Part shown: piece after piece, positions 1 through 64,000 of the stretch
Layout of the letters: every line of letters starts with the position of its first letter
How positions within the stretch are numbered: the first letter of the stretch is position 1
Assembly: GCA_031459855.1 (NCBI GenBank)
Contig: JAVKHP010000001.1
Coordinates: 354,059 to 418,058, forward strand
Direction: 5' to 3'
Length of the DNA: 64,000 nucleotides
Source of the DNA: Armatimonadota bacterium
GTDB taxonomy: Bacteria; Sysuimicrobiota; Sysuimicrobiia; Sysuimicrobiales; Humicultoraceae
Program-made: the position numbers and the translations under genes
The notes under the pieces: model-generated
Database searches by the model: none
What the model was told of the DNA's origin: nothing
What the model saw: the letters and a program-made list of their open reading frames with translations, nothing else

Positions 1-762
1 GCGGGCCATACAGGTCACCACGGTGCTGCCGGGGATACCGTGCGCCGCGTCGGCGGTGGCCTTGCAGGCGGCCATGACCGGGTTGAGGACGGCCAGGTCG
101 TTGTCGGCGAAGTAGCGGAGCACCTGCTCCAGCGCATCGGGCGGCAGCCCTACCCGGGCCAGGTGCGGCGCCAGGAGCCGACCGAACAGGGCCGAGCCCG
201 CCACGTTGCGGTTGTGGCCCTCGTCGCCCATGGTGAGCTGGCGGGCGATGAGCGCCTTCATGTCGAGGCCGCCCATGCGCTCCAGCGCGGCGCCCACCGC
301 CGGCCCCAGCACGTCGTTCATCCAGCGCAGGCGCGCCAGCACCTCCTCGCTGTAGGCGCCGTAGCGCAGGACCTTCCCGTAGCCTTCGTTGAGGTTGCAG
401 TAGGCGCGGGTGCCGGTCGCGCGGTTCTCCACGACGTAGACCACCATGGACGCCGTGGTGACCCCGGCCATGGGCCCCACCGCGGCGTGGTGGTGCGTGG
501 GCTCCAGCACCACCTCGCCCTGCTCCACGAGCCGCACCGCCTCCTCCTCGGTCCTGGCCAAGCCCTCGAACAGCAGCCCGCCGATGACGGCGCCGCGCAG
601 CGGCCCGCTGGCGCGGTCCCAGGTGATCGGCGGACCGGCGTGCAGGACGAGCCGGTCGTGCATCCCGGGGATGACGTCGCGGGCCCGCGCGGTGCCCACC
701 AGCACGGGTTGGGCGGCCAGCAAGCGACGCAACGCTTCCTGATTGGCGGCGGCGATGTCCAT
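1..762 (-). CDS. DUF1116 family protein (YlbE/AllG-like), C-terminus cut by window edge
   Basis: The minus-strand frame reads from ATG at 762 to the left edge with no stop, giving about 254 residues of an incomplete protein. The residues (MDIAAANQEAL at the start, VLVGTARARDVIPGM, then a His-rich EPTHHHAAVGPMAGV and GDEGHNRNVAGS) match what I know of the DUF1116 family. It lies 75 bp downstream of an FdrA homologue on the same strand. This is the order seen in the E. coli allantoin/oxamate region, where FdrA and YlbE are parts of an oxamate carbamoyltransferase. The ATG at 762 has GAGAGG just upstream; an in-frame ATG at 777 is the alternative. Family assignment is by recognition. The oxamate role here is inferred only from the pairing, and the other two expected partners (YlbF-like and a carbamate kinase) would lie outside the window. 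Confidence 0.8.
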   Translation of the reverse strand, partial: MDIAAANQEALRRLLAAQPVLVGTARARDVIPGMHDRLVLHAGPPITWDRASGPLRGAVIGGLLFEGLARTEEEAVRLVEQGEVVLEPTHHHAAVGPMAGVTTASMVVYVVENRATGTRAYCNLNEGYGKVLRYGAYSEEVLARLRWMNDVLGPAVGAALERMGGLDMKALIARQLTMGDEGHNRNVAGSALFGRLLAPHLARVGLPPDALEQVLRYFADNDLAVLNPVMAACKATADAAHGIPGSTVVTCMAR

Positions 763-837
763 GGCCCTCTCACGCATCCTGGTCAGTGGTGATGTGGGCT
801 CCCGCGCCCCTCGGACTCCCGGTAATCCTTATCGCTG

Positions 838-2595
838 TCAGGCCTCCAGCTTGTCGAGCAGGTCGAGCAGGTGCTTCTTGCCCCCGGCTGGCGGCTGCCA
901 GTCCACGCTGACGACCGGCACACCTTGCTCCTGCAGGCTCTCGGCGAACAGCTCCAGCCCCACGTTGATCACCGCCGGCGGTGCCTGCAGGAGGCGGCGT
1001 ACGGCGCTGACGTCGGGCCAGGGTGGCGGCGCTTCCGCCGGGGCGATCGGCGTCCTGCTCCACGGCGCACCCCGGCTGCCGCGGGCCTCGGCGATGAGCC
1101 CCGCCAGGCGCACCGCCCGCGCGTTGCTGTCCTCGACGAGCACGCCGGCGTCCACCAGCGCCGCGCGCTGGGCGGCCGCGTCCTGGGGGTCGTCGTCGGT
1201 GCCGCACACCGAGGCCACCAAACACACGGAGCGCCCGGCGCCCTGTGCCCGCAGGGCGCGGACCACGGGCACCAGCGCGCCGGCCGGATCGGGGTGGGCG
1301 CCGTAGCCCAGCACCACGTCGAAGAGCACCACGGCCGTCTCGGGATCTGCCGCCTCCTGCTGGAGGCGCTGCAGCCGCAGGGTGGGGTCGAGCATGGGGT
1401 GGAGGCGCCCCTGGGTGAACTCGTCGGCGCCCATGTCCACCACCGTGTGGCCGCGGCTGCGCGTGGGAGGATCGAGCTGCTCCTCCGGTACCAGCGGCGT
1501 GTTGGACGCCACCGGCCCCACGTGGCCGCGCAGCAACACCAGCGCCTCGTAGCAGAGCGTGCCACCGGCGTACAGCCCGCGGACGTAGCGCTGCTCGGGC
1601 TGCAACCGCGCGGCCTCCTGCGCCGGCAGCGCGCGCAGCCCCAGCCCGCCGGGGTCGGCGCCGGTCGCCCGGCGCACCGCCAGCCGCGCGGCCTCTTCCA
1701 GGGTCGTGGCGTTCTGGACCCCGCCCCCGGCCTCCACCGGCGCGCCAACGAAGCAGACCACCACGGGCTTGCCGCAGGCGCGGGCGGCCGCGAGCAGCGT
1801 CGCGGCCACCTCCGGGGCCGGCGGTTTGCCGACCAGCACGATGACCTCCGTGGCCGGATCGAGGACCAGCGCCCGCAAACCCTGGAGCATCGTGACACCG
1901 CCCACGGCCACCGAGAGGTCGCGGCCGCCGGTCCCGATCGCGTGGGTGATGCCGCCGCCGAACCGATGGATCAGTGAGGTGACCTCCTGCAACCCGGTGC
2001 CTGCCGCGCCCACCAGGCCGATCGTCCCCCGCCGCACGCGGTTGGCGAAGCCCAGCGCGGCCCCGCCGACGATGGCGGTGCCACAGTCGGGGCCCATGCA
2101 CAGCAGGCCGCGCGCGGCCGCGCGCGCCTTCAGCGCGATCTCGTCGGCCAGCGGCACGTTGTCCGAGAACAGCAGCACGTGCAGGCCGGCGTCCAGCGCC
2201 TCCTGCGCGGGGCCTCTGGCGAACCGGCCAGGCACGGAGATCAGCGCCAGGGTCGCCTCCGGCAGCTGGCGCACCGCCGACGCCACCGTCCGGGGACGGT
2301 ACCCGGGCGCAGCCGCCTGCCGACGGCGGGCCAGCGCCTCTTCGGCCAGCGCGATGGCAGCGCGCGCGGCGTCCTCGGTGGCCGCCCGCGCCACCAGCAC
2401 CAGGTCGTCGGGTCCTGCCGTGGCGAGGTCGGGAAAGTCGAGCCCCGCCGCGCGCAGCAGGGCCTTGTTGGCCTCGGTGGCCATCACGCACCCGGCCTCC
2501 TCGACGCCGGGCGCGGCGCGGGCCTCGCGCTGCACCAGCATCAGCGCCACGGAGTCCACATAGGCACCGCGACGGATCAGGCCGACGACGGGCAT
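838..2595 (-). CDS. fdrA: FdrA-like acyl-CoA synthetase family protein
   Basis: A 585-residue protein of the succinyl-CoA-synthetase-like FdrA family. The N-terminal third contains a CoA-binding Rossmann-like region (LALISVPGRFARGPAQEAL, then DNVPLADEIALK). The middle holds CMGPDCGTAI and a glycine-rich GLVGAAGTGLQEVTSL, typical of SucD-like folds. In E. coli, FdrA acts with YlbE and YlbF in oxamate carbamoyltransferase during anaerobic allantoin use. The ATG start at 2595 has GGGAG 8 nt upstream. The gene is followed 75 bp later by the DUF1116 partner. The 167 bp between this start and the S41 protease stop is GC-rich and shows only a short GCGTGGACGC direct repeat (2620 and 2720). The exact substrate in this organism is unknown; a general acyl-CoA or acyl-phosphate carboxamide-type reaction is equally open. 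Confidence 0.85.
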   Translation of the reverse strand: MPVVGLIRRGAYVDSVALMLVQREARAAPGVEEAGCVMATEANKALLRAAGLDFPDLATAGPDDLVLVARAATEDAARAAIALAEEALARRRQAAAPGYRPRTVASAVRQLPEATLALISVPGRFARGPAQEALDAGLHVLLFSDNVPLADEIALKARAAARGLLCMGPDCGTAIVGGAALGFANRVRRGTIGLVGAAGTGLQEVTSLIHRFGGGITHAIGTGGRDLSVAVGGVTMLQGLRALVLDPATEVIVLVGKPPAPEVAATLLAAARACGKPVVVCFVGAPVEAGGGVQNATTLEEAARLAVRRATGADPGGLGLRALPAQEAARLQPEQRYVRGLYAGGTLCYEALVLLRGHVGPVASNTPLVPEEQLDPPTRSRGHTVVDMGADEFTQGRLHPMLDPTLRLQRLQQEAADPETAVVLFDVVLGYGAHPDPAGALVPVVRALRAQGAGRSVCLVASVCGTDDDPQDAAAQRAALVDAGVLVEDSNARAVRLAGLIAEARGSRGAPWSRTPIAPAEAPPPWPDVSAVRRLLQAPPAVINVGLELFAESLQEQGVPVVSVDWQPPAGGKKHLLDLLDKLEA

Positions 2596-2762
2596 GACTA
2601 CGACTCCCGCGCGGCGCGCGCGTGGACGCGCCCGCGGCGGGGGCTTCCCAAACTTGGCACGGGCATGATCACGATGATTCCCACGGGCCGGCCGTGACTC
2701 CTGGCACGACGCGCGCGTCGCGTGGACGCAAGCGGCCCAGGCTGCCTGCGCAGGCCGCCCCG

Positions 2763-4145
2763 CTAGAGGCCCACCGCCACGGCGGGCTCCTCGAGGGCGG
2801 GCGCCCGGCGCGACTGGGGCACCGCGAAGCGCGAGGGCTCGCTCGCGGCCTGCTGCACCAGGGCCACGGCCCGGTGCAGCTGCACGTCGTCGGCGCTCCC
2901 GATGGGCGCGCCGCTGCCGGCCAGCTCGACGTCGGGGAGCAGGCCCTGCCCTTCGATGTCGCGGCCCGCCGGGGTCAGGTAGCGCGAGATCGTCAGGCGC
3001 AGCCCGCTGCCGTCGCGAAACCGGTAGACCGCCTGGACCGTGGCCTTCCCGTAGGTCCGCGTGCCCACCAGCTTCACCCCCGCGTCCTGCAGGGCGCCCG
3101 CGACGACTTCCGACGCGCTGGCGCTGCCGCGGTCGACGAGCACCACCAGGGGGCCGCCGTACTTGGGCTCGCGGGGCCGCACCAGGTAGGGCGTCTGCTG
3201 GCCGCGGCCGCTGTCCAGGGTCACGACGACGCCGCGGTCGAGGAAGTGGCTGGCGACGTTCACTGAGACGTCGAGCAGGCCGCCCGGGTTGCCGCGCAGG
3301 TCGAGGACGATGCCGCGGACGCCCTCCTGGAGCAGGGCCCGCAGCGCGGCGGCGACCTGGTCGCTGGCGGTCTGGGTGAACTGCGTGAGCCGCAGGTACC
3401 CCACACCCGAGGGCAGCAGACGGTAGCTCACGATGCGCTGTTGGATGCGACGGCGTGTGACGGTGAACGCCAGCGCCGGCTCCTCAGCGCTGCGGCGGAT
3501 GGTCAGGACGACCTGCGTGCCCTCCGCCCCGCGGATCAGCTGGCTCACCTGCTCCAGCGACAGGCCTGTCACGGAGACCCCGTCCACGGCGACGATGACG
3601 TCGCCCGCCCGCAGGCCGGCCTCGCTGGCCGGCGAGTGCTCGAGCACCTCGGTGATCACGGTCTGGCCGCCGCGGTCCTCGATGACGATGCCCACGCCCA
3701 CGAACTCCTCGCCCCGCGTGCGGCGCACGAACTGCGCAAACGCTTCGGGCGCGTAGAACGCGCTGTTGGGATCCCGCAGCGCCGCCACCATGGCCGCCAG
3801 CGCCGCGTGCACCACCGCCAGCGGCCGCAGCCGCAGCAGCCCTTGGGCCTGCTCGAGCCGGTGCACGAACGCCTCGACGTCGGCGCGCTCGTCGCCCGTG
3901 AGGTGGAGCCCCGGCAGGGCGGTGGGTCCCAGGCCCTCCTCGCGCAACAGCCGCTGCAGCCCCGCCTCGGCGCCCATGAGCAGGACCTCGGCAGACGGCG
4001 CATAGAGGCTCTCGTCGCGGACGACCCGGTAGGTTTCCAGGAAGAGCGTCAGCCCGTAGTCGGCGGGCTGGGCAGTGGCAGGCGGCGCCAACACGCCCAC
4101 CGCGAGCAACGCGGCGACGAGCAGCGGAAGGCAGCGCCTGCGCAT
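2763..4145 (-). CDS. ctpA: Secreted carboxyl-terminal processing protease (S41 family)
   Basis: A 460-residue CtpA/Prc-type serine protease with a signal peptide (MRRRCLPLLVAALLAVGVLA, cleavage near ATAQ at 23-26), so it acts in the periplasm. After a helical N-terminal region, a PDZ domain spans about residues 147-218 (GVGIVIEDRGG, SPASEAGLRAGDVIVAVDG). The peptidase core follows, with GIVLDLRGNPGGLLD at about 278-292, the serine motif GSASASEVVAG at about 340-350 and the catalytic Lys in TYGKATVQ near 367. These form the Ser-Lys dyad of the family. The open frame extends to 4187, but ATG at 4145 starts exactly at the signal peptide. Such enzymes trim C-termini of envelope proteins or act in protein quality control. 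The gene stands alone on this strand, upstream of fdrA. Confidence 0.92.
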   Translation of the reverse strand: MRRRCLPLLVAALLAVGVLAPPATAQPADYGLTLFLETYRVVRDESLYAPSAEVLLMGAEAGLQRLLREEGLGPTALPGLHLTGDERADVEAFVHRLEQAQGLLRLRPLAVVHAALAAMVAALRDPNSAFYAPEAFAQFVRRTRGEEFVGVGIVIEDRGGQTVITEVLEHSPASEAGLRAGDVIVAVDGVSVTGLSLEQVSQLIRGAEGTQVVLTIRRSAEEPALAFTVTRRRIQQRIVSYRLLPSGVGYLRLTQFTQTASDQVAAALRALLQEGVRGIVLDLRGNPGGLLDVSVNVASHFLDRGVVVTLDSGRGQQTPYLVRPREPKYGGPLVVLVDRGSASASEVVAGALQDAGVKLVGTRTYGKATVQAVYRFRDGSGLRLTISRYLTPAGRDIEGQGLLPDVELAGSGAPIGSADDVQLHRAVALVQQAASEPSRFAVPQSRRAPALEEPAVAVGL

Positions 4146-4178
4146 GACGGTCACCCCGAATGGACGGACGTCCCGCCG

Positions 4179-4195
4179 ATACGACACCCTCGTAT
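4179..4195. promoter_or_regulatory. Inverted repeat upstream of the S41 protease
   Basis: ATACGA-CACCC-TCGTAT is a perfect 6-bp inverted repeat with a 5-nt centre, in an AT-richer island about 34 bp upstream of the protease start. It could be an operator or a hairpin in the 5' leader. No well-spaced -35/-10 pair is evident. Confidence 0.35.
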
Positions 4196-4249
4196 AGACA
4201 ATCGGTTCATCGGCCCCGGCCGTTTCCCTGCCAGCCGACGGGCGCCCCC

Positions 4250-5260
4250 TCAGTTGGCCTCGGTGGTCCCGCTGGTGCCGTCGAACATCGGCCCGGCCTG
4301 GGGCGGGGTGCCGTGGGCCAGGAGCCAGTCGAGCAACATGCGGACGCTGCTGCGCGCCAGGGCGACGCAGGTGTCGGCGCCGCCGTAGTAGAGGTTCAGC
4401 CCGTCACCGTCGGGATCGAGGGTGTACCCGCACGGGAAGACGACGTTGCCGACGTCGCCGAACCGCTCGTAGGGCGCCTCGGGTCCGAACACCCACTGCG
4501 GGCTGCGCAGCAGGCACCGCTCGGGCTGCGCCAGGTCGAACAGCGCCAGCCCGAGCCGGTAGATGGCCCCCGAGGCGGTCTGGCGCACGCCGTGGTAGAG
4601 CATCAGCCAGCCCTGGGGCGTCTCGATGGGCGGGCAGGCCAGGCCGATCTTGTTGGCGTCCCACCACCCGCCGCGGCGCGCCTCCAGGATGAGCCGGTGG
4701 CGCCCCCAGTGGCGCAGGTCAGGCGAGTACGAGATCCAGATGTGCGAGCCCAGGGCGGTCATCGGGCGGTGGATCAGCGCCCAGTGCCCGTCGATCCGCC
4801 GCGGCAGCAGCGCCGCGTTCTTGTCCTCGGGCGGCATGATCACCCCGCAGCGCTCGAAGGTGCAGAAGTCGGCGGTGAGCGCCAGCGAGACGCCGGGGCC
4901 GCCACGGGAGTACGACGTGTAGGCGACCGCGTACTTGCCGAGCTCGGGCACGAACGTGATCCGGGGGTCCTCGATGCCCCACAGCTCTTCCGGATACCGC
5001 TCGGGGTCGGGCAGCAGGGTCGGGGTCGGGTCGATCTCCCACCCGTCCACGCCGTTGCGCGACCGCGCGGCGCACAGGTGCGACCGGCCGCTGTGGTCCT
5101 CGACCCGACACAGCAGCAGCGTGGTCCCGTCCGGCAGGCGCGTGGCACCCGCGTTGAACACGGCGTGGGCCGGGTACGGCCACTGCGCCGCCGTGAGGAT
5201 CGGGTTGGCCGGATGGCGGCGGAAGAGATCGTGGGGTCGAAGGCGCGTCTGAACGGCCAT
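4250..5260 (-). CDS. GH130 family mannoside phosphorylase or hydrolase
   Basis: A protein of about 336 residues resembling the five-bladed beta-propeller GH130 family (beta-mannoside phosphorylases and beta-1,2-mannosidases). Recognisable segments are HPANPIL near the N-terminus, FNAGATRL, LLCRVEDHSGRSHL, GIEDPRITFV, DKNAALLPRRIDGHWALIHRP, WWDANKIGLACPPIETPQGWLMLYHGV and NVVFPCGYTLDPDGD. The IEDPR and D-K-N blocks carry the acidic and substrate-binding residues of the family. No signal peptide is seen, so it is probably cytoplasmic. It directly follows the GT4-toroid gene: a GTG at 5272 overlaps that gene's stop (GTGA), but ATG at 5260, with GAGGG 5 nt upstream, looks the better start. Phosphorylase versus hydrolase cannot be decided by eye. 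Pairing with a glycosyltransferase suggests turnover of a beta-mannoside or a compatible-solute-like oligosaccharide. Confidence 0.88.
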   Translation of the reverse strand: MAVQTRLRPHDLFRRHPANPILTAAQWPYPAHAVFNAGATRLPDGTTLLLCRVEDHSGRSHLCAARSRNGVDGWEIDPTPTLLPDPERYPEELWGIEDPRITFVPELGKYAVAYTSYSRGGPGVSLALTADFCTFERCGVIMPPEDKNAALLPRRIDGHWALIHRPMTALGSHIWISYSPDLRHWGRHRLILEARRGGWWDANKIGLACPPIETPQGWLMLYHGVRQTASGAIYRLGLALFDLAQPERCLLRSPQWVFGPEAPYERFGDVGNVVFPCGYTLDPDGDGLNLYYGGADTCVALARSSVRMLLDWLLAHGTPPQAGPMFDGTSGTTEAN

Positions 5261-5268
5261 CGTCGCCC

Positions 5269-7569
5269 TCACGCCACCGCCGGCGCCGCTGCCACGCCCT
5301 CGGCGTGGTCCACCACGTGCTCGGCCAGCTGCAGCTCCAGCCGCGCCAGCAGGAAGGCCAGGGTCGACTCGGCGCCCTGGTTCTGGTTGGCGCGATCCGG
5401 ATGCAGGCCGTCACGGCACCCGCCCGTGGCGGGGTCGTACACCGGCAGGCCGAGATCGTTGCGCCCCAGGAACCACTCGAAGATGCGCTGGGCGTGGCGC
5501 TGCCACCGGGCATCGCCCGTGGCCCGGAACGCCGCCAGGCAGGCAGCCACCGCGGTCTGGGCCTCGACCGGCTGCTGGTCGAACCGGGCCCGCTCGCCGC
5601 CCCGCCGGTAGAACCCGTGCGATCCGATCGGCACGAAGTGGCCGTCGGGCGCCCGCTGGATCTCGAGCAGCCAGTCCAGCGCCTCCAGCCCGACGGCGGT
5701 GACCTCCGGCCGGCCCAGCACGCTCCCCGCCGTGACCAGCGCGTGGGGCAGCGTGGCGTTCCCGTAGGCGACCACGTCCTCGAACCAGCGCCAGTCGTCG
5801 GCCCGATGGGTGCGATACGCCTCCAGGAGACGTGCGGTCATCTCCTCCACGATGGTGCGGGCCAGCCGGTCGCCGCTAAAGCGCCGCAGGTACTCCACCG
5901 CGCCCAGCGCGACCATGGCCCAGGCCCGTGGGCTCGTGCACGCCGTGGCCGCGGGCAGCGCGTGCTCGAAGAGCCGGCCCGCTGCGCCCCGCAGCCCCGC
6001 GTCGACCGAACGGCTCAATACCAGCCCCAGCGCCCACAGCGCCCTGCCGTAGCAGTCTTCCGACCCCACCTCGTCGTGCCAGCGCCGGTCGTAGCCCAGG
6101 ACGTTGCGGAAGCGTCCGGTGCCCGGGTCGAAGGCGTGCCAGAGGAAGGCCAGGTAGCGGGGCGCCAGGCGCGCGGCGACGGCGGCGGGCTGGCCGCCCA
6201 GCGACTCCAGGAAGACGGCCGCCGCCAGCGCCCGCGCGTTGTCGTCGGTGGTGTAGCCCTCGTGCCGGTTGGGCACCGTGAAGACGGCGTGCTGGAGGAT
6301 CCCGACGTCGTCGGTCATGCGCTCCAGGTGGTCCAGGCGCAGCGGCGGCAGCTCCGCGGGCCGCGCGTCGGCAGTCTTGACGACGAACGCCCGCGGCGCC
6401 CGCATGCGCTCGGCCCGGACCTGCTCGAACAGCCCGAGGTAGCGGCGGGCCACCACCGGCCAGATCATCTCGCGCCCGAACAGGTAGGCCCGCTTGCGCA
6501 TGGCGTGCCGTTTCGCCGCATTGTCCAGCAGCGTGATCACGGCCCGGGCGATGGCGTCCGGGTCGCCAAACGGCACCAGGACTCCCCGGCCGTCGGCCAG
6601 GAGCTCCTCGGCGTGCCAGTAGGGCGTGGACACCACGGCCTTCCCGGCGCCTACGGCGTAGGCCAGCGTGCCCGAGGTGATCTGCTCGACGGTCCGGTAG
6701 GGCGTGAGGTAGACGTCGGCGGCGCCGATCCACTCCAGGAGCTCCTGCTCGGTCACGAACCGGTTGTGGAACAGCACGTGACCGTCGACGCCGAGCGCCT
6801 GCGCCCGCCGCACCAGCTCCAGCCGGTACGACTCGCCATCACGGCGCAGCACGTGGGGGTGGGTCGCGCCCAGCACCACGTACACCACGTCCGGATGGCG
6901 CGCGAGGATGGCCGGCAACGCTTCGATGGCGTACTCGATGCCCTTGTTGGGCGAGAGCAGCCCGAACGTCAGCAACACCCGTCGCCCTTCGACCCCGAAC
7001 TGGTCCTTGTAGAAGTTGGGGTCGACGAACGGCACGTCGGGGATCCCGTGGGGGATGATCTCGATGCGCTCCGCGGGCACGCCGTAGCGCTCCCGCAGGA
7101 ACCGCGCGCCGCGTCGGGTCATGACCACCAGCCGATCGGCGCGGGCGGCCAGTTCCTCCAGGACGCGCCGCTGGGCGGCATCGGGGTCGCGCAGCACGGT
7201 GTGGAGCGTGACGACCACCGGCATGCGCAATTCGCGCAGCAGGGCCAGCACGTGGCTGCCGGCCACCCCGCCGAAGATGCCGTACTCGTGCTGGAGGCAG
7301 ACGAGGTCGACGGTGGTGCTGTTGAGGAAGTCGGCTGCGCGCCGGTAGTCGGCGATGTCGCCCTCGGCGATCTCGAACCGCACCTCGGGCGGGTAGACGT
7401 AGCCGTTGGGGGTGTCGGTGACCGGGACGACGACCCACTGCACCCCCGGCGCGGCCTGCGCCAGGGCGTCGCACAGGTTGGCCGAGAACGTCGCGATGCC
7501 GCACTGGCGCGGCAGGTACGTCCCCAGCAGGGCCACACGCCGCATCGTCGAGGCCAGTCGGCTGGTCAC
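5269..7569 (-). CDS. GT4 glycosyltransferase fused to a C-terminal alpha/alpha-toroid domain
   Basis: A two-part protein of about 766 residues. The N-terminal 400 residues are a GT-B, family 4 glycosyltransferase: MRRVALLGTYLPRQCGIATFSANL, EYGIFGG, GLLSPNKGIEYAIEAL in the donor half, and YLTPYRTVEQITSGTLAYAVGAGKAVVST near the nucleotide-sugar site. From about residue 420 on, a helical region (NRHEGYTTDDNARAL, SEDCYGRALWALG, QQPVEAQTAVAACLAA, NQNQGAESTLAFLLARLEL) looks like a glycoside-processing (alpha/alpha)6 toroid. The GTG at 7569 is preferred because AGGAGG lies 9 nt upstream; the frame stays open to 7608. It ends in a GTGA overlap with the GH130 gene, so the two are translationally coupled. 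Expression probably comes from the extended -10 element at 7674-7682. Donor and acceptor are unknown; mannosyl transfer is an inference from GH130. Confidence 0.85.
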   Translation of the reverse strand: MTSRLASTMRRVALLGTYLPRQCGIATFSANLCDALAQAAPGVQWVVVPVTDTPNGYVYPPEVRFEIAEGDIADYRRAADFLNSTTVDLVCLQHEYGIFGGVAGSHVLALLRELRMPVVVTLHTVLRDPDAAQRRVLEELAARADRLVVMTRRGARFLRERYGVPAERIEIIPHGIPDVPFVDPNFYKDQFGVEGRRVLLTFGLLSPNKGIEYAIEALPAILARHPDVVYVVLGATHPHVLRRDGESYRLELVRRAQALGVDGHVLFHNRFVTEQELLEWIGAADVYLTPYRTVEQITSGTLAYAVGAGKAVVSTPYWHAEELLADGRGVLVPFGDPDAIARAVITLLDNAAKRHAMRKRAYLFGREMIWPVVARRYLGLFEQVRAERMRAPRAFVVKTADARPAELPPLRLDHLERMTDDVGILQHAVFTVPNRHEGYTTDDNARALAAAVFLESLGGQPAAVAARLAPRYLAFLWHAFDPGTGRFRNVLGYDRRWHDEVGSEDCYGRALWALGLVLSRSVDAGLRGAAGRLFEHALPAATACTSPRAWAMVALGAVEYLRRFSGDRLARTIVEEMTARLLEAYRTHRADDWRWFEDVVAYGNATLPHALVTAGSVLGRPEVTAVGLEALDWLLEIQRAPDGHFVPIGSHGFYRRGGERARFDQQPVEAQTAVAACLAAFRATGDARWQRHAQRIFEWFLGRNDLGLPVYDPATGGCRDGLHPDRANQNQGAESTLAFLLARLELQLAEHVVDHAEGVAAAPAVA

Positions 7570-7673
7570 AGGTGCCCACCTCCTCAGCGATTCGGAGTGC
7601 ACTCGCAAGCGCGCAAGTTGAACCTGAGGATGCCCGGCTGCCGGCCGGGCGATGATCGCGTGCGTTCGCCGCT

Positions 7674-7682
7674 ATTATACCA
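7674..7682 (-). promoter_or_regulatory. Extended -10 promoter for the GT4-GH130 pair
   Basis: On the minus strand the sequence reads TGGTATAAT, a consensus TGn-TATAAT extended -10 element, in otherwise extremely GC-rich DNA. A TTGACC lies only 6 nt upstream, too close to be a normal -35, which fits an extended -10 promoter. The predicted start near 7667 leaves a leader of about 100 nt before the GTG at 7569. The leader contains a GC hairpin (GCCCGGC..GCCGGGC around 7637-7655). Confidence 0.55.
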
Positions 7683-7687
7683 TCGGG

Positions 7688-9121
7688 TCAACCGATGCCG
7701 GCCAGGCGGCGGGCGTAGGCCTTGTAGGGTGCGAGGTCCGCGTCCATCAGCACCGTGAGCTTCTGGGCCTCCAGCGAGCCCTCGGCGTGGATCGCGAGCA
7801 CCTCGAGGTAGCCGCCGAAGTCCGAGGCGGTCACGTCGCGGACGAGGTTCAGCGCCCGCAGGCGCTGCTCGGCCGTGGCACGCAGGCTCCCGGCCAGGTA
7901 GGCCTCCAGGTCCCGGCGCGTCTGGGGGTGGTGCCAGTCGGCCTCCGCGGGCCCGGTCACCACCAGCCCGCCCGCGATGTCCTGCACGAGCTTCACCATC
8001 GCGTGGTAGTGGGCGGCGAAGTAGTACTTGGCGGCGTTGGTGGCAACCACGTCGGGCACCGCGATGCCCCCCCGCAGGCGGCAGTCCAGGGCGGCGGCCT
8101 TGGTGAGGCCGCGCACGGTCTCCAGGTACATCACCAGGGCGGCCAGCTTGTCGCGCACGTGCGCGGCGCGCTCGATGCCGTTGTACTCGGCCAGCAGCGC
8201 CGCGGCGCCCACCAGCAGCTCCAGCAGCGGCGGCTTGTACGCCACGGCCGTGAAGCGATGGAACTCGACGAAGGTCTTGGCCAGGGCGCCCGCGGCCCGG
8301 TACTCGCCGTTGAGGAAGACCCGATCGGCCGGCACGAAGACGTCGTCGAAGACCGTCAGCGACTCGACCATCGCGGTCTGCGCGCTGATGGGGTTGTCGA
8401 ACGCGCTGGTGGCGCCGTAGCCCCGCGGGCTTGCGATGAACCGCAGGCCGGGGGTCGCGGCGGGCACGGCGAACGCCACCGCCCAGGCCCGGTCCTCGGG
8501 GCCCAGGGCGCGCGTGGGCAGCACGATGATCTCGTCGGCCAGGACCGCGTTGGTCGTGTGGGCCTTGGCCCCGCGCACGACGATGCCATCGGGCCGCTGG
8601 TCCACCACGCGCACGTAGGTGTCGGGGTTGGGCTGCTGGTGCGGGCGCAGGCTGCGGTCACCCTTGACGTCGGTCTGGGCCACGGCCATGGTGAGGTCGC
8701 CGTCGCGGCAGCGTTCGTAGAACGCCCGGATGCGAGCGGCGTAGGGTGCCGCCTCCTCCCACTCGGCGGCGACCACCATGAGGGCGAACAGCGCATCGGT
8801 GCCGATCTCCTTCACCAGCGGCACCACGGTCCGGGCCTCGCGGGTGACGGTCTCGATCAGCTGGCGGCGCGCCAGCAGGTCGGCCGACGTGCGCGGGATC
8901 AGGAAGTAGCGGCTGATCGGCTGTCCGGTGTCGGGGTCGCGCGCAAGGGCCAGGTCGCGGTGTGCGGGGTCCGTGGCCAGGCGGAAGTCGACCGCCACGT
9001 GCCGCGCCCCGCGGCCCAGCACCGGGTGCGCGGTGACGTCGAGGACCCGCTCGCCCCGGTAGTAGACCTCGCGCCCGTCCCGCAGTCCTGCCAGGTATGC
9101 CTCGGGTGTGCGCAGCGCCAT
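7688..9121 (-). CDS. 4-hydroxyphenylacetate 3-hydroxylase (HpaB) family flavin monooxygenase
   Basis: A 477-residue protein of the HpaB/PvcC family, which has an acyl-CoA-dehydrogenase-like fold and uses FADH2 supplied by a separate reductase to hydroxylate phenols. Seen are the N-terminal MALRTPEAYLAGLRDGREVYYRGERV, the mid-region RSLRPHQQPNPDTYVRVVDQRPDGIVVRGAKAH split over the active-site loop, and DRVFLNGEY and the helical C-terminal half typical of the family. The frame runs upstream to 9259, but ATG at 9121 has GAGGAGGGG about 5-10 nt before it and starts at the family's usual N-terminus. No HpaC-like reductase is nearby. The next gene upstream on the same strand is a PaaK-like ligase, separated by 258 bp in which I see no gene. 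A 4-hydroxybutyryl-CoA-dehydratase-like role is possible within this superfamily but less likely. Confidence 0.85.
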   Translation of the reverse strand: MALRTPEAYLAGLRDGREVYYRGERVLDVTAHPVLGRGARHVAVDFRLATDPAHRDLALARDPDTGQPISRYFLIPRTSADLLARRQLIETVTREARTVVPLVKEIGTDALFALMVVAAEWEEAAPYAARIRAFYERCRDGDLTMAVAQTDVKGDRSLRPHQQPNPDTYVRVVDQRPDGIVVRGAKAHTTNAVLADEIIVLPTRALGPEDRAWAVAFAVPAATPGLRFIASPRGYGATSAFDNPISAQTAMVESLTVFDDVFVPADRVFLNGEYRAAGALAKTFVEFHRFTAVAYKPPLLELLVGAAALLAEYNGIERAAHVRDKLAALVMYLETVRGLTKAAALDCRLRGGIAVPDVVATNAAKYYFAAHYHAMVKLVQDIAGGLVVTGPAEADWHHPQTRRDLEAYLAGSLRATAEQRLRALNLVRDVTASDFGGYLEVLAIHAEGSLEAQKLTVLMDADLAPYKAYARRLAGIG

Positions 9122-9379
9122 GCAGCCCCTCCTCGCCCTCGGGATCGTCCCTCCCGGGCGGCCGCACCGAGGGCGCGCCCGTCGGCGCGGCACCGCGCCT
9201 GGCGCCGAACGCGCCCTGTCGGCCCGGCAAGCCCCACGCTTGTGCCGCCACGCCGGCACGCACGCGTAGGGTGTGGCCAGCGCCCAGGCGTCCGCTGCTC
9301 GGTAGCAGGCCCGTGCGCCGGCACCCGCGCACAGGGGCGCCCGCTCCCACCCCGGGCCCCGGTGCCCGTCGTCCCGCCG

Positions 9380-10708
9380 CTACGCGTCGCGCCGCCGCAG
9401 GTCGACCACCCGGCGCGCCTTGAACACCGTCCGCTCCAGGGCGCCGGGGGCGACGACGCGGACGTCGGGCGTGACGCCCAGCGCCTCCCGCAGCGCCCGT
9501 CGCAGCCGCGCCTGCACGTCGGTATCGTCGGTTGGCCGGGCTTCCACCACCACCGTCACCCGGCCGGTCCCCTCGCGGTCGTCGGTACTGAGTTCCACGC
9601 GGAACTCGTCGCCCAGTTCCGGAAATGCCCGCACGACTCCCTCGACCTGGATCGGGTAGAACTTGGCGCCCTTGTAGATGATCAGGTCGTCGGCACGCCC
9701 CAGGATGCCTCCGGGCAGGCGCGCGTGGGTCCTGCCACACCGGCAGGGCTCGGGATCCAGGCGTGCGTAGTCGTTGGTCCAGTAGCGGAGCATCGGCGTG
9801 GCCTCGCGCGTGAGGTGGGTGAGGACCAGGATCCCCACCTCCCCCGGCGGCAGCGGCTCGTGCGTCTGTGGGTCGACGATCTCGGCCAGGTAGTGATCCT
9901 CGGCGAGGTGGAGCCCAGCCTTCTCGGTGCACTCGCAGGCGAACGTCGGCGCGATCTCCCCCAGGCCGTAGTAGTCGAAGCAGTCGATGCCGAGCGCCTG
10001 CTCGATCCGCGCGCGGGTCGCCGGCACCGAGGCGCCCGGTTCGCCGCCGAAGCAGCCCAGGCGCAGGGGGATCGTGTCGGGGGCGATGCCCCGCTCGCGC
10101 AGGTGCTCGGCGATGTGGATCGCAAACGACGGCGTGGCCAGCAGCACCGTCGCCCCCGGGTTCACCAGGTAGTCGACCTGACGGGCCGTGGCACCGGCGC
10201 CGATGGGGATCGTGAAGCACCCGATGCGCGCTGCCGCGTAGTGCACCGCGAGCCCGGCGACCCACAGGCCGTAGGCGAAGGCGTTCTGCACGATGTCGCC
10301 GGGCCGGACGCCGAAGCTCCACATGGTGCGGGCCGTGTGGTCGGTGATGACCTCGACGTCCTGCGCCGACCAGATGGTGCTCACCGGCACCCCCGTGGTG
10401 CCGGTCGAGGGATGCAGTTCACGCCAGGTCGCGCGGGGCGCCACCGTGTACCGGCCGAAGGGGGGGTGCGCGGCCTGTTCGTCGCGCAGCTCCTGCTTGG
10501 TCACGAAGGGCAGGTGGCGCACGTCCTCGAGGGTGGCGACCTGCCCCGGCCGCAGGCCTACCCGTTCGAACCGCTCCCGGTAGAACGGCGCGTCGCGATA
10601 GCAGCGCTCGACCTGCCAGCGCAGGCGCTCGCGCTGCAGGACCGCCAGCTCGCGGCGGGGCCGCGTCTCGACGGCCCGGTCCCAGAATCGCTGCCCGGCA
10701 TCCGGCAT
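9380..10708 (-). CDS. Phenylacetate-CoA ligase family protein (PaaK-like)
   Basis: A 442-residue AMP-forming adenylating enzyme of the PaaK/CoF family. Markers are FWDRAVETRPRRELAVLQ near the N-terminus, LPFVTKQELRD, the P-loop-like HPSTGTTGVPVSTIW, FAYGLWVAGLAVHYAA, FDYYGLGEIAPTFACECTEKAGLH, the Cys pair in PCRCGRTHARLPGGILGRADDLI and KGAKFYPIQVEGV. It should activate an aryl- or arylacetic acid to its CoA thioester in the cytoplasm. ATG at 10708 is the conserved family start; the shine-dalgarno before it is weak. The long open frame that continues upstream to 13168 lies antisense to the liv genes and is not coding. It is divergent from livJ (147 bp between starts) and upstream of hpaB, suggesting uptake and activation of an aromatic acid. 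The true substrate is not visible. Confidence 0.88.
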   Translation of the reverse strand: MPDAGQRFWDRAVETRPRRELAVLQRERLRWQVERCYRDAPFYRERFERVGLRPGQVATLEDVRHLPFVTKQELRDEQAAHPPFGRYTVAPRATWRELHPSTGTTGVPVSTIWSAQDVEVITDHTARTMWSFGVRPGDIVQNAFAYGLWVAGLAVHYAAARIGCFTIPIGAGATARQVDYLVNPGATVLLATPSFAIHIAEHLRERGIAPDTIPLRLGCFGGEPGASVPATRARIEQALGIDCFDYYGLGEIAPTFACECTEKAGLHLAEDHYLAEIVDPQTHEPLPPGEVGILVLTHLTREATPMLRYWTNDYARLDPEPCRCGRTHARLPGGILGRADDLIIYKGAKFYPIQVEGVVRAFPELGDEFRVELSTDDREGTGRVTVVVEARPTDDTDVQARLRRALREALGVTPDVRVVAPGALERTVFKARRVVDLRRRDA

Positions 10709-10855
10709 GGCCCGCTGGACCGAGAGGAAGGGGCCACCGGCACGGGCGAATCCCTTCCTGTCGGCACCTGGTAGTTTCGCGCGGCGCGCACCACATCCTT
10801 GCCGGCGCCTGCGCTGCCCGGCGCGGCCCGGCGGCGGAGAGGGAAGGAGAGGCGG

Positions 10856-12136
10856 ATGAGCACCGTGCTGCGGGTCGCCTTGTCCGGTGTCGTGCTCGTG
10901 CTGGTGGGGACCCTGGTCGCGCTGGTCCCCACGGTGTCCTCCGGCGCCCCAGCCTGCCAGCTGGGGATTCCATCGCTCAAACTCGGGGTCCAGGGTGTCG
11001 CCTCGGGCCCGCACGCCGACTACGGCCGGCAGATCGAGATGGGGGCGACGCTGGCCATCGAGGAGATCAACGCCGCCGGCGGCATCCTGGGGTGCCGCCT
11101 GGAGATGCGCTTCATGGACGACGAGAACCGGCCCGCCACGGGCGTGCGCAACGCCCGGTTCCTCGTCACCGAGTACGGCGCGCACTTCCTGTACGGCACC
11201 GACAGCAGCGGCGTCGCCATGGCTCTGGGCCCGGTGCTGCAGGAGCTGGACCGGATCCAGTTCTTCACCCACGCCGCCACCCACCGGCTGACCGAGGAGC
11301 TGGTGGCACAGCGGGGCATCAAGCAGATCGTCCGCGTCAGCGTGCCGGTCTACCAGGACGCCGTCGCGGCCCACCTGTTCAAGGACCGCCGGGACATCCG
11401 GCGGTGGGCCACCATCGGCGCGGACTACGAGTACGGCTACGCCACCTGGGCCCTGTTCCGCGACCAGATGCGGCGCTTCCGCCCTGACGTCGAGTTCGTG
11501 GGCGCGGCCTGGGCGCCGTTCCTGACGCTGGACTTCTCGGCGCACATCGCCGCGGTGATGGCGCGCAACCCCGACGCCATCATCGCCACCCCGTGGGCCG
11601 GGGAAGCCGTCACCCTGCTGCGCCAGGCCCTGCTGCAGGGCGTCTTCGACCGCATCCAGGTCTGGTTCCAGGCGATGGGCGGCTCGGTGGACGTGCTCGA
11701 GGGCATTCGTGAAGAGGTCAAGGAGAACCGGTTCCGCGGCAAGCTCTACGCCACGGCCCGCTACCTCCACAACTGGCCCAACACCGAGATGAACCGGGCG
11801 TTCGTGAGCCGCTTCGCGCGGCGCTTCAACCGGATGCCCAACTACTCCGCCGAGGTCACGTACTCCGCGATCTACATCACCAAGGCCGCGGTGGAGAAAG
11901 CCCGGAGCATCCAGACCGACAAGGTGCTCGAGGGCCTCAAGGGGATGCAGATCGAGACGCCGGCGGGCGTGCGCACCTACCGCGCCGAGGACCACCAGTT
12001 CGTGTACGCGGTCCCCGCGGGGCGCGTCCTGGCCGACCCGCGCTACCCGATCCCGATCGTGGGCGAGCTGAAGGTCTTCGACCCGAAGGACTACTACCGC
12101 TGGCCGCCGTTCGCGGGGCTGGACCTGTCGAAGTGA
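10856..12136 (+). CDS. livJ: Branched-chain amino acid-type ABC transporter, substrate-binding protein (LivJ-like)
   Basis: A periplasmic binding protein of about 426 residues of the Peripla_BP_6 class. It has a Sec signal peptide (MSTVLRVALSGVVLVLVGTL then a hydrophobic run to SSGAPAC; the Cys may be a mature residue rather than a lipobox). The body shows LKLGVQGVASGPHADYGRQI, GATLAIEEINAAGGILGCRL, DDENRPATGVRNARFLV and ADYEYGYATWALFRDQM, the usual type I fold markers. ATG at 10856 follows GGAGAGG with good spacing; the frame is open from 10799 but those residues are not signal-like. It is the first gene of a five-gene livJHMGF operon. Members of this class carry amino acids, aromatic acids, amides or urea. 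The neighbouring PaaK and HpaB genes hint at an aromatic acid, which is inference. Confidence 0.92.
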   Translation: MSTVLRVALSGVVLVLVGTLVALVPTVSSGAPACQLGIPSLKLGVQGVASGPHADYGRQIEMGATLAIEEINAAGGILGCRLEMRFMDDENRPATGVRNARFLVTEYGAHFLYGTDSSGVAMALGPVLQELDRIQFFTHAATHRLTEELVAQRGIKQIVRVSVPVYQDAVAAHLFKDRRDIRRWATIGADYEYGYATWALFRDQMRRFRPDVEFVGAAWAPFLTLDFSAHIAAVMARNPDAIIATPWAGEAVTLLRQALLQGVFDRIQVWFQAMGGSVDVLEGIREEVKENRFRGKLYATARYLHNWPNTEMNRAFVSRFARRFNRMPNYSAEVTYSAIYITKAAVEKARSIQTDKVLEGLKGMQIETPAGVRTYRAEDHQFVYAVPAGRVLADPRYPIPIVGELKVFDPKDYYRWPPFAGLDLSK

Positions 12137-12226
12137 GGACGCGATCGGCTGCCGTCTGCAGGACCGCACGGTCGACCACCGGCGCCGGTCACGGGCGAGG
12201 ACAGCGGGTGGTGGCGGCAGGGTAGC

Positions 12227-13087
12227 ATGGAGGACCTGGCGTACCAGGGGCTGATCGGGCTCTCCCAGGCGATGTACCTCTGGCTGATCTCCGCCGGCCT
12301 GACGATCATCTTCGGGGTCCTGGGCGTGCTGAACTTCGCCCATGGCAGCCTCTTCATGCTGGGCGCCTACGTTGCCTACACGGCGTACGGGCTGTGGGGA
12401 CTGCCGTTCGCGGCGGCCGTGGGATTGAGCCTGGCCGTGGTGGCCACGCTGGGGCTGGTGATGGAACGGGGCTTCCTGCGCCACCTGTATGCGCTGGACC
12501 ACGCCTACCAGCTCCTCCTCACGTTCGGCTTCGTGCTGGTCCTCGACGACGCGGTCAAGCTCGTCTGGGGTGGCGTCTTCAAGATCCCACCCATCCCCCG
12601 GTTCCTGGACGCGACCCTGCCAGCGTTCGGCCGGCCGTTTCCCGTCTACAACCTCTTCATCATGGCCGTCGGCGTGCTGGTGGCCGTCGGCCTGTGGGTG
12701 GTGTTCGAACGCACCTGGTGGGGCCGCATGGTGCGCGCCACCGCCGCCGATCGCGAGATGGCGGCGGCGCTTGGCATCGAAACCCCGCGCATCTACGCCG
12801 GCGTCTTCATGCTGGGGGCGGCGCTGGCGGCACTGGGCGGCGCGCTCGGGGTCCCCGTGCGTCCGGCGTCGCCGGGGATCGGGGTGGCCATGATCGTGCA
12901 GGCGTTCGTCATCACCGTGATCGGCGGTCTGGGGAACCTGCCGGGCGCCTTCGTGGGCTCCCTGCTGATCGGTGTGCTGTCCGCCTACGGGACGCTGCTG
13001 TTCCCCGTGTTCGAGCTGTTCTTCGTCTTCGTGATCATGGCGGCGGTGCTGCTCGTGCGGCCCCAGGGGCTGTTCGCCCGAGCATGA
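12227..13087 (+). CDS. livH: Liv-type ABC transporter permease (LivH-like)
   Basis: A 286-residue inner-membrane permease with about eight hydrophobic segments. It opens with LAYQGLIGLSQAMYLWLISAGLTIIFGVLGVLNFAHGSLFMLGAY, here seen as the GLTIIFGVLGVLNFAHGS signature of LivH near residues 25-42. The coupling-helix region RMVRATAADREMAAALGI lies near 168-185, and the C-terminal GGLGNLPGAFVGSLLIGV is conserved. It lies 90 bp after livJ and overlaps livM by 4 bp (ATGA at 13084-13087), so the two permease subunits are translated together. Confidence 0.94.
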   Translation: MEDLAYQGLIGLSQAMYLWLISAGLTIIFGVLGVLNFAHGSLFMLGAYVAYTAYGLWGLPFAAAVGLSLAVVATLGLVMERGFLRHLYALDHAYQLLLTFGFVLVLDDAVKLVWGGVFKIPPIPRFLDATLPAFGRPFPVYNLFIMAVGVLVAVGLWVVFERTWWGRMVRATAADREMAAALGIETPRIYAGVFMLGAALAALGGALGVPVRPASPGIGVAMIVQAFVITVIGGLGNLPGAFVGSLLIGVLSAYGTLLFPVFELFFVFVIMAAVLLVRPQGLFARA

Positions 13088-14097
13088 TGCCCGCCCCGGT
13101 GCCGCCGGCCGCCGTGCGCCCCGCCGACGCCGCCAGCGTGCGGGCCCGCGGGCGAGCGCTGGGCACAAGCGCCGCGGTGGCCCTGCTGCTGGTCCTGGCG
13201 GCGCTGCCGCTGGTGGCGCGCGCCTACGTGCTGTACCTGGTGATGCAGATCGCCATCCTGGCCCTCTTCGCGCTGGGGTTCAACCTCCTGTTTGGCTACA
13301 CCGGGCTGCTCTCGTTCGGCCAGGCGGGCTTCTTCGCCGTCGGGGCCTACGCCTGCGCGAAGATCCTGCTCCGCGTGCCCTCACTGCCCCTGGGCATCCT
13401 CGGCGGCGCGGCGGCGGCCGGGGTGGCCGCCGCCGCGCTGGGGCTGCTGTCGGTGCGCCACACGCGGATCTACTTCTCGATGCTGACCCTGGCCTTTGGC
13501 ATGATGATCTTCTCCATCGCGTGGAAGTGGCGCGCCGTCACCGGCGGGGACGATGGCCTGGTGGGCGTGCCGCGGGCGCCGGTGGGGCTGCCCGGGCTGG
13601 TTCTCCTCGACGTGTCCACCCTCGACCGGTACTACTACGTGGTCCTGGTGGTGGCCGCTGTGGCCACCTACGGCCTGTGGCGGCTGGTGCAGTCGCCCCT
13701 GGGCCTGGCGCTGCGCGCCATCCGCGACAGCGAGTCGCGGGCGGCCTTCGCGGGCATCTCGGTGCCCGCCTACCGGCTGGTGGCCTTCGTGGTGGCGGGG
13801 CTGTACGCGGGCCTGGCGGGCGCGCTGCTCCCGCCCCTGGAGAACACCGTAACCCCGCCGGTGGCCCACTGGAGCACCTCGGCCGAGCCGATCCTGGCGA
13901 CGTTGCTGGGCGGCATCTACACCTTCGCCGGCCCGATCGTCGGCGCCGCGCTGCTGGTGCTCCTCAAGGACGTCATCGTGCGCGTCACGGTGCACTGGTC
14001 GATCGTGCTGGGCGCCGCCGTCATCGTGCTCGTGATGGGTTTCCGCGGCGGCGTGGCCAGCATCGTCGCCGGGCGCGTGCGGGCGCGGCCGCGATGA
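13084..14097 (+). CDS. livM: Liv-type ABC transporter permease (LivM-like)
   Basis: A 337-residue second permease subunit. After a proline/alanine-rich cytoplasmic tail of about 30 residues come hydrophobic helices with ALFALGFNLLFGYTGLLSFGQAGFFAVGAY, the LivM signature (GYTGLLSFGQA). The coupling motif ALRAIRDSESRAAFAGI lies in the second half. The ATG overlaps the livH stop. The longer frame that begins at 12394 runs through livH in another frame and is not used. It ends in an ATGA overlap with livG. Confidence 0.94.
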   Translation: MMPAPVPPAAVRPADAASVRARGRALGTSAAVALLLVLAALPLVARAYVLYLVMQIAILALFALGFNLLFGYTGLLSFGQAGFFAVGAYACAKILLRVPSLPLGILGGAAAAGVAAAALGLLSVRHTRIYFSMLTLAFGMMIFSIAWKWRAVTGGDDGLVGVPRAPVGLPGLVLLDVSTLDRYYYVVLVVAAVATYGLWRLVQSPLGLALRAIRDSESRAAFAGISVPAYRLVAFVVAGLYAGLAGALLPPLENTVTPPVAHWSTSAEPILATLLGGIYTFAGPIVGAALLVLLKDVIVRVTVHWSIVLGAAVIVLVMGFRGGVASIVAGRVRARPR

Positions 14098-14852
14098 CCG
14101 CGCTGCTACACGCTCAGGCGCTGCGCAAGACGTTCGGTGCGCTGGCGGCCGTCGACGGCGTGGACCTCACGCTGCAGGACGGCGTCCTGGCCGCCATCAT
14201 CGGCCCCAACGGCGCAGGCAAGACCACCCTGATCAACCTGCTGAGCGGCGCGCTGCTCCCCGATGCGGGACGCGTGCTGTTCCGCGGGCAGGAGATCACG
14301 CGGCTCCCAGCGCACGTCCGGGTCCGGCTGGGGCTTGCGCGGTCGTTCCAGGTGATGAACATCTTCCCGCGCCTGAGCGTGCGCGAGAACGTGCTGCTCC
14401 CGGTGCTGGCGCGCCGCCGGCCCGCGCTGGCGCCGTTCGCCCGCCTCGATGCCGACGGCGCCGCGCTGGCCGAGGCCGACGGGGTGCTGGCGGCGGTGGG
14501 CCTGCTGGCCGAGGCGGAACGCGAGGCGGCGACGCTGGCCCACGGCGACCAGCGCCGGCTCGAGCTGGCCATCGCCGTGGCCTCGCGCCCCGTCCTCTGC
14601 TTCCTCGACGAGCCGTCGTCGGGCATGACCCCGCCCGAGCGCGCCGTGGTGCTGGACCTGGTGCGGCGGCTGGCCCAGGAGCGCCACACGACGTTCGTCA
14701 TCGTCGAGCACGACATGGACGTGGTCTTCGCACTGGCCGCGCGCATCATCGTCATGAACCGCGGCCGGATCCTGGCCGATGGCCCGCCCGAGGCGATCCG
14801 CGCCGACCCGCAGGTGCGCGCCGTCTACCTGGGCGAGGAGGACGCGTCGTGA
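14094..14852 (+). CDS. livG: Liv-type ABC transporter ATP-binding protein (LivG-like)
   Basis: A 252-residue ATPase. Walker A is GPNGAGKT (about residues 38-45), the Q-loop region is LARSFQVMNIFPRLSVREN, and the degenerate signature AHGDQRRLELAIA is typical of LivG. Walker B is VLCFLDEPSSGM, followed by the His switch VIVEHDMD. The start overlaps the livM stop by 4 bp, and its stop overlaps the GTG of livF (GTGA). It energises the LivHM channel together with LivF. Confidence 0.94.
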   Translation: MTALLHAQALRKTFGALAAVDGVDLTLQDGVLAAIIGPNGAGKTTLINLLSGALLPDAGRVLFRGQEITRLPAHVRVRLGLARSFQVMNIFPRLSVRENVLLPVLARRRPALAPFARLDADGAALAEADGVLAAVGLLAEAEREAATLAHGDQRRLELAIAVASRPVLCFLDEPSSGMTPPERAVVLDLVRRLAQERHTTFVIVEHDMDVVFALAARIIVMNRGRILADGPPEAIRADPQVRAVYLGEEDAS

Positions 14853-15550
14853 TCCTGGAGGTCGACGGGCTGGTGGCCGGCTACGGCCAGAGTGTCGTCG
14901 TCACGGGCGTGTCGTTCCACGTGAGCGAGGGCGAGATCACCAGCCTGGTGGGCCGCAACGGCGCGGGCAAGACCACGACGATCCGCGCGCTCGTGGGCCT
15001 CGTCCGGCCGCGGGCCGGCCACGTCCTCCTGCGCGGCCGGGCCATCGCCGGCCTCGCGCCCTACGCGATCGCGCGGTCGGGCGTGGGCTACGTGCCCGAC
15101 GACCGGCGCATCTTCCCCGACCTGACGGTGGAGGAGCAGCTGCGCCTGGCCGCCCGGGTCGCGGCACGCGCGGGCCCCTGGTCGCTGGAGCGGGTCTACG
15201 GCCTCTTCCCCACGCTGCGCGAGCTGCGGGCGAGCCGGGGCAGCCACCTGAGCGGCGGCGAGCAGAAGATGCTGGCGATCGGCCGCGCGCTCATCGGCAA
15301 CCCCCACCTGATCCTGCTGGACGATCCCTCGGAGGGGCTGGCGCCCATGGTGGTGCAGCGCCTGGCAGAGATCCTGCGGGAGATCCGCGCGACGGGGGTC
15401 TCGGTGCTCCTGGCCGACCAGAACCTCCGGTTCTGCCGCCGGGTAGCGGATCGCGCCTACGTGATGGAGAAGGGCAGCATCGTCGCCCACGGCCCGATGC
15501 AGGCGATCTGGGAGAACCAGGAGCTGATCGCCCGACACCTCGCGGTCTGA
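14849..15550 (+). CDS. livF: Liv-type ABC transporter ATP-binding protein (LivF-like)
   Basis: A 233-residue ATPase starting at a GTG that overlaps the livG stop. It has Walker A GRNGAGKTTT, the LivF-type YVPDDRRIFPDLTVEEQL, the signature SGGEQKMLAIGRAL, Walker B LILLDDPSEGLAPMVV and the switch segment LLADQNLRFCRRV. The canonical His of the H-loop is replaced by Gln in ADQN, as in many LivF proteins, where EQN/DQN is normal. It is the last gene of the first liv operon; the convergent tolC-like gene begins 149 bp downstream. Confidence 0.93.
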   Translation: MILEVDGLVAGYGQSVVVTGVSFHVSEGEITSLVGRNGAGKTTTIRALVGLVRPRAGHVLLRGRAIAGLAPYAIARSGVGYVPDDRRIFPDLTVEEQLRLAARVAARAGPWSLERVYGLFPTLRELRASRGSHLSGGEQKMLAIGRALIGNPHLILLDDPSEGLAPMVVQRLAEILREIRATGVSVLLADQNLRFCRRVADRAYVMEKGSIVAHGPMQAIWENQELIARHLAV

Positions 15551-15583
15551 GCCGGCGGCGGTCTGGGCCAGCGGCAAGTCTCC

Positions 15584-15629
15584 GGGCCGGTAGCAGGTTT
15601 GGCCGACGGCAGGTCTGGGCCGGTAGCAG
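15584..15629. repeat. Short direct repeat between livF and the tolC-like gene
   Basis: GGGCCGGTAGCAG occurs at 15584-15596 and again at 15617-15629, 33 bp apart, in the convergent gap. A related GCCGACGGCAGGTCTGGGCC block lies between. No clear rho-independent terminator with a T-tract is visible here. Confidence 0.5.
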
Positions 15630-15699
15630 CGCGATTTGGGGTCTTCGCCTGCGTCCCTGCGACGCCCTGGCGCGTGCCCTGCGCCGCGGTCGTGGTGGC

Positions 15700-16971
15700 C
15701 TAGATCGCCCCGGAGACCACCGACCGCCCGAGGGCGTGGCGCAGGCTCAGCGCCGCGGCCAGCTCGTCGAACTCGGCGTTGGCCAGCGCCTGCTCGGCCG
15801 TGACCAGCGCCGTCTGCGCATCGGTGACCTCGAGCAGGGTGCCGGCGCCGGCCGCGTACCGTCCCTGTGCCAGCCGCAGCGACTCCTGGGCGAAAGCGAG
15901 GCCCGCCCGTGCGCTCTCGATGCGCGCCCGCGCGCTCAACAGGTTCAGGTACGCCTGCAGGCTCTGCTGCTGGGCCGCGAGCCGGGCGGTCTCGATGCGT
16001 GCCCGTGCGGCCGCCAGCGTGGCCTGCGCCTCGGCGACGGCCGCGGCCGTGCGACCGGCGTCGGCGAGCGGCACGCTCACGGCGCCGCTGACCGACCAGG
16101 TGGTCGCCGTCGACGGCGTCAGGGTCTGCGCGGCGCGGGCGTCCAGCGTCACGCGCCAGCCGCCGCTGGCCTGCGCCAGCGCCAGCCCGGCCTCCGCCGC
16201 CTCGAGCTCGGCCATGGCCCGACGGACCTCGGGGCGCTCGTCGGCCAGGGCCGGCAACGCCGCCTGCGCCAGCGTAAGCCGCGGGGTCGGCGGCGGTGGC
16301 GCCACGACCAGCGGCGTGACGGCGGGCTGGCCGATGGCCGCGTTCAGCGCGGCCTTCGCCTGGTCGACCGCGTTGCGCGCCGCGAGCAGCTCGCCTTCGG
16401 CCGCTGCCAGGTTGGCCTGGGCGCGCACGACGTCGGCGCGGGCGACGACGCCGGCGCGGAACTGCCCCTCGGCCAGCCGGAGCAGCTCGCGCGTCTGGAC
16501 CACCACCTGCTCGCGCACCCGTACCGCGCGCTCGGCGCGCAGGACGTTGACGTAGGCCTGCGCCACGCTCAGGGCCACGTCCTGGCGGGTCGCCTCCAGC
16601 GCCAGCTGCGCCGCCTTGAGGTTGGCCTCGGCCTGCCGCACGGCATGGGCGATCTGCCCGCTGTCGTAGAGCACGTACGTGGCGCCCACGCCGGCCGACG
16701 CGCTGAAGCCCTGGGGTGTCAGGCCGCTGCCGCTGGAGACCGTGGGCGTGGTGGACGCGGTGACGGTGGGCCCGCGGCCCGCGCGCGCCAGGGCCACACG
16801 CGCCTGGGCTGCGGTCACGGCCTGGCGGGCCGCGGCGATGGCCGGGTTGCGCTGGTCGGCCAGCGCCACCAGCTCGGCCAGCCCCAGCGCCGCCGGCGCC
16901 TGCCCGGCGGCCGGTGGACTCCACAGCGACAGCGCGGTCAGCACGACAACCAGCAGGGCACCAGTACGCAT
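15700..16971 (-). CDS. tolC: TolC family outer-membrane efflux channel
   Basis: A 423-residue protein with a signal peptide (MRTGALLVVVLTALSLWSPP, cleavage near AAGQ at 22-25). Two OEP repeats follow: LAELVALADQRNPAIAAARQAV at about 30-51, and a second copy with ALPALADERPEVRRAMAELEAAEAGLALAQ in the middle. Long Ala/Gln-rich helices (about 105-215 and 300-400) form the periplasmic tunnel. AYVNVLRAER and YLNLLSARAR are the matching positions in each repeat. The ATG is preceded by GGAGGGA. It is the last gene downstream of the adaptor, ATPase and permease genes on the same strand, completing a tripartite exporter, and it is strong evidence for an outer membrane. The substrate is not visible. 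Confidence 0.9.
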   Translation of the reverse strand: MRTGALLVVVLTALSLWSPPAAGQAPAALGLAELVALADQRNPAIAAARQAVTAAQARVALARAGRGPTVTASTTPTVSSGSGLTPQGFSASAGVGATYVLYDSGQIAHAVRQAEANLKAAQLALEATRQDVALSVAQAYVNVLRAERAVRVREQVVVQTRELLRLAEGQFRAGVVARADVVRAQANLAAAEGELLAARNAVDQAKAALNAAIGQPAVTPLVVAPPPPTPRLTLAQAALPALADERPEVRRAMAELEAAEAGLALAQASGGWRVTLDARAAQTLTPSTATTWSVSGAVSVPLADAGRTAAAVAEAQATLAAARARIETARLAAQQQSLQAYLNLLSARARIESARAGLAFAQESLRLAQGRYAAGAGTLLEVTDAQTALVTAEQALANAEFDELAAALSLRHALGRSVVSGAI

Positions 16972-16999
16972 CGATCCCTCCTCGACCTGGACTCCGGCA

Positions 17000-17485
17000 C
17001 TACCGACTGCGCCGCTCCAGGTGCTGAATCATGCGCTCGAAGGCCCGCGCGCGGAACGCTGCGCGCTCCTCGTCCGACAGGGGGCCGATCCCGGGGCGCC
17101 CGGGCAACGGCCCGCTCTCGGTCCCGCCGGTAGGGCGCTGCCCGCGCCGACGGGCCTCGAGGCGGCGCCGGGCCTCGTCCAGGGCGGCGCGCTGCGCGGG
17201 CGTGAGGATGTCACGGATCGCGCGCGCGATGACCCGGGCGGCCTCCACGTCGTGGGCGGGCGTGTCCTTGAGCGCTCGCAGCAGCGGCAGGATGCGGACG
17301 ATCTGCTCGCGGCTCAACTGGGTCTGCGGCTCCCGCTCCAGCACCCGCAGCGCCACCACCACGGCCAGGCCGGGGTCGCGCTCGCGCGGTGGCGCCGCGA
17401 CCGTCTGCCGCCGTGCCACCACGACGGCCACGGCCGCCACTACCGCCAGGGCTGCAACGCCTCCGACCCATATGCGACGCGACAT
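17000..17485 (-). CDS. Small membrane-anchored protein of unknown function in the efflux operon
   Basis: A 161-residue protein with one N-terminal membrane segment (VGGVAALAVVAAVAVVVA, residues 7-24) and a charged helical body. It contains LSREQIVRILPLLRALKD, ARAIRDILTPAQRAALDEARRRLEARR, a Pro/Gly-rich linker (about 115-133) and LSDEERAAFRARAFERMIQHLERR. The LTPAQRAAL element recalls the LTxxQ motif of Spy/CpxP-like periplasmic proteins, but the match is too weak to call. The start has GGAGGGA upstream. It lies between the MacB-type permease and the TolC channel, so an accessory or envelope-stress role is plausible. No known family is recognised with confidence. Confidence 0.75.
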   Translation of the reverse strand: MSRRIWVGGVAALAVVAAVAVVVARRQTVAAPPRERDPGLAVVVALRVLEREPQTQLSREQIVRILPLLRALKDTPAHDVEAARVIARAIRDILTPAQRAALDEARRRLEARRRGQRPTGGTESGPLPGRPGIGPLSDEERAAFRARAFERMIQHLERRSR

Positions 17486-17557
17486 CGATACTCCCTCCCA
17501 GACGTTGCGGGCGACCGTCGGTCCATCACGCGACCCCCGGGCGCCCCGCCGATGCCC

Positions 17558-18769
17558 TCACTCGTACCGCAGCGCGGCGATCGGATCCATGGCGGCGGCC
17601 CGCTGCGCCGGGTAGAGGCCGAACCCGATCCCCACCGCCACGGCGAACGAGAACGCCAGCAGCATCGCCGGCGCCGACAGCAGTGTGGGCCAGCCGGCCA
17701 CGCGCCCGATGAGCGCCGAGCCCAGCGCGCCGACGGCCAGCCCGATGAGGCCGCCGCCCACCGACAGCGCCACCGCTTCCACCAGGAACTGGAGCAGGAC
17801 GTCCCGCCGCCGCGCGCCCACCGCCTTCCGGATGCCGATCTCGCGCGTGCGCTCGCTCACCGAGACCAGCATGATGTTCATGATCCCGATCCCCCCGACC
17901 ACCAGGGAGACGGCGGCGATCCCGCCCAGCAACATCGTCATGGTCTGCGAGACGCCACCCAGCGTCTGCAAGAGGTCGGCCTGGCTGCGGATGGTGAAGT
18001 CGTCCTCGTCGCCGGGGCCCAGGCGGTGGCGCGCGCGCAACAGCGCGGCCAGCGCCTCGCGGCCGGCGTCCATCGCCGCCTGGTCGACCATCTGCACCTG
18101 GATCGTGCGCACGTGCGTGACGCCGAAGAGCCGGCGCTGCGCGGTGGAGAGCGGCACGAACACCACGTCGTCGCGGTCCACGAAGGCGGTGGCGCCCTTG
18201 GGCTCCATGACCCCGACCACCGTGAACGTCACCCCGCGGATCCGGATCCGCCGGCCCAGCGGGTCGTCGTCGCCAAACAGCGCCGTCGCCACCGTCTGGC
18301 CCAGCACCGCGACCCGGGCACGGGTGCGCACGTCGTCGTCGGTGATGAACGATCCGCGCGCCACCCGGAAGTTGCGCACGGTCTCGAACGCCGGCAGGAC
18401 GCCGCTGACGCTGGTGGTGGTGTTGGCGGCGCCCGCGGTGACCTGCGCCCGCGCCGTGTACTCGGGGCTCACGCCGACTGCGCCCGGCACCTCGCGCAGG
18501 ATCGCCTCGGCGTCCTCCACCGTCAGCGTCTGGACGGGCGCGTCGCGCGCGACCCCGCCCAGCCGCTGGGTCCCGGCGAACACGGTCAGGAGGTTGCTGC
18601 CCAGCGCCTGCACCTGCTGCTCCACGTTCCGCCGCGCGCCCTGTCCGATGGCCACCATGGCCACCACTGCGCCCACACCGATGATCACGCCCAGCGCCGT
18701 CAGCAGCGACCGCAGCGGCGTCGCCGCCAGCGCCCGCAACGCCACCCGCGCGGCATCCCGCACCGTCAT
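17558..18769 (-). CDS. macB: MacB-type ABC transporter permease (FtsX domain)
   Basis: A 403-residue permease: one N-terminal membrane helix ([22 protein letters not shown], about 20-41), a large periplasmic MacB_PCD domain of roughly 200 residues ([20 protein letters not shown]-like acidic patches), then three C-terminal helices of the FtsX domain. The C-terminal part includes [31 protein letters not shown] and [20 protein letters not shown], the standard MacB ending. The start overlaps the stop of the ATPase gene by 4 bp. Unlike E. coli MacB, the ATPase is a separate protein, as in many LolD/YknZ-like systems. It works with the HlyD-like adaptor and TolC channel. Confidence 0.92.
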
Positions 18770-19491
18770 GGCGATGTCCCCGGCGCCCCCGGCACTCCGC
18801 CCGCCGGCAGCAGCGCTCGCACCGGCCCGTCGCGCACGATGCGCCCGTCGCGGAACTGCACGAGGCGCCGTGCCCAGGCCGCCACCTCGGCTTCATGGGT
18901 GACCAGTACCACCGTGAGCCCCTCCTCCACCAGGCGTCGCAGCTGTGCCATGATCTCGCGGGCGGTGGCCGAGTCGAGGTTGCCGGTGGGCTCGTCCGCC
19001 AGGACGATCGACGGCCGCATCACCAGGGCCCGTGCGATCGCCACCCGCTGCTGTTCGCCGCCCGAGAGCTGCGCGGGCAGGTGTCCCGCCCGCGCCCCCA
19101 GGCCGACCGCCTCCAGTGCCGCCAGGGCCCGCGCGCGCCGGTCCTCGACCCCGGCGTACAGCAGCGGCAGCTCGACGTTCTCCACCGCGGACAGCCGCGG
19201 CAGCAGGTTGAACGCCTGGAAGACGAACCCGATGCGGCGGTTGCGGATGCGCGCCAGGGCCGCGTCGTCCAGCGCCGTGACGTCGACGCCGTCCAGCAGG
19301 TAGGTGCCGGACGTGGGGCGATCCAGACAGCCCAGGATGTTCATGCACGTCGACTTCCCCGAGCCGCTGGGCCCCATGATCGCCACGAACTCCCCCGCCT
19401 CGACGGTCAACGAGATCCCACGCAGGGCCGGGATCTCCACGCCGTCCATGCGGTAGGTCTTCACCACGTCGCGCAGCTCGATCAGCGCCAT
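18766..19491 (-). CDS. MacB/LolD-type ABC transporter ATP-binding protein
   Basis: A 241-residue ATPase with Walker [10 protein letters not shown] (about 41-49), [24 protein letters not shown] around the Q-loop, signature [15 protein letters not shown], Walker [14 protein letters not shown] and [11 protein letters not shown] as the switch region. The C-terminal tail [10 protein letters not shown] is short. These features place it in the MacB/LolD/FtsE clade. The ATG at 19491 has no strong shine-dalgarno. It is coupled to the permease by an ATGA overlap, and the adaptor gene ends 187 bp upstream; that gap holds nothing recognisable. Confidence 0.92.
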
Positions 19492-19678
19492 GGGAGACTA
19501 CAGGGGGGCGCGCACCTCCGCAGGTCGGCCGGAGCGCGCCCCGACAGCCCCCTCGAGGACCACCGCCGACACTCGTGGGGCGTCAAGCCGCGGGCCTCCC
19601 CGGAGGCGGACGCCAGCCGCGTCGCTGACGCGCGTGGGGCGTGCACCTCGCAGGACGCCATCGGGCGCCTCATCACAC

Positions 19679-21148
19679 CTACCGCCCTGGCGAGCGGCGG
19701 AACTGGGGCAGGAACGGATTGACCGGCTGGGCAGGGGCGCCGGCCGCGGGCGCGCGCGCGGGACCCAGGTAGACGACCTGGCCGGCCTCCAGGCCCCGGA
19801 CGATCTCGACCTGACGGCCGTCGGTGGCCCCCACCTCGACGGGCACCGGCCGCAGGTGCTCGCCCTCCACCACGATCACAACCCGGGCGTCCTTGCCCCG
19901 CACCGCCTCGGCCGGCACCACCAGCACGCCCTCGCGGGTGAGCACCTGGATCTCGGCATCGACGGTCATGCCCAGGCGCAGGCCCGGGCCAGGGTCGGTC
20001 AGGGTGACGACCACCTCGTACTGCGTCACGTTCTGCACCACCACGGCCTGGGGCGCGATGCGCGCCACGCGACCGTGCAGGCGTCGTCCCGGGAGCGCGT
20101 CGGCGGTGACCACCACCGGCATCCCGACCCGGACCTGCGCGATGTCCGCCTCGTCGACGTTGACCGTGGCCTGGAGGTGACGGAGGTCGGCGATCGTCAT
20201 CACCAGCGTGCCCCCGCCGGTGAGCCCGCCGATGACGGTCTGGCCCACCTGCACCGAGCGGCGCGCCACGATACCGGCGATGGGTGCCGTGATGCGCGTC
20301 TCGGCCAGGCGGTCCCGCGCCTGGGCCAGTTGCGCGGCCGCCGTGCGCACGCCGGCCGCAGCGGCAGCCACCTCGGCTTCGAGCACGCGCTCCTGCAGCG
20401 CGGCGGCCCGGGCTTGCTGCAGGGCCGCCCTGGCCTGGAGCACCTGGGTGCGCGCCAGGTCCACCTCCTCGGGGCGGCTGCCGGCCTCCAGTTCCTGTAG
20501 CCGGGCCTGGGCCTGCCGCAACGCGGCCACCGTCACGTCGTGCTGGCTCTGCGCCTGGTCCAGCTGCGCACGCGGCACCAGCCCGTCCTGGTGGAGGGCG
20601 CGGGTGCGCTCGAGGGTCTGGCGCGCGGCCTCGGCCTGCACCTCGGCCTGCCGCACGGCCTCGCGCGCCTGCGCCAGCGCCTCCGGGCGCTGGCCGGCCT
20701 CCACCTGGGCCAACCGCGCCCGCGCTCCGGCCAGCGCGGCCTCGGCCTCGGCAATGCGCGCGACGTTCTGCGCTCGCGCCAGCGCCAGCTGTCGGCGCGC
20801 CTGCTCCCACCGGGCCTGTGCGCTCGCCAGCTGGGCCTGCGCCGTGGCCACCTGCGCGCGGGCGTCGCGGTCGTCGATGACCACCAGCAGCTGGCCGGCG
20901 GCCACCCGGTCGCCCTCCTGCACGCGCACGTCCACCACGGTGCCGGTGGCGCGCGACCGCACCTCGACCTGGGAGTAGGGCTGGACTGTCCCGGTGCCCG
21001 TCACGCGTACCGCCAGCGTGCCGCGCGTGACCACGGCCGTACGGAAGCGCTCCGCCGGCGCGGGCCGGGCCGTGCGCCCGCGCACGCCCCACAGCCCGCC
21101 CGCCAGCAGGAGGACGGCAGCGACCGCGATCACCAGACGCCTGCGCAT
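19679..21148 (-). CDS. HlyD/MacA family periplasmic adaptor with an extended coiled coil
   Basis: A 489-residue membrane-fusion protein. It has an N-terminal anchor (LVIAVAAVLLLAGGLWGV, 5-22), half of the lipoyl domain (TGTVVDVRVQEGDRVAAGQLLVVID), then a very long Ala/Gln/Arg-rich helical hairpin (about residues 95-275). The second lipoyl half is LAETRITAPIAGIVARRSVQVGQTV, followed by beta-barrel and membrane-proximal domains (LRLGMTVDAEIQV, GVLVVPAEAV). The hairpin carries a repeated element (RLAQVEAGQRPEALAQA and RLQELEAGSRPEEVDLA), consistent with coiled-coil duplication. It bridges the MacB-like transporter and TolC channel. The start is a plain ATG at 21148. The promoter should lie in the gene-free 296 bp before it. 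Confidence 0.9.
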   Translation of the reverse strand: MRRRLVIAVAAVLLLAGGLWGVRGRTARPAPAERFRTAVVTRGTLAVRVTGTGTVQPYSQVEVRSRATGTVVDVRVQEGDRVAAGQLLVVIDDRDARAQVATAQAQLASAQARWEQARRQLALARAQNVARIAEAEAALAGARARLAQVEAGQRPEALAQAREAVRQAEVQAEAARQTLERTRALHQDGLVPRAQLDQAQSQHDVTVAALRQAQARLQELEAGSRPEEVDLARTQVLQARAALQQARAAALQERVLEAEVAAAAAGVRTAAAQLAQARDRLAETRITAPIAGIVARRSVQVGQTVIGGLTGGGTLVMTIADLRHLQATVNVDEADIAQVRVGMPVVVTADALPGRRLHGRVARIAPQAVVVQNVTQYEVVVTLTDPGPGLRLGMTVDAEIQVLTREGVLVVPAEAVRGKDARVVIVVEGEHLRPVPVEVGATDGRQVEIVRGLEAGQVVYLGPARAPAAGAPAQPVNPFLPQFRRSPGR

Positions 21149-21444
21149 GTGACTCCCGGGAAGCGTCGCGGCCCGCGCGGGCCACGCGGCAAACGACTCA
21201 ACATCTCCACCTCATCAGACCGCCAGGCGCACCCCTCCGTTTAGCCCATCGCGCCTGCCGGCCGCACCAACCGCAGGAGGACGCGCCGTCGGTCCAGGGA
21301 CGTACGGCCACCGCGACCGCAGCTGCGCCGCGACCTGCGCGAGGCCACAGCAGGAAGCTGCGAGAGGCCACACCACGCGTCGATCGGCACGGGACCCGTC
21401 AGCCACTGCAGCCGCGACCGGGACATCCGCGCCGTCCTGATGGC
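21149..21444. other. Gene-free gap upstream of the efflux operon
   Basis: These 296 bp lie between the adaptor start and the MaoC-like gene stop. No convincing coding frame, RNA gene, strong hairpin or consensus promoter was recognised. It must carry the promoter of the export operon, but the GC content hides it. Confidence 0.5.
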
Positions 21445-21849
21445 CTACGGCACCGGATCCACCAGCAACGTCGCCTCGCCGTCGATCACGGTCTCCCCAC
21501 GATGGTTGGTGCAGGTGGTGCGCACAGTGAGCAGGCGCCGGTCCGGCCGCCAGGCCAGCACCTCGGCGGTCGCGGTGACGGTGTCACCCAGCCGTACCGG
21601 CCGCAGGAAGCGCAGCGTCTGGCTGACGTAGATCCCGCCAGGCCCGGGCAGGCGCATCCCCAGGACGGCGGAGATCAGGCCTGCGGTGAGCATCCCGTGG
21701 GCGATGCGCTCGCCGAAGCGGCTGCGGCTGGCGAAGGCGGCGTCGACGTGCAGCGGGTTGTGGTCGCCCGTGAGGGCGGCGAAGGCCGCGACGTCGGCCT
21801 CGGTGATCGTCCTGGTCCACGACGCCCGCTGGCCCGGGGCGAACGCCAT
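21445..21849 (-). CDS. MaoC-like (R)-specific enoyl-CoA hydratase
   Basis: A 134-residue single hot-dog domain. The catalytic hydratase-2 motif is visible as TGDHNPLHVDAAFA (about residues 27-40, with Asp, Asn and His), followed by RFGERIAHGMLTAGLISAVLG. The end, RGETVIDGEATLLV, matches small MaoC/PhaJ proteins. It would hydrate trans-2-enoyl-CoA to (R)-3-hydroxyacyl-CoA. It lies 13 bp downstream of the 3-hydroxybutyrate dehydrogenase gene on the same strand, so both may feed or drain a 3-hydroxyacid pool. Confidence 0.88.
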   Translation of the reverse strand: MAFAPGQRASWTRTITEADVAAFAALTGDHNPLHVDAAFASRSRFGERIAHGMLTAGLISAVLGMRLPGPGGIYVSQTLRFLRPVRLGDTVTATAEVLAWRPDRRLLTVRTTCTNHRGETVIDGEATLLVDPVP

Positions 21850-21862
21850 CGCGGCCGCGCGC

Positions 21863-22651
21863 CTACCGGGCCGTCCAGCCCGCGTCCAGCGGCAGCGCGG
21901 CCCCGGTGATCATGGCCGCCGCGTCGGTGCACAGGAACACCGTCAGAGCGGCCACCTCCTCGGGCTCGATCAGGCGCTTGCGGGCGTGCGCCGGCAGCAT
22001 CACCTTCTCGACGACCTCGGCCGGGGCGATGCCGTGCACGCGCGCCTGGTCGGCGATCTGCCCTTCCACCAGCGGTGTGCGCACGTAGCCCGGGCAGATG
22101 GCGTTCACGGTGATCTGGTGCTCGCCGACCTCCCACGCCGCCACTTTGGTGAACCCCACCACCCCGTGCTTGGCCGCGACGTACGCCGCTTTGAACGGCG
22201 ACGCCACCAGGCCGTGGGCCGAGGCGATGTTGACCACGCGCCCCCAGCGCTGGCGGATCATGTGGGGCAGGGCGTGCTTGGTGCACAGGAACGTGCCGGT
22301 GAGCATCACGCCCACCAGCCGGTCCCAGCGTTCCTCGGGGTACTCGACGATGGGCGCCACGTACTGCACGCCCGCGTTGTTCACGAGGATGTCCAGGCGA
22401 CCGAACCCCTCGACGGTCTGCGCCACCATGGCCCGCACCGCCCCGACGTCGGCCACGTCGCAGGCGATGGCCTGTGCCTGTCCGCCGGCTGCCGCGATCT
22501 CGGCCGCCGTGGCCTGGGCGCGGCCGGCATCCACGTCGGCGACCACCACGGCCACACCCTCGCGGGCCAGGGCCTGCGCGATGGCCCGGCCGATACCCGA
22601 CCCCGCGCCGGTGACGATCGCGGCGCGGCCCGCCAGGTGCCCCTCACCCAT
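21863..22651 (-). CDS. bdhA: 3-hydroxybutyrate dehydrogenase-like short-chain dehydrogenase
   Basis: A 262-residue classical SDR. It has the cofactor motif TGAGSGIGRAIA near the N-terminus, NNAGV, the catalytic Ser in VNIASAHGLVAS and the YVAAKHG active-site Tyr/Lys. The C-terminus HARKRLIEPEEVAALTVFLC and ITGAALPLDAGWTA is characteristic of 3-hydroxybutyrate dehydrogenases. The ATG at 22651 has CAGGAGG at proper spacing, although the frame continues to 22714. It would interconvert acetoacetate and 3-hydroxybutyrate with NAD(H). The gene sits between a molybdenum hydroxylase and a MaoC hydratase in one direction, separated from coxM by 87 bp. Confidence 0.85.
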   Translation of the reverse strand: MGEGHLAGRAAIVTGAGSGIGRAIAQALAREGVAVVVADVDAGRAQATAAEIAAAGGQAQAIACDVADVGAVRAMVAQTVEGFGRLDILVNNAGVQYVAPIVEYPEERWDRLVGVMLTGTFLCTKHALPHMIRQRWGRVVNIASAHGLVASPFKAAYVAAKHGVVGFTKVAAWEVGEHQITVNAICPGYVRTPLVEGQIADQARVHGIAPAEVVEKVMLPAHARKRLIEPEEVAALTVFLCTDAAAMITGAALPLDAGWTAR

Positions 22652-22738
22652 CGCTGCCTCCTGACCGCCGGCACGACGACGCGAGGGGTGCCCTGGCATC
22701 CACGCCCCGGGCACCCCTGCGCCGGACCGGTCGGTGCG

Positions 22739-23599
22739 CTACGACGTCTGCGCCGCTGCCAGCAGCGCGCGCTTCCCGTACACCCGCGCCAGGTGGGCGC
22801 GGTACTCGGCGTCGGCGAACAGGTCGTCCAGCACGTCGACGCCGTCGGTGGCCTGCTGCACCGCCTCGACCACCGTGGCCTCGTCGATGCGCTTGCCGCG
22901 CAGCGCCGCCTCCACGGCCTTGGCGCGGTAGGCGTGGGGGCCGACGCCCGTGAACGCCAGGCGCACCCGTTGCTCATACCCGTCAGGCCCCAGGCGCACC
23001 ACCGCCGCCGCGCCCACCACCGCGAAGCCGCTGGCGGGATGCTTCATCTTGCGGTAGGCCGAGCCCGTCACGCGCGGCGGGATCGGCACCTCCACCTCGG
23101 TGATGATCTCGCCGGGCTGCAGGGCGGTCTGGTACAGCCCCGTGAAGAAGCCGTCGGCCGGAACGGCCCGGGCGCCGGCCGGGCCCCGCACGTGGATCAC
23201 GGCCTCCAGCGCCAGCACGGCCGCAGGGTAGTCGGCCGCAGGATCGGCGTGGGCCAGGCTGCCGCCGATGGTGCCGCGGTTGCGCACCTGGAGGTCGCCG
23301 ATCGCCTCGGCCGCCTGCGTCAGGGCGGCGAAGTGTCGGGCGACGATCGGCGAGCGCTCGATCTCGGCGTGGGTGGTGAGCGCGCCGATGCGCACCGCCT
23401 GGGCGTCCTCGCGGATGTAGCTCAGGCCCGGAATGCGCCCCAGGTCGATCAGCAGGGGCGGCGAGGCCAGGCGGAGCTTCATCAACGGCAGCAGGCTGTG
23501 CCCGCCGGCCAGGAGTTTGGCCTCGGGGTTCTGCTGCAGCATGGCGAGCGCCTCGTCCAGCGTCGCCGGCCGCACGTAGTCGAACGCTGCCGGGATCAT
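22739..23599 (-). CDS. coxM: Molybdenum hydroxylase FAD-binding subunit (CoxM-like)
   Basis: A 286-residue FAD subunit of the xanthine dehydrogenase/CO dehydrogenase family. FAD-binding motifs are visible as AKLLAGGHSLLPLMKLRL (about 28-45) and RNRGTIGGSLAHADPAADYPA (split here as RNRGTIGGSLAHADP). AGGHS and TIGGS are the pyrophosphate-binding loops known in CoxM. An AAAGGAGGGA site precedes the ATG, and the start overlaps the coxL stop by 4 bp. It passes electrons from the [2Fe-2S] subunit to the final acceptor. Confidence 0.92.
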   Translation of the reverse strand: MIPAAFDYVRPATLDEALAMLQQNPEAKLLAGGHSLLPLMKLRLASPPLLIDLGRIPGLSYIREDAQAVRIGALTTHAEIERSPIVARHFAALTQAAEAIGDLQVRNRGTIGGSLAHADPAADYPAAVLALEAVIHVRGPAGARAVPADGFFTGLYQTALQPGEIITEVEVPIPPRVTGSAYRKMKHPASGFAVVGAAAVVRLGPDGYEQRVRLAFTGVGPHAYRAKAVEAALRGKRIDEATVVEAVQQATDGVDVLDDLFADAEYRAHLARVYGKRALLAAAQTS

Positions 23600-25956
23600 C
23601 GCGTCCCTCCTTTCTTTTCCTGGATCACCTTCCAGAGCCGCCGCGGGGTGAAGGGCATGTCCAGGTGGACGACCCCCAGCGGGGCCAGGGCGTCGATCAC
23701 GGCGTTGGCCACGGCCGCGGTGGCGGCGATGGTCCCCGTCTCGCCCACGCCTTTGATCCCCAGCGGCTGGTGCGGGGAGGGCGTGACGGTCCGGTCCGTC
23801 TCGAACCGCGGCACCTGGAACGCCTTGGGCACCGCGTAGTCGACCAGCGACGCCGTCAGCAACTGGCCGGTGGCGTCGTAGGCCGCCGCCTCGTACAGCG
23901 CCTGGGCGATGCCCTGGGTGATGCCGCCGTGGACCTGTCCGTCCACGATCAGGGGGTTGATGACGTTGCCGCAGTCGTCGACCGCCACGTAGCGCAGCAG
24001 TCGGACCTCGCCGGTGTCGGGGTCAACCTCGACGGTGCACACGTGCGCCCCAAAGGGGTAGGTGAAGTTCGGCGGGTCGTAGAACGCCGAGGCCTCCATG
24101 CCGGGCTCGACGCCCGCCGGCAGGTTCCACGCCAGGGTCGCGGCCAGGGCGACGTCCTGGATGGTCTTGACGCGGTCGGGCGCACCCCGCACGAAGAACC
24201 GCCCGTCCTGGAAGACGATGTCGTCTTCGGCGGCCTCCAGCAGGTGCGCCGCGATCTTCCGCCCCTTCTCGATGATCCGGTCGCACGCCCGCACGATGGC
24301 ACCGGTCCCCACCGCGGTGGTCCGGCTGCCGTAGGTGCCCCAGCCCATGGGCGTCAGCGCCGTATCGCCGTGAATCACCTCCACGTCGTCGAGGGGCACG
24401 CCCAGGCGGTCGGCGGTCACCTGCGCAAACGTGGTCTCCTCGCCCTGGCCATGGGGTGACTCGCCGATGAAGACCATGACCTTCCCCGTGGGCGCGACGC
24501 GCACGACCGCGCTGCCGTAGAGCCCGCCCTGGAAGCCCACGGCACCGGCGACGGCCGAGGGGCCCAGCCCGCAGATCTCCACGTAGGTGGACAGGCCCAC
24601 GCCCAGGTACCGCCCCTGCCGGCGTGCCTCGACCTGCTGGCGGCGGAAGCCTTCGTAGTCCACCAGTTGCAGCGCCCTGTCCAGGGTGGCGTGGTAGTCG
24701 CCGCTGTCGTAGGTGATGCCGGTGACCACCGTGTAGGGGAACCGCTCTTTGGGAATGAAGTTGCGCCGCCGCACCTCCGCGGGGTCGAGCCCGACCGCGC
24801 GGGCGACCAGGTCCACGGCCCGTTCCACCAGGTAGGTGGCCTCCGGTCGGCCCGCGCCGCGGTAGGCGTCCACCGGGGTGGTGTTGGTGAGCACCCCGTG
24901 CACGGTGTAGTCGAGGGCGCCGAGGGTGTAGCACCCGGACAGCATCAGCCCGTGCAGGATGGTGGGAATGCCGGGCGCGCCCGTCGAGAGGTAGGCACCC
25001 ATGTTCGCCCAGGTGGTCCCCCGCAGGGCCAGGAGCGTGCCGTCCTTCTTCGCCGCGATCTCCAGCTCGGTGATGTGGTCGCGGCCGTGGATGGTGGCCA
25101 CGTAGTTCTCGCGCCGGTCCTCCGTCCACTTGACCGGCCGCCCCAGCACCCTGGCCAGGTAGGGGATCAGCGCGTCTTCGGGGTACACGTGGATCTTGGA
25201 CCCGAAGCCGCCGCCCACCTCGGGCGCGATCACCCGCACCTTGTGCTCGGGCCACCCCAGGATGCCGGAGATCACGAGCCGGTGGATGTGCGGGTTCTGC
25301 GAGGTGACCCACACGGTGACCTCGCCGGTGGCTGGGTTGGCGTGGGCAGCCACCGCGCGCGTCTCCACGGCGTTGGGGATGAGCCGGTGGTTGACCATGC
25401 GCTGCCGCACGACCACCTCGGCCTGCCGAAAGGCCGCCTCGACGTCGCCACCGGCCACCTTCCACGTGAACGCCACGTTGCGGGGGATGTCGTCGTGCAG
25501 TTGCACCGCGCCGGGACGGGCCGCCTGCTCCTGGTCCACGACCGCCGGGAGTGGCTCGTAGGTCACGTCCACCAGGGCCGCGGCGTCGCGGGCGGCGTAG
25601 CGGTCCTCGGCCACGACCACGGCGACACCCTCGCCGACGTAGCGCACGCGGTCGATCGCCAGCACCGGCCGTGTGGGCACCTTGAGGTCGGCGTTGGGAA
25701 TCAGCCAGGCGCAGGGCACGGCGCCGAGCTTGCCCGCCAGGTCCGCGCCGGTGTAGACGGCCAGCACGCCGGGATGGGCGCGGGCGCGAGCGGTGTCCAC
25801 GCGCACGATGCGCGCGTGCGCATGGGGACTGCGGACGATGACGGCATGCGCCGCGCCCACGAGCCTGACGTCATCGGTGTAGGTGGCACGGCCGGTGACG
25901 AGCTGGGGGTCGTCGCGGCGCTTCACGCTGGCGCCGAAGAGCTTGGTGACGGCCAC
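23596..25956 (-). CDS. coxL: Molybdenum hydroxylase large subunit, form II CoxL type
   Basis: A 786-residue catalytic subunit of an aldehyde oxidase/xanthine dehydrogenase-type enzyme, with an N-terminal LFGASVKRRDDPQLVTGRATYTDDV, PEVGGGFGSKI, and MPT-binding GQGEETTFAQVTADRLG. The active-site loop reads AYRGAGRPEA. In proven CO dehydrogenases this loop is AYXCSFR; AYRGAGR is the form II signature, whose physiological substrate is often not CO. The C-terminal GVGETGTIAATAAVANAV contains the expected active-site Glu. It starts at GTG, with GGAGGTGAGG upstream, 6 bp after coxS. The gene order S-L-M is characteristic. I therefore call a form II enzyme of unknown substrate (heterocycle, aldehyde or acyl-CoA). 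Confidence 0.92.
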   Translation of the reverse strand: MAVTKLFGASVKRRDDPQLVTGRATYTDDVRLVGAAHAVIVRSPHAHARIVRVDTARARAHPGVLAVYTGADLAGKLGAVPCAWLIPNADLKVPTRPVLAIDRVRYVGEGVAVVVAEDRYAARDAAALVDVTYEPLPAVVDQEQAARPGAVQLHDDIPRNVAFTWKVAGGDVEAAFRQAEVVVRQRMVNHRLIPNAVETRAVAAHANPATGEVTVWVTSQNPHIHRLVISGILGWPEHKVRVIAPEVGGGFGSKIHVYPEDALIPYLARVLGRPVKWTEDRRENYVATIHGRDHITELEIAAKKDGTLLALRGTTWANMGAYLSTGAPGIPTILHGLMLSGCYTLGALDYTVHGVLTNTTPVDAYRGAGRPEATYLVERAVDLVARAVGLDPAEVRRRNFIPKERFPYTVVTGITYDSGDYHATLDRALQLVDYEGFRRQQVEARRQGRYLGVGLSTYVEICGLGPSAVAGAVGFQGGLYGSAVVRVAPTGKVMVFIGESPHGQGEETTFAQVTADRLGVPLDDVEVIHGDTALTPMGWGTYGSRTTAVGTGAIVRACDRIIEKGRKIAAHLLEAAEDDIVFQDGRFFVRGAPDRVKTIQDVALAATLAWNLPAGVEPGMEASAFYDPPNFTYPFGAHVCTVEVDPDTGEVRLLRYVAVDDCGNVINPLIVDGQVHGGITQGIAQALYEAAAYDATGQLLTASLVDYAVPKAFQVPRFETDRTVTPSPHQPLGIKGVGETGTIAATAAVANAVIDALAPLGVVHLDMPFTPRRLWKVIQEKKGGTR

Positions 25957-25962
25957 GCCCCC

Positions 25963-26460
25963 TCACCTCCCCCCACCGGCAGCCGCGCGGGCGGGCTGCC
26001 CCGCCATCTTGCGCGCCGCGCTCATGATGGCGTTGACGATGTGCTGGTAGCCGGTGCACCGACACAGGTTGCCCTCGAGGCCGTGGCGGATCTGGTCCTC
26101 GGTCGGGTCGGGGTAGCGCTCGAGGAGCTGGAGCGCGGTCATGAGCATGCCGGGGGTGCAGAACCCGCACTGCAGCCCGTGCTCTTCCCAGAAGGCCTCC
26201 TGGAGTGGGTGGAGCTGCCCGTCTCTGGCGAGGCCTTCCACGGTCTGAATCGTCCCGCCATCGGCCTGGACGGCCAGGACCGTGCACGACTTGACCGCCT
26301 GCCCGTTGAGGAGGATGGTGCACGCGCCGCAGCTGGTGGTGTCGCACCCGATGTGCGTGCCGGTCAGGCCCAGCACGTCACGGATGTAGTGCACCAGCAG
26401 CAGCCGGGGCTCGACGTCGTGGGTGGCGGTGACCCCGTTGGTCGTGATGGTCACCTTCAC
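25963..26460 (-). CDS. coxS: Molybdenum hydroxylase [2Fe-2S] subunit (CoxS-like)
   Basis: A 165-residue iron-sulfur subunit. The plant-type ferredoxin cluster motif is [18 protein letters not shown] (about 37-54), with a fourth Cys in KSCTVLAVQ. The second cluster is formed by QCGFCTPGM and the distal [12 protein letters not shown]. Both clusters have all eight cysteines. The GTG start has AGGAGGTGAG upstream, one of the clearest ribosome sites in the region. It is the first gene of the coxSLM-like unit, which probably continues through bdhA and maoC. Confidence 0.93.
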
Positions 26461-26575
26461 GCGCTCTCACCTCCTGGCGGCTATGGGCTGGATTCCGGGT
26501 GTGCGAAAGCCCTTCGGCGCATGGGCGCTGCTTCCCTGCGGGCGCCGCCGGGGGGAGTCGCCGTGCCACGTCCCC

Positions 26576-26684
26576 GCAGGCGCGACCACCGGCCACCGTA
26601 CGATTTGCGGGCGGCGAACTCTACGCCACGCCCATGCAGGCGCGACCACCGCCTGCGTCGAACTCGCCCGGCGAGCAGGTGGTC
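26576..26684. repeat. Direct repeat and inverted repeat between coxS and the divergent acs-like gene
   Basis: The 16-mer GCAGGCGCGACCACCG occurs at 26576-26591 and again at 26636-26651, exactly 60 bp apart. The second copy also begins an imperfect inverted repeat: GACCAC at 26644-26649 pairs with GTGGTC at 26679-26684, and CTGC at 26653-26656 with GCAG at 26675-26678. It lies just before the acs-like start. These may be operator sites in the divergent promoter region. Confidence 0.55.
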
Positions 26685-26689
26685 CAGCC

Positions 26690-28675
26690 ATGTCGACCCA
26701 GTCCGCGGCCCGCATCGTCTGGACGCCGGACCCTGCCCGGGCCCGGGCCAGCCGCCTGGCGCGCCTGATCGCCCGCGCGGGCGCCCCTGACTACGACGCC
26801 CTCTACCGCCGATCGGTCGAGGACCCGGCGTGGTTCTGGCAGCTCGTGGTGGAGGACCTGGGCCTGGAGTGGTTCCGCCCCTACACGCAGGTGCTCGACA
26901 CCAGCCAGGGCGTTCCGTGGGCCCGCTGGTTCGTCGGCGGCCAGGCCAACCTGACCTGGAACTGTCTGGACCGGCACGTGCGCGCCGGGCGCGGCGACCG
27001 CCCCGCGCTCGTCTACGAAGGCGACGACGGCACCGTGCGGACGCTGACCTACGAAGAGCTGCTCGAGGAGGTCTGCCGGCTGGCGTTCGCCCTGCGCGGG
27101 CTGGGCATCGGCCGGGGCGACGTGGCGGGCGTCTTCCTCCCCATGATCCCCGAGGCGGTCATCGCCACGCTGGCGCTGTCGCGCATCGGCGCCATCTACA
27201 TCCCGTGCTTCTCGGGGTTTGCGGCCCCCGCAGTGGCCACGCGCCTGGCCGACGGCGGCGCCACGCTGCTGGTCACCGCCGACGGCTTTGTGCGGCGCGG
27301 GCAGGTCGTGCCGATGAAGGAAACGGCAGACGCGGCCGCGGCCGAACTGCCCGGGCTACGCCACGTGGTGGTCGTGCGGCACCTGGGCCGCGACGTGCCC
27401 TGGACCGCAGGGCGCGACCGCTGGTGGCACGAGCTGACCCGCACCTACCCGCGCGCGTGCCCGCCCGAGCCCGTGGACAGCGAAGCGCCGTTCATGATCA
27501 TCTACACCTCGGGCACCACGGGACGGCCCAAGGGATGCGTGCACGTCCACATGGGCTTCCCCCTCAAGGGCGCCATGGACATGGCCTACTGCTTCGACGT
27601 GGGCCAGGACGACCGGGTCTTCTGGTACACCGACCTGGGATGGATGATGGGGCCCTGGCTGATCCTGGGCACGCTGCTGCTGGGAGGCACCATGGTGCTC
27701 TTCGACGGCACGCCCGACCACCCCACGCCGGCTCGGCTCTGGCAGCTCGTCGAGCGCCACCGCGTCACCGTGCTGGGGATCTCCCCCACGGCGATCCGGG
27801 CGCTCATGCGGCACGGCCCACAGCCCCCGCATCAGCACGACCTCTCCAGCCTGCGCATCCTGGGGAGCACGGGCGAACCGTGGAACCCCGAACCCTGGCT
27901 GTGGTACTTCGAGCACGTGGGGCGCAGCCGGCTGCCGATCATGAACTACTCGGGGGGTACCGAGATCTCGGGCGGGATCCTCTGCTGCGACCTGCTGCAT
28001 CCGCAGGCACCCACGGCGTTCACCGGGCCGATCCCCGGCATGGCCGCCGACGTCTACGACGAGCAGGGTCGGCCGGTGCGCGGAGCAGTAGGCGAGCTGG
28101 TGCTGACGCAACCCTGGCCCGGGATGACCCGGGGGTTCTGGCGCGACCCACAGCGCTACCTCGACACCTACTGGTCGCGGTGGCCCGGGGTCTGGGTGCA
28201 CGGCGACTGGGTACGCGTCGACGACGACGGCTTCTGGTACATCCTGGGGCGCAGCGACGACACCCTGAACGTGGCGGGCAAGCGCATCGGCCCCGCCGAG
28301 GTCGAGTCGGCGCTCACGGCCCATCCGGCCGTGGCCGAAGCGGCGGCCATCGGCATCCCCCACCCGATCAAGGGCGAGGCGATCGCCTGCTTCGTGGTGC
28401 TGCGCCCCGGCCACGCGCCGGACGACGCACTGCGCGATGCGCTGCGCCAGACCGCGGCCGCCCAGCTGGGCAAGGCGCTCGCGCCCGAGGAGATCCACTT
28501 CGTGCGCGACCTGCCCAAGACGCGCAACGCCAAGGTGATGCGGCGCGTGATCCGGGCCCGGTACCTCGGCCGCGATCCAGGCGACCTGTCGTCGCTGGAG
28601 AACCCGCAGGCCGTGGAGGAGATCCCGCAGGGCGGGCGACCGGCAGACGTCGCGGGCGGCCCGCCAGCCCGATGA
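26690..28675 (+). CDS. Acetyl-CoA synthetase-like AMP-forming acyl-CoA synthetase
   Basis: A 661-residue adenylate-forming enzyme. It has the ACS N-terminal cap ([18 protein letters not shown]), the P-loop [31 protein letters not shown] (A5 region), [20 protein letters not shown] and the C-terminal catalytic Lys in [10 protein letters not shown]. This is the acetyl/propionyl/acetoacetyl-CoA synthetase subfamily. ATG at 26690 sits just after the inverted repeat and has a moderate AGGTGG; the open frame upstream to 26423 crosses the regulatory gap and antisense coxS. It is divergent from the coxSLM-bdhA-maoC unit. Activation of a short-chain acid, for example acetate or 3-hydroxybutyrate/acetoacetate, would fit, but specificity cannot be read. 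Confidence 0.88.
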
Positions 28676-28817
28676 GGCCCGACAGTGGACCCGGGGCCAC
28701 GGGCAACGCGCGGTGCTGGCGGCAGGCCGCAGGGGTCCCTGCGGCCGTGGATCCCTGCGCCGCCCCCGGCACGGCATCGCGCTCGCGCGCCAACCGCCGA
28801 CGGACCAGACGACGATC

Positions 28818-30932
28818 GTGAAGGTCTGGCGCGGCGCGCCGACGCCGCTGGGGGCGACCTGGGACGGCCTGGGCGTCAACTTCGCGGTCTACAGCGAGCG
28901 CGCCGAGGCGGTCACACTGGTGCTGTTCGAGGGTCCCGACGACCCGGCAGGCCGCGAGGTACCACTGTCTGAGCGCACCGGTCCCATCTGGCACGGCTAC
29001 GTCCCCGGCCTCGGGCCCGGCCAGCTCTACGGCTACCGGGTGCACGGACCCTACCGGCCGCACGAGGGCCTCCGGTTCAACGCCCGCAAGGTCCTGCTCG
29101 ACCCCTACGCCAGGGCCGTGGGACGTCCCCTGCGCTGGCACGACAGCCTGTACGGCTACGTCGTCGGTCACCCGGACGCCGATCTGTCGCTCAACGACGC
29201 CGACAGCGCGCCGTATGCGCCGCTGGGCGCCGTGGTGGACGACGCGTTCGCGTGGGGGGACGATCGGCCGCCCCGGGTGCCCTGGGAGGACACCATCATC
29301 TACGAGACCCACGTGAAGGGCCTGACCGCCCTGCATCCCGAGGTGCCGCCCCACCTGCGCGGCACGTACCTGGGGGTGGCCGCCGAGCCCATCGTCGACC
29401 ACCTCACCAGCCTGGGGATCACCACCGTCGAGCTGCTGCCGGTGCAGGCGTTCGTCCAGGACCGCCGCCTGGTCGAGCACGGACTGCGCAACTACTGGGG
29501 CTACACCCCGCTGGCCTACTTCGCGCCGGAGCCCACCTATGCGGCGGGCGGTGGCCTGGCGGCGGTGCGGGAGTTCAAGACCATGGTGCGCGCCCTGCAC
29601 GCCGCCGGACTGGAGGTGATCCTCGACGTCGTCTACAACCACACCGGTGAGGGCGACCACCTCGGTCCCACGCTGGCGTTCCGTGGCCTCGACAACGCCG
29701 CCTACTACAAGCTGGCCGACGACCGCCGCTTCTACGTGGACTACACCGGGACCGGGAACACCCTGGATGCCGGCAACCCCTACGTGGTCCAGCTCATCGT
29801 CGACAGCCTGCGCTACTGGGTCCAGGAGATGCACGTCGACGGGTTCCGCTTCGACCTGGCGCCGGTCCTGGCGCGGGAGGCCCGCGACGTCGACATGCGG
29901 GCGGCCGTCCTGCAGGCCCTCCAGCACGACCCGGTGCTCTCCCGCGTCAAGCTCATCGCCGAGCCCTGGGACCTCGGGCCCGGGGGCTACCAGGTGGGCC
30001 ACTTCCCGTGGCCGTGGGCCGAGTGGAACGGGCGCTACCGCGACGCCGTGCGCCGGTTCTGGCGCGGGGACGAGGGGACCGCCGGCGAGTTCGCCACGCG
30101 CGTGACCGGCTCGGCCGACCTGTACGCCCGGGCGCACCGCCGCCCGTGCGCCTCGGTCAACTACGTCACCGCCCACGACGGCTTCACCCTGGAAGACCTG
30201 GTCAGCTACGAGCGCAAGCACAACGAGGCGAACCTGGAGGACAACCGCGACGGCACCGACGCCAACTACAGCGTCAACTGCGGGCACGAAGGCCCCACCG
30301 ACGCCCCGGCGGTGCTGGCCTGCCGCGAGACGCTCAAGCGCAGCCTGGTGGTCACGCTGTGCTGCTCGCTGGGCGTGCCCATGCTGCTGGGCGGCGACGA
30401 GCTCTCCCGCACGCAACGGGGCAACAACAACGCCTACTGCCAGGACAACCCGGTGAGCTGGTACCACTGGACGCTGGACCACCGGCAGCGCGCGTTCCTG
30501 GAGTTCGTGCGCGCCGCGGTCGCCTTCCGCAAGGGGCACCCGACCTTCCGGCGGCGCACGTTCCTCACCGGCGCCCCCACGCCCGGCGGGTACCCCGACG
30601 TCCTCTGGGTCCATCCCGACGGGCGGACGATGACCCCCGACGACTGGGCCGCGCCGGGGCTGCGGGCGCTGGGAATGCTGCTGCCCGGGGGCGGCATCGC
30701 CGACACGGATGCCCGGGGCCGGCGCGTCACCGACGCGACCGTGCTGGTGCTGTTCAACGCCGGCCGGGCGCGGCGCTTCGTCCTACCCGAGCCCCCGGAC
30801 GCCTGGGGATGGGAACTCGTGCTCTCGTCGCGGCCCGGGCACGCCCGGCGTCGGGTGGCCCTGCCGCCAGGGCACCGCGTCATCCTCGGACCCCGGCAGG
30901 CGGCCGTCCTGCAAGCGATCCCGCCGCGCTGA
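28818..30932 (+). CDS. glgX: Glycogen debranching enzyme (GlgX, GH13)
   Basis: A protein of about 704 residues of the GH13 isoamylase/GlgX group. An N-terminal CBM48 domain begins [24 protein letters not shown]. The (beta/alpha)8 core has [12 protein letters not shown], the nucleophile region [10 protein letters not shown], the acid [13 protein letters not shown] and [12 protein letters not shown]. The loop [17 protein letters not shown] is typical of GlgX. The likely start is GTG at 28818 because family members begin about there; the frame is open from 28713, and no strong ribosome site decides. It converges on glgB with only 5 bp between stops. It would remove short branches from glycogen-like glucan in the cytoplasm. 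Confidence 0.92.
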
Positions 30933-30938
30933 GGCGGC
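30923..30938. terminator. Possible small hairpin at the glgX/glgB convergence
   Basis: GCCGC-GCTGAG-GCGGC spans the stop codons of the two converging genes and could form a 5-bp stem in either transcript. There is no T-tract and the stem is short, so this is only a weak candidate for a shared transcription end. Confidence 0.25.
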
Positions 30939-32823
30939 TACCGGCCGGTGCCTGGCGCGAGGAACAGCACGGCCAGCGGGGGGAGCGTCAGGACCACCGA
31001 GTAGGGCTGGCCGTGCCAGGGTACCGGGCTGGCCTCGACGCCACCCAGGTTGCCCCACCCGGTCCCGCCGTACTCGACGGCGTCGCTGTTGAGCAGCTCG
31101 CGCCACCAGCCAGCCAGCGGCACGCCCACCCGGTACTGGTGGCGAGGTACCGGCGTGAAGTTGCACACGATCACCACCACGGCGTCCGGCGACCGCCCGC
31201 GGCGCATGAAGCTCAGCACGCTCTGCTCGGCGTCGTGCGGGTCGATCCACGCGAACCCCTCCGGCGCGCAGTCGAGCTCGTGCAGGGCCGGCTGCGTCCG
31301 GTAGGCGTGGTTGAGGTCGGCGACCCAGCGCTGCACGCCCGCGTGGCGCGGATCGGCCAGCAGGTGCCAGTCGAGGCTGGACTCGTGGTCCCACTCCCGC
31401 CACTGCCCGAACTCGCCGCCCATGAACAGCAGCTTCTTCCCCGGCTGGGCGTACTGGTAGCCGAAGAGCAGGCGCAGGTGCGCCAGCCGCTGCGCCGTGT
31501 CCCCGGGCATCGCGCCCGCCAGCGAGCCCTTGCCGTGGACCACCTCGTCGTGCGACAGCGGCAGCACGAAGTTCTCGCTGAAGGCGTACAGGCCGCGAAA
31601 GGTCAGCCGCTGGTGATGGTACTTCCGGTAGATCGGATCCAGGCGCAGGTAGGCCAGGGTGTCGTGCATCCACCCCATGTCCCACTTGAGCCCGAACCCG
31701 AGCCCGCCCACGTACGTGGGCCGCGAGACCCCAGGCCACGCCGTCGACTCCTCGGCGATGGTCTGCACGTCGGGGAACGCCCGGTAGACTTCCTCGTTGA
31801 GCCGGCGCAGGAAGGCGATCGCCTCGAGGTTCTCGCGCCCGCCGTAGACGTTGGGGACCCACTGGCCCGGGGCGCGCGAGTAGTCCAGGTAGAGCATCGA
31901 CGCCACGGCGTCGACCCGCAGACCGTCGACGTGGTAGCGCTCCAGCCAGAAGCGCGCGCTGCTCAGCAGGAAGCTGCGGACCTCGTGCCGCCCGTAGTTG
32001 AAGACGTAGCTGTGCCAGTCGGGGTGCAGGCCCTGGCGGGGGTCGGCGTGCTCGTAGAGGTGCGTCCCGTCGAAGCGGCCCAGGCCGTGCTCGTCGGTGG
32101 CGAAGTGCGAGGGGACCCAGTCGAGGATGACGCCGATGCCGTGCTGGTGGAGGACGTCCACCAGGGCCATGAAGTCCTGCGGGGTCCCGTAGCGCGCCGT
32201 GGGCGCGAAGTACCCGGTGACCTGGTACCCCCACGAGCCATAGAACGGATGCTCCATCACCGGCAGGAACTCCACGTGGGTGAACCCCATCTCGCGTACG
32301 TAGGCGGCCAGCTGCGGCGCCAGCTCGCGGTAGGTGAGGGGGCGGTTGCCCTGCTCGGGGACGCGGCGCCACGAGCCCAGGTGCACCTCGTAGATGGCCA
32401 TGGGCGCGTCCAGGCGCTGGCGACGGCCCCGCTCGGCCATCCACGCCCCATCACCCCACGCGTAGCTGAGGTCGGTGATCACCGACGCGGTCCCCGGCGG
32501 CGGCACCGTCTGGAAGGCGAGAGGGTCGCTCTTGTCCACGCGGTACGCACCGCCGCGGGCGGTGATGTGGAACAGGTAGCGGTGGCCGGGGCGTGCCTCG
32601 GGCACCACACCCTCCCAGATGCCCGAGACCCCGCGCGGTGCCAGCGGATGGCGCAACCGATCCCAGGCGTTGAAGTCGCCGAAGACCGTGACCCTTTCCG
32701 CATTGGGCGCCCAGACGGCGAACACGACACCGCCGCCGGGCAGCGGGTGCGCGCCCAGGTGGTCGAACAGCCGCAGGTGCGAGCCTTCGTTGAACAGGTA
32801 GAGGTCGTCCTCGCTCAACAGCG

Positions 32824-32827
<4 letters not shown>
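30938..32827 (-). CDS. glgB: 1,4-alpha-glucan branching enzyme (GlgB, GH13)
   Basis: A 629-residue branching enzyme. It has a CBM48 domain with [20 protein letters not shown] and [16 protein letters not shown], then the GH13 core: [44 protein letters not shown], the nucleophile [18 protein letters not shown], the acid [11 protein letters not shown] and [38 protein letters not shown] follows before the C-terminal sheet. The length is shorter than E. coli GlgB because one N-terminal module is missing, as in many other bacteria. The ATG overlaps the TreS-Mak stop by 4 bp, so the two are coupled. Confidence 0.95.
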
Positions 32828-36168
<3,341 letters not shown>

Positions 36169-36242
36169 CTCTCGCCGCTCACCCGTCCCCGCGCGGCGAG
36201 GCCCACACGGCCTGCGCCCGCCGCCTGGCCGGCGTCGCGCCC

Positions 36243-36260
36243 CGTCGCCGCGCGGCGACG
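36243..36260. repeat. 18-bp perfect palindrome upstream of treS
   Basis: CGTCGCCGCGCGGCGACG is its own reverse complement, 75 bp upstream of the TreS-Mak start in a 247-bp gene-free, GC-rich gap. It may be a regulator site for the trehalose/glucan genes, or chance in such GC-rich DNA. Confidence 0.45.
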
Positions 36261-36415
36261 CCCGGCTCCGCTAGCGCTCGGCCCCGCGGGCTGGAACTAC
36301 CCGGCCCCGCGCGGTCCGGCCCCACGTCCCCGGTCTCGCCGGGGCGCGCGCGCCCCTGCGCGCAACCTTCGTGCGCGCCGCGCGTCATCCTGCCTGCGGC
36401 GCACCGGTGGTGCGC

Positions 36416-36928
36416 TCAGGGCTGGGTGAACGGCTGCTCCAGATGCACGTCGTGCTGGACCGCGCCGCTGTTGGCCGCGCGTGGCACGGTCACGACCAGC
36501 CGGTCGGGGCCCGAGCGCATGACGACCTGCACCACCACGATCGTGTCCACCGGCGCGACGACCGCCGTCACGGGGATCGGCACCAGGTAGAACAGGCGGC
36601 CCTTCACCTTGGCGCCGGCCGGTGTCCCCAGCCGCACCAGCTGGCCCGGCGGGATCATCGGCGGCCCCGGCGGACCGAAGCCCAGGAACGCGCCGGCGGC
36701 GGTGCGGACCACGTAGAACGTGTAGCACCGGCCGCCCGCCACCACGACGCCGCCGAGGCGTACCGCGCCCGCAAGGCACCAGCCGTCGCGCCCCTGTGTG
36801 ACCTTGACAACCTTGACCCCGTGCCCCTCGGCCCGCGGCAGCTTACCCGGCGGTCCGGCCAGGGCACCGACGGTGCCCAGCGCCACCAGCGCGATCGCAC
36901 ACCCAAGCACCCAACGCCAGCGTCTCAT
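36416..36928 (-). CDS. Secreted protein of unknown function, tandem paralogue 1
   Basis: A 170-residue protein with a signal peptide (RRWRWVLGCAIALVALGTVG, cleavage near ALAG at about 24). The mature part has WCLAGAVRLGGVVVAGGRCY, where two Cys are separated by 16 residues. TFYVVRTAAGAFLGFGPPGP follows, then beta-strand-rich sequence ending QPFTQP. I do not recognise a family. The next gene upstream encodes a clear paralogue with the same C-X16-C and GFGPP motif. ATG at 36928 is chosen because AGGAGG lies 7 nt upstream; the frame extends to 37006. The two Cys could form a disulfide in the periplasm. The adjacent genes (treS, potC) give no firm clue to function. Confidence 0.75.
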   Translation of the reverse strand: MRRWRWVLGCAIALVALGTVGALAGPPGKLPRAEGHGVKVVKVTQGRDGWCLAGAVRLGGVVVAGGRCYTFYVVRTAAGAFLGFGPPGPPMIPPGQLVRLGTPAGAKVKGRLFYLVPIPVTAVVAPVDTIVVVQVVMRSGPDRLVVTVPRAANSGAVQHDVHLEQPFTQP

Positions 36929-37003
36929 GGCATCGCCTCCTGCGCACGCATGCCTGATCCTCCCGCCTGCTCGGCCCCCGGGGTCGCCGGCTGCCACGTC
37001 GAG

Positions 37004-37087
37004 CACGCCGTCGGTTCACTCACGGGGACGACGGTCCCGCCCTGCTCGTCCTCACTGACGGCCACACGCCGTCGGTTCACTTACGGG
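37004..37087. repeat. 23-bp direct repeat, 61 bp apart
   Basis: CACGCCGTCGGTTCACTCACGGG at 37004-37026 recurs at 37065-37087 with one mismatch (CTTACGGG). The second copy contains the stop codon of secreted paralogue 2, so a copy of that gene's 3' end seems to have been duplicated into the gap. Confidence 0.7.
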
Positions 37088-37521
37088 TACGACACCGGCA
37101 GCTCCACGGTGCGCTCGGGCGCACCGCCGATGCGCACCTGGAGCCGCCCGTCGGGCAGGAACCGTACGTCGACCGCCTGCACCGTCCCCGGGGGCGCGAA
37201 CCGCGCGGCCGCCGGCAGCGGCACCCGGTACTGCAGGGCCGCCAGCACCTCGACCGCGGCGGGCGCCGACATCGCGACGACCTGCCCCGGGCGCAGCCGC
37301 CGCAGCTCGGGCGGACCGAACCCCAACAATGCGCCCTCGGCCGGGCGGACGAGGTAGTGCGTGTAACACCGGTCGCCGGGAATCACGACGAACCCGATCT
37401 GGATCGCATGCGGCAGGCATCCCGCGCCGACCCCGCCCCGGGGCTCCGGTTCGGCGCGAACCACCCGGCCGGCACTCCCACCCAGGGCCAGCAGGACCGC
37501 AATGCACACCAGCGCCCGCAC
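37081..37521 (-). CDS. Secreted protein of unknown function, tandem paralogue 2
   Basis: A protein of about 146 residues with a signal peptide (VRALVCIAVLLALGGSAG, cleavage near VRAEPE). The mature part shares with its neighbour the pattern GCLPHAIQIGFVVIPGDRCY (Cys separated by 16 residues), then THYLVRPAEGALLGFGPPEL and LRPGQVVAMS. The C-terminal half is beta-rich (RLQVRIGGAPERTVEL). GTG at 37521 has GGAGAG upstream and starts right at the signal peptide; ATG at 37569 in the same frame is an alternative. The open frame continuing to 38328 crosses the neighbouring permease in the wrong frame. No known family is recognised. Tandem location and the shared motif support a recent-to-old duplication. 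Confidence 0.72.
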   Translation of the reverse strand: MRALVCIAVLLALGGSAGRVVRAEPEPRGGVGAGCLPHAIQIGFVVIPGDRCYTHYLVRPAEGALLGFGPPELRRLRPGQVVAMSAPAAVEVLAALQYRVPLPAAARFAPPGTVQAVDVRFLPDGRLQVRIGGAPERTVELPVSYP

Positions 37522-37661
37522 GCCCTCTCCCGCGACCCGTCCACCGAGACTATGCCCTCTCCCCGGCATACGCAGTCGCCGCCGCCGCGGTTCCGCGCCC
37601 GACTCCTCGCCGCGCGCAGCCGACCGATCGGCCGCCACGCGGTGCCGCGCACGCCCGCGGC

Positions 37662-38504
37662 TCACCGGCCCCCGGCGGCCAGCAGACGCTGCAGATCCCG
37701 CGGGTTGACCAGCACGACGGCGACCACGGCCCCCGCGGCGGCGAGACCGATCAGGAAGACCGACAGCGCCGCCACCACGGGGTCCTGCTGGCGCTGCAGG
37801 TAGTAGAACATGGCCACCGGCAGGGTCATGTTGTCGGTCTTGACCAGGAACAGCGACGTCTCGACCTGGTCCCACGAGATGATGAACGCGAAGAAGGCGC
37901 TCACCGCCAGCCCGGTGCGGATCTGCGGGAGCGTGACCTTCCAGAACGTCACCAGGGGCGTCGCGCCCAGGTCCATGGCCGCTTCCTCCAGCGTGCGGTC
38001 GACGCCGACCAGCGCGGCCGACAGCACCGAGATGGCAAAGGGCAGGGTCACCATCAGGTGGGCCAGGATCAGGCTGTCCAGGCCGCCGAAGCGGCGCAGG
38101 ACGATGGCGTAGATCAGCATGGCCACGCCGAACGCGATCCGCGGCACGATCAACGGGGCCAGGAAGACGGCCCGCAGGATCTCGCGGCCCCAGAACCGGT
38201 AGCGCACCAGGGCCAGCGCGGCCAGCGTGCCCGCCATCAGGCTGCCGGCCGTGGCCGCCAGCGCCACCAGCAGCGAGTTCACCGCGGCCTGGAACAGGGC
38301 AGCCTGCTGGAACAGCTTGACGAACCACCGCAGCGACAGCCCGGGCGGTGGAAAGACAGCGTACGACACGCTGCTGAACGCATAGACGAGCACGAACCCG
38401 ATCGGCGCCAGCATGAACAGCCAGATGCCGGCCAGGTGGACAGCCAGCGCCAGGCGGACCGGATCGCGCCGGCGGCGCCCTGCCCGCGGGCGGCCATCGC
38501 TCAT
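37662..38504 (-). CDS. potC: Spermidine/putrescine-type ABC transporter permease (PotC-like)
   Basis: A 280-residue inner-membrane permease with six hydrophobic segments and the EAA loop EEAAMDLGATPLVTFWKVTLPQIRTGL. It begins with a charged cytoplasmic tail, then LALAVHLAGIWLFMLAPIGFVLVYAF. The start overlaps the PotB-like stop (ATGA). PotC-like subunits pair with PotB and PotA to import polyamines or related cations. It is the last gene of the importer, about 140 bp before the secreted paralogues. Confidence 0.92.
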   Translation of the reverse strand: MSDGRPRAGRRRRDPVRLALAVHLAGIWLFMLAPIGFVLVYAFSSVSYAVFPPPGLSLRWFVKLFQQAALFQAAVNSLLVALAATAGSLMAGTLAALALVRYRFWGREILRAVFLAPLIVPRIAFGVAMLIYAIVLRRFGGLDSLILAHLMVTLPFAISVLSAALVGVDRTLEEAAMDLGATPLVTFWKVTLPQIRTGLAVSAFFAFIISWDQVETSLFLVKTDNMTLPVAMFYYLQRQQDPVVAALSVFLIGLAAAGAVVAVVLVNPRDLQRLLAAGGR

Positions 38505-39409
38505 ACCGTCACCTCGGCGCGACGGTAGGTCCCCCGCACCAGCAGGTTGCTGGCCACGAGGATGGCCACCGCCAGCCCGAGCAGCACCAGCGCCACCACC
38601 GACGCGAACGCCAGGTTCACGGCCTCCATGTCCCGGTAGATCAGGCCCGAGAGGATCTGCACCTTGCCGCCCCCCATGAGGAACGGGGTCACGAAGGCGC
38701 TGATGGTCAGCGTGAAGACGATCTGGGCGGCCGCGACCACGCCGGGGAGGGTCAGGGGCAGCGTGACGCGCCGGAAGGTCTGCCACCGGGTGGCGCCCAG
38801 GTCCATGGCCGCTTCTTTGAGCTCGCCTCCCAGCTGCCCGATCACGCTCAAGATGGGGAAGACCGCAAAGGGCAGCAGGATGTGGACCATGGCGATCACG
38901 ATGCCGGTGGTGTTGAAGATGAGGGGGATCGGCTCCCGGACCAGCCCGAGCGTGCGCAGCACCCAGTTCACGGCGCCCGTCGGCGACAGGAGGAGCAGCC
39001 AGCCGTAGGTGCGGACCACGACGCTGACGAGGATGGGTGCGAAGAGCACGACGTAGCACGCCAGCGCCCAGCCGGGTCGGCGGATCGTGTGGATCGCGTA
39101 GGCCGCAGGATACCCAAGGAGCAGGCACGCGCCGGTGACCACCGCTGCCAGTCGCAGGGTCGTGCCGACCACGCTCCAGTAGTAGGCGTCCCCCAGGAAC
39201 CGCCGCCAGGCCTCGGCCGTCAGCCGCGGCGTCCCGGCCGCCAGGAACGGGTAGACGCTCATGACGACCAGGACCCCCATGCAGACCCAGAAGACCAGCA
39301 CGAAGGCCCCGGTCGCCGGTGCCAGCAGCGGCAGGAACGCGAGCCGTCGGGCCCGACGCCGGGCTGCCCGGGCGGGGCGCGCACGCAGGGGGACGGTGGC
39401 GGTCGTCAC
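38501..39409 (-). CDS. potB: Spermidine/putrescine-type ABC transporter permease (PotB-like)
   Basis: A 302-residue permease. After an Arg-rich N-terminus come six helices, with VLVFWVCMGVLVVMSVYPFL first and SVVVRTYGWLLLLSPTG in the middle. The EAA loop is KEAAMDLGATRWQTFRRVTLPLT. GTG at 39409 overlaps the ATPase stop (GTGA). Tandem EAA loops in the two permeases (EAAMDLGAT in both) show they are a matched pair. Confidence 0.92.
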   Translation of the reverse strand: MTTATVPLRARPARAARRRARRLAFLPLLAPATGAFVLVFWVCMGVLVVMSVYPFLAAGTPRLTAEAWRRFLGDAYYWSVVGTTLRLAAVVTGACLLLGYPAAYAIHTIRRPGWALACYVVLFAPILVSVVVRTYGWLLLLSPTGAVNWVLRTLGLVREPIPLIFNTTGIVIAMVHILLPFAVFPILSVIGQLGGELKEAAMDLGATRWQTFRRVTLPLTLPGVVAAAQIVFTLTISAFVTPFLMGGGKVQILSGLIYRDMEAVNLAFASVVALVLLGLAVAILVASNLLVRGTYRRAEVTV

Positions 39410-40542
39410 TCGCCCACCACCACCGCGTGGGTCGGCGCCCATCCCACCGCCACCACCGTGCCGGGGCGGAGGTCGGCCGCGGCGTCGTTGTGCACCTCCG
39501 CCAGGAGCACGCGGTCATCCCCCACCTGCACCCGCACGCGCACCACCGGTCCCATGAACGTGCAGTCGACGATGCGCCCCTCCCATCGATTGTGCACGGG
39601 GGCTGCCGGCCCCAGCTTGACGTGTTCGGGGCGCAGCGACACGGTGACCGGCTGGCCCGCGGCCACGGGGCGGGTCGGGGTGGCGGCGAACCGCAGCGGT
39701 CCCACCTCCACCACCGCCGCGGCGCCGTCGGGCCCGACCACGCGGCCCTCGAGGAAGTTGGCCTCGCCGATGAACGCGGCCACGAAGCGCGTGCGCGGCC
39801 GCGCGTAGATCTCCTGGCTGGTGCCCACCTGTTCGACGCGGCCCTGGTGCATCACCGCGATGCGGTCCGACATCGTCAGGGCCTCGCCCTGATCGTGGGT
39901 CACGTAGACGAAGGTGGTACCCACCCGGTGCTGCAGGGCCTTGAGCTCCGCCTGCATTTGGAGCCGCAGCTTGAGGTCGAGGGCCCCCAGCGGCTCGTCC
40001 AGCAGCAGCACCGCGGGTTCGTTGACCAGGGCCCGGGCGATGGCCACCCGCTGCTTCTGCCCGCCCGACAGCTGGTGGATCTCACGGTCAGCGTAGTCCG
40101 GCAGGTCCACCAGCTCCAGGACCTCCCGCACCTTGCGCGCGATGCGGTGGGGAGCCACGCGCCGCAGGCGCAGGCCGAAGGCGATGTTCTCGAAGACGTT
40201 GAGGTGGGGGAACAGCGCCAGCTGCTGGAACACCATGTTGGTGGCCCGCCGGTAGGGCGGCACGTCGGTGACGTCCTGCCCGCGCAGCCACACCTCACCC
40301 TCGTCGGGGTCCTCCAGCCCGCCGATGATGCGCAGGGTGGTGGTCTTGCCGCATCCCGACGGCCCCAGCAGCGAGAAGAACTCGCCGCGGGCGATGGTCA
40401 GCGAGACGCGGTCCACGGCACGCACCGCGCCGAACGTCTTGCTGACCTCCCGCAGCTCCACGTCGGGGGGCTCGCCGGCTCTCCCAACGCCTGGCGTTCC
40501 CTCTGCGCCCATCTGCAAGCCCACGGGGGCGCCGCGCATCAT
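39406..40542 (-). CDS. potA: Spermidine/putrescine-type ABC transporter ATP-binding protein (PotA-like)
   Basis: A 378-residue ATPase. It has Walker [32 protein letters not shown] around the Q-loop, signature [15 protein letters not shown], Walker [31 protein letters not shown] as the switch, and a C-terminal TOBE domain (about 290-378) with [10 protein letters not shown]. These are features of the PotA/MalK-type ATPases. The first ten residues before MGAEGTPG are unusual; ATG at 40512 is an alternative start. The start is 106 bp after the binding protein gene, a gap without recognisable features. Confidence 0.92.
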
Positions 40543-40648
40543 GCGGCGGCGCGCGGCGCGCCAGACGACGCTGCAGCCCTCACGTCAGGCTCCACGCACG
40601 GCCACCTGGCCCACCTGCGCCCTCCTGCCCAGCGGAGTGCGCGCCACC

Positions 40649-41773
40649 CTAGCGCCCCATCCGCGCCACCACTTCCTTGTCCCACCGCTCGCGCCAGACG
40701 CGCTCGTTCTGAGCGATGGTCAGCCAGTCGAACTGGATCGCCCGGGCGATCTCGGCCGGGCTGTACATGGGCAGGTTCCGCAGGCTGGGCGGCGCCACCG
40801 ACCGCTTGGTGGTCGGCACGAAGTAGGTCAGGGTGGCCCAGCGGGCGAGCCAGCGCTCGGACAGGATGAGGTTGATGACCTCTTCCGCGATGCGCTTTTG
40901 CTGCGGCGTCACGCCCTTGACCACCACCAGGTACAGCGGGAAGGCGATGGCGCCCTCGCGCGGGATCACGAACTCCAGCGGCGCCCCCTCCTGCTTCCAG
41001 GCCAGCACGTTGCCACCGAACATGGCCGCCAGCCACGCGTCACCGCGCACCACCAGGTCGCGGGTCTCCACGTTGCTGTTGGCGAACGCCAGGAACTGCC
41101 CGGCGCGCTCGCTCCAGAGCCGGAAGCCCGGCTCGATGTTCCGCTCGCTGCCGCCGTTGAGCTTGGCGGCGATCACCAGGCCGTTGGCGTACCACGCGTA
41201 CTTGATGGACGTGACGCGCCCTCGGAAGCGCGGGTGCCACATGTCGGTCCACGACGTGGGCGGCTCGACCCCGGCGCGGCGCAGCACCTCGGGGTTGTAC
41301 ATCAGGCCCACCGGCGCGATGGAGAAGCCGATGCCCCGCTCCCCGGGCCGTCGGTAGGCGTCGGCGATGTTATCGGCGTTGGGGATGTTGCGCAGGTCCA
41401 GCGCCTCCCACATGTCGTCCACGTCGCCCTGGTAGGTGAACTGGGCGTTGCTGTAGCCGAAGTGCACCAGCGGCCGGTCGGGGGTCAGCTTGCGGGCGCT
41501 GACCATCTTGGGGTAGACTTCAAAGTTCTGTCCCTCCAGCACGTCGATCTGCACGCCGGGGTGGTTGCGCATGTAGAAGCGGGCCACCTCGTGGGCCACC
41601 ACCGGCAGGTTGAGGCCCGACCACACGAACAGCGTCAGCCGCTCGGTGCCGCCGGCAGCGGCCTGGCGCGCCAGGCCCAGCGTCGCGCCCCCAAGCTGCG
41701 CCAGCGCCACCACCTCGAGGCCGGCCCGCGCGCCGCGCGCCAGCAGTGCCCTGCGTGTCAGCCGTGGTCCCAT
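40649..41773 (-). CDS. potD: Polyamine-type ABC transporter substrate-binding protein with Tat signal
   Basis: A 374-residue binding protein of the PotD/PotF-type class. The N-terminus LTRRALLARGARAGLEVVAL carries a twin-arginine motif and hydrophobic stretch, so export may be through Tat. The mature part has LTLFVWSGLNLPVVAHEVARFY, SIAPVGLMYNPEVLRRAGVEPPTSWTDMWHPRFRG (typical of PotD-like lobes), and a C-terminal FDWLTIAQNERVWRERWDKEV. A strong GGGAGGGACC precedes the ATG. It heads the pot importer and is 25 bp downstream of the M14 hydrolase gene. Ligand identity cannot be read; amino-acid derivatives or polyamine conjugates are both possible. Confidence 0.9.
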   Translation of the reverse strand: MGPRLTRRALLARGARAGLEVVALAQLGGATLGLARQAAAGGTERLTLFVWSGLNLPVVAHEVARFYMRNHPGVQIDVLEGQNFEVYPKMVSARKLTPDRPLVHFGYSNAQFTYQGDVDDMWEALDLRNIPNADNIADAYRRPGERGIGFSIAPVGLMYNPEVLRRAGVEPPTSWTDMWHPRFRGRVTSIKYAWYANGLVIAAKLNGGSERNIEPGFRLWSERAGQFLAFANSNVETRDLVVRGDAWLAAMFGGNVLAWKQEGAPLEFVIPREGAIAFPLYLVVVKGVTPQQKRIAEEVINLILSERWLARWATLTYFVPTTKRSVAPPSLRNLPMYSPAEIARAIQFDWLTIAQNERVWRERWDKEVVARMGR

Positions 41774-41798
41774 GACCGGTCCCTCCCCTCGCAGGCTC

Positions 41799-42758
41799 TC
41801 ATCCGTTTCCGTGTGTCACGATCCGCGCGTCGTCCAGGTCGCCGAGCATGTACGCGTAGTCCCCCGGGTTCACCGCCGTCACGCCCTGCCGCAGCAGCAC
41901 CACGACGTTTCGGGCGAACGGGGCCCGCAGCTCCTCCAGCACCTCGAAGGTGTACGGCGAGCGCACCCGCCCCAACAGCGTGCCGCCGGCGATCTCGCGG
42001 TGCATGGCCGCGACGTCCAGCGCCGACTCGAGCAGCCCGCCGTGCGCCGGCCGCAGGGTGGCCATGCGGGTCACGACGACTTGCCTGGGCGGGCGCTCGA
42101 TGGCCCCGTCCAGCATCCCCAGGTGGCGCATCACGTTCAGGACGCCGCGTACCCCCAGCGCCACGTAGTGGTCGTCGCGCACGTACCCGCCGCCCAGTTC
42201 GGCGACGATCGCGGTCTTGCCACCGGCGGCGGCGAGCGCACCCAGGGTGCCCGCGTAGCCCGACACCTGGCGAACCACCCCCTGGCCGAACGCCAGCGCG
42301 GCATCCAGATCGTACAGGCTGATGGTGTAGTCGACGATGGGGAACGTACCGCCGGCGTGGAGGTCGACCAGGTGCGTCACCTCGTCCAGGAACTGCGTCT
42401 GCAGGGCGTGCGCCAGACGTGCGGGCAGGTCCAGCGTCGGATCGGCCGGGAAGACGCGGTTGAGGTTGCCGATCTCCACCGCGAGCGGCGTCCCCCGGCT
42501 GAGCGCCTGGAAGGCCAGGGGGTTCGCCACCGGCACGAGCCGCAGCCGTCCGCGCAGCCGGCGCGGGTCCACGGCGTCGCGCACCGCCCGGACGATCTGC
42601 GGGCCCGTGATCTCGTCGCCGTGCACCAGCGCCGACACGCCAAGCGTCGGGCCGTCGGCGGCCCCGTCGATCTCGTGCACGGGCACCCGCAGCGCCGCGC
42701 CGCTGGCCAGCATGCTCACCTCGATCCACCGGATCCGTGTGCTCATCGTCCGGCGCAT
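41799..42758 (-). CDS. M14 family succinylglutamate desuccinylase/aspartoacylase-like amidohydrolase
   Basis: A protein of about 319 residues of the AstE/AspA group of zinc carboxypeptidase-fold amidohydrolases. Zinc ligands are visible in VSALVHGDEITGPQIV (His and Glu) and HLVDLHAGGTFPIVDY (second His). Conserved Arg/Asn are in VANPLAF and IGNLNRVFPA, and IVAELGGG carries the general-base Glu. Such enzymes free an amino acid from an N-acyl derivative. The best start is ATG at 42758 (GGGA 7 nt upstream); ATG at 42746 is possible, and the TTG at 42809 is unlikely. It precedes the pot importer on the same strand, so the importer may bring in an N-acylated substrate. An AT-rich element with a palindrome lies 60-90 bp upstream. 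Confidence 0.85.
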   Translation of the reverse strand: MRRTMSTRIRWIEVSMLASGAALRVPVHEIDGAADGPTLGVSALVHGDEITGPQIVRAVRDAVDPRRLRGRLRLVPVANPLAFQALSRGTPLAVEIGNLNRVFPADPTLDLPARLAHALQTQFLDEVTHLVDLHAGGTFPIVDYTISLYDLDAALAFGQGVVRQVSGYAGTLGALAAAGGKTAIVAELGGGYVRDDHYVALGVRGVLNVMRHLGMLDGAIERPPRQVVVTRMATLRPAHGGLLESALDVAAMHREIAGGTLLGRVRSPYTFEVLEELRAPFARNVVVLLRQGVTAVNPGDYAYMLGDLDDARIVTHGNG

Positions 42759-42820
42759 TTCGCGGTCCCGGAGCGTACTCCCTGCGGCTGGCCGGACGTC
42801 TGACCACAATGCACTTCCTA

Positions 42821-42843
42821 AGAATACTCAATGTTCAATGAGT
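42821..42843 (-). promoter_or_regulatory. AT-rich promoter/operator before the M14-pot operon
   Basis: An island of about 35 bp (42810-42850) is strikingly AT-rich. On the minus strand TATTCT at 42821-42826 could be a -10. ACTCAATGTTCAATGAGT at 42826-42843 is a near-perfect palindrome (7 of 9 pairs), placed as an operator overlapping the spacer. No good -35 is seen. It would control the M14-potDABC operon. Confidence 0.5.
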
Positions 42844-42932
42844 TTTAAAGCGCAACCTGGCGGCCGCCGGGGAGCAATCGACAGGGCAGGCAGACCCTGG
42901 TGGGATCACCAAGCCCAGGCAAGATCTTCAGG

Positions 42933-43018
42933 TCCCGGCAGGGTCATCTGTCCCGGCAGGGCCACCAGGCACCGACGGCGTCGGCCGGCCTGGCGGGGTG
43001 CACAAGCCCCCGGCAGGG
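42933..43018. repeat. Degenerate CCCGGCAGGG repeats
   Basis: TCCCGGCAGGG occurs at 42933-42943 and 42951-42961, and CCCGGCAGGGG at 43008-43018, in the 200-bp gap before the SDR stop. The unit is partly palindromic. Function unknown. Confidence 0.45.
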
Positions 43019-43049
43019 GCGACAGGCCCCGAATGCACGGTGCGAACCG

Positions 43050-43865
43050 TCATGAGGGCCCGGACCCATCGTCGCCCCTGGCCGCCTGTGCGGCCCGGCC
43101 CACGACGCGATCCACCAGCCCCGGAGCCAGGACGTTGAGCGCGATCATCGCCCGGTAGACGCCCGGCAGCACGTGCCGCGGCCGCGGCCGGTCGGCCAGG
43201 GCCACGATGGCGGCAGCGACACGGTCGGCGTCGGTGCGCAGCCAGCGCAGCTCCCGCCACCGTCCCCGTACGGCGCGCAGGCCCCGTCCGACAGCCCCAT
43301 GCGCCCCGAACTCCGTCCCCTCCACCGGCCCCGGCGCGATCACGCAGACGTGCACACCCTGCGGCCCCACCTCGCGCCGCAGCGCCTCGCTGAACCCGTC
43401 GAGGCCGAACTTCGCGGCGTTGTAGATCGACATGGTGGGCGTGGCGATGCGGCCCGCCACGGACCCGACGTTGACGATCACGCCGCGCCGCTGCGCCAGC
43501 ATCGCCGGGAGGACTGCGCGGACCAGCAGGATCGGTGCCAGCAGGTTCACCTGGAGCTGGGCCTCGATCTCGGCGACGGACAGGCGCTCCAGCCAGTCGT
43601 AGCGGCCCAGGCCGGCGTTGTTCACCAGCACGTCGATGCGACCGTACCGCTCGAGCGTGGCACGGGCCACGCGCTCGACGTCGTCGGGGCGCGTGAGGTC
43701 TGCAGGAACCACCAGCGCGTCGGGAAGGGCAGCGGCCAGCTGCCGGAGCCGCTCGACACGCCGCGCCACCAGCACCACGCGGTCTCCGGCGCGGCCGAAC
43801 GCTCGGGCCGTGGCCTCCCCGATGCCACTGGACGCGCCCGTCACGATCACCACCCGCCCGCTCAT
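43050..43865 (-). CDS. Short-chain dehydrogenase/reductase of unknown substrate
   Basis: A 271-residue classical SDR with TGASSGIGEATARAFG (cofactor loop), VLVNNAGLGRYDW, the catalytic Ser in VGSVAGRIATPT, Tyr/Lys in YNAAKFGLDGFSEAL and IAPGPVEGTEF after it. A basic residue cluster after the first strand (ARRVERL) suggests NADP(H). The C-terminal 60 residues are hydrophobic and Arg-rich (VLPGVYRAMIALNVLAPGLVDRVVG), as in SDRs near lipid metabolism. GGAGAGGAG precedes the ATG. It is not in an operon with anything. Confidence 0.85.
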   Translation of the reverse strand: MSGRVVIVTGASSGIGEATARAFGRAGDRVVLVARRVERLRQLAAALPDALVVPADLTRPDDVERVARATLERYGRIDVLVNNAGLGRYDWLERLSVAEIEAQLQVNLLAPILLVRAVLPAMLAQRRGVIVNVGSVAGRIATPTMSIYNAAKFGLDGFSEALRREVGPQGVHVCVIAPGPVEGTEFGAHGAVGRGLRAVRGRWRELRWLRTDADRVAAAIVALADRPRPRHVLPGVYRAMIALNVLAPGLVDRVVGRAAQAARGDDGSGPS

Positions 43866-43893
43866 GGCTGGCTCCTCTCCACACTGCTCCTGT

Positions 43894-43969
43894 GCCGCAC
43901 CCGCTCGGCCTCACCACTTGGGCGCGCCCGGCGCAGATGCGGCTGCTGCCCCCGGGCCGCACCCGCTCG
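43894..43969. repeat. 14-bp direct repeat, 62 bp apart
   Basis: GCCGCACCCGCTCG occurs at 43894-43907 and 43956-43969, in the gap upstream of the OsmC-like gene. Confidence 0.55.
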
Positions 43970-44076
43970 ACGTCACCTGCGGCGTATGGCGCCGGGCGGC
44001 GGCGAGGGCGGCGCACCTCCACGCGGCCCCTGTGCTGCCCGGCGTCGCGGACGCCGGGATCCACCGCGCCGGGTGG

Positions 44077-44170
44077 CACGCGCCCTGGACACTGCCTGCT
44101 CGCAGGCGCCGGGACCCGTCGCGCGCGAGGGCACGCGCCCCTGGACACCGCCTGTTCGCGGGTGCCAGGG
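44077..44170. repeat. Imperfect tandem repeat with a 54-bp period
   Basis: A unit beginning GCACGCGCCCTGGACACTGC at 44077 recurs at 44131 with a few substitutions and one extra C; each copy is about 38-40 bp and ends near GCGCCGGGA / GTGCCAGGG. It lies in non-coding DNA. Confidence 0.6.
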
Positions 44171-44476
44171 CCCACCCCTGGGCAACTGGCGGATGTTGTA
44201 GCCCAAGGCACGAGGTCAGCTTAGCGCAAGCGTCGCTGCTCCACCGCGGCACACGGCCCGGGTGATGCGTCGCCGGTAGCCATGGCGAGTAATCCCCCGG
44301 GGGCGCGCGGGCACGGGCAGGACCCCGCAGGCGGCTGCAGAACACCAGCCCGCGATTCGATCGCTGTCGGCGATCGCGCGCCACCTTGCCCGAGGAGGGC
44401 GGCGCGCAAATCCGGGAGCGCCCGGCCTGCGGCAGGGCGCTGACCCCATCGGGCAGCCACTGTGAGGGGAGGTCCC

Positions 44477-44947
44477 ATGGCAGACGTCGTGCACCTGTCC
44501 AGGATCCGCGTCTACCAGGAGCAGCGGCCCAAGCGCCGCGCCTACATCGCCGACTTCCCCACGCCGATCTACTTCGGCGTGCACGCCGGCGTCGCGGCCT
44601 TCTACAAGATGACGCCCGAGGAGCCGCTGCCGTCCACGCTCGACTACCTGGTGGCGGCAGCCGCCGGCTGACTCACGGGGACTCTGGCCGGCGCGCTGGA
44701 GGCGCGCGGGATCCCCAGCTACCCCGACCGCCTGTGGGCCGAGGCCGAGGGCACCGTGGCGGCGCCCGAGGGCGTCATGAAGGTCACGCACATCAAGGTG
44801 ACCTACCACCTGACGATCCCTGCGGGCAAGCGGCCGGAGGCCGAGCGCGCGCTGGCGGTCTTCGAGACGCGCTGCCCGGTGGCCCAGACGTTGAAGGGCT
44901 GCGTGACGCTCGAGCACCATGCCGTCATCGACGAGGAGCCGGCGTAG
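44477..44947 (+). CDS. OsmC/Ohr-like protein with in-frame TGA at the reactive cysteine (putative selenoprotein)
   Basis: Read through one TGA, this gives a 156-residue OsmC-family protein. ATG at 44477 has GGGGAGG a few bases upstream. Residues 1-64 end in the helix STLDYLVAAAAG. The TGA at 44669-44671 is codon 65, and the same frame continues LTGTLAGALEARGIPSYPDR through the second domain, with VTYHLTIPAGKRPEAERALA and the conserved ETRCPVAQTLKG (Cys133), to TAG at 44945. In OsmC/Ohr proteins residue 65 is the peroxidatic Cys and the CP motif holds the partner Cys. A hairpin resembling a bacterial SECIS begins 5 nt after the TGA. I infer selenocysteine at 65 and a thiol/selenol peroxidase-type role against organic hydroperoxides. 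Alternatives are a recent nonsense mutation (TGC to TGA) or a sequencing error, but full preservation of the downstream frame argues against decay. It is followed 198 bp later by a NitT-type importer. Confidence 0.85.
44677..44716 (+). promoter_or_regulatory. Putative bacterial SECIS element
   Basis: Starting 5 nt after the in-frame TGA, GGGGA (44677-44681) pairs with TCCCC (44712-44716), CC (44688-44689) with GG (44708-44709), and GCGCGC (44691-44696) with GCGCGC (44702-44707). The apical loop is TGGAG (44697-44701). The loop begins 26 nt after the TGA and has G within its first two positions. Both agree with the published general pattern of bacterial SECIS (short stem-loop, loop roughly 16-37 nt from UGA, early G). 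The GC-rich sequence could also fold otherwise, so this is a by-eye model. Confidence 0.65.
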
Positions 44948-45145
44948 CCCCGGGCGCCGCGGGGCACACGCGCCGCGGCGGGTGTGCCACCGGGCCCCCT
45001 GCGGTGTACGGCCCGCACCGGGCGTCCCCGAGCCCGCCTGCGGCGCGCGTCCTGGTGTGGCCGGGCCTGCGCCGCGAGTGGGGCCGCGATGCGACCATCC
45101 GACCCTGACGCCCAGCGCCCCGAAGCCGGCCGGGGGCAGCAGGCC

Positions 45146-45952
45146 ATGAGCGCAGCGGCCGCCATCGCCTTCCGCGCGGTCAGCAAGCGCTTCACCACGC
45201 CGGACGGCCACAGCTACCAGGCCATCGAGGACGTCAGCGTGGCGATCCCCCGTGGCGAGTTCGTCTCGATCGTGGGCCCCACGGGCTGCGGGAAGAGCAC
45301 GCTCCTCAACCTGGCCGCAGGGTTGCTGGCCCCCGACCGCGGCGCGGTGGAGGTGTTCGGCGCACCGCTGGCCGGCCTGAACCGCTACGCCACCTACCTG
45401 TTCCAGCACGACGTGCTGCTGCCGTGGAAGACCGCCGAGGAGAACGTGATGCTGGGCCTGCTGTTCCGCCGGATGCCGGCGGCCCAGGCGCGGGCGCAGG
45501 CGCGGCAGTGGCTGGCGCGCGTCGGTCTGGCGGGGTTCGAGCGCCACTACCCCCACCAGCTCTCGGGCGGCATGCGCAAGCGCGTGGCGCTGGCCCAGCA
45601 CCTCATCGTGGACCCCGCGATCCTCCTGATGGACGAGCCGTTCGCGGCGCTGGACGTCCAGACCCGGCAGCTGATGGAGAACGACCTGCTACGCATCTGG
45701 GCGGAGTTCCGCAAGACCGTGCTCTTCGTCACCCATGACCTGGAGGAGGCGATCGCGCTGGCCGACCGGGTGGTGGTGCTCTCGGCGGGCCCGGCAGCCC
45801 GCGTGATCGGCGACTACGCCGTGGCGCTGCCGCGCCCGCGGGACGTGGCCGAGGTCCGGCTGGACCGGGCGTTCGGGGACCTCTACCGCGCCATCTGGGA
45901 GCATCTCTCCGGCGAGGTCCGCAAGGCCTATGCGCGTGCGCATCCCGCCTAG
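45146..45952 (+). CDS. NitT/TauT-type ABC transporter ATP-binding protein
   Basis: A 268-residue ATPase of the SsuB/TauB/NrtD group. It has Walker A GPTGCGKST, LFQHDVLLPWKTAEENVMLGL in the Q-loop region, signature LSGGMRKRVALAQHL, Walker B AILLMDEPFAALDVQTR and VTHDLEEAIALADRVVVLS. DVLLPWKTAEEN is the hallmark of this clade. ATG at 45146 is chosen at the family start; the frame from 44984 adds a low-complexity tail with no ribosome site. It overlaps the permease gene by 23 bp. The substrate of the class ranges over sulfonates, nitrate, thiamine precursors and aromatic acids. Confidence 0.92.
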   Translation: MSAAAAIAFRAVSKRFTTPDGHSYQAIEDVSVAIPRGEFVSIVGPTGCGKSTLLNLAAGLLAPDRGAVEVFGAPLAGLNRYATYLFQHDVLLPWKTAEENVMLGLLFRRMPAAQARAQARQWLARVGLAGFERHYPHQLSGGMRKRVALAQHLIVDPAILLMDEPFAALDVQTRQLMENDLLRIWAEFRKTVLFVTHDLEEAIALADRVVVLSAGPAARVIGDYAVALPRPRDVAEVRLDRAFGDLYRAIWEHLSGEVRKAYARAHPA

Positions 45953-46712
45953 GATCGCAGTCTGGCAGGCCGCCGTGTTCGTCGGCGGCCTCCTGCTGTG
46001 GGAGGGGCTGGTCGCGCGCGGCTGGCTCGACCCCTTCTTCTTCAGCCGCCCGACCCACGTGGCCGCCCGCATCGCCCAGTGGGTCGCCAGCGGCAGCATC
46101 TACCGCCACGCCTGGGTCACGACCCAGGAGACGGTGCTGGCGTTCGTCATCGGCACGGTGCTGGGGGTCGCCGCCGGCTTCGCGTTCGCCCGCGCGCCGG
46201 GGCTGTCGCGGGTGTTCGAACCCTACGTGAAGGTCGCCAACGCCATGCCCCGCATCGTGCTGGCCCCGATCTTCACCCTCTGGTTCGGCCTGGGCATCCT
46301 CTCCAAGGTGGCGTTTGGCGTGACGCTGGTGTTCTTCATCGTCTTCTTCAACACGTACCAGGGCGTGCGGGACGTGGACCGCAACATCCTGAACAACGCC
46401 CGCATGCTGGGCGCCTCCGAACGCGACCTCGTCCGGCACGTGCTACTGCCCTCGGCCATGACGTGGATCCTGGCGAGCCTGCACACCAGCGTGGGGCTGG
46501 CGCTGGTCGGCGCCGTGGTCGGCGAGTACCTGGGCTCGGCGCGGGGCCTGGGCTACCTGATCGCCCAGGCGGAAGGGCTGCTGGACACCACCGGCGTCAT
46601 CGCCGGCATCGTGGTGCTGTCGGGGTTCGTGCTGGTCGTCGATCTCCTGGTCACGCTGGTGGAGCGGCGGCTCCTGGTCTGGAAACCGGGCGCGCCGGGA
46701 GAAGCCCGCTAA
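45930..46712 (+). CDS. NitT/TauT-type ABC transporter permease
   Basis: A 260-residue permease of the SsuC/TauC type, with six helices. It starts MRVRIPPRIAVWQAAVFVGGLL, continues FFFSRPTHVAARIAQWV and has the class motif NAMPRIVLAPIFTLWFGLGILSK. The EAA-like loop is NARMLGASERDLVRHVLLPSAMTWIL. GEYLGSARGLGYLIAQAEGLLDTTGVIAGI follows before the last helix. It begins inside the ATPase gene, so the two are translated together. Confidence 0.92.
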   Translation: MRVRIPPRIAVWQAAVFVGGLLLWEGLVARGWLDPFFFSRPTHVAARIAQWVASGSIYRHAWVTTQETVLAFVIGTVLGVAAGFAFARAPGLSRVFEPYVKVANAMPRIVLAPIFTLWFGLGILSKVAFGVTLVFFIVFFNTYQGVRDVDRNILNNARMLGASERDLVRHVLLPSAMTWILASLHTSVGLALVGAVVGEYLGSARGLGYLIAQAEGLLDTTGVIAGIVVLSGFVLVVDLLVTLVERRLLVWKPGAPGEAR

Positions 46713-46746
46713 CCGTGACGCCCCGCCGGGGAGACCGGGAGGATCG

Positions 46747-46887
46747 ATGACCTGGGGCCCAGTGGACATGCGTTCTGCCTGGGAGTACGAGCCCACCTCC
46801 TGGTGCGGCCACCCACGTCGTTGGCGCCCTGGCGTTCCACGCCGGATCCGGGTCTCCGGGAGGTCTGCAGATGATCACCGGCATTGA
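46747..46887 (+). CDS. Possible small protein after the NitT permease
   Basis: ATG at 46747 has GGGAGG 4 nt upstream and opens a 46-codon frame (MTWGPVDMRSAWEYEPTSW at the start, Arg-rich end) that ends at a TGA overlapping the next gene's start. It has no recognisable family and an unremarkable composition, so it may be chance. If not translated, this 158-bp gap only separates the permease from the VOC gene. Confidence 0.2.
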   Translation: MTWGPVDMRSAWEYEPTSWCGHPRRWRPGVPRRIRVSGRSADDHRH

Positions 46888-47719
46888 TCATGTGGTCATT
46901 CTGGTGGATGACCTCGCCACCGCGATGGCCGCCTACCAGCGCGCCGGCTTCGACGTCGTCCGGGGTGGTGCACACCCGCGGTGGGGCACGGAGAATGCGT
47001 TGATCGCGCTGGCCGACGGCACCTATCTCGAGTTGCTGGCTGCGCGCGACCGGCGCCAGGCGGCCGGCCACCGGCTCTGGATGCGGCCCACGGGCCAGAT
47101 GCGCGCGCCGGGGGAGTACGGCGGGTTCATGGTGGGCACCAGCGACCTCGCCGGCGACGTACGCAGGCTGCGTGCCAGGGGGGTCGCCGTGGGGGACCCC
47201 GCTCCCGGCGCGCGGGTGCGACCGGACGGCCAGCAGGTCCGCTGGCGGCTGGCGTTCCCAGAACGATGGGACATGCCTGCGCTCATCGAAGACGCGACGC
47301 CCCGGGACCTGCGCGTCCCCGCGCCCGTGGGGGTGAACCGGCACGTGCGTCTGGCCGAAGTCGTCGTGGCGGTCCCGGACCTGGAGGACGCAGTCCACGC
47401 CTATACGGCCCTGGAGGGCGTCACCGTGGACACGGTGCACGATGGGACCCCTTCGATGCGCCGCGCCAGGATCCGGTTTGCGCACCCAGCGGCCTGCCCG
47501 GTGGTGTTGATGCAGCCCGCCCCGGGCGATGACCTCCACCACCACATGGAGCGCTTCGGGCCCGGGGTTGGGTGGATCACCCTGGAGATCGAGGGAGGGA
47601 TGCATCGCCTCCGGGCGCTGGCCGACGCGCCGCAGGGTCAGGCCGCAGTCCGACAGCTCGAGCCTGCCTGGACCGGCGGCGTCAGGATCTTCGTCGCCGA
47701 GCGCCTGGGGGCTGGCTGA
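46871..47719 (+). CDS. VOC-fold (glyoxalase-like) protein
   Basis: A 282-residue two-module vicinal-oxygen-chelate protein resembling the glyoxalase-like domain family of unknown function. The first module begins MITGIDHVVILVDDLATAMAAYQRAGFDVV (His 7 in the usual metal position, GIDHVV), and contains ENALIALADGTYLELLA. The second begins RLAEVVVAVPDLEDAVHAYTALEGV, followed by ARIRFAHPAACPVVLMQPA. The second module lacks the typical metal His at its start (RLAEVVV), so one site may be lost. It lies between the NitT permease and a NitT-type binding protein on the same strand. It may act on the imported compound as a dioxygenase-, isomerase- or lyase-like enzyme. Confidence 0.82.
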   Translation: MITGIDHVVILVDDLATAMAAYQRAGFDVVRGGAHPRWGTENALIALADGTYLELLAARDRRQAAGHRLWMRPTGQMRAPGEYGGFMVGTSDLAGDVRRLRARGVAVGDPAPGARVRPDGQQVRWRLAFPERWDMPALIEDATPRDLRVPAPVGVNRHVRLAEVVVAVPDLEDAVHAYTALEGVTVDTVHDGTPSMRRARIRFAHPAACPVVLMQPAPGDDLHHHMERFGPGVGWITLEIEGGMHRLRALADAPQGQAAVRQLEPAWTGGVRIFVAERLGAG

Positions 47720-47934
47720 CCCTCCCCGCCCCCGCAGGTGGGCCGGTGGATCAGGCCCATGCCGCGGCCGCAGGCGGTGCCTTCACGCCCGTGCTCGGTG
47801 GGCCGGTGCCGCCCACCGGCCAGCCGCACGGGGACGTCGGGTAGGCCTCGGCCCCGCCGGCAGCGAACTCTTCTGCGCGGAACACCACGGGGGCATCGAT
47901 AATCGGTCTGACGGAACCGGGAAGGAGGACGGAG

Positions 47935-48972
47935 ATGGCCAGTAGGGGCGCTGTAGTGCTCGTCATCGGGCTGGTCCTGGCCGCGCTGACGGCGCCCGCA
48001 GTCGGCCAGCCGGCCAGGCCCGAGAAGCCGCGGTTCGTGCTGGCGATCGGCGGCAAGGAAGCGCTGGTCTACCTGCCCGTGACCGTGGCCGAACGCCTCG
48101 GCTACTTCAAGGAGGCGGGCCTGGATCCCGACATGCAGAACTTCGCCGGCGGCGGTCAGGCGCTGCGGGCCCTCATCGGCGGCAGCGCCGACGCGGTCAG
48201 CGGGTTCTACGACCACACGATCCAGATGCAGGCCCAGGGCCGCAAGATCAAAGCCGTGGTCATGCAGCAGCGCTACCCCGGGCTGGTGCTGGCCGTCGCC
48301 AGGCACGCGGCCGACGCTGGCGTCCGCGACCTGACGGCGCTGCGGGGCAAGAAGATCGGCGTCACCGCCCCGGGGTCGTCGACCCACTTCTTCGTGAACT
48401 ACCTGATGGCCAAGGTGGGCGTGGGCCTGGACGAGTTCAGCATCATCGGCGTGGGGCCCGGCGCCACGGCCGTGGCCGCGGTGCGCGCGCGGCAGATCGA
48501 CGCCATCAGCAACGTCGACCCGACGATCACCACGCTGTCGGCCAGCGGCGACCTGCCCGTGATCCTGGCCGACACCCGCACCACCACCGGCACGCTGCGG
48601 GTCTTCGGCGGCCCGTATCCGGCGGCGTGCATCTACGTGCGCGAGGAGTTCCTCCAGCAGTACCCCAACACGGTACAGGCCATCGCCACCGCCATGATCC
48701 GCGCCCTGCGGTGGATCAAAGCCCACCGGGTCGAGGAGGTCGTGGCCCTCATGCCGCCGGAGTACTACCAGGGGAACAAGGAGCTCTACACGCAGGCGGT
48801 GCGCGCGATGCTCGAGTCGTACTCGCTGGACGGGCGCATCTCGCCCGCCGGCGCGGCCAACGTCGCGGGCGTGCTGGCCACGTTCGACGCGGCGGTGCGG
48901 CGCGCCACGATCAGCGTGGCCGAGACCTACGACATGCGCTTCGTGGAAGCCTACTGGAAGGCACCGAAGTAG
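47935..48972 (+). CDS. NitT/TauT-type ABC transporter substrate-binding protein (NMT1-like)
   Basis: A 345-residue periplasmic protein with a signal peptide (GAVVLVIGLVLAALTAPAVGQP, cleavage near VGQ at 25). The mature fold shows VLAIGGKEALVYLPVTVAERLGYFKEAGLD, GGQALRALIGGSADAVSGF, LRGKKIGVTAPGSSTHFFVNYLMA and VEEVVALMPPEYYQGNKELY, as in SsuA/NMT1-type proteins. The ATG follows GGAAGGAGGACGGAG, one of the best ribosome sites in the window. It probably supplies the NitT-type ATPase and permease upstream, with the VOC gene in between. The ligand is unknown. The 215 bp between the VOC gene and this start contain no other gene. Confidence 0.9.
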   Translation: MASRGAVVLVIGLVLAALTAPAVGQPARPEKPRFVLAIGGKEALVYLPVTVAERLGYFKEAGLDPDMQNFAGGGQALRALIGGSADAVSGFYDHTIQMQAQGRKIKAVVMQQRYPGLVLAVARHAADAGVRDLTALRGKKIGVTAPGSSTHFFVNYLMAKVGVGLDEFSIIGVGPGATAVAAVRARQIDAISNVDPTITTLSASGDLPVILADTRTTTGTLRVFGGPYPAACIYVREEFLQQYPNTVQAIATAMIRALRWIKAHRVEEVVALMPPEYYQGNKELYTQAVRAMLESYSLDGRISPAGAANVAGVLATFDAAVRRATISVAETYDMRFVEAYWKAPK

Positions 48973-48983
48973 CGCTGTGGCGA

Positions 48984-49010
48984 CACGGTCGGCCGGCGCC
49001 ACCGACCGTG
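48984..49010. terminator. Hairpin after the NitT binding protein
   Basis: CACGGTCGG (48984-48992) and CCGACCGTG (49002-49010) form a perfect 9-bp stem with a 9-nt loop, 11 bp after the stop. No T-tract follows, as is common at high GC. Likely part of the transcription end for the plus-strand operon. Confidence 0.5.
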
Positions 49011-49045
49011 GGAGGGGCGCCGGGGAGCACCACCGCCTTTCCAGG

Positions 49046-49073
49046 GGCGCCGCGGCAGGCGCACCGCGGCGCC
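49046..49073. terminator. Hairpin between the convergent genes
   Basis: GGCGCCGCGG (49046-49055) and CCGCGGCGCC (49064-49073) form a perfect 10-bp stem with an 8-nt loop, 38 bp after the stop of the minus-strand protease-like gene. It works in either direction; no T-tract. Confidence 0.5.
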
Positions 49074-49110
49074 GACCGCCCCCCACACCGCGGCCTCGCG
49101 CCGCGTGCGC

Positions 49111-49965
49111 TCAGTCGCCCTTGCCCGGGCTTGGCGCCGGCGGCCGGTAGGGCGCCGGGATGAACTCCACCCCGGGCCGGCGCTGCCGGGTCTGCGGGTA
49201 GAGTTCCATCAGCTCGTAGATCTCCCGCGGCATCTCGTCGCTCACCCGCAGCCCGAGCTGCCGGGCCTCGTCGAAGTTGATGGGGTAGTCGTGGGTCCAC
49301 CGCCCGTCGCTGAGCGCCCGGGCGATCTCGTCGGCCTGCGCCGGCGCGTGGTGCTCCAGCAGGAGCTGGTAGACCGTCTGGTGCACCTGCTGAAGCGCCT
49401 TGCGGGCGATGTCGCCCAGGATCAGGGTCTGGTCGTCGCGGTTGGGGTTGGGCGTCTCCAGGGCCTTGAGCACCGAGGCCGCGGGCACGTATCCCGTCTG
49501 CGGCCCGCCCAGCTGCGGGTCGACCGGCCCCAGCACGGCATCGGGGTCCATGACGATCTGGTCCGCGGCCAGCGCCACCAGGGTGCCGCCCGACATGGCG
49601 TAGTGCGGGATGAAGACCGTCACGGTCCCCTTGTGCCGCTTCAGCGCCCACGCGATCTGCTCCGCGGCCAGCACCAGCCCACCGGGGGTGTGGATGATCA
49701 GGTCGATGGGCATCTCGGGCGGAGTCAGCCGGATGGCGCGCAGCACCTGCTCGGAGTCCTCGATGTCGATGTAGCGCGCGATCGGCAGCCCCAGCAGGCT
49801 CATGGTCTCCTGCCGGTGGATCATGGTGATGACCCGCGACCGCCGCCGGGTCTCGATGGCCCGGATCGCCATCAGGCGTCGGGCGGCCTGCATCCGCTGC
49901 TGGAGGAGTGGGATGAAGATCTGCAGCAGGACCAGGATCCAGATCAGGTTCAGCAGGTCACTCAT
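49111..49965 (-). CDS. ClpP-fold serine protease-like membrane protein (SDH proteinase family)
   Basis: A 284-residue protein of the PF01972 (serine dehydrogenase proteinase, ClpP/crotonase superfamily) type. It has an N-terminal membrane segment (DLLNLIWILVLLQIFIPLL, 3-21) and a cytoplasmic domain with IDLIIHTPGGLVLAAEQIAWAL (oxyanion Gly-Gly) and the nucleophile block HYAMSGGTLVALAADQIVMDPDAVLGPVDPQ split here as YAMSGGTLVALAADQ. TPGGL and the Ser of AMSGG are the active-site features of this group and of SppA/NfeD. It probably acts in membrane protein quality control. A Pro-rich C-terminal tail (APYRPPAPSPGKGD) follows. It lies 27 bp downstream of the BioF/KBL-like gene. Confidence 0.88.
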   Translation of the reverse strand: MSDLLNLIWILVLLQIFIPLLQQRMQAARRLMAIRAIETRRRSRVITMIHRQETMSLLGLPIARYIDIEDSEQVLRAIRLTPPEMPIDLIIHTPGGLVLAAEQIAWALKRHKGTVTVFIPHYAMSGGTLVALAADQIVMDPDAVLGPVDPQLGGPQTGYVPAASVLKALETPNPNRDDQTLILGDIARKALQQVHQTVYQLLLEHHAPAQADEIARALSDGRWTHDYPINFDEARQLGLRVSDEMPREIYELMELYPQTRQRRPGVEFIPAPYRPPAPSPGKGD

Positions 49966-49992
49966 CGGCCGTCGTCGCGATGGGCCGGTGCC

Positions 49993-51198
49993 CTACGGAT
50001 CGGTCGTCGTCAACGCGGGGGCCACCGCGTGCCAGGCGGCGGCCACCGCGTCCGCGATGGCGTCCACCTCGGCCTCGGCGTGCGCCGCGGTCACGGTGAT
50101 GCGCAGCCGGCTGGTCCGCGGCGGGACCGCCGGCGAGAGGATCGGCAGCGCGAAGATGTCGCGGTCGAAGAGGAAGCGGGCCATGCGTACGGTCCGCTCG
50201 TCGTCGCCGGCGATCACGGGGACGATCGGCGTGGGGTCGTCGCGGACCGGCAACCCCGCGGCGCGCAGCCGGGCCCGCAGGCGGCCCGCGTTGGCCTGCA
50301 GCCGCGCCACGCGCTCGGGTTCCGCCTGCATCACGTCCAGCGCCGCGATCGTCGCGGCGGCGCTGGCCGGCGGCATGGCCGCCGAGAAGACGAACGCCCG
50401 CGAGGCGTGCTTGAGGTAGAGCACCAGGTCTTCCGACCCGGCGATGACGCCGCCGGCGGAGGGCACGCTCTTGGACAGCGAGCTCATCTTGACGTCGACG
50501 ACGCCGCACAGCCCGAAGTGCTCCTCGATGCCGGCGCCGGTCGGGCCCAGCACGCCCAGCGAGTGCGACTCGTCCACCATCAGCCAGGCCCCGTGCCGGC
50601 GGCAGACCTCGACGAGCGCCGGCAGATCGTAGACGTCGCCGTCCATGCTGAACACGGCGTCCACCACCACGAGGGCGCCGGCCCCCGCGGCCACCCGGCC
50701 CAGCTCCCGGTCGATGGCGGCCACGTCACGGTGCGGCACGCGCACGAAGCGCGCGCCCGACAGCAGGCACCCGTCCACGATGCTGGCGTGGTTGAGCTTG
50801 TCACAGATCACGACGTCGCCCCGGCCCACCAGCGCCGAGATCGCCGCGAAGTTGGCCAGGTAGCCGCTGGAGTAGGCTACGGCGCCCGCCGCGCCGAGGA
50901 AGGCGGCGAGCCGGTCCTCGAGGCGGTCGTGGAGGTCGGTGTTCCCCGCCAGCAGGCGCACGCCGTGGGTCCCGGTGCCGTAGCGGTCGAGCGCGGCCGC
51001 CGCCGCCGCCTGGATCGCGGGGTGCCCCAGCAGGCCCAGGTACGAGTAGGACGACGCCAGTAGCATCCGTCGCCCGCGGATCGTCACGTAGGCGCCGTCG
51101 ATGGCCGCCACCGGCTCCAGGTAGAAGTAGAGCCGCCGGTCCCGGTAGGCCCGGACCCGGTCGGCGATCTCGCGGACGCGCCGCTCGATGGCGCTCAC
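49993..51198 (-). CDS. Alpha-oxoamine synthase (BioF/KBL-like PLP enzyme)
   Basis: A protein of about 401 residues of the 8-amino-7-oxononanoate synthase/2-amino-3-ketobutyrate CoA ligase/serine palmitoyltransferase family. Seen are SYSYLGLLGHPAIQAAA, GTGTHGVRLLAGNTDLHDRLE, LVVVDAVFSMDGDVYDLPALVE, MVDESHSLGVLGPTGAGIEEHF and the PLP-Lys motif SSLSKSVPSAGGVIAG. The SLSKSVPSAGG wording is closer to the SPT-like side than to classical BioF. GTG at 51198 is the best start because GAGAGGAG lies before it; the frame extends to TTG at 51219. No other biotin genes are near. It condenses an acyl-CoA with an amino acid; the partners are unknown. Confidence 0.88.
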   Translation of the reverse strand: MSAIERRVREIADRVRAYRDRRLYFYLEPVAAIDGAYVTIRGRRMLLASSYSYLGLLGHPAIQAAAAAALDRYGTGTHGVRLLAGNTDLHDRLEDRLAAFLGAAGAVAYSSGYLANFAAISALVGRGDVVICDKLNHASIVDGCLLSGARFVRVPHRDVAAIDRELGRVAAGAGALVVVDAVFSMDGDVYDLPALVEVCRRHGAWLMVDESHSLGVLGPTGAGIEEHFGLCGVVDVKMSSLSKSVPSAGGVIAGSEDLVLYLKHASRAFVFSAAMPPASAAATIAALDVMQAEPERVARLQANAGRLRARLRAAGLPVRDDPTPIVPVIAGDDERTVRMARFLFDRDIFALPILSPAVPPRTSRLRITVTAAHAEAEVDAIADAVAAAWHAVAPALTTTDP

Positions 51199-51274
51199 CG
51201 GTCTCCTCTCCACGTGCAACGGTTGGAGTAAGCAGTTGGCGATGGCGACGGCGGCTTCCTCCCGCCCACGCCGG

Positions 51275-52606
51275 TCAGGGCCGCAGGGCGCGGAAGGCCG
51301 CCGCGGCGTCGTCGAGCGCGCCGCGCAGGCTGCGGCGACCGCGCAGCCCCTCCACGAGCGCCGCGCTCACGGCCGCCTCCACGGATTCGCGCCGGGCCCC
51401 CACAAACCGACGCACCGGGTGGCGCAGCGCTTCGCCCGCCGTGGCGAGCAGTGGCCCGACCACCGCGTCCGCCCGCAGCTCGCGGTCGTCGTACAGGCGC
51501 GCGGCGGTGGGCAGGTATCCGCGGGTCTTCAGCGCGACGACCTGCACCGGGTCCGATGCGAGATGGTCCAGCAGATCCCAGGCCGCGTCGTCCACGCCCC
51601 GCCACACCGCGCGTGTGGTGAGGGCGTAGCCGTCGGCCTCGTAGACCGTGGCCGTGCGCGGCGTGCCGGGGCCAAAGCCCGGGAGCACGGCGATCCCCAC
51701 CTGGCCGCCCAGCGCGCCGCCGCGGCGCGCTCCCACGGCGTCCACCCACACCGACGTCGTCGCCGCCATCATGGCCGCGCGGCCGGCCAGGAACAGCTGC
51801 CGGGCCCCGGTCGGCGACAGGGCCAGTGCGCCCGGGTCCAGGCAGCGGTGCTCGGAGAGCAGGGCGGCCATCGCCTCCAGCGCCCGTACCCCGCGCGCGT
51901 CGTTGAAGGCGGGCTCGCCCCGGGCGTCCACGATCGCACCGCCAGCACGGTAGAGCCACCGCTCGAACGCGGTGAACAGCGGCGCGCCGGGCGCCAGGCT
52001 CTCGACGTACCCCCACTGGTCGATGTACCCGTCGCCGTCGCGGTCGCGGGTCAGGCGCCGACACGCTGCCCCCAACTCGGCCACGGTGCGCGGTGGCTGC
52101 AGCGGGTCCAGGCCCGCCTCGGCAAAGAGACGCACGTTCCACAGCAGCACCCAGAGGGTGAAGCGGCGCGGGAGCCCGTACGGCTGACCGCCGGCCGTCA
52201 CCGGCGCGCGCGCTGCCGGCAGCATGCGCGCGCGCGCCGCAGGCGGCCACCGGTCGGCGACGGAGGCGAACAGCGTCGGAAACTCCGCCACCCACGCACC
52301 GGTCACCCGTACCAGATCGGCGTCCAGCGCGCCGCCTGCCACGGCGGCCGCCAGGCGCGCGCGGGTGGCGGCGCGCGACGCGGGCACCCACTCCACCTGC
52401 ACCTCTCCGGCGCGCGCGCGGGCATACGCCACCGCTGCCTGGTACCACGGGTTCCCTGCCGGCCCCTCATCGAGCACGCGGAGCACGACGGGCCCTGCCG
52501 CGCCGGGAAAGGCACCCGCCAGCACCAGCGCGCAGGCCGCGACGATCCCCCACCGCACGATCGTCGTCGCCCACGGACGCGCCCCGCGCGTGCCCCGCCC
52601 CGGCAC
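51275..52606 (-). CDS. Extracellular solute-binding protein, sugar-type ABC (family 1)
   Basis: A protein of about 443 residues (or 427 from GTG 52558) with an N-terminal signal (VRWGIVAACALVLAGAFPGAAG) and a class I/sugar-type binding fold: VVLRVLDEGPAGNPWYQAAVAYA, LARVTG-like strand, AAAVAGGALDADLV, PRRFTLWVLLWNVRLFAEAGLDPLQPPRTVAEL (the WNVRLFAEAGLDP stretch is diagnostic) and DRDGDGYIDQWGYV. GRAAMMAATTSVW and GVDDAAWDLLDHLASD follow. DRDGDGYIDQ resembles a calcium loop. The start is uncertain: GTG 52606 and GTG 52558 are both possible, and neither has a strong ribosome site. The frame open to 53116 overlaps the amidohydrolase and is not used. No matching permease or ATPase is adjacent, so it is an orphan binding protein. 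Confidence 0.82.
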   Translation of the reverse strand: MPGRGTRGARPWATTIVRWGIVAACALVLAGAFPGAAGPVVLRVLDEGPAGNPWYQAAVAYARARAGEVQVEWVPASRAATRARLAAAVAGGALDADLVRVTGAWVAEFPTLFASVADRWPPAARARMLPAARAPVTAGGQPYGLPRRFTLWVLLWNVRLFAEAGLDPLQPPRTVAELGAACRRLTRDRDGDGYIDQWGYVESLAPGAPLFTAFERWLYRAGGAIVDARGEPAFNDARGVRALEAMAALLSEHRCLDPGALALSPTGARQLFLAGRAAMMAATTSVWVDAVGARRGGALGGQVGIAVLPGFGPGTPRTATVYEADGYALTTRAVWRGVDDAAWDLLDHLASDPVQVVALKTRGYLPTAARLYDDRELRADAVVGPLLATAGEALRHPVRRFVGARRESVEAAVSAALVEGLRGRRSLRGALDDAAAAFRALRP

Positions 52607-52707
52607 CGCACTGCGCCGTCCTCGCCCGGACTCGGGGTGTCCCGCAGCCCCCATCCCTGCCGGCAGTGCGGCGCAGCGGACGGCGCGTCCTGGCGCGGCG
52701 GTCCTGC

Positions 52708-54174
52708 TCAGCGGCTCGAGACCGGCGCCGGCTCGTGCAGCCCCACCGGACGCCGCAGGTACCGCCCGCTCGGTGGCGCGCACACGGTGCCGTGGGCGTA
52801 GACGAGCCGCCCGCCCAGGATCGTGTGCGTCGGCCAGCCGCGCAGCCGCAGGCCCGCAAACGGGGTGAAGTCCTGCGCCGAGAGCAGCACGTCTGGCGCC
52901 ACCACCTGCTCGCGCGCCGGGTCGACCACGGTGAGGTCGGCGTCGCTGCCCGGCGCCAGCGTCCCCTTGCGCGGGAACAGTCCGAACGCCCGCGCCGGGT
53001 TGGCGCTCACCAGCTCGGCCACGCGGACCACCGACAGCCCGCGGCGGTGCACGCCCTCCGAGAGCAGGTAGGGGTAGAGCAACGCCGTCCCGCCGAAGCC
53101 CGGGAGCGCCTTCCACAGGTCCTCACCCTTCTGCTCCTCGAAGCAGCAGGCGTGGTCGCTGACGACGGTGTCCATCGTGCCGTCCAGCACCGCCTGCCAC
53201 AGCGCGTCCCGGTCGTCCTCGGTGCGGATCGGCGGGTTCACTTTGCCCGCGATCCCGCCGGCGGTCGCGTGGGTGAGCGCCAGGTGGTGCACCGTCGTCT
53301 CCAGGCGAATGTCCAGGTGCGGGTAGGCGCGCTTCGCTGCGGCGCCGTCGGTCACGGCATCGCGGCTGGAGAGGTGCAGCAGGTTGATCGGGCACCGGGT
53401 CACGTCCGCCAGCAGCACCGCTTCCGCCATGGAGAGCCGCTCGGTGAGCGGGGGCCGGGCCTCGTGGTAGGCCGCGAGCCCTTCGCGCCCCGCCTGCTTC
53501 ACCCGCTCGATGAACACGCGGATCAGCTCGGCGTGCTCGCAGTGCAGGCTGAGCGAGACGCGGCCGAACCGCCCGTAGCGCTGGGCGGCGGCGGTCACCT
53601 GCTCCATGAGCAGGAAGAGGTGGCCGAGGTCGTAGGTCTCGGCCATGGTGTAGTCGCTGCCCCGCGTGGAGTCGGCGGTGAGGTTCAGGCCCTTGTAGAA
53701 CATGTAGTACTTGAACGACCCGACACCCTGCTCGCGGACCAGCCAGTCCACCTCGTCCAGCTGGTCGGCCGTCATGATGGCGATGTGGAAGCCGTAGTCG
53801 GTGTGCGCGCGGCCGTTGGTCAGGTGCAGCACCTCGGGGAAGATCTGGCGGTAGGGCCCGCTCTTGTTCAGGTAGTGCTGGCCAGTCCGGAAGTAGCTGA
53901 GCACCGTGGTCACGCCTCCGACCAGCGCCGAGCGGGTCTCCGACGTCGTGTCGTCCGCCAGCGACCGGTAGATGCCGAGGTGGAAGTGTGAGTCCACGGC
54001 GCCGGGCAGCACCAGCCGGTCCCGGGCATCGATCACCTCGGCCGCCTGCGACGCATCCAGTCCCTCGACCAGGGCCGCGATGCGCCCGTCGCGGATCGCC
54101 ACGTCGCAGCGGACGGTCCCCGTGTAGGGGAGCACCACGGTCCCGTTCACGATCGCCAGGTCCCACCGCGCCAT
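52708..54174 (-). CDS. Dihydropyrimidinase/hydantoinase family amidohydrolase
   Basis: A 488-residue cyclic amidohydrolase. The binuclear-metal motif is visible as DSHFHLG (61-67), the carbamylated Lys in GVGSFKYYM (Lys155), HCEH at 211-214 with a metal His, LHLSS (His267) and VSDHACC (Asp340). The order and spacing match hydantoinase/dihydropyrimidinase/allantoinase. GRYLRRPVGLHE at the C-terminus is typical. AAAGGAGGACGAGGAG precedes the ATG at 54174. It should open a cyclic imide, ureide or pyrimidine ring. Its place next to the MmgE/PrpD genes suggests a shared catabolic route; an allantoinase role would connect to the FdrA pair, though 50 kb away. 146 bp separate it from the upstream gene. 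Confidence 0.88.
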   Translation of the reverse strand: MARWDLAIVNGTVVLPYTGTVRCDVAIRDGRIAALVEGLDASQAAEVIDARDRLVLPGAVDSHFHLGIYRSLADDTTSETRSALVGGVTTVLSYFRTGQHYLNKSGPYRQIFPEVLHLTNGRAHTDYGFHIAIMTADQLDEVDWLVREQGVGSFKYYMFYKGLNLTADSTRGSDYTMAETYDLGHLFLLMEQVTAAAQRYGRFGRVSLSLHCEHAELIRVFIERVKQAGREGLAAYHEARPPLTERLSMAEAVLLADVTRCPINLLHLSSRDAVTDGAAAKRAYPHLDIRLETTVHHLALTHATAGGIAGKVNPPIRTEDDRDALWQAVLDGTMDTVVSDHACCFEEQKGEDLWKALPGFGGTALLYPYLLSEGVHRRGLSVVRVAELVSANPARAFGLFPRKGTLAPGSDADLTVVDPAREQVVAPDVLLSAQDFTPFAGLRLRGWPTHTILGGRLVYAHGTVCAPPSGRYLRRPVGLHEPAPVSSR

Positions 54175-54320
54175 CTCCTCGTCCTCCTTTCAGTCCGCGC
54201 AGGTGTTCGACTGCTCCGCGCAGCGGCCCGAGGCTCCGGGCCCACGCGCCACCGGCATCGACGGCGCGCCCGCCAGGGTCCTGCCGCCCCGGTCCTGCCG
54301 CCATGGTCCTGTCGTCACGA

Positions 54321-55712
54321 TCACGGACAGCCCTCCCCACGCAGCCGCGCACCCAGCGGGCGCACCGACGCCAGCGCGTCCAGGTGGGTCAGGGCGTCGA
54401 GGATCGCCGCGGCCTCCGGCGCGGGGAGGCGCTGGCAAAGCGCCGCCAGGTGCAGCGCGCGCACGGCGTCTGCGGCCAGCGGGACGGCAGGTCCACCCAC
54501 CGGATCGCAGCACTCGCCGACCAGGACGCGTCCATCGCGCAGGACGACCGACACCCGCGCGCCCCACCGCTGGGGAAAGGCGGCCTCGAGCCCATCGTCG
54601 GCGTACACGGTGATGCGCCGGGCCAGGGCGTCGATGCGCGGATCGTGCAACCGGTCGGTGAAGCTCTCGAACCCGATGCGCCCGTCGACCAGGTAGGCCG
54701 CCAGCACGAAGGGGATGCTGAACTTGGCGCTCGTCGGCGTGGGGGCGTGCTGGTGGGCGAACAGCGTCGCGATCCCGAAGGTGTGGACCTCGATGCGGTC
54801 CACGGCGTCGGCGCTGACGGCGCTTGTGGCCGGCAGCGCGGCCCGCAGCGCGTCGAGGGCCGGATGGGTGTACCGACACGACGGATAGGGCTTCAGGTAG
54901 CCCCGGGTGATCTCATAGGTCGTGCCCAGGGAGCCGAACCAGGCGTCGAAGTCCGCATCGCCCATGGCCGCGCGCAGCGGCCCGAAGATCCGCGCCACCG
55001 CGTCGGCGGACCCCTGCAGGCCGGCCTGGGCCCACCGCGCCGCGGTCACGCCCGCCTGGGCGCTGAGCCCGGCCGTCAGGTTCCGCGCCAGCGCGCCCTC
55101 GGCGTACGGGTCCCACAGGCTCAGCACGGCCAGGTTGACGGCGAGCCGCCACGTGGCGCGCAGCGTCCTGGGGTCGCGCCCCCAGACCAGCGCGGCGGCC
55201 AACGCCGGCCCCACCGTGGTCCAGGTGCTGTGCGGGTTGCGCACGACCCAGCCCGTCGCCGCGTTCACGCGCGCGCGCATCGGCATCACCGCCCGCTCGA
55301 CCCTGGCGCACACCTCGTAGGCGCGCAGGACCGCATCGACCACCGCGGCGCCGGGCGCGTCGCGCTCCTCGGCCGCGGCCAGCGCCGCCATGACCGAGGC
55401 GGCGCCCACGTGTCCGGCGGTGTTGTGCCCTTCCTCGACCTCCTGCGCGATGGCCAGCACCGTGTTCGCCATCGCAGCGTGCTCGACGGGCGCGACGCGG
55501 CCGCACCCCACCACGGTACAGGGGCCGGCCGGCAGGGCGAGCGCCTCGATCGCCCCGTGCAGCTCGGGGAGCGCGCTCCCCGCCATCGCCGCGCACACCA
55601 CGTCCTCGATCACCAGCCGGCTGCGGGCCACCGCGTCGGCCGGTGGCGCCACCTCCCCGGCCAGGAACGCCACCACGTGTTCTTCGTCGACGGGCGCGTC
55701 AGCCCCGGACAC
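54321..55712 (-). CDS. MmgE/PrpD family protein, copy 1 (2-methylcitrate dehydratase-like fold)
   Basis: A protein of about 463 residues of the MmgE/PrpD family, whose members include 2-methylcitrate dehydratase, aconitate decarboxylase and iminodisuccinate epimerase. It has VIEDVVCAAMAG, the family-typical AHAALA/EHAAMANTVLAIAQEVEEGHNTAGHVG block, GYLKPYPSCRYTHPALDAL, FGIATLFAHQHAPTPTSAKFSIPFVLAAYLVDG (a hallmark of the family, given here in parts) and ADDGLEAAFPQRWGARVSVVLRDGR. GTG at 55712 with AGGAGG 12 nt upstream is the likely start; TTG at 55733 is possible. Its start lies inside the end of the second MmgE/PrpD gene, so the two are translationally coupled. Confidence 0.85.
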   Translation of the reverse strand: MSGADAPVDEEHVVAFLAGEVAPPADAVARSRLVIEDVVCAAMAGSALPELHGAIEALALPAGPCTVVGCGRVAPVEHAAMANTVLAIAQEVEEGHNTAGHVGAASVMAALAAAEERDAPGAAVVDAVLRAYEVCARVERAVMPMRARVNAATGWVVRNPHSTWTTVGPALAAALVWGRDPRTLRATWRLAVNLAVLSLWDPYAEGALARNLTAGLSAQAGVTAARWAQAGLQGSADAVARIFGPLRAAMGDADFDAWFGSLGTTYEITRGYLKPYPSCRYTHPALDALRAALPATSAVSADAVDRIEVHTFGIATLFAHQHAPTPTSAKFSIPFVLAAYLVDGRIGFESFTDRLHDPRIDALARRITVYADDGLEAAFPQRWGARVSVVLRDGRVLVGECCDPVGGPAVPLAADAVRALHLAALCQRLPAPEAAAILDALTHLDALASVRPLGARLRGEGCP

Positions 55713-57066
55713 GGTCGACGTCCGCCTCCTCAAGCATCAGGTCTTGCACCAGGGCGCGGACCCGCTGCGCGCCGAGTTGCCGCCACCGCGCCAGCGCCGC
55801 CCCGGCCCGCGCGCCCAGGACGGGCGTCACGAGGCGGAGGAACTTCTCCTCCACCTGCTCGGCGGAATACGCCAGGTGGTCCTCACCGCGTGGCAACGCC
55901 ACCTGCGCCTCCAGCCGACGGCCGTCGCGCAGGACGACCGTCACCCGCGTCGGCCGCTGGGCCGGCGCCAGCGCCGTGAACTCGGGCCGTTCGCGCACGT
56001 GCACCCGTTCCGCCAGGGCCAGCGCCCGGGCGGTGAGGGCCTCGGGTTCGAACGCCTCCACCCATGACGACCCGTGCAGCAGGCGCGTGGCGACCGCAAA
56101 CGGCAGGCTGAACTTCGCGGCCAGCCGGGTGCCGGGGCGCGGGTGCGCAAAGGTGGCGGCGAGCGCGTAGGTCTCGACCTCCACACGCACCACGTCCTCG
56201 GGCAGGATCGGCTCGCGGCGGGCGAGCTCGTCGAGGCAGTCGAGGGCACCGTGCAGGTGCCGGCACGCTGCGTGCATCTTGAAGTAGCCGCGGCCGATCT
56301 CGTACTCACGTCCCAGGCCGGCCGTCAGCGCCTCGACGTCGGGCTCGGTGGCCGCCAGCGGGCGCAACGCGCGGGCCACCCCGGCGGTGCCCGTCACCCC
56401 CGCCGCTGCCAGGCGGGCGGCCACGAGCCCCAGCATGTTCGCCACACCCGCATACGTGTCGCGGACCCCTGCGCCGTCGATGGCGCTGTCGTAGTGGGTC
56501 TGCAGCATGTAGTGGGCCGCGATCCGCAACGCTTCCACGACGACGTGGGGACGGCCGTCGAGCAGGAGCGCTGCCGCCGTCGCGCCACCCAGTACGCCCC
56601 AGGTGCCGTGCGGGTGCAGCGGCGGCCGCAACGCGCCCAGGGAGCGCCCTGCGCGCGCGGCCACCTCGTAGCCGGCGATCACCGCATCCAGCAGCTGCTC
56701 GCCAGTAGCGTCGACGCCCTCCGCGGCGGCCAGGGCGGCGGGCACCACGTGGATCGCCGGATGCCCGCCGGCGAACCGGTGCCCCTCGTCGAGCTCCAGC
56801 GCCGTGCCCGCCGTGCCGTGGAGCATGGCCGCGTGGGCGGGCTCGGCGCGCAGGCGTGTTCCCAGCACCGCGGCGGGGCCTGGCGCGCTCGCCGCCAGGG
56901 CGGCGACCGACGTCCCCAGCCGGCTCATGCCGCCCACGATGGCACCGAGCGTGTCCACCAGCACCAGGCGCGCGCGCCCGACCACGTCCGCGGGCAGGTC
57001 GCGGCTCCGGAGCCCCACAGCGAAGGCGGCCAGGTGCTCCTCCGGGGTGCACGCGGCCTCGCTCAT
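55699..57066 (-). CDS. MmgE/PrpD family protein, copy 2
   Basis: A 455-residue paralogue of the downstream gene with the same layout: GRARLVLVDTLGAIVGGM, AAMLHGTAGTALELDEGHRFAGGHPAIHVVPAALA, GRGYFKMHAACRHLHGALDCLDEL and ATFAHPRPGTRLAAKFSLPFAVATRLLHG. The His-rich DEGH..GGHPAIH block and the K-FSLPFA block are the active-site-region features of the family. ATG at 57066 overlaps the flavoprotein stop (ATGA). Adjacent copies of this family are known from dicarboxylate or methylcitrate-like breakdown and from imino-/amino-dicarboxylate metabolism; the actual substrate cannot be read. Confidence 0.88.
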   Translation of the reverse strand: MSEAACTPEEHLAAFAVGLRSRDLPADVVGRARLVLVDTLGAIVGGMSRLGTSVAALAASAPGPAAVLGTRLRAEPAHAAMLHGTAGTALELDEGHRFAGGHPAIHVVPAALAAAEGVDATGEQLLDAVIAGYEVAARAGRSLGALRPPLHPHGTWGVLGGATAAALLLDGRPHVVVEALRIAAHYMLQTHYDSAIDGAGVRDTYAGVANMLGLVAARLAAAGVTGTAGVARALRPLAATEPDVEALTAGLGREYEIGRGYFKMHAACRHLHGALDCLDELARREPILPEDVVRVEVETYALAATFAHPRPGTRLAAKFSLPFAVATRLLHGSSWVEAFEPEALTARALALAERVHVRERPEFTALAPAQRPTRVTVVLRDGRRLEAQVALPRGEDHLAYSAEQVEEKFLRLVTPVLGARAGAALARWRQLGAQRVRALVQDLMLEEADVDRVRG

Positions 57067-58441
57067 CGTCCGGTGCGCATCTCCGCTGCAGCCGTCAGCC
57101 CGGCGATGCGGCCCCACCCCAGCGCCGTGAGCAGCCCGTTGCCGGGCGAATAGCCGGCCGCGCCGTGCCCCGAGATGCCCACCGCGGTGCCGCCGCCGGC
57201 GAACAGGTTGGGCACGGGCGTCCCGTCGCCCCGCAGGACGCGCGCGCTGGTATCGATCGCCAGGCCGCCCTGGGTGTGGAAGAGTGCCCCCGTGACCCTG
57301 ACCCCGCAGTAGGGCGGCGTGAGGGGCCGGCGGACTCCGGGAGCGCGTCCCAGCGGATCGCGCCCTGTGGCCAGCCCCGCATTGAGCGCTGCCACGGTGC
57401 GCTCAAGACCGGCGGCATCGACGCCCAGCCGCGCGGCCAGCGCCGACAGGGTGGCCGCGCGGCGGATGCCGCCCAGCGCGTCGAGGTCCCGGTAGTTCTG
57501 GTCGTGGGCCAGCATCTCGGCGTCGATGGTCCCGTCGTACACGACGAACGCCACCCCGCCGGGCTGCGCGACGACCCGGGCGCCAAACGGGCTGTAGCCC
57601 AGGTCCTCGCAGGCGAAGCGCTCCCCGGCGACGTTGACCACGCACCCGCCGCGCTCCACGACCGCCCAGCTCAGCAGGACGCCATGGGGCACTGCCACGC
57701 TCCCGTGCCCCTGGTAGGCGTCCATGCAGCGCGTAGCGGCACCCAGGGCCACGCCCCACTCGATTGCCTCGCCCGTGACCGTCGGGGCGCCAAAGTAGAG
57801 CGCCCCGGCGATCTCCGGACAGTGCGTGCGCACCATGGCCGGATTGCCGCCGAACCCGCAGGCCGCCAGGACGACCTTGCGAGCCTTGATCCGTTCGCGG
57901 ATCCGGCCCGCCTCCACGCCCAGCACCTCGCCGCCAGCGCCGACCACCAGCCCCACGGCGGGCGTCTCGGTGGCGATCGACACGCGGCCGGTTGCAGCCA
58001 CCGCAGCCAGCAACGGCTCGACCAGGTCACGCCCCTGGCGCGACGGCGGCGCGTGAAACCTTGGCACCGACTGGCCGGTGTACCGGAAGTCGACGACCAG
58101 CTCCAACGGCACGCCCGCCGCCTGCAACCACGCGACGAGGGCCGCCGAGTACTCGCACAGCACCCGCACGTGCTCGGGATCGGCGCCCGCGCCCGCCTTT
58201 GCCAGGATGTCGGCGGCCATCTGCGCGGGCGTGTCCTCGATGCCGTGGGCGCGCTGCTGGGCGGTGCCGGCGGCCGGGATCATGGCCGTGCTGATGGCCG
58301 TGGTGCCGCCGGGCCGCGGCGCCTTCTCCAGCAGCACGACCTCGAACCCCTCCTGCGCCAGGGTGAGAGCCGCGGCCAGGCCGCACCCGCCGCCGCCCAC
58401 CACCACCGCGTCCGTCTCGGCATCCCAGCCCACGGCGCCCC

Positions 58442-58445
<4 letters not shown>
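57063..58445 (-). CDS. FAD-dependent oxidoreductase (fumarate reductase flavoprotein/KstD-like)
   Basis: A protein of about 460 residues of the FAD_binding_2 family. An N-terminal dinucleotide fold, DAVVVGGGGCGLAAALTLAQEG, is followed by VVLLEKAPRPGGTTAIS. The C-terminal FAD site is seen in NLFAGGGTAVGISGHGAAGYSPGNGLLTAL. This matches 3-ketosteroid dehydrogenase- and fumarate reductase-like flavoproteins that oxidise or reduce alpha,beta-C-C bonds. The GTG at 58445 overlaps the livF2 stop (GTGA); GTG at 58433 with GAGGGG upstream is an alternative. No cytochrome or Fe-S partner is present. Place between a liv importer and the MmgE/PrpD pair suggests a desaturation/hydration sequence on an imported acid. 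Confidence 0.86.
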
Positions 58446-59138
<693 letters not shown>

Positions 59139-59146
<8 letters not shown>

Positions 59147-59864
59147 GGAGGGCCACCTCGCCCAGGTAGGCGTCCACGACGCGCGGGTCCCTGGCGACGT
59201 GTGCGGGCGGACCGTCGGCGATCTTCTCGCCGTGGTGCAGCACGATCACGCGGGTGCAGACCCGCATGACCGCCCGCATGACGTGCTCGATCCACAGCAC
59301 CGTGACTCCCCGGACGGGCAGCTGACGCACCAGCTCGCTCATGACCTCCACTTCCCGCGGGGTCAATCCGGCCATGACCTCGTCGAGCAGCAGCAGGCGC
59401 GGGCGCGTGGCCAGTGCCCGGGCGAGCTCCAGCCGCCGCTGGTCGCTGATGGTGAGGTCGCGGGCCGGGACCTGCGCGCGCCCGGCCAGCCCCACGAACG
59501 CCAGGCACTCCCGGGCGATGCGCTGCGCCTCGCGCATGCTTGCCCCGCGCGCCAGCGCGCCCACCAGCACGTTGCGCTGGACCGACAGCTCGGCGAAGGG
59601 CCGGACGATCTGGAAGGTGCGGACCAGCCCCAGACGACAGATCTCGAACGGCCGCAGGCCCGCTAGATCACGACCGGCGAACACGACCCGTCCGGCATCG
59701 GGCCGGAGGAACCCCGAGATGAGGTGGAAGAGCGTGGTCTTTCCGGCGCCGTTGGGGCCGATCAGCCCCACCACCTCGCCGGCCTCCACCTGCAGGCTCA
59801 CGCGGTCCACGGCCACCAGGCCGCCGAAGCGCCGCGTGACGCCCTCCACCGCCAGCAGGCTCAT
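59139..59864 (-). CDS. livG: Liv-type ABC transporter ATP-binding protein (LivG-like), second locus
   Basis: A 241-residue ATPase with Walker A GPNGAGKTTLFH, VRTFQIVRPFAELSVQRN, the degenerate signature TISDQRRLELARAL, Walker B LLLLDEVMAGLTPREV and WIEHVMRAVMRV. DLTISDQRRLEL in place of LSGGQ and DEVMAGL in place of DEPxxGL are accepted LivG variants. ATG at 59864 follows GAGGGAGCACCC. 172 bp separate it from livM2, a gap that carries a duplicate of the livG 5' end. Confidence 0.92.
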
Positions 59865-59941
59865 GGGTGCTCCCTCGCCCGCGGACCCGCGCCAGCCGGG
59901 CGCGCCCACCGGATGTCCGCGTCCGTTGCCAGCAGGCTCAT
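59851..59941. repeat. Duplicated livG2 start sequence
   Basis: GCCAGCAGGCTCAT, which encodes the first codons of livG2 (59851-59864), also occurs at 59928-59941, 77 bp upstream. The upstream copy gives an abortive 26-codon frame beginning MSLLATDAD. This may be a small local duplication. Confidence 0.5.
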
Positions 59942-60036
59942 CCTCCGTGACGCTGTGGCCGTGGTGGCGTGCGGCACGCCACAGACCTCCGCCAGCAGAC
60001 GCCCAGGCGTCTCTTCGCTGGACCGGGGAGCTGGCC

Positions 60037-61026
60037 TCATCGAGGGCGCTCGCGCCAGCGCCGCACGGCCCCGACCAGGCCGTGGGGCAGGGCCATGATG
60101 GCCACCACCAGCAGCGCACCGTAGATCATCAGGTGCACGCCGCGGTAGCCGCCCAGGTAGGCGCGCATCCACTCGCCCAGCGGCACCAGGAGCACGCTCC
60201 CGGCCAGCGGGCCCAGGGCCGTGCCCGCCCCGCCGATGATGTTGGGCAGGATCGCCGCCACCGACACGTCGATGCCGAACGCCAGGTGAGGATCGATGTA
60301 GGAGAAGAACTGCACGTAGAAGGTCCCGGCCAGCGCCGTGGCGGCCGCGCTGGCGCCCATGGCCACCAGGCGGGTGCGCGTCGTGTCCACGCCCAGCGCC
60401 TCCGCGGCGTCGACGTCCTCCCGCACCGCCTCCATGAACAGGCCCAGCCGGGAGCGCTCCAGCGCGGCGGCCGCCGCCGTCAGCCCGACGGTCATCACCA
60501 GGATCACGTAGTAGTAGGCCCATGGCTCGGGAAACTGGAACGTGGCGAGCGACGGCCGCAGGGGCACCAGCACGCCCATGGCGCCGCCCAGCGCCCGCCA
60601 GTTGGTGACGGCGATGCGGCAAACCTCGGCGAAGGCCAGGGTGACCAGCCCGAAGTACGGCCCGCGCAGCCCGTAGCGGAAGCTCAGGGCACCGATGACC
60701 CCGCCGGCGGCCGCGGCCAGCACGGCCCCCACCAGCATGCCCAGCCAGGGGGTGAGGCCGCCGCGGGCGAACAGCAGCGCCGTGGTATAGGCGCCGATGC
60801 CGAAGAACGTGGCGTGCCCGAACGAGAACTGGCCCGCGTAGCCGCCCACCAGGTTCCAGCACTGGGCCAGGTAGGCGCCGTAGAGGGTCATGATCAGCAC
60901 GCGCAGCACATACGGACTGGCCACCAGCGGCACCGCGACCGCCGCCGCCAGCACCGCGGCCGCCACCAGGGCGGGCACGGTGCGGGCGCGCCCAGGCGCC
61001 TCGACGACCGCCGCGGGCTCAGCCAC
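60037..61026 (-). CDS. livM: Liv-type ABC transporter permease (LivM-like), second locus
   Basis: A 329-residue permease with QCWNLVGGYAGQFSFGHATFFGIGAYTTALL (the GYAGQFSFGHA signature), LRGPYFGLVTLAFAEVCRI and the coupling region FMEAVREDVDAAEALGVDTTRTRL. The C-terminus IMALPHGLVGAVRRW is typical. The GTG start overlaps the livH2 stop by 8 bp. Hydrophobic helices are spread over the whole length as expected. Confidence 0.93.
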   Translation of the reverse strand: MAEPAAVVEAPGRARTVPALVAAAVLAAAVAVPLVASPYVLRVLIMTLYGAYLAQCWNLVGGYAGQFSFGHATFFGIGAYTTALLFARGGLTPWLGMLVGAVLAAAAGGVIGALSFRYGLRGPYFGLVTLAFAEVCRIAVTNWRALGGAMGVLVPLRPSLATFQFPEPWAYYYVILVMTVGLTAAAAALERSRLGLFMEAVREDVDAAEALGVDTTRTRLVAMGASAAATALAGTFYVQFFSYIDPHLAFGIDVSVAAILPNIIGGAGTALGPLAGSVLLVPLGEWMRAYLGGYRGVHLMIYGALLVVAIMALPHGLVGAVRRWRERPR

Positions 61027-61891
61027 GCTGCCGCACCCCGAACAGTCCCGTGGGCCGGAACAGGAGCGCCAGGATGAAGATGCCGTAGACGACCAGCTCC
61101 TTGAGGGATCCGGGCAGCAGGGCCGCGCCCAACGCTTCCCCGACGCCGATCAGCAGCCCCCCGGCCAGCGCGCCGGTGAAGCTGCCGAGTCCGCCCAGGA
61201 CCACCACGACGAAGCCATAGAGCAGGAACACGTGCCCCACGTGGGGTGCCGTGTACAGGTAGGGCGTGATCAGGGCGCCCGCCATGCCGGCACAGGCCGC
61301 CCCCAGCCCGAAGGTGAAGGTGTTGATCCGGGCGACGTCGACGCCCACCAGCGCGGCGCCCACGGGATCCTGGGCGGTGGCCCGGATCGCGCGTCCGGGT
61401 TCGGTGAACGCCAGGAACAGGTAGAGCGCGGCCGTGAGCGTCACCGCGCCGACGCACGCGATGAGCCGCGGCTTGTTGAGCAACAGCGGGCCCAGGGGCA
61501 CCGCGCCCTCCAGCCACGCGATGCGCAGCGTGCGGAAGTCGGGGCTCCACAGGAACAGCGCGAGGTTCTCCAGGATCAACATCACGCCGAGGGTGAGCAG
61601 CAGCTGGGTGTGCTGGGGCGCCCCCGCGATGGGCTGCAGCAGGCCGCGCTGGATGCCCGCGCCCAGCAGGAACAGCAGCACGAAGACCACCGGCAGCGCC
61701 AGGTACGGGGGCACGCCCCAGAGCACGAAGAGCCAGTAGGCGGTGTACATGCCCAGCATCAGCAGGGCGCCGTGGGCGAAGTTCACGACGCGCATCACCC
61801 CGAAGATCAGGGTGAGGCCCACGGCCACCAGGGCGTACACCGCCCCGGTGAGCAGGCCGGTGACGGCTGCCTGCCCGACCAGCAGCAGCAT
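61019..61891 (-). CDS. livH: Liv-type ABC transporter permease (LivH-like), second locus
   Basis: A 290-residue permease: GLLTGAVYALVAVGLTLIFGVMRVVNFAHGALLMLG carries the LivH GLTLIFGVMRVVNFAHG block at about 22-38. The coupling region GRAIRATAQDPVGAALVGVDVARIN follows, and VVLGGLGSFTGALAGGLLIGVGEALG lies near the end. The ATG is 7 bp after the binding-protein stop, so it is in the same operon. Confidence 0.93.
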   Translation of the reverse strand: MLLLVGQAAVTGLLTGAVYALVAVGLTLIFGVMRVVNFAHGALLMLGMYTAYWLFVLWGVPPYLALPVVFVLLFLLGAGIQRGLLQPIAGAPQHTQLLLTLGVMLILENLALFLWSPDFRTLRIAWLEGAVPLGPLLLNKPRLIACVGAVTLTAALYLFLAFTEPGRAIRATAQDPVGAALVGVDVARINTFTFGLGAACAGMAGALITPYLYTAPHVGHVFLLYGFVVVVLGGLGSFTGALAGGLLIGVGEALGAALLPGSLKELVVYGIFILALLFRPTGLFGVRQRG

Positions 61892-61898
61892 CGGCCGC

Positions 61899-63134
61899 TC
61901 AGGTGACGGGGAACACGGCCGTCATCTCGCTGTACCGTTCGGGCAGGACCACGCGCGGGGCCCCGCCCCGGACCTGCAGGAGCACCGGCCGGGCGTTGAC
62001 GTTCTCACCCTTGCCGTCGAACTTGATCTCCGCCTGGGGCAGGATGTGGTCCCGCAGGGTGGTGGCCGCCAGCGCCGCGCGGATCCGCGTGGGGTCGGTC
62101 GAGCCCGCGCGCTCCACGGCGTCCAGCAGTACCCGCGTGGCCGCGTAGGCGTAGACCGCGTGGGTGGACATGTCCCGGTTGAAGCGCTCGCGGTAGGCGC
62201 GGAAGACGCCGCGGGTGCGCGGGTTCACCGGGTTGTAGTAGTAGTTGGAGTCCATGACGTGCTCGCTGGCCAGCGGGCCCGCCTCCGCGGCGAACCGCGG
62301 ATGGCTGAACGCGCCGTTGGCCACGCCCACCACCGCCTTGGTGCGCAGGCCCACCTCACGGATGGTGCGCGCCACCAGCACGCCGTCACGGAAGTAGCCG
62401 GTGAACAGGGCCACGTCGGGGCTGGCGGCCCGCACCTTGGTGCACTCCGTGGTGACGTCGGCGGTGGCGGTGGGGTAGACGATCCGCTCCAGCACCCGCA
62501 GCCCGGCCTGACCGGCGAACCGGACCAGGCGGTCGCCGATGGAGACGCCGAAGATGCTCGACTCGTGCATGATGGTCACGGTGTTCACGGCGGTCTTTGC
62601 CTGCCGGCCCAGCGTCACGATGTACTCGATGGCGTACTGGGCCATGGCCGTGGAGTTGGGCTGGACCCGGAACGCGTACTGGAAGCCGCGCTCCAGGATC
62701 TCGTCGGCCACGGCCACCGTGATGACGTAGGGGATCCGACGCCGCTCGGCCACCTGGGTGGTGACGAACGCCACGGCGCTCTGGTAGGCGCCCAGCAACC
62801 CGACGACGCCCTCCCCGATCAGCCGCTCGGCCTCGGCGGCACCCTTGTCGGGCGAGCCCTCGGTGTTGCCGTGCAGGACCGTCACCCGGGCACCGCCCAG
62901 CGACCGGATCCCGCCGGCCCGGTTGACGTCGTCGGCGGCCAGCAGGATGGCGTCGCGCATCTCCCCGCCCTCCAGCGCCAGCCCGCCCGAGAGCGGGTGC
63001 AGGTGACCGATCTTCACGTCGGCCGGCGCGGCCCCGGCCACGTGCAGCGCCCAGGGCGGCAGGTGCGTCAACGCCGCCGCCCCACCCAACGCTCCCGCGC
63101 GCTTGATGAAGGCGCGCCGTGTGAGCCTGCTCAT
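61899..63134 (-). CDS. livJ: Liv-type ABC transporter substrate-binding protein with Tat signal, second locus
   Basis: A 411-residue binding protein. The N-terminus SRLTRRAFIKRAGALGGAAA is a classic twin-arginine signal, unlike the Sec signal of the first livJ. The mature part shows VKIGHLHPLSGGLALEGGEMRDAILLAADDVNRAGGI, GVVGLLGAYQSAVAFVTTQVAERRRIPYV and TRVLLDAVERAGSTDPTRIRAAL, all Peripla_BP_6 features. ATG at 63134 overlaps the regulator's stop (ATGA) and has AAAGGAGG upstream; the frame to 63626 is antisense/overlap and is ignored. Ligand unknown. Confidence 0.92.
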   Translation of the reverse strand: MSRLTRRAFIKRAGALGGAAALTHLPPWALHVAGAAPADVKIGHLHPLSGGLALEGGEMRDAILLAADDVNRAGGIRSLGGARVTVLHGNTEGSPDKGAAEAERLIGEGVVGLLGAYQSAVAFVTTQVAERRRIPYVITVAVADEILERGFQYAFRVQPNSTAMAQYAIEYIVTLGRQAKTAVNTVTIMHESSIFGVSIGDRLVRFAGQAGLRVLERIVYPTATADVTTECTKVRAASPDVALFTGYFRDGVLVARTIREVGLRTKAVVGVANGAFSHPRFAAEAGPLASEHVMDSNYYYNPVNPRTRGVFRAYRERFNRDMSTHAVYAYAATRVLLDAVERAGSTDPTRIRAALAATTLRDHILPQAEIKFDGKGENVNARPVLLQVRGGAPRVVLPERYSEMTAVFPVT

Positions 63135-63976
63135 CGTCTCGTCCTCCTTTGCGGCGCTCGCCGCCGTGTCGTCGTCTGTCGGTCCCTTGACGGGCGGCGA
63201 TGGGCGGGGGCCAGGTGGCCCATCGCCGCGGAGAGCTCGCCGGCGGCCGCACGCACCATGCGGCCAAACCGCGCGAGGTCGCCGGGCCGGAGCCGCAGCA
63301 CCGGTCCGGAGATCGTCAGCCCCGCGATCACCGCGCCCGTGTGATCGCGCACCGGAGCGCTGACCGAGAAGGCCCCCTGCACCCGTTCGCTGGCGCCGGC
63401 GGCGTACCCGCGCCGCCGGATCGCCGCCAGCTGCTGGGGCAGCGCGGCCAGGTAGGCGTTGTCCACGCGGCCTTCCCGCCGGGCCTCCTGCAGCACCGCC
63501 GCAACCTCGGCCGGCGGCAGGTGCGCCAGCAGCACCTTCCCCGACGCCCCCACGTAGAGGGGCAGGGGCTTGCCCAGTTCGACGAAGTGGCGCACGTCGT
63601 GCCGGCTCTCGACCTTCTCGATGCACACCCGCGCCCGGCCCACGACGATGTTCAGGTTGACCGTCTCGCCGCAGGCCAGCTGCAGCCGTCGCATGATCGG
63701 CAGGGCCTGGGCGCGGAGCTCCATGCCGTTCTGGACCACCCGGCCCAGGCGGAACAGCTCCAGCCCCGGCTGGTAGGTGCCCGTGGCCGCATCCTGCCGC
63801 ACGAAGCCCCGGCGCTCCAGGGTGGTCAGCAGGCGGTGCACCGTGCTCTTGGCCAGGTGGAGCCGCCGGGCGATCTGGCTCACGCCCAGCGTGGGCGCGT
63901 CGAAGTCGAAGCAGCGCAGCACGTCCAGCGCGCGCTCGACGCTGCGGACGGCGGCCGACGCCCGTGCGTCGCTCAC
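63131..63976 (-). CDS. IclR family transcriptional regulator
   Basis: A 281-residue regulator. The winged helix-turn-helix covers about residues 10-75 (VERALDVLRCFDFDAPTLGVSQIARRLHLAKSTVHRLLTTLERRGFV, seen here as IARRLHLAKSTVHRLLTTLE). The ligand-binding GAF-like IclR domain follows (ACGETVNLNIVVG, ELGKPLPLYVGASGKVLLAHLPP, RRRGYAAGASERVQGAFSVSAPVRDHTGAVIAGLTISGP). The C-terminal 20 residues are unusually Arg/Thr-rich. It begins at GTG and is the first gene of the IclR-liv-flavoprotein-MmgE/PrpD run, so it likely senses the substrate of that pathway. Only 24 bp of upstream DNA are in the window. Confidence 0.92.
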   Translation of the reverse strand: MSDARASAAVRSVERALDVLRCFDFDAPTLGVSQIARRLHLAKSTVHRLLTTLERRGFVRQDAATGTYQPGLELFRLGRVVQNGMELRAQALPIMRRLQLACGETVNLNIVVGRARVCIEKVESRHDVRHFVELGKPLPLYVGASGKVLLAHLPPAEVAAVLQEARREGRVDNAYLAALPQQLAAIRRRGYAAGASERVQGAFSVSAPVRDHTGAVIAGLTISGPVLRLRPGDLARFGRMVRAAAGELSAAMGHLAPAHRRPSRDRQTTTRRRAPQRRTRR

Positions 63977-64000
63977 AGGCGTCCCTCGACGCGCGCCTCC

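What the first reader, a model, noticed from the sequence alone, without database searches (positions are those of the whole stretch)
44477..44947. OsmC-like protein with TGA in place of the peroxidatic cysteine: probable selenoprotein
A single reading frame from a good ribosome site runs through one TGA to a complete OsmC C-terminus. The TGA is codon 65, in the helix context AAAAG-(TGA)-LTGTLAG where OsmC/Ohr homologues carry the reactive Cys. The partner Cys133 in RCPVAQ is retained. TGA differs from TGC by one base, and nothing else in the gene looks decayed. OsmC-like selenoproteins have been reported from environmental sequence surveys, so selenocysteine is chemically and evolutionarily plausible. 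The neighbouring genes use TGA as a normal stop, so this is local recoding rather than a changed code. It predicts that the genome carries selA, selB, selC and selD.
Basis: partly seen in the sequence, partly recalled or inferred. Interest (0 to 1): 0.93.

Follow-up and report, generated by a model that had tools for sequence, protein, structure and literature searches.

The report
Selenium-containing OsmC protein, a Sec-only subfamily
This gene reads straight through a "stop" codon to put selenocysteine, the 21st amino acid, in place of the reactive cysteine of an OsmC-type redox protein, and it belongs to a widespread bacterial subfamily in which every copy found uses selenium at that position.

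Summary
The frame at 44477-44947 is a complete OsmC domain (Pfam 7e-15) interrupted only by TGA at 44669-44671, which aligns with the catalytic Cys of OsmC/Ohr; the partner Cys133 is kept.

It is very probably a real selenoprotein. All 81 distinct orthologous proteins recovered, from about nine phyla, have TGA at this codon; none has Cys there. A SECIS-type hairpin follows the TGA, with a G-C/A-U compensatory change that couples a synonymous Ala codon to an Ala/Val replacement. Selection (dN/dS) is alike on both sides of the TGA.

OsmC-like selenoproteins are already known (2005 onward; motif UxxT, probably NCBIfam NF041052). This is not a member of that family: it scores 25 bits against a 95-bit cut-off, its motif is UxxGT, and a common Sec clade is rejected (AU p = 0.001). 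It is a separate subfamily that appears to be Sec-only and lies nearer the OsmC peroxiredoxins. I found no description of it in the papers or models I could search. Peroxidase activity is inferred, not shown.

The parts
44466..44472 (+). Shine-Dalgarno-like GGGGAGG, 4 nt before the ATG
   Evidence: Sequence; similar purine-rich motifs precede most orthologues.
44477..44947 (+). OsmC-fold selenoprotein gene, 156 codons including one TGA, stop TAG
   Evidence: AlphaFold2 pLDDT 96.7; Foldseek best hits are OsmC/Ohr structures.
44669..44671 (+). TGA codon 65, read as selenocysteine at the catalytic-Cys position
   Evidence: TGA in all 81 distinct orthologous proteins and in all 35 matches above 60 bits in 386 genomes; aligns to the Cys of 1ukk.
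44691..44707 (+). Putative bacterial SECIS hairpin: GCGCGC / UGGAG loop / GCGCGC; 19 nt separate the UGA from the stem and 25 nt from the loop
   Evidence: 99.1% of pair cells kept in 56 distinct sequences, with G-C to A-U at one pair in 18; codon bias at the stem; fold.
44873..44875 (+). TGC codon for Cys133, the presumed resolving cysteine (motif CP)
   Evidence: Invariant in alignment A1; aligned to the OsmC second Cys.

Best explanation
The gene encodes a selenocysteine-containing OsmC-fold protein. SelB with Sec-tRNA(UCA), recruited by the hairpin just downstream, decodes UGA65 as Sec (strong bioinformatic evidence; not shown biochemically). Sec65 sits in the middle of the central helix, where OsmC/Ohr have the peroxidatic Cys. 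It is expected to attack a peroxide (most likely an organic hydroperoxide) or a similar oxidised substrate and form a selenenic acid, then a selenenylsulfide with Cys133, which is reduced by a dithiol such as dihydrolipoamide (inferred from the OsmC/Ohr family). It is a distinct, apparently Sec-only OsmC subfamily found in Ca. Sysuimicrobiota, Gemmatimonadota, Chloroflexota, Myxococcota and others.
For: Machinery in the same genome: selB over cut-off at C1:2654244-2656115, tRNA-Sec at 2651865-2651956 with anticodon TCA, selA at 2656168-2657523 and selD with a TGA at 1149867-1150790. Conservation of TGA: 87 hits giving 81 distinct proteins, all TGA, none Cys, at 37-85% identity. In 386 genomes all 35 matches above 60 bits have TGA, and the next homologues drop to 44 bits or less with Cys. 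SECIS: a stem with a compensatory change in 18 of 56 sequences against 5.8 expected from shuffles. Ala73 is GCA in 35/35 Gemmatimonadota-type genes (background 7%), paired with Val76 GTG, and GCG in 46/46 others, paired with Ala76 GCG. Purifying selection acts on both sides of the TGA. selA co-occurs with the gene: 19/21 carriers against 21/40 non-carriers, Fisher p = 0.0025. Fold.
Against: No proteomic, 75Se or read-level evidence was available. Folding energy alone is weak: z = -1.25 for the window element, and the sliding codon-shuffle test gives about -1 in two groups and about 0 in the third. One carrier, G232 (98% complete, 210 contigs), shows no selA, selB or tRNA-Sec over cut-off, and G042 (68% complete) shows no convincing set. 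The catalytic Glu of Ohr (10 residues before the Cys) is not conserved, although an invariant Asp sits one residue later, so hydroperoxidase activity is uncertain. Relatedness of the sequences inflates the covariation counts.
Confidence: 0.95

Rival explanations
1. A pseudogene or sequencing error: TGC mutated or was misread as TGA, and the gene is dead or the error is technical.
For: TGA differs from TGC by one base. Many relatives lack the gene.
Against: The same TGA occurs in 81 distinct proteins from independent assemblies with no other lesion, and dN/dS downstream equals upstream.
Confidence: 0.01
2. UGA is read as another residue (Trp, Cys or Gly) through a changed code or a suppressor tRNA, or by programmed read-through unrelated to selenium.
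For: UGA is recoded by other means in some bacteria (general knowledge).
Against: Neighbouring genes end in TGA. The genome has a full Sec set including tRNA-Sec and SelD with TGA. The position is the catalytic Cys, and a codon-constrained hairpin follows.
Confidence: 0.02
3. It is a selenoprotein, but its job is not peroxide reduction. It may instead handle persulfides or other sulfur or selenium electrophiles, or another reaction of the OsmC fold.
For: The -10 Glu of Ohr is replaced and only Asp56 at -9 is invariant. Identity to the best PDB hit is 20%. There is no conserved gene neighbourhood to indicate a substrate.
Against: It is nearest in the tree to generic OsmC proteins of the peroxiredoxin type, and the two-Cys layout is retained as Sec/Cys.
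Confidence: 0.35

Closest known systems
OsmC-like selenoprotein of environmental surveys (PMC1088965, PMC9312934, PMC13188914; motif UxxT), most likely NCBIfam NF041052 OsmC_like_Se
   Same: OsmC fold, Sec at the catalytic-Cys position, bacterial SECIS downstream.
   Different: Motif U-x-x-G-T, not UxxT. The window protein scores 24.8 bits against a cut-off of 95, and other members score at most 36 or not at all. NF041052 includes members without TGA over its cut-off (L154, L155), while this family has none. Holding both Sec groups in one clade is rejected, p-AU 0.0012. That NF041052 is the Sargasso family is inferred from the ULLT motif in its members here.
OsmC peroxiredoxins (TIGR03562; PDB 1ukk, 1nye)
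   Same: Fold, two redox positions, and nearest group in the tree.
   Different: Sec instead of Cys; about 20% identity; the window protein scores 31.7 bits against a cut-off of 85.8.
Ohr organic hydroperoxide resistance proteins (PDB 1n2f, 6ebg)
   Same: Fold and the positions of the two redox residues.
   Different: The Glu ten residues before the catalytic Cys is not present; Asp at -9 is invariant instead.

Membership tests
Bacterial selenoproteins | In-frame UGA conserved in orthologues at a redox Cys position | tested here: met
Bacterial selenoproteins | Host encodes SelA, SelB, SelC (tRNA-Sec) and SelD | tested here: met
Bacterial selenoproteins | SECIS stem-loop immediately downstream with a small apical loop containing G | tested here: met
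   19 nt between UGA and stem, loop UGGAG (or GGA if U-G closes). One of 56 sequences (L036) departs.
Bacterial selenoproteins | Selenium present in the protein | not testable with these tools
   Needs mass spectrometry or 75Se labelling
OsmC superfamily (PF02566) | Score over Pfam gathering cut-off and OsmC fold | tested here: met
   55.7 bits against 27.5
NCBIfam NF041052 OsmC-related (seleno)protein | Score over curated cut-off (95 bits) | tested here: not met
   24.8 bits; other members at most 35.6 bits
NCBIfam NF041052 OsmC-related (seleno)protein | UxxT motif reported for OsmC-like selenoproteins | tested here: not met
   The family has U-[LM]-x-G-[TN]
Ohr/OsmC hydroperoxide reductases | Catalytic Glu 10 residues before the peroxidatic Cys | tested here: not met
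   Leu55 or Val at -10; Asp56 at -9 invariant. The Ohr position is from general knowledge.
Ohr/OsmC hydroperoxide reductases | Thiol-dependent reduction of organic hydroperoxides | not testable with these tools
   Needs an enzyme assay

The most novel reading that the evidence does not exclude
An old OsmC subfamily that is obligately selenium-dependent: it has no Cys form across about nine phyla, arose independently of the known OsmC-like selenoprotein, and has escaped Cys/TGA-pair searches because it has no close Cys homologues.
Probability: 0.75. Interest if true: 0.6.

Novelty: new variant of a known kind. Interest (0 to 1): 0.55.

Why it matters
Most selenoprotein families have many Cys homologues, and homology-based discovery methods rely on Cys/TGA pairs (PMC12013277; PMC1088965). 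A subfamily whose every known member uses Sec is easy to annotate wrongly as two fragments, and it raises the question of what chemistry makes Cys unacceptable. Sec also appears to have entered the OsmC fold more than once, which makes the fold a natural comparison for why selenium is chosen. The Sysuimicrobiota phylum paper does not mention selenium, so this adds selenium use to a little-studied phylum.

Tried and rejected
Conserved operon partners: the neighbours (SDR, ABC transporter genes, glyoxalase-like) are not shared beyond close relatives, so the gene looks stand-alone. Folding energy with codon-synonymous shuffles gave only weak signals, because GC-rich codons fold well anyway, so codon bias and covariation were used instead. 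Read coverage at the TGA was not available. A Pfam call failed on wrong coordinates and was repeated.

Full report
1. The observation. The reading frame starts at ATG 44477 behind GGGGAGG (44466-44472), runs through one TGA at 44669-44671 (codon 65) and ends at TAG 44945-44947. The read-through protein of 156 residues matches Pfam OsmC (PF02566) with 55.7 bits, E = 7e-15, over residues 52-147, that is across the TGA. In alignments with Thermus OsmC (PDB 1ukk), residue 65 falls on the catalytic Cys and residue 133 on the Cys of its CPV motif.

2. It is under selection as one protein. Among 61 genomes (the nearest relatives plus some more distant genomes), all 21 strong matches have one internal TGA, at this codon; L031's extra TAG is its own terminator. 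A scan of 84,980 species genomes returned 66 loci, all with TGA at the same codon and no other break. The peptide patterns used in that scan do not include the codon, so the result is not selected for TGA. In total there are 87 hits and 81 distinct proteins. Comparing the window gene with relatives, dN and dS are alike on both sides of the TGA (for L017: upstream dN 0.11, dS 0.58; downstream dN 0.09, dS 0.70). In alignment A1 the invariant columns include residue 65 and Cys133.

3. The machinery. The window lies in a 3.19 Mb, 97.7% complete genome. It has selB (C1:2654244-2656115, 349 bits, over cut-off), selA immediately beside it (2656168-2657523, 549 bits) and tRNA-Sec nearby (2651865-2651956, 66 bits, anticodon TCA by ARAGORN). 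It also has selD (1149867-1150790, 388 bits), itself with an in-frame TGA. Among the 61 genomes, selA is over its cut-off in 19 of 21 carriers and 21 of 40 non-carriers (Fisher p = 0.0025). One of the two exceptions, G017, has tRNA-Sec at 70.6 bits; the other, G042, is 68% complete. Of 13 carriers in the domain-wide sample, 10 have selA. Of the three without, one has selB over cut-off (G073) and one has tRNA-Sec at 77.6 bits (G115). Only G232 shows none, possibly because it is a fragmented metagenome bin. Five of ten neighbouring genes in the window end in TGA, so the code is not altered.

4. The SECIS element. After a 19-nt spacer behind the TGA, all but one of 56 distinct sequences can form a GCGCGC/GCGCGC-type stem with a UGGAG or UGGAA loop, in keeping with the description of bacterial SECIS elements as having a small apical loop containing G (PMC1088965). 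99.1% of pair cells are standard pairs (slid controls at most 73%), and 18 sequences change both sides of one pair, G-C to A-U (shuffles 5.8 +/- 1.7). The strongest evidence is at codon level. In the Gemmatimonadota-type genes residue 76 is Val (GTG), and the synonymous Ala73 codon is GCA in 35 of 35, although GCA is 7% of their Ala codons. In all 46 other genes residue 76 is Ala (GCG), and Ala73 is GCG in 46 of 46 (background 31-40%). A silent choice that tracks an amino-acid change three codons away is what base pairing in the RNA requires; shared ancestry means the number of independent events is smaller than the counts. Plain folding energy is less telling in this GC-rich DNA (z -1.25).

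5. Structure and function. AlphaFold2 gives mean pLDDT 96.7, and Foldseek's best hits are OsmC/Ohr structures at TM 0.6-0.75. Residue 65 is in the central helix 54-76, and Cys133 lies between helices 119-132 and 134-139. By analogy with OsmC/Ohr (established knowledge), Sec65 would reduce a peroxide and then form a selenenylsulfide with Cys133. This is inferred. A caution is that the Glu that assists catalysis in Ohr, ten residues before the Cys, is not conserved; instead Asp56, nine residues before, is invariant. The gene has no conserved neighbours beyond close relatives, so the context does not name a substrate.

6. Relation to known families. OsmC-like selenoproteins were reported from the Sargasso Sea (PMC1088965) and are listed in reviews with motif UxxT. 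NCBIfam NF041052, 'OsmC-related (seleno)protein', has ULLT in many of its Sec members here and so probably corresponds to that family (inference). The window protein is not a member: it scores 24.8 bits against a 95-bit cut-off and has U-x-x-G-T. In a maximum-likelihood tree its family is one branch (99/94), nearer to generic OsmC proteins of the peroxiredoxin type. Forcing it together with NF041052-type Sec proteins is rejected (p-AU 0.0012), and so is forcing all Sec OsmC proteins together (5.6e-5). Long branches and only 172 columns call for some caution. In 386 genomes every match above 60 bits has TGA and the next, Cys-containing, homologues fall to 44 bits or less. Within this sampling the subfamily is therefore Sec-only.

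7. Distribution and novelty. Hits lie in Ca. Sysuimicrobiota (the window's own order; ANGP1 genomes are placed there by NCBI), Gemmatimonadota, Chloroflexota, Thermomicrobiota, Myxococcota, Acidobacteriota, Actinomycetota, Nitrospinota and Thermodesulfobacteriota; a few record names (L044-L046) disagree with their sequence kinship to Sysuimicrobiota. No paper that I could search describes this subfamily, and the Sysuimicrobiota paper does not mention selenium. Only an open-licence library was searched. I rate it a new variant of a known kind: a solid selenoprotein, a separate Sec-only OsmC lineage, with an unproven substrate.

Noticed in passing
G000:C1:2956520-2956939 (L151, L188): The same genome holds a second, distantly related selenocysteine OsmC protein of the NF041052 type (120 bits, one TGA, context GFU-EGVQ).
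   Followed up: partly
L183, L184, L185, L186: Further OsmC lineages with a TGA at the catalytic position (CAU-INVS, GTU-TAVT, AGU-GLYT), which suggests Sec entered the OsmC fold several times.
   Followed up: partly
G027 and G030 (genus g19): Two related genomes (94% complete) have a TGA-containing selD and Sec-type OsmC, and G027 has a strong tRNA-Sec, but no selA or selB over cut-off: missing contigs or unusual machinery.
   Followed up: partly
G040:C34:4025-8412: A second selA-selB-selD cluster whose selD has no TGA, beside an ordinary set elsewhere in the genome; may be horizontal transfer or contamination.
   Followed up: no
G232: A carrier of the TGA gene with no selA, selB or tRNA-Sec over cut-off at 98% completeness (210 contigs).
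   Followed up: partly
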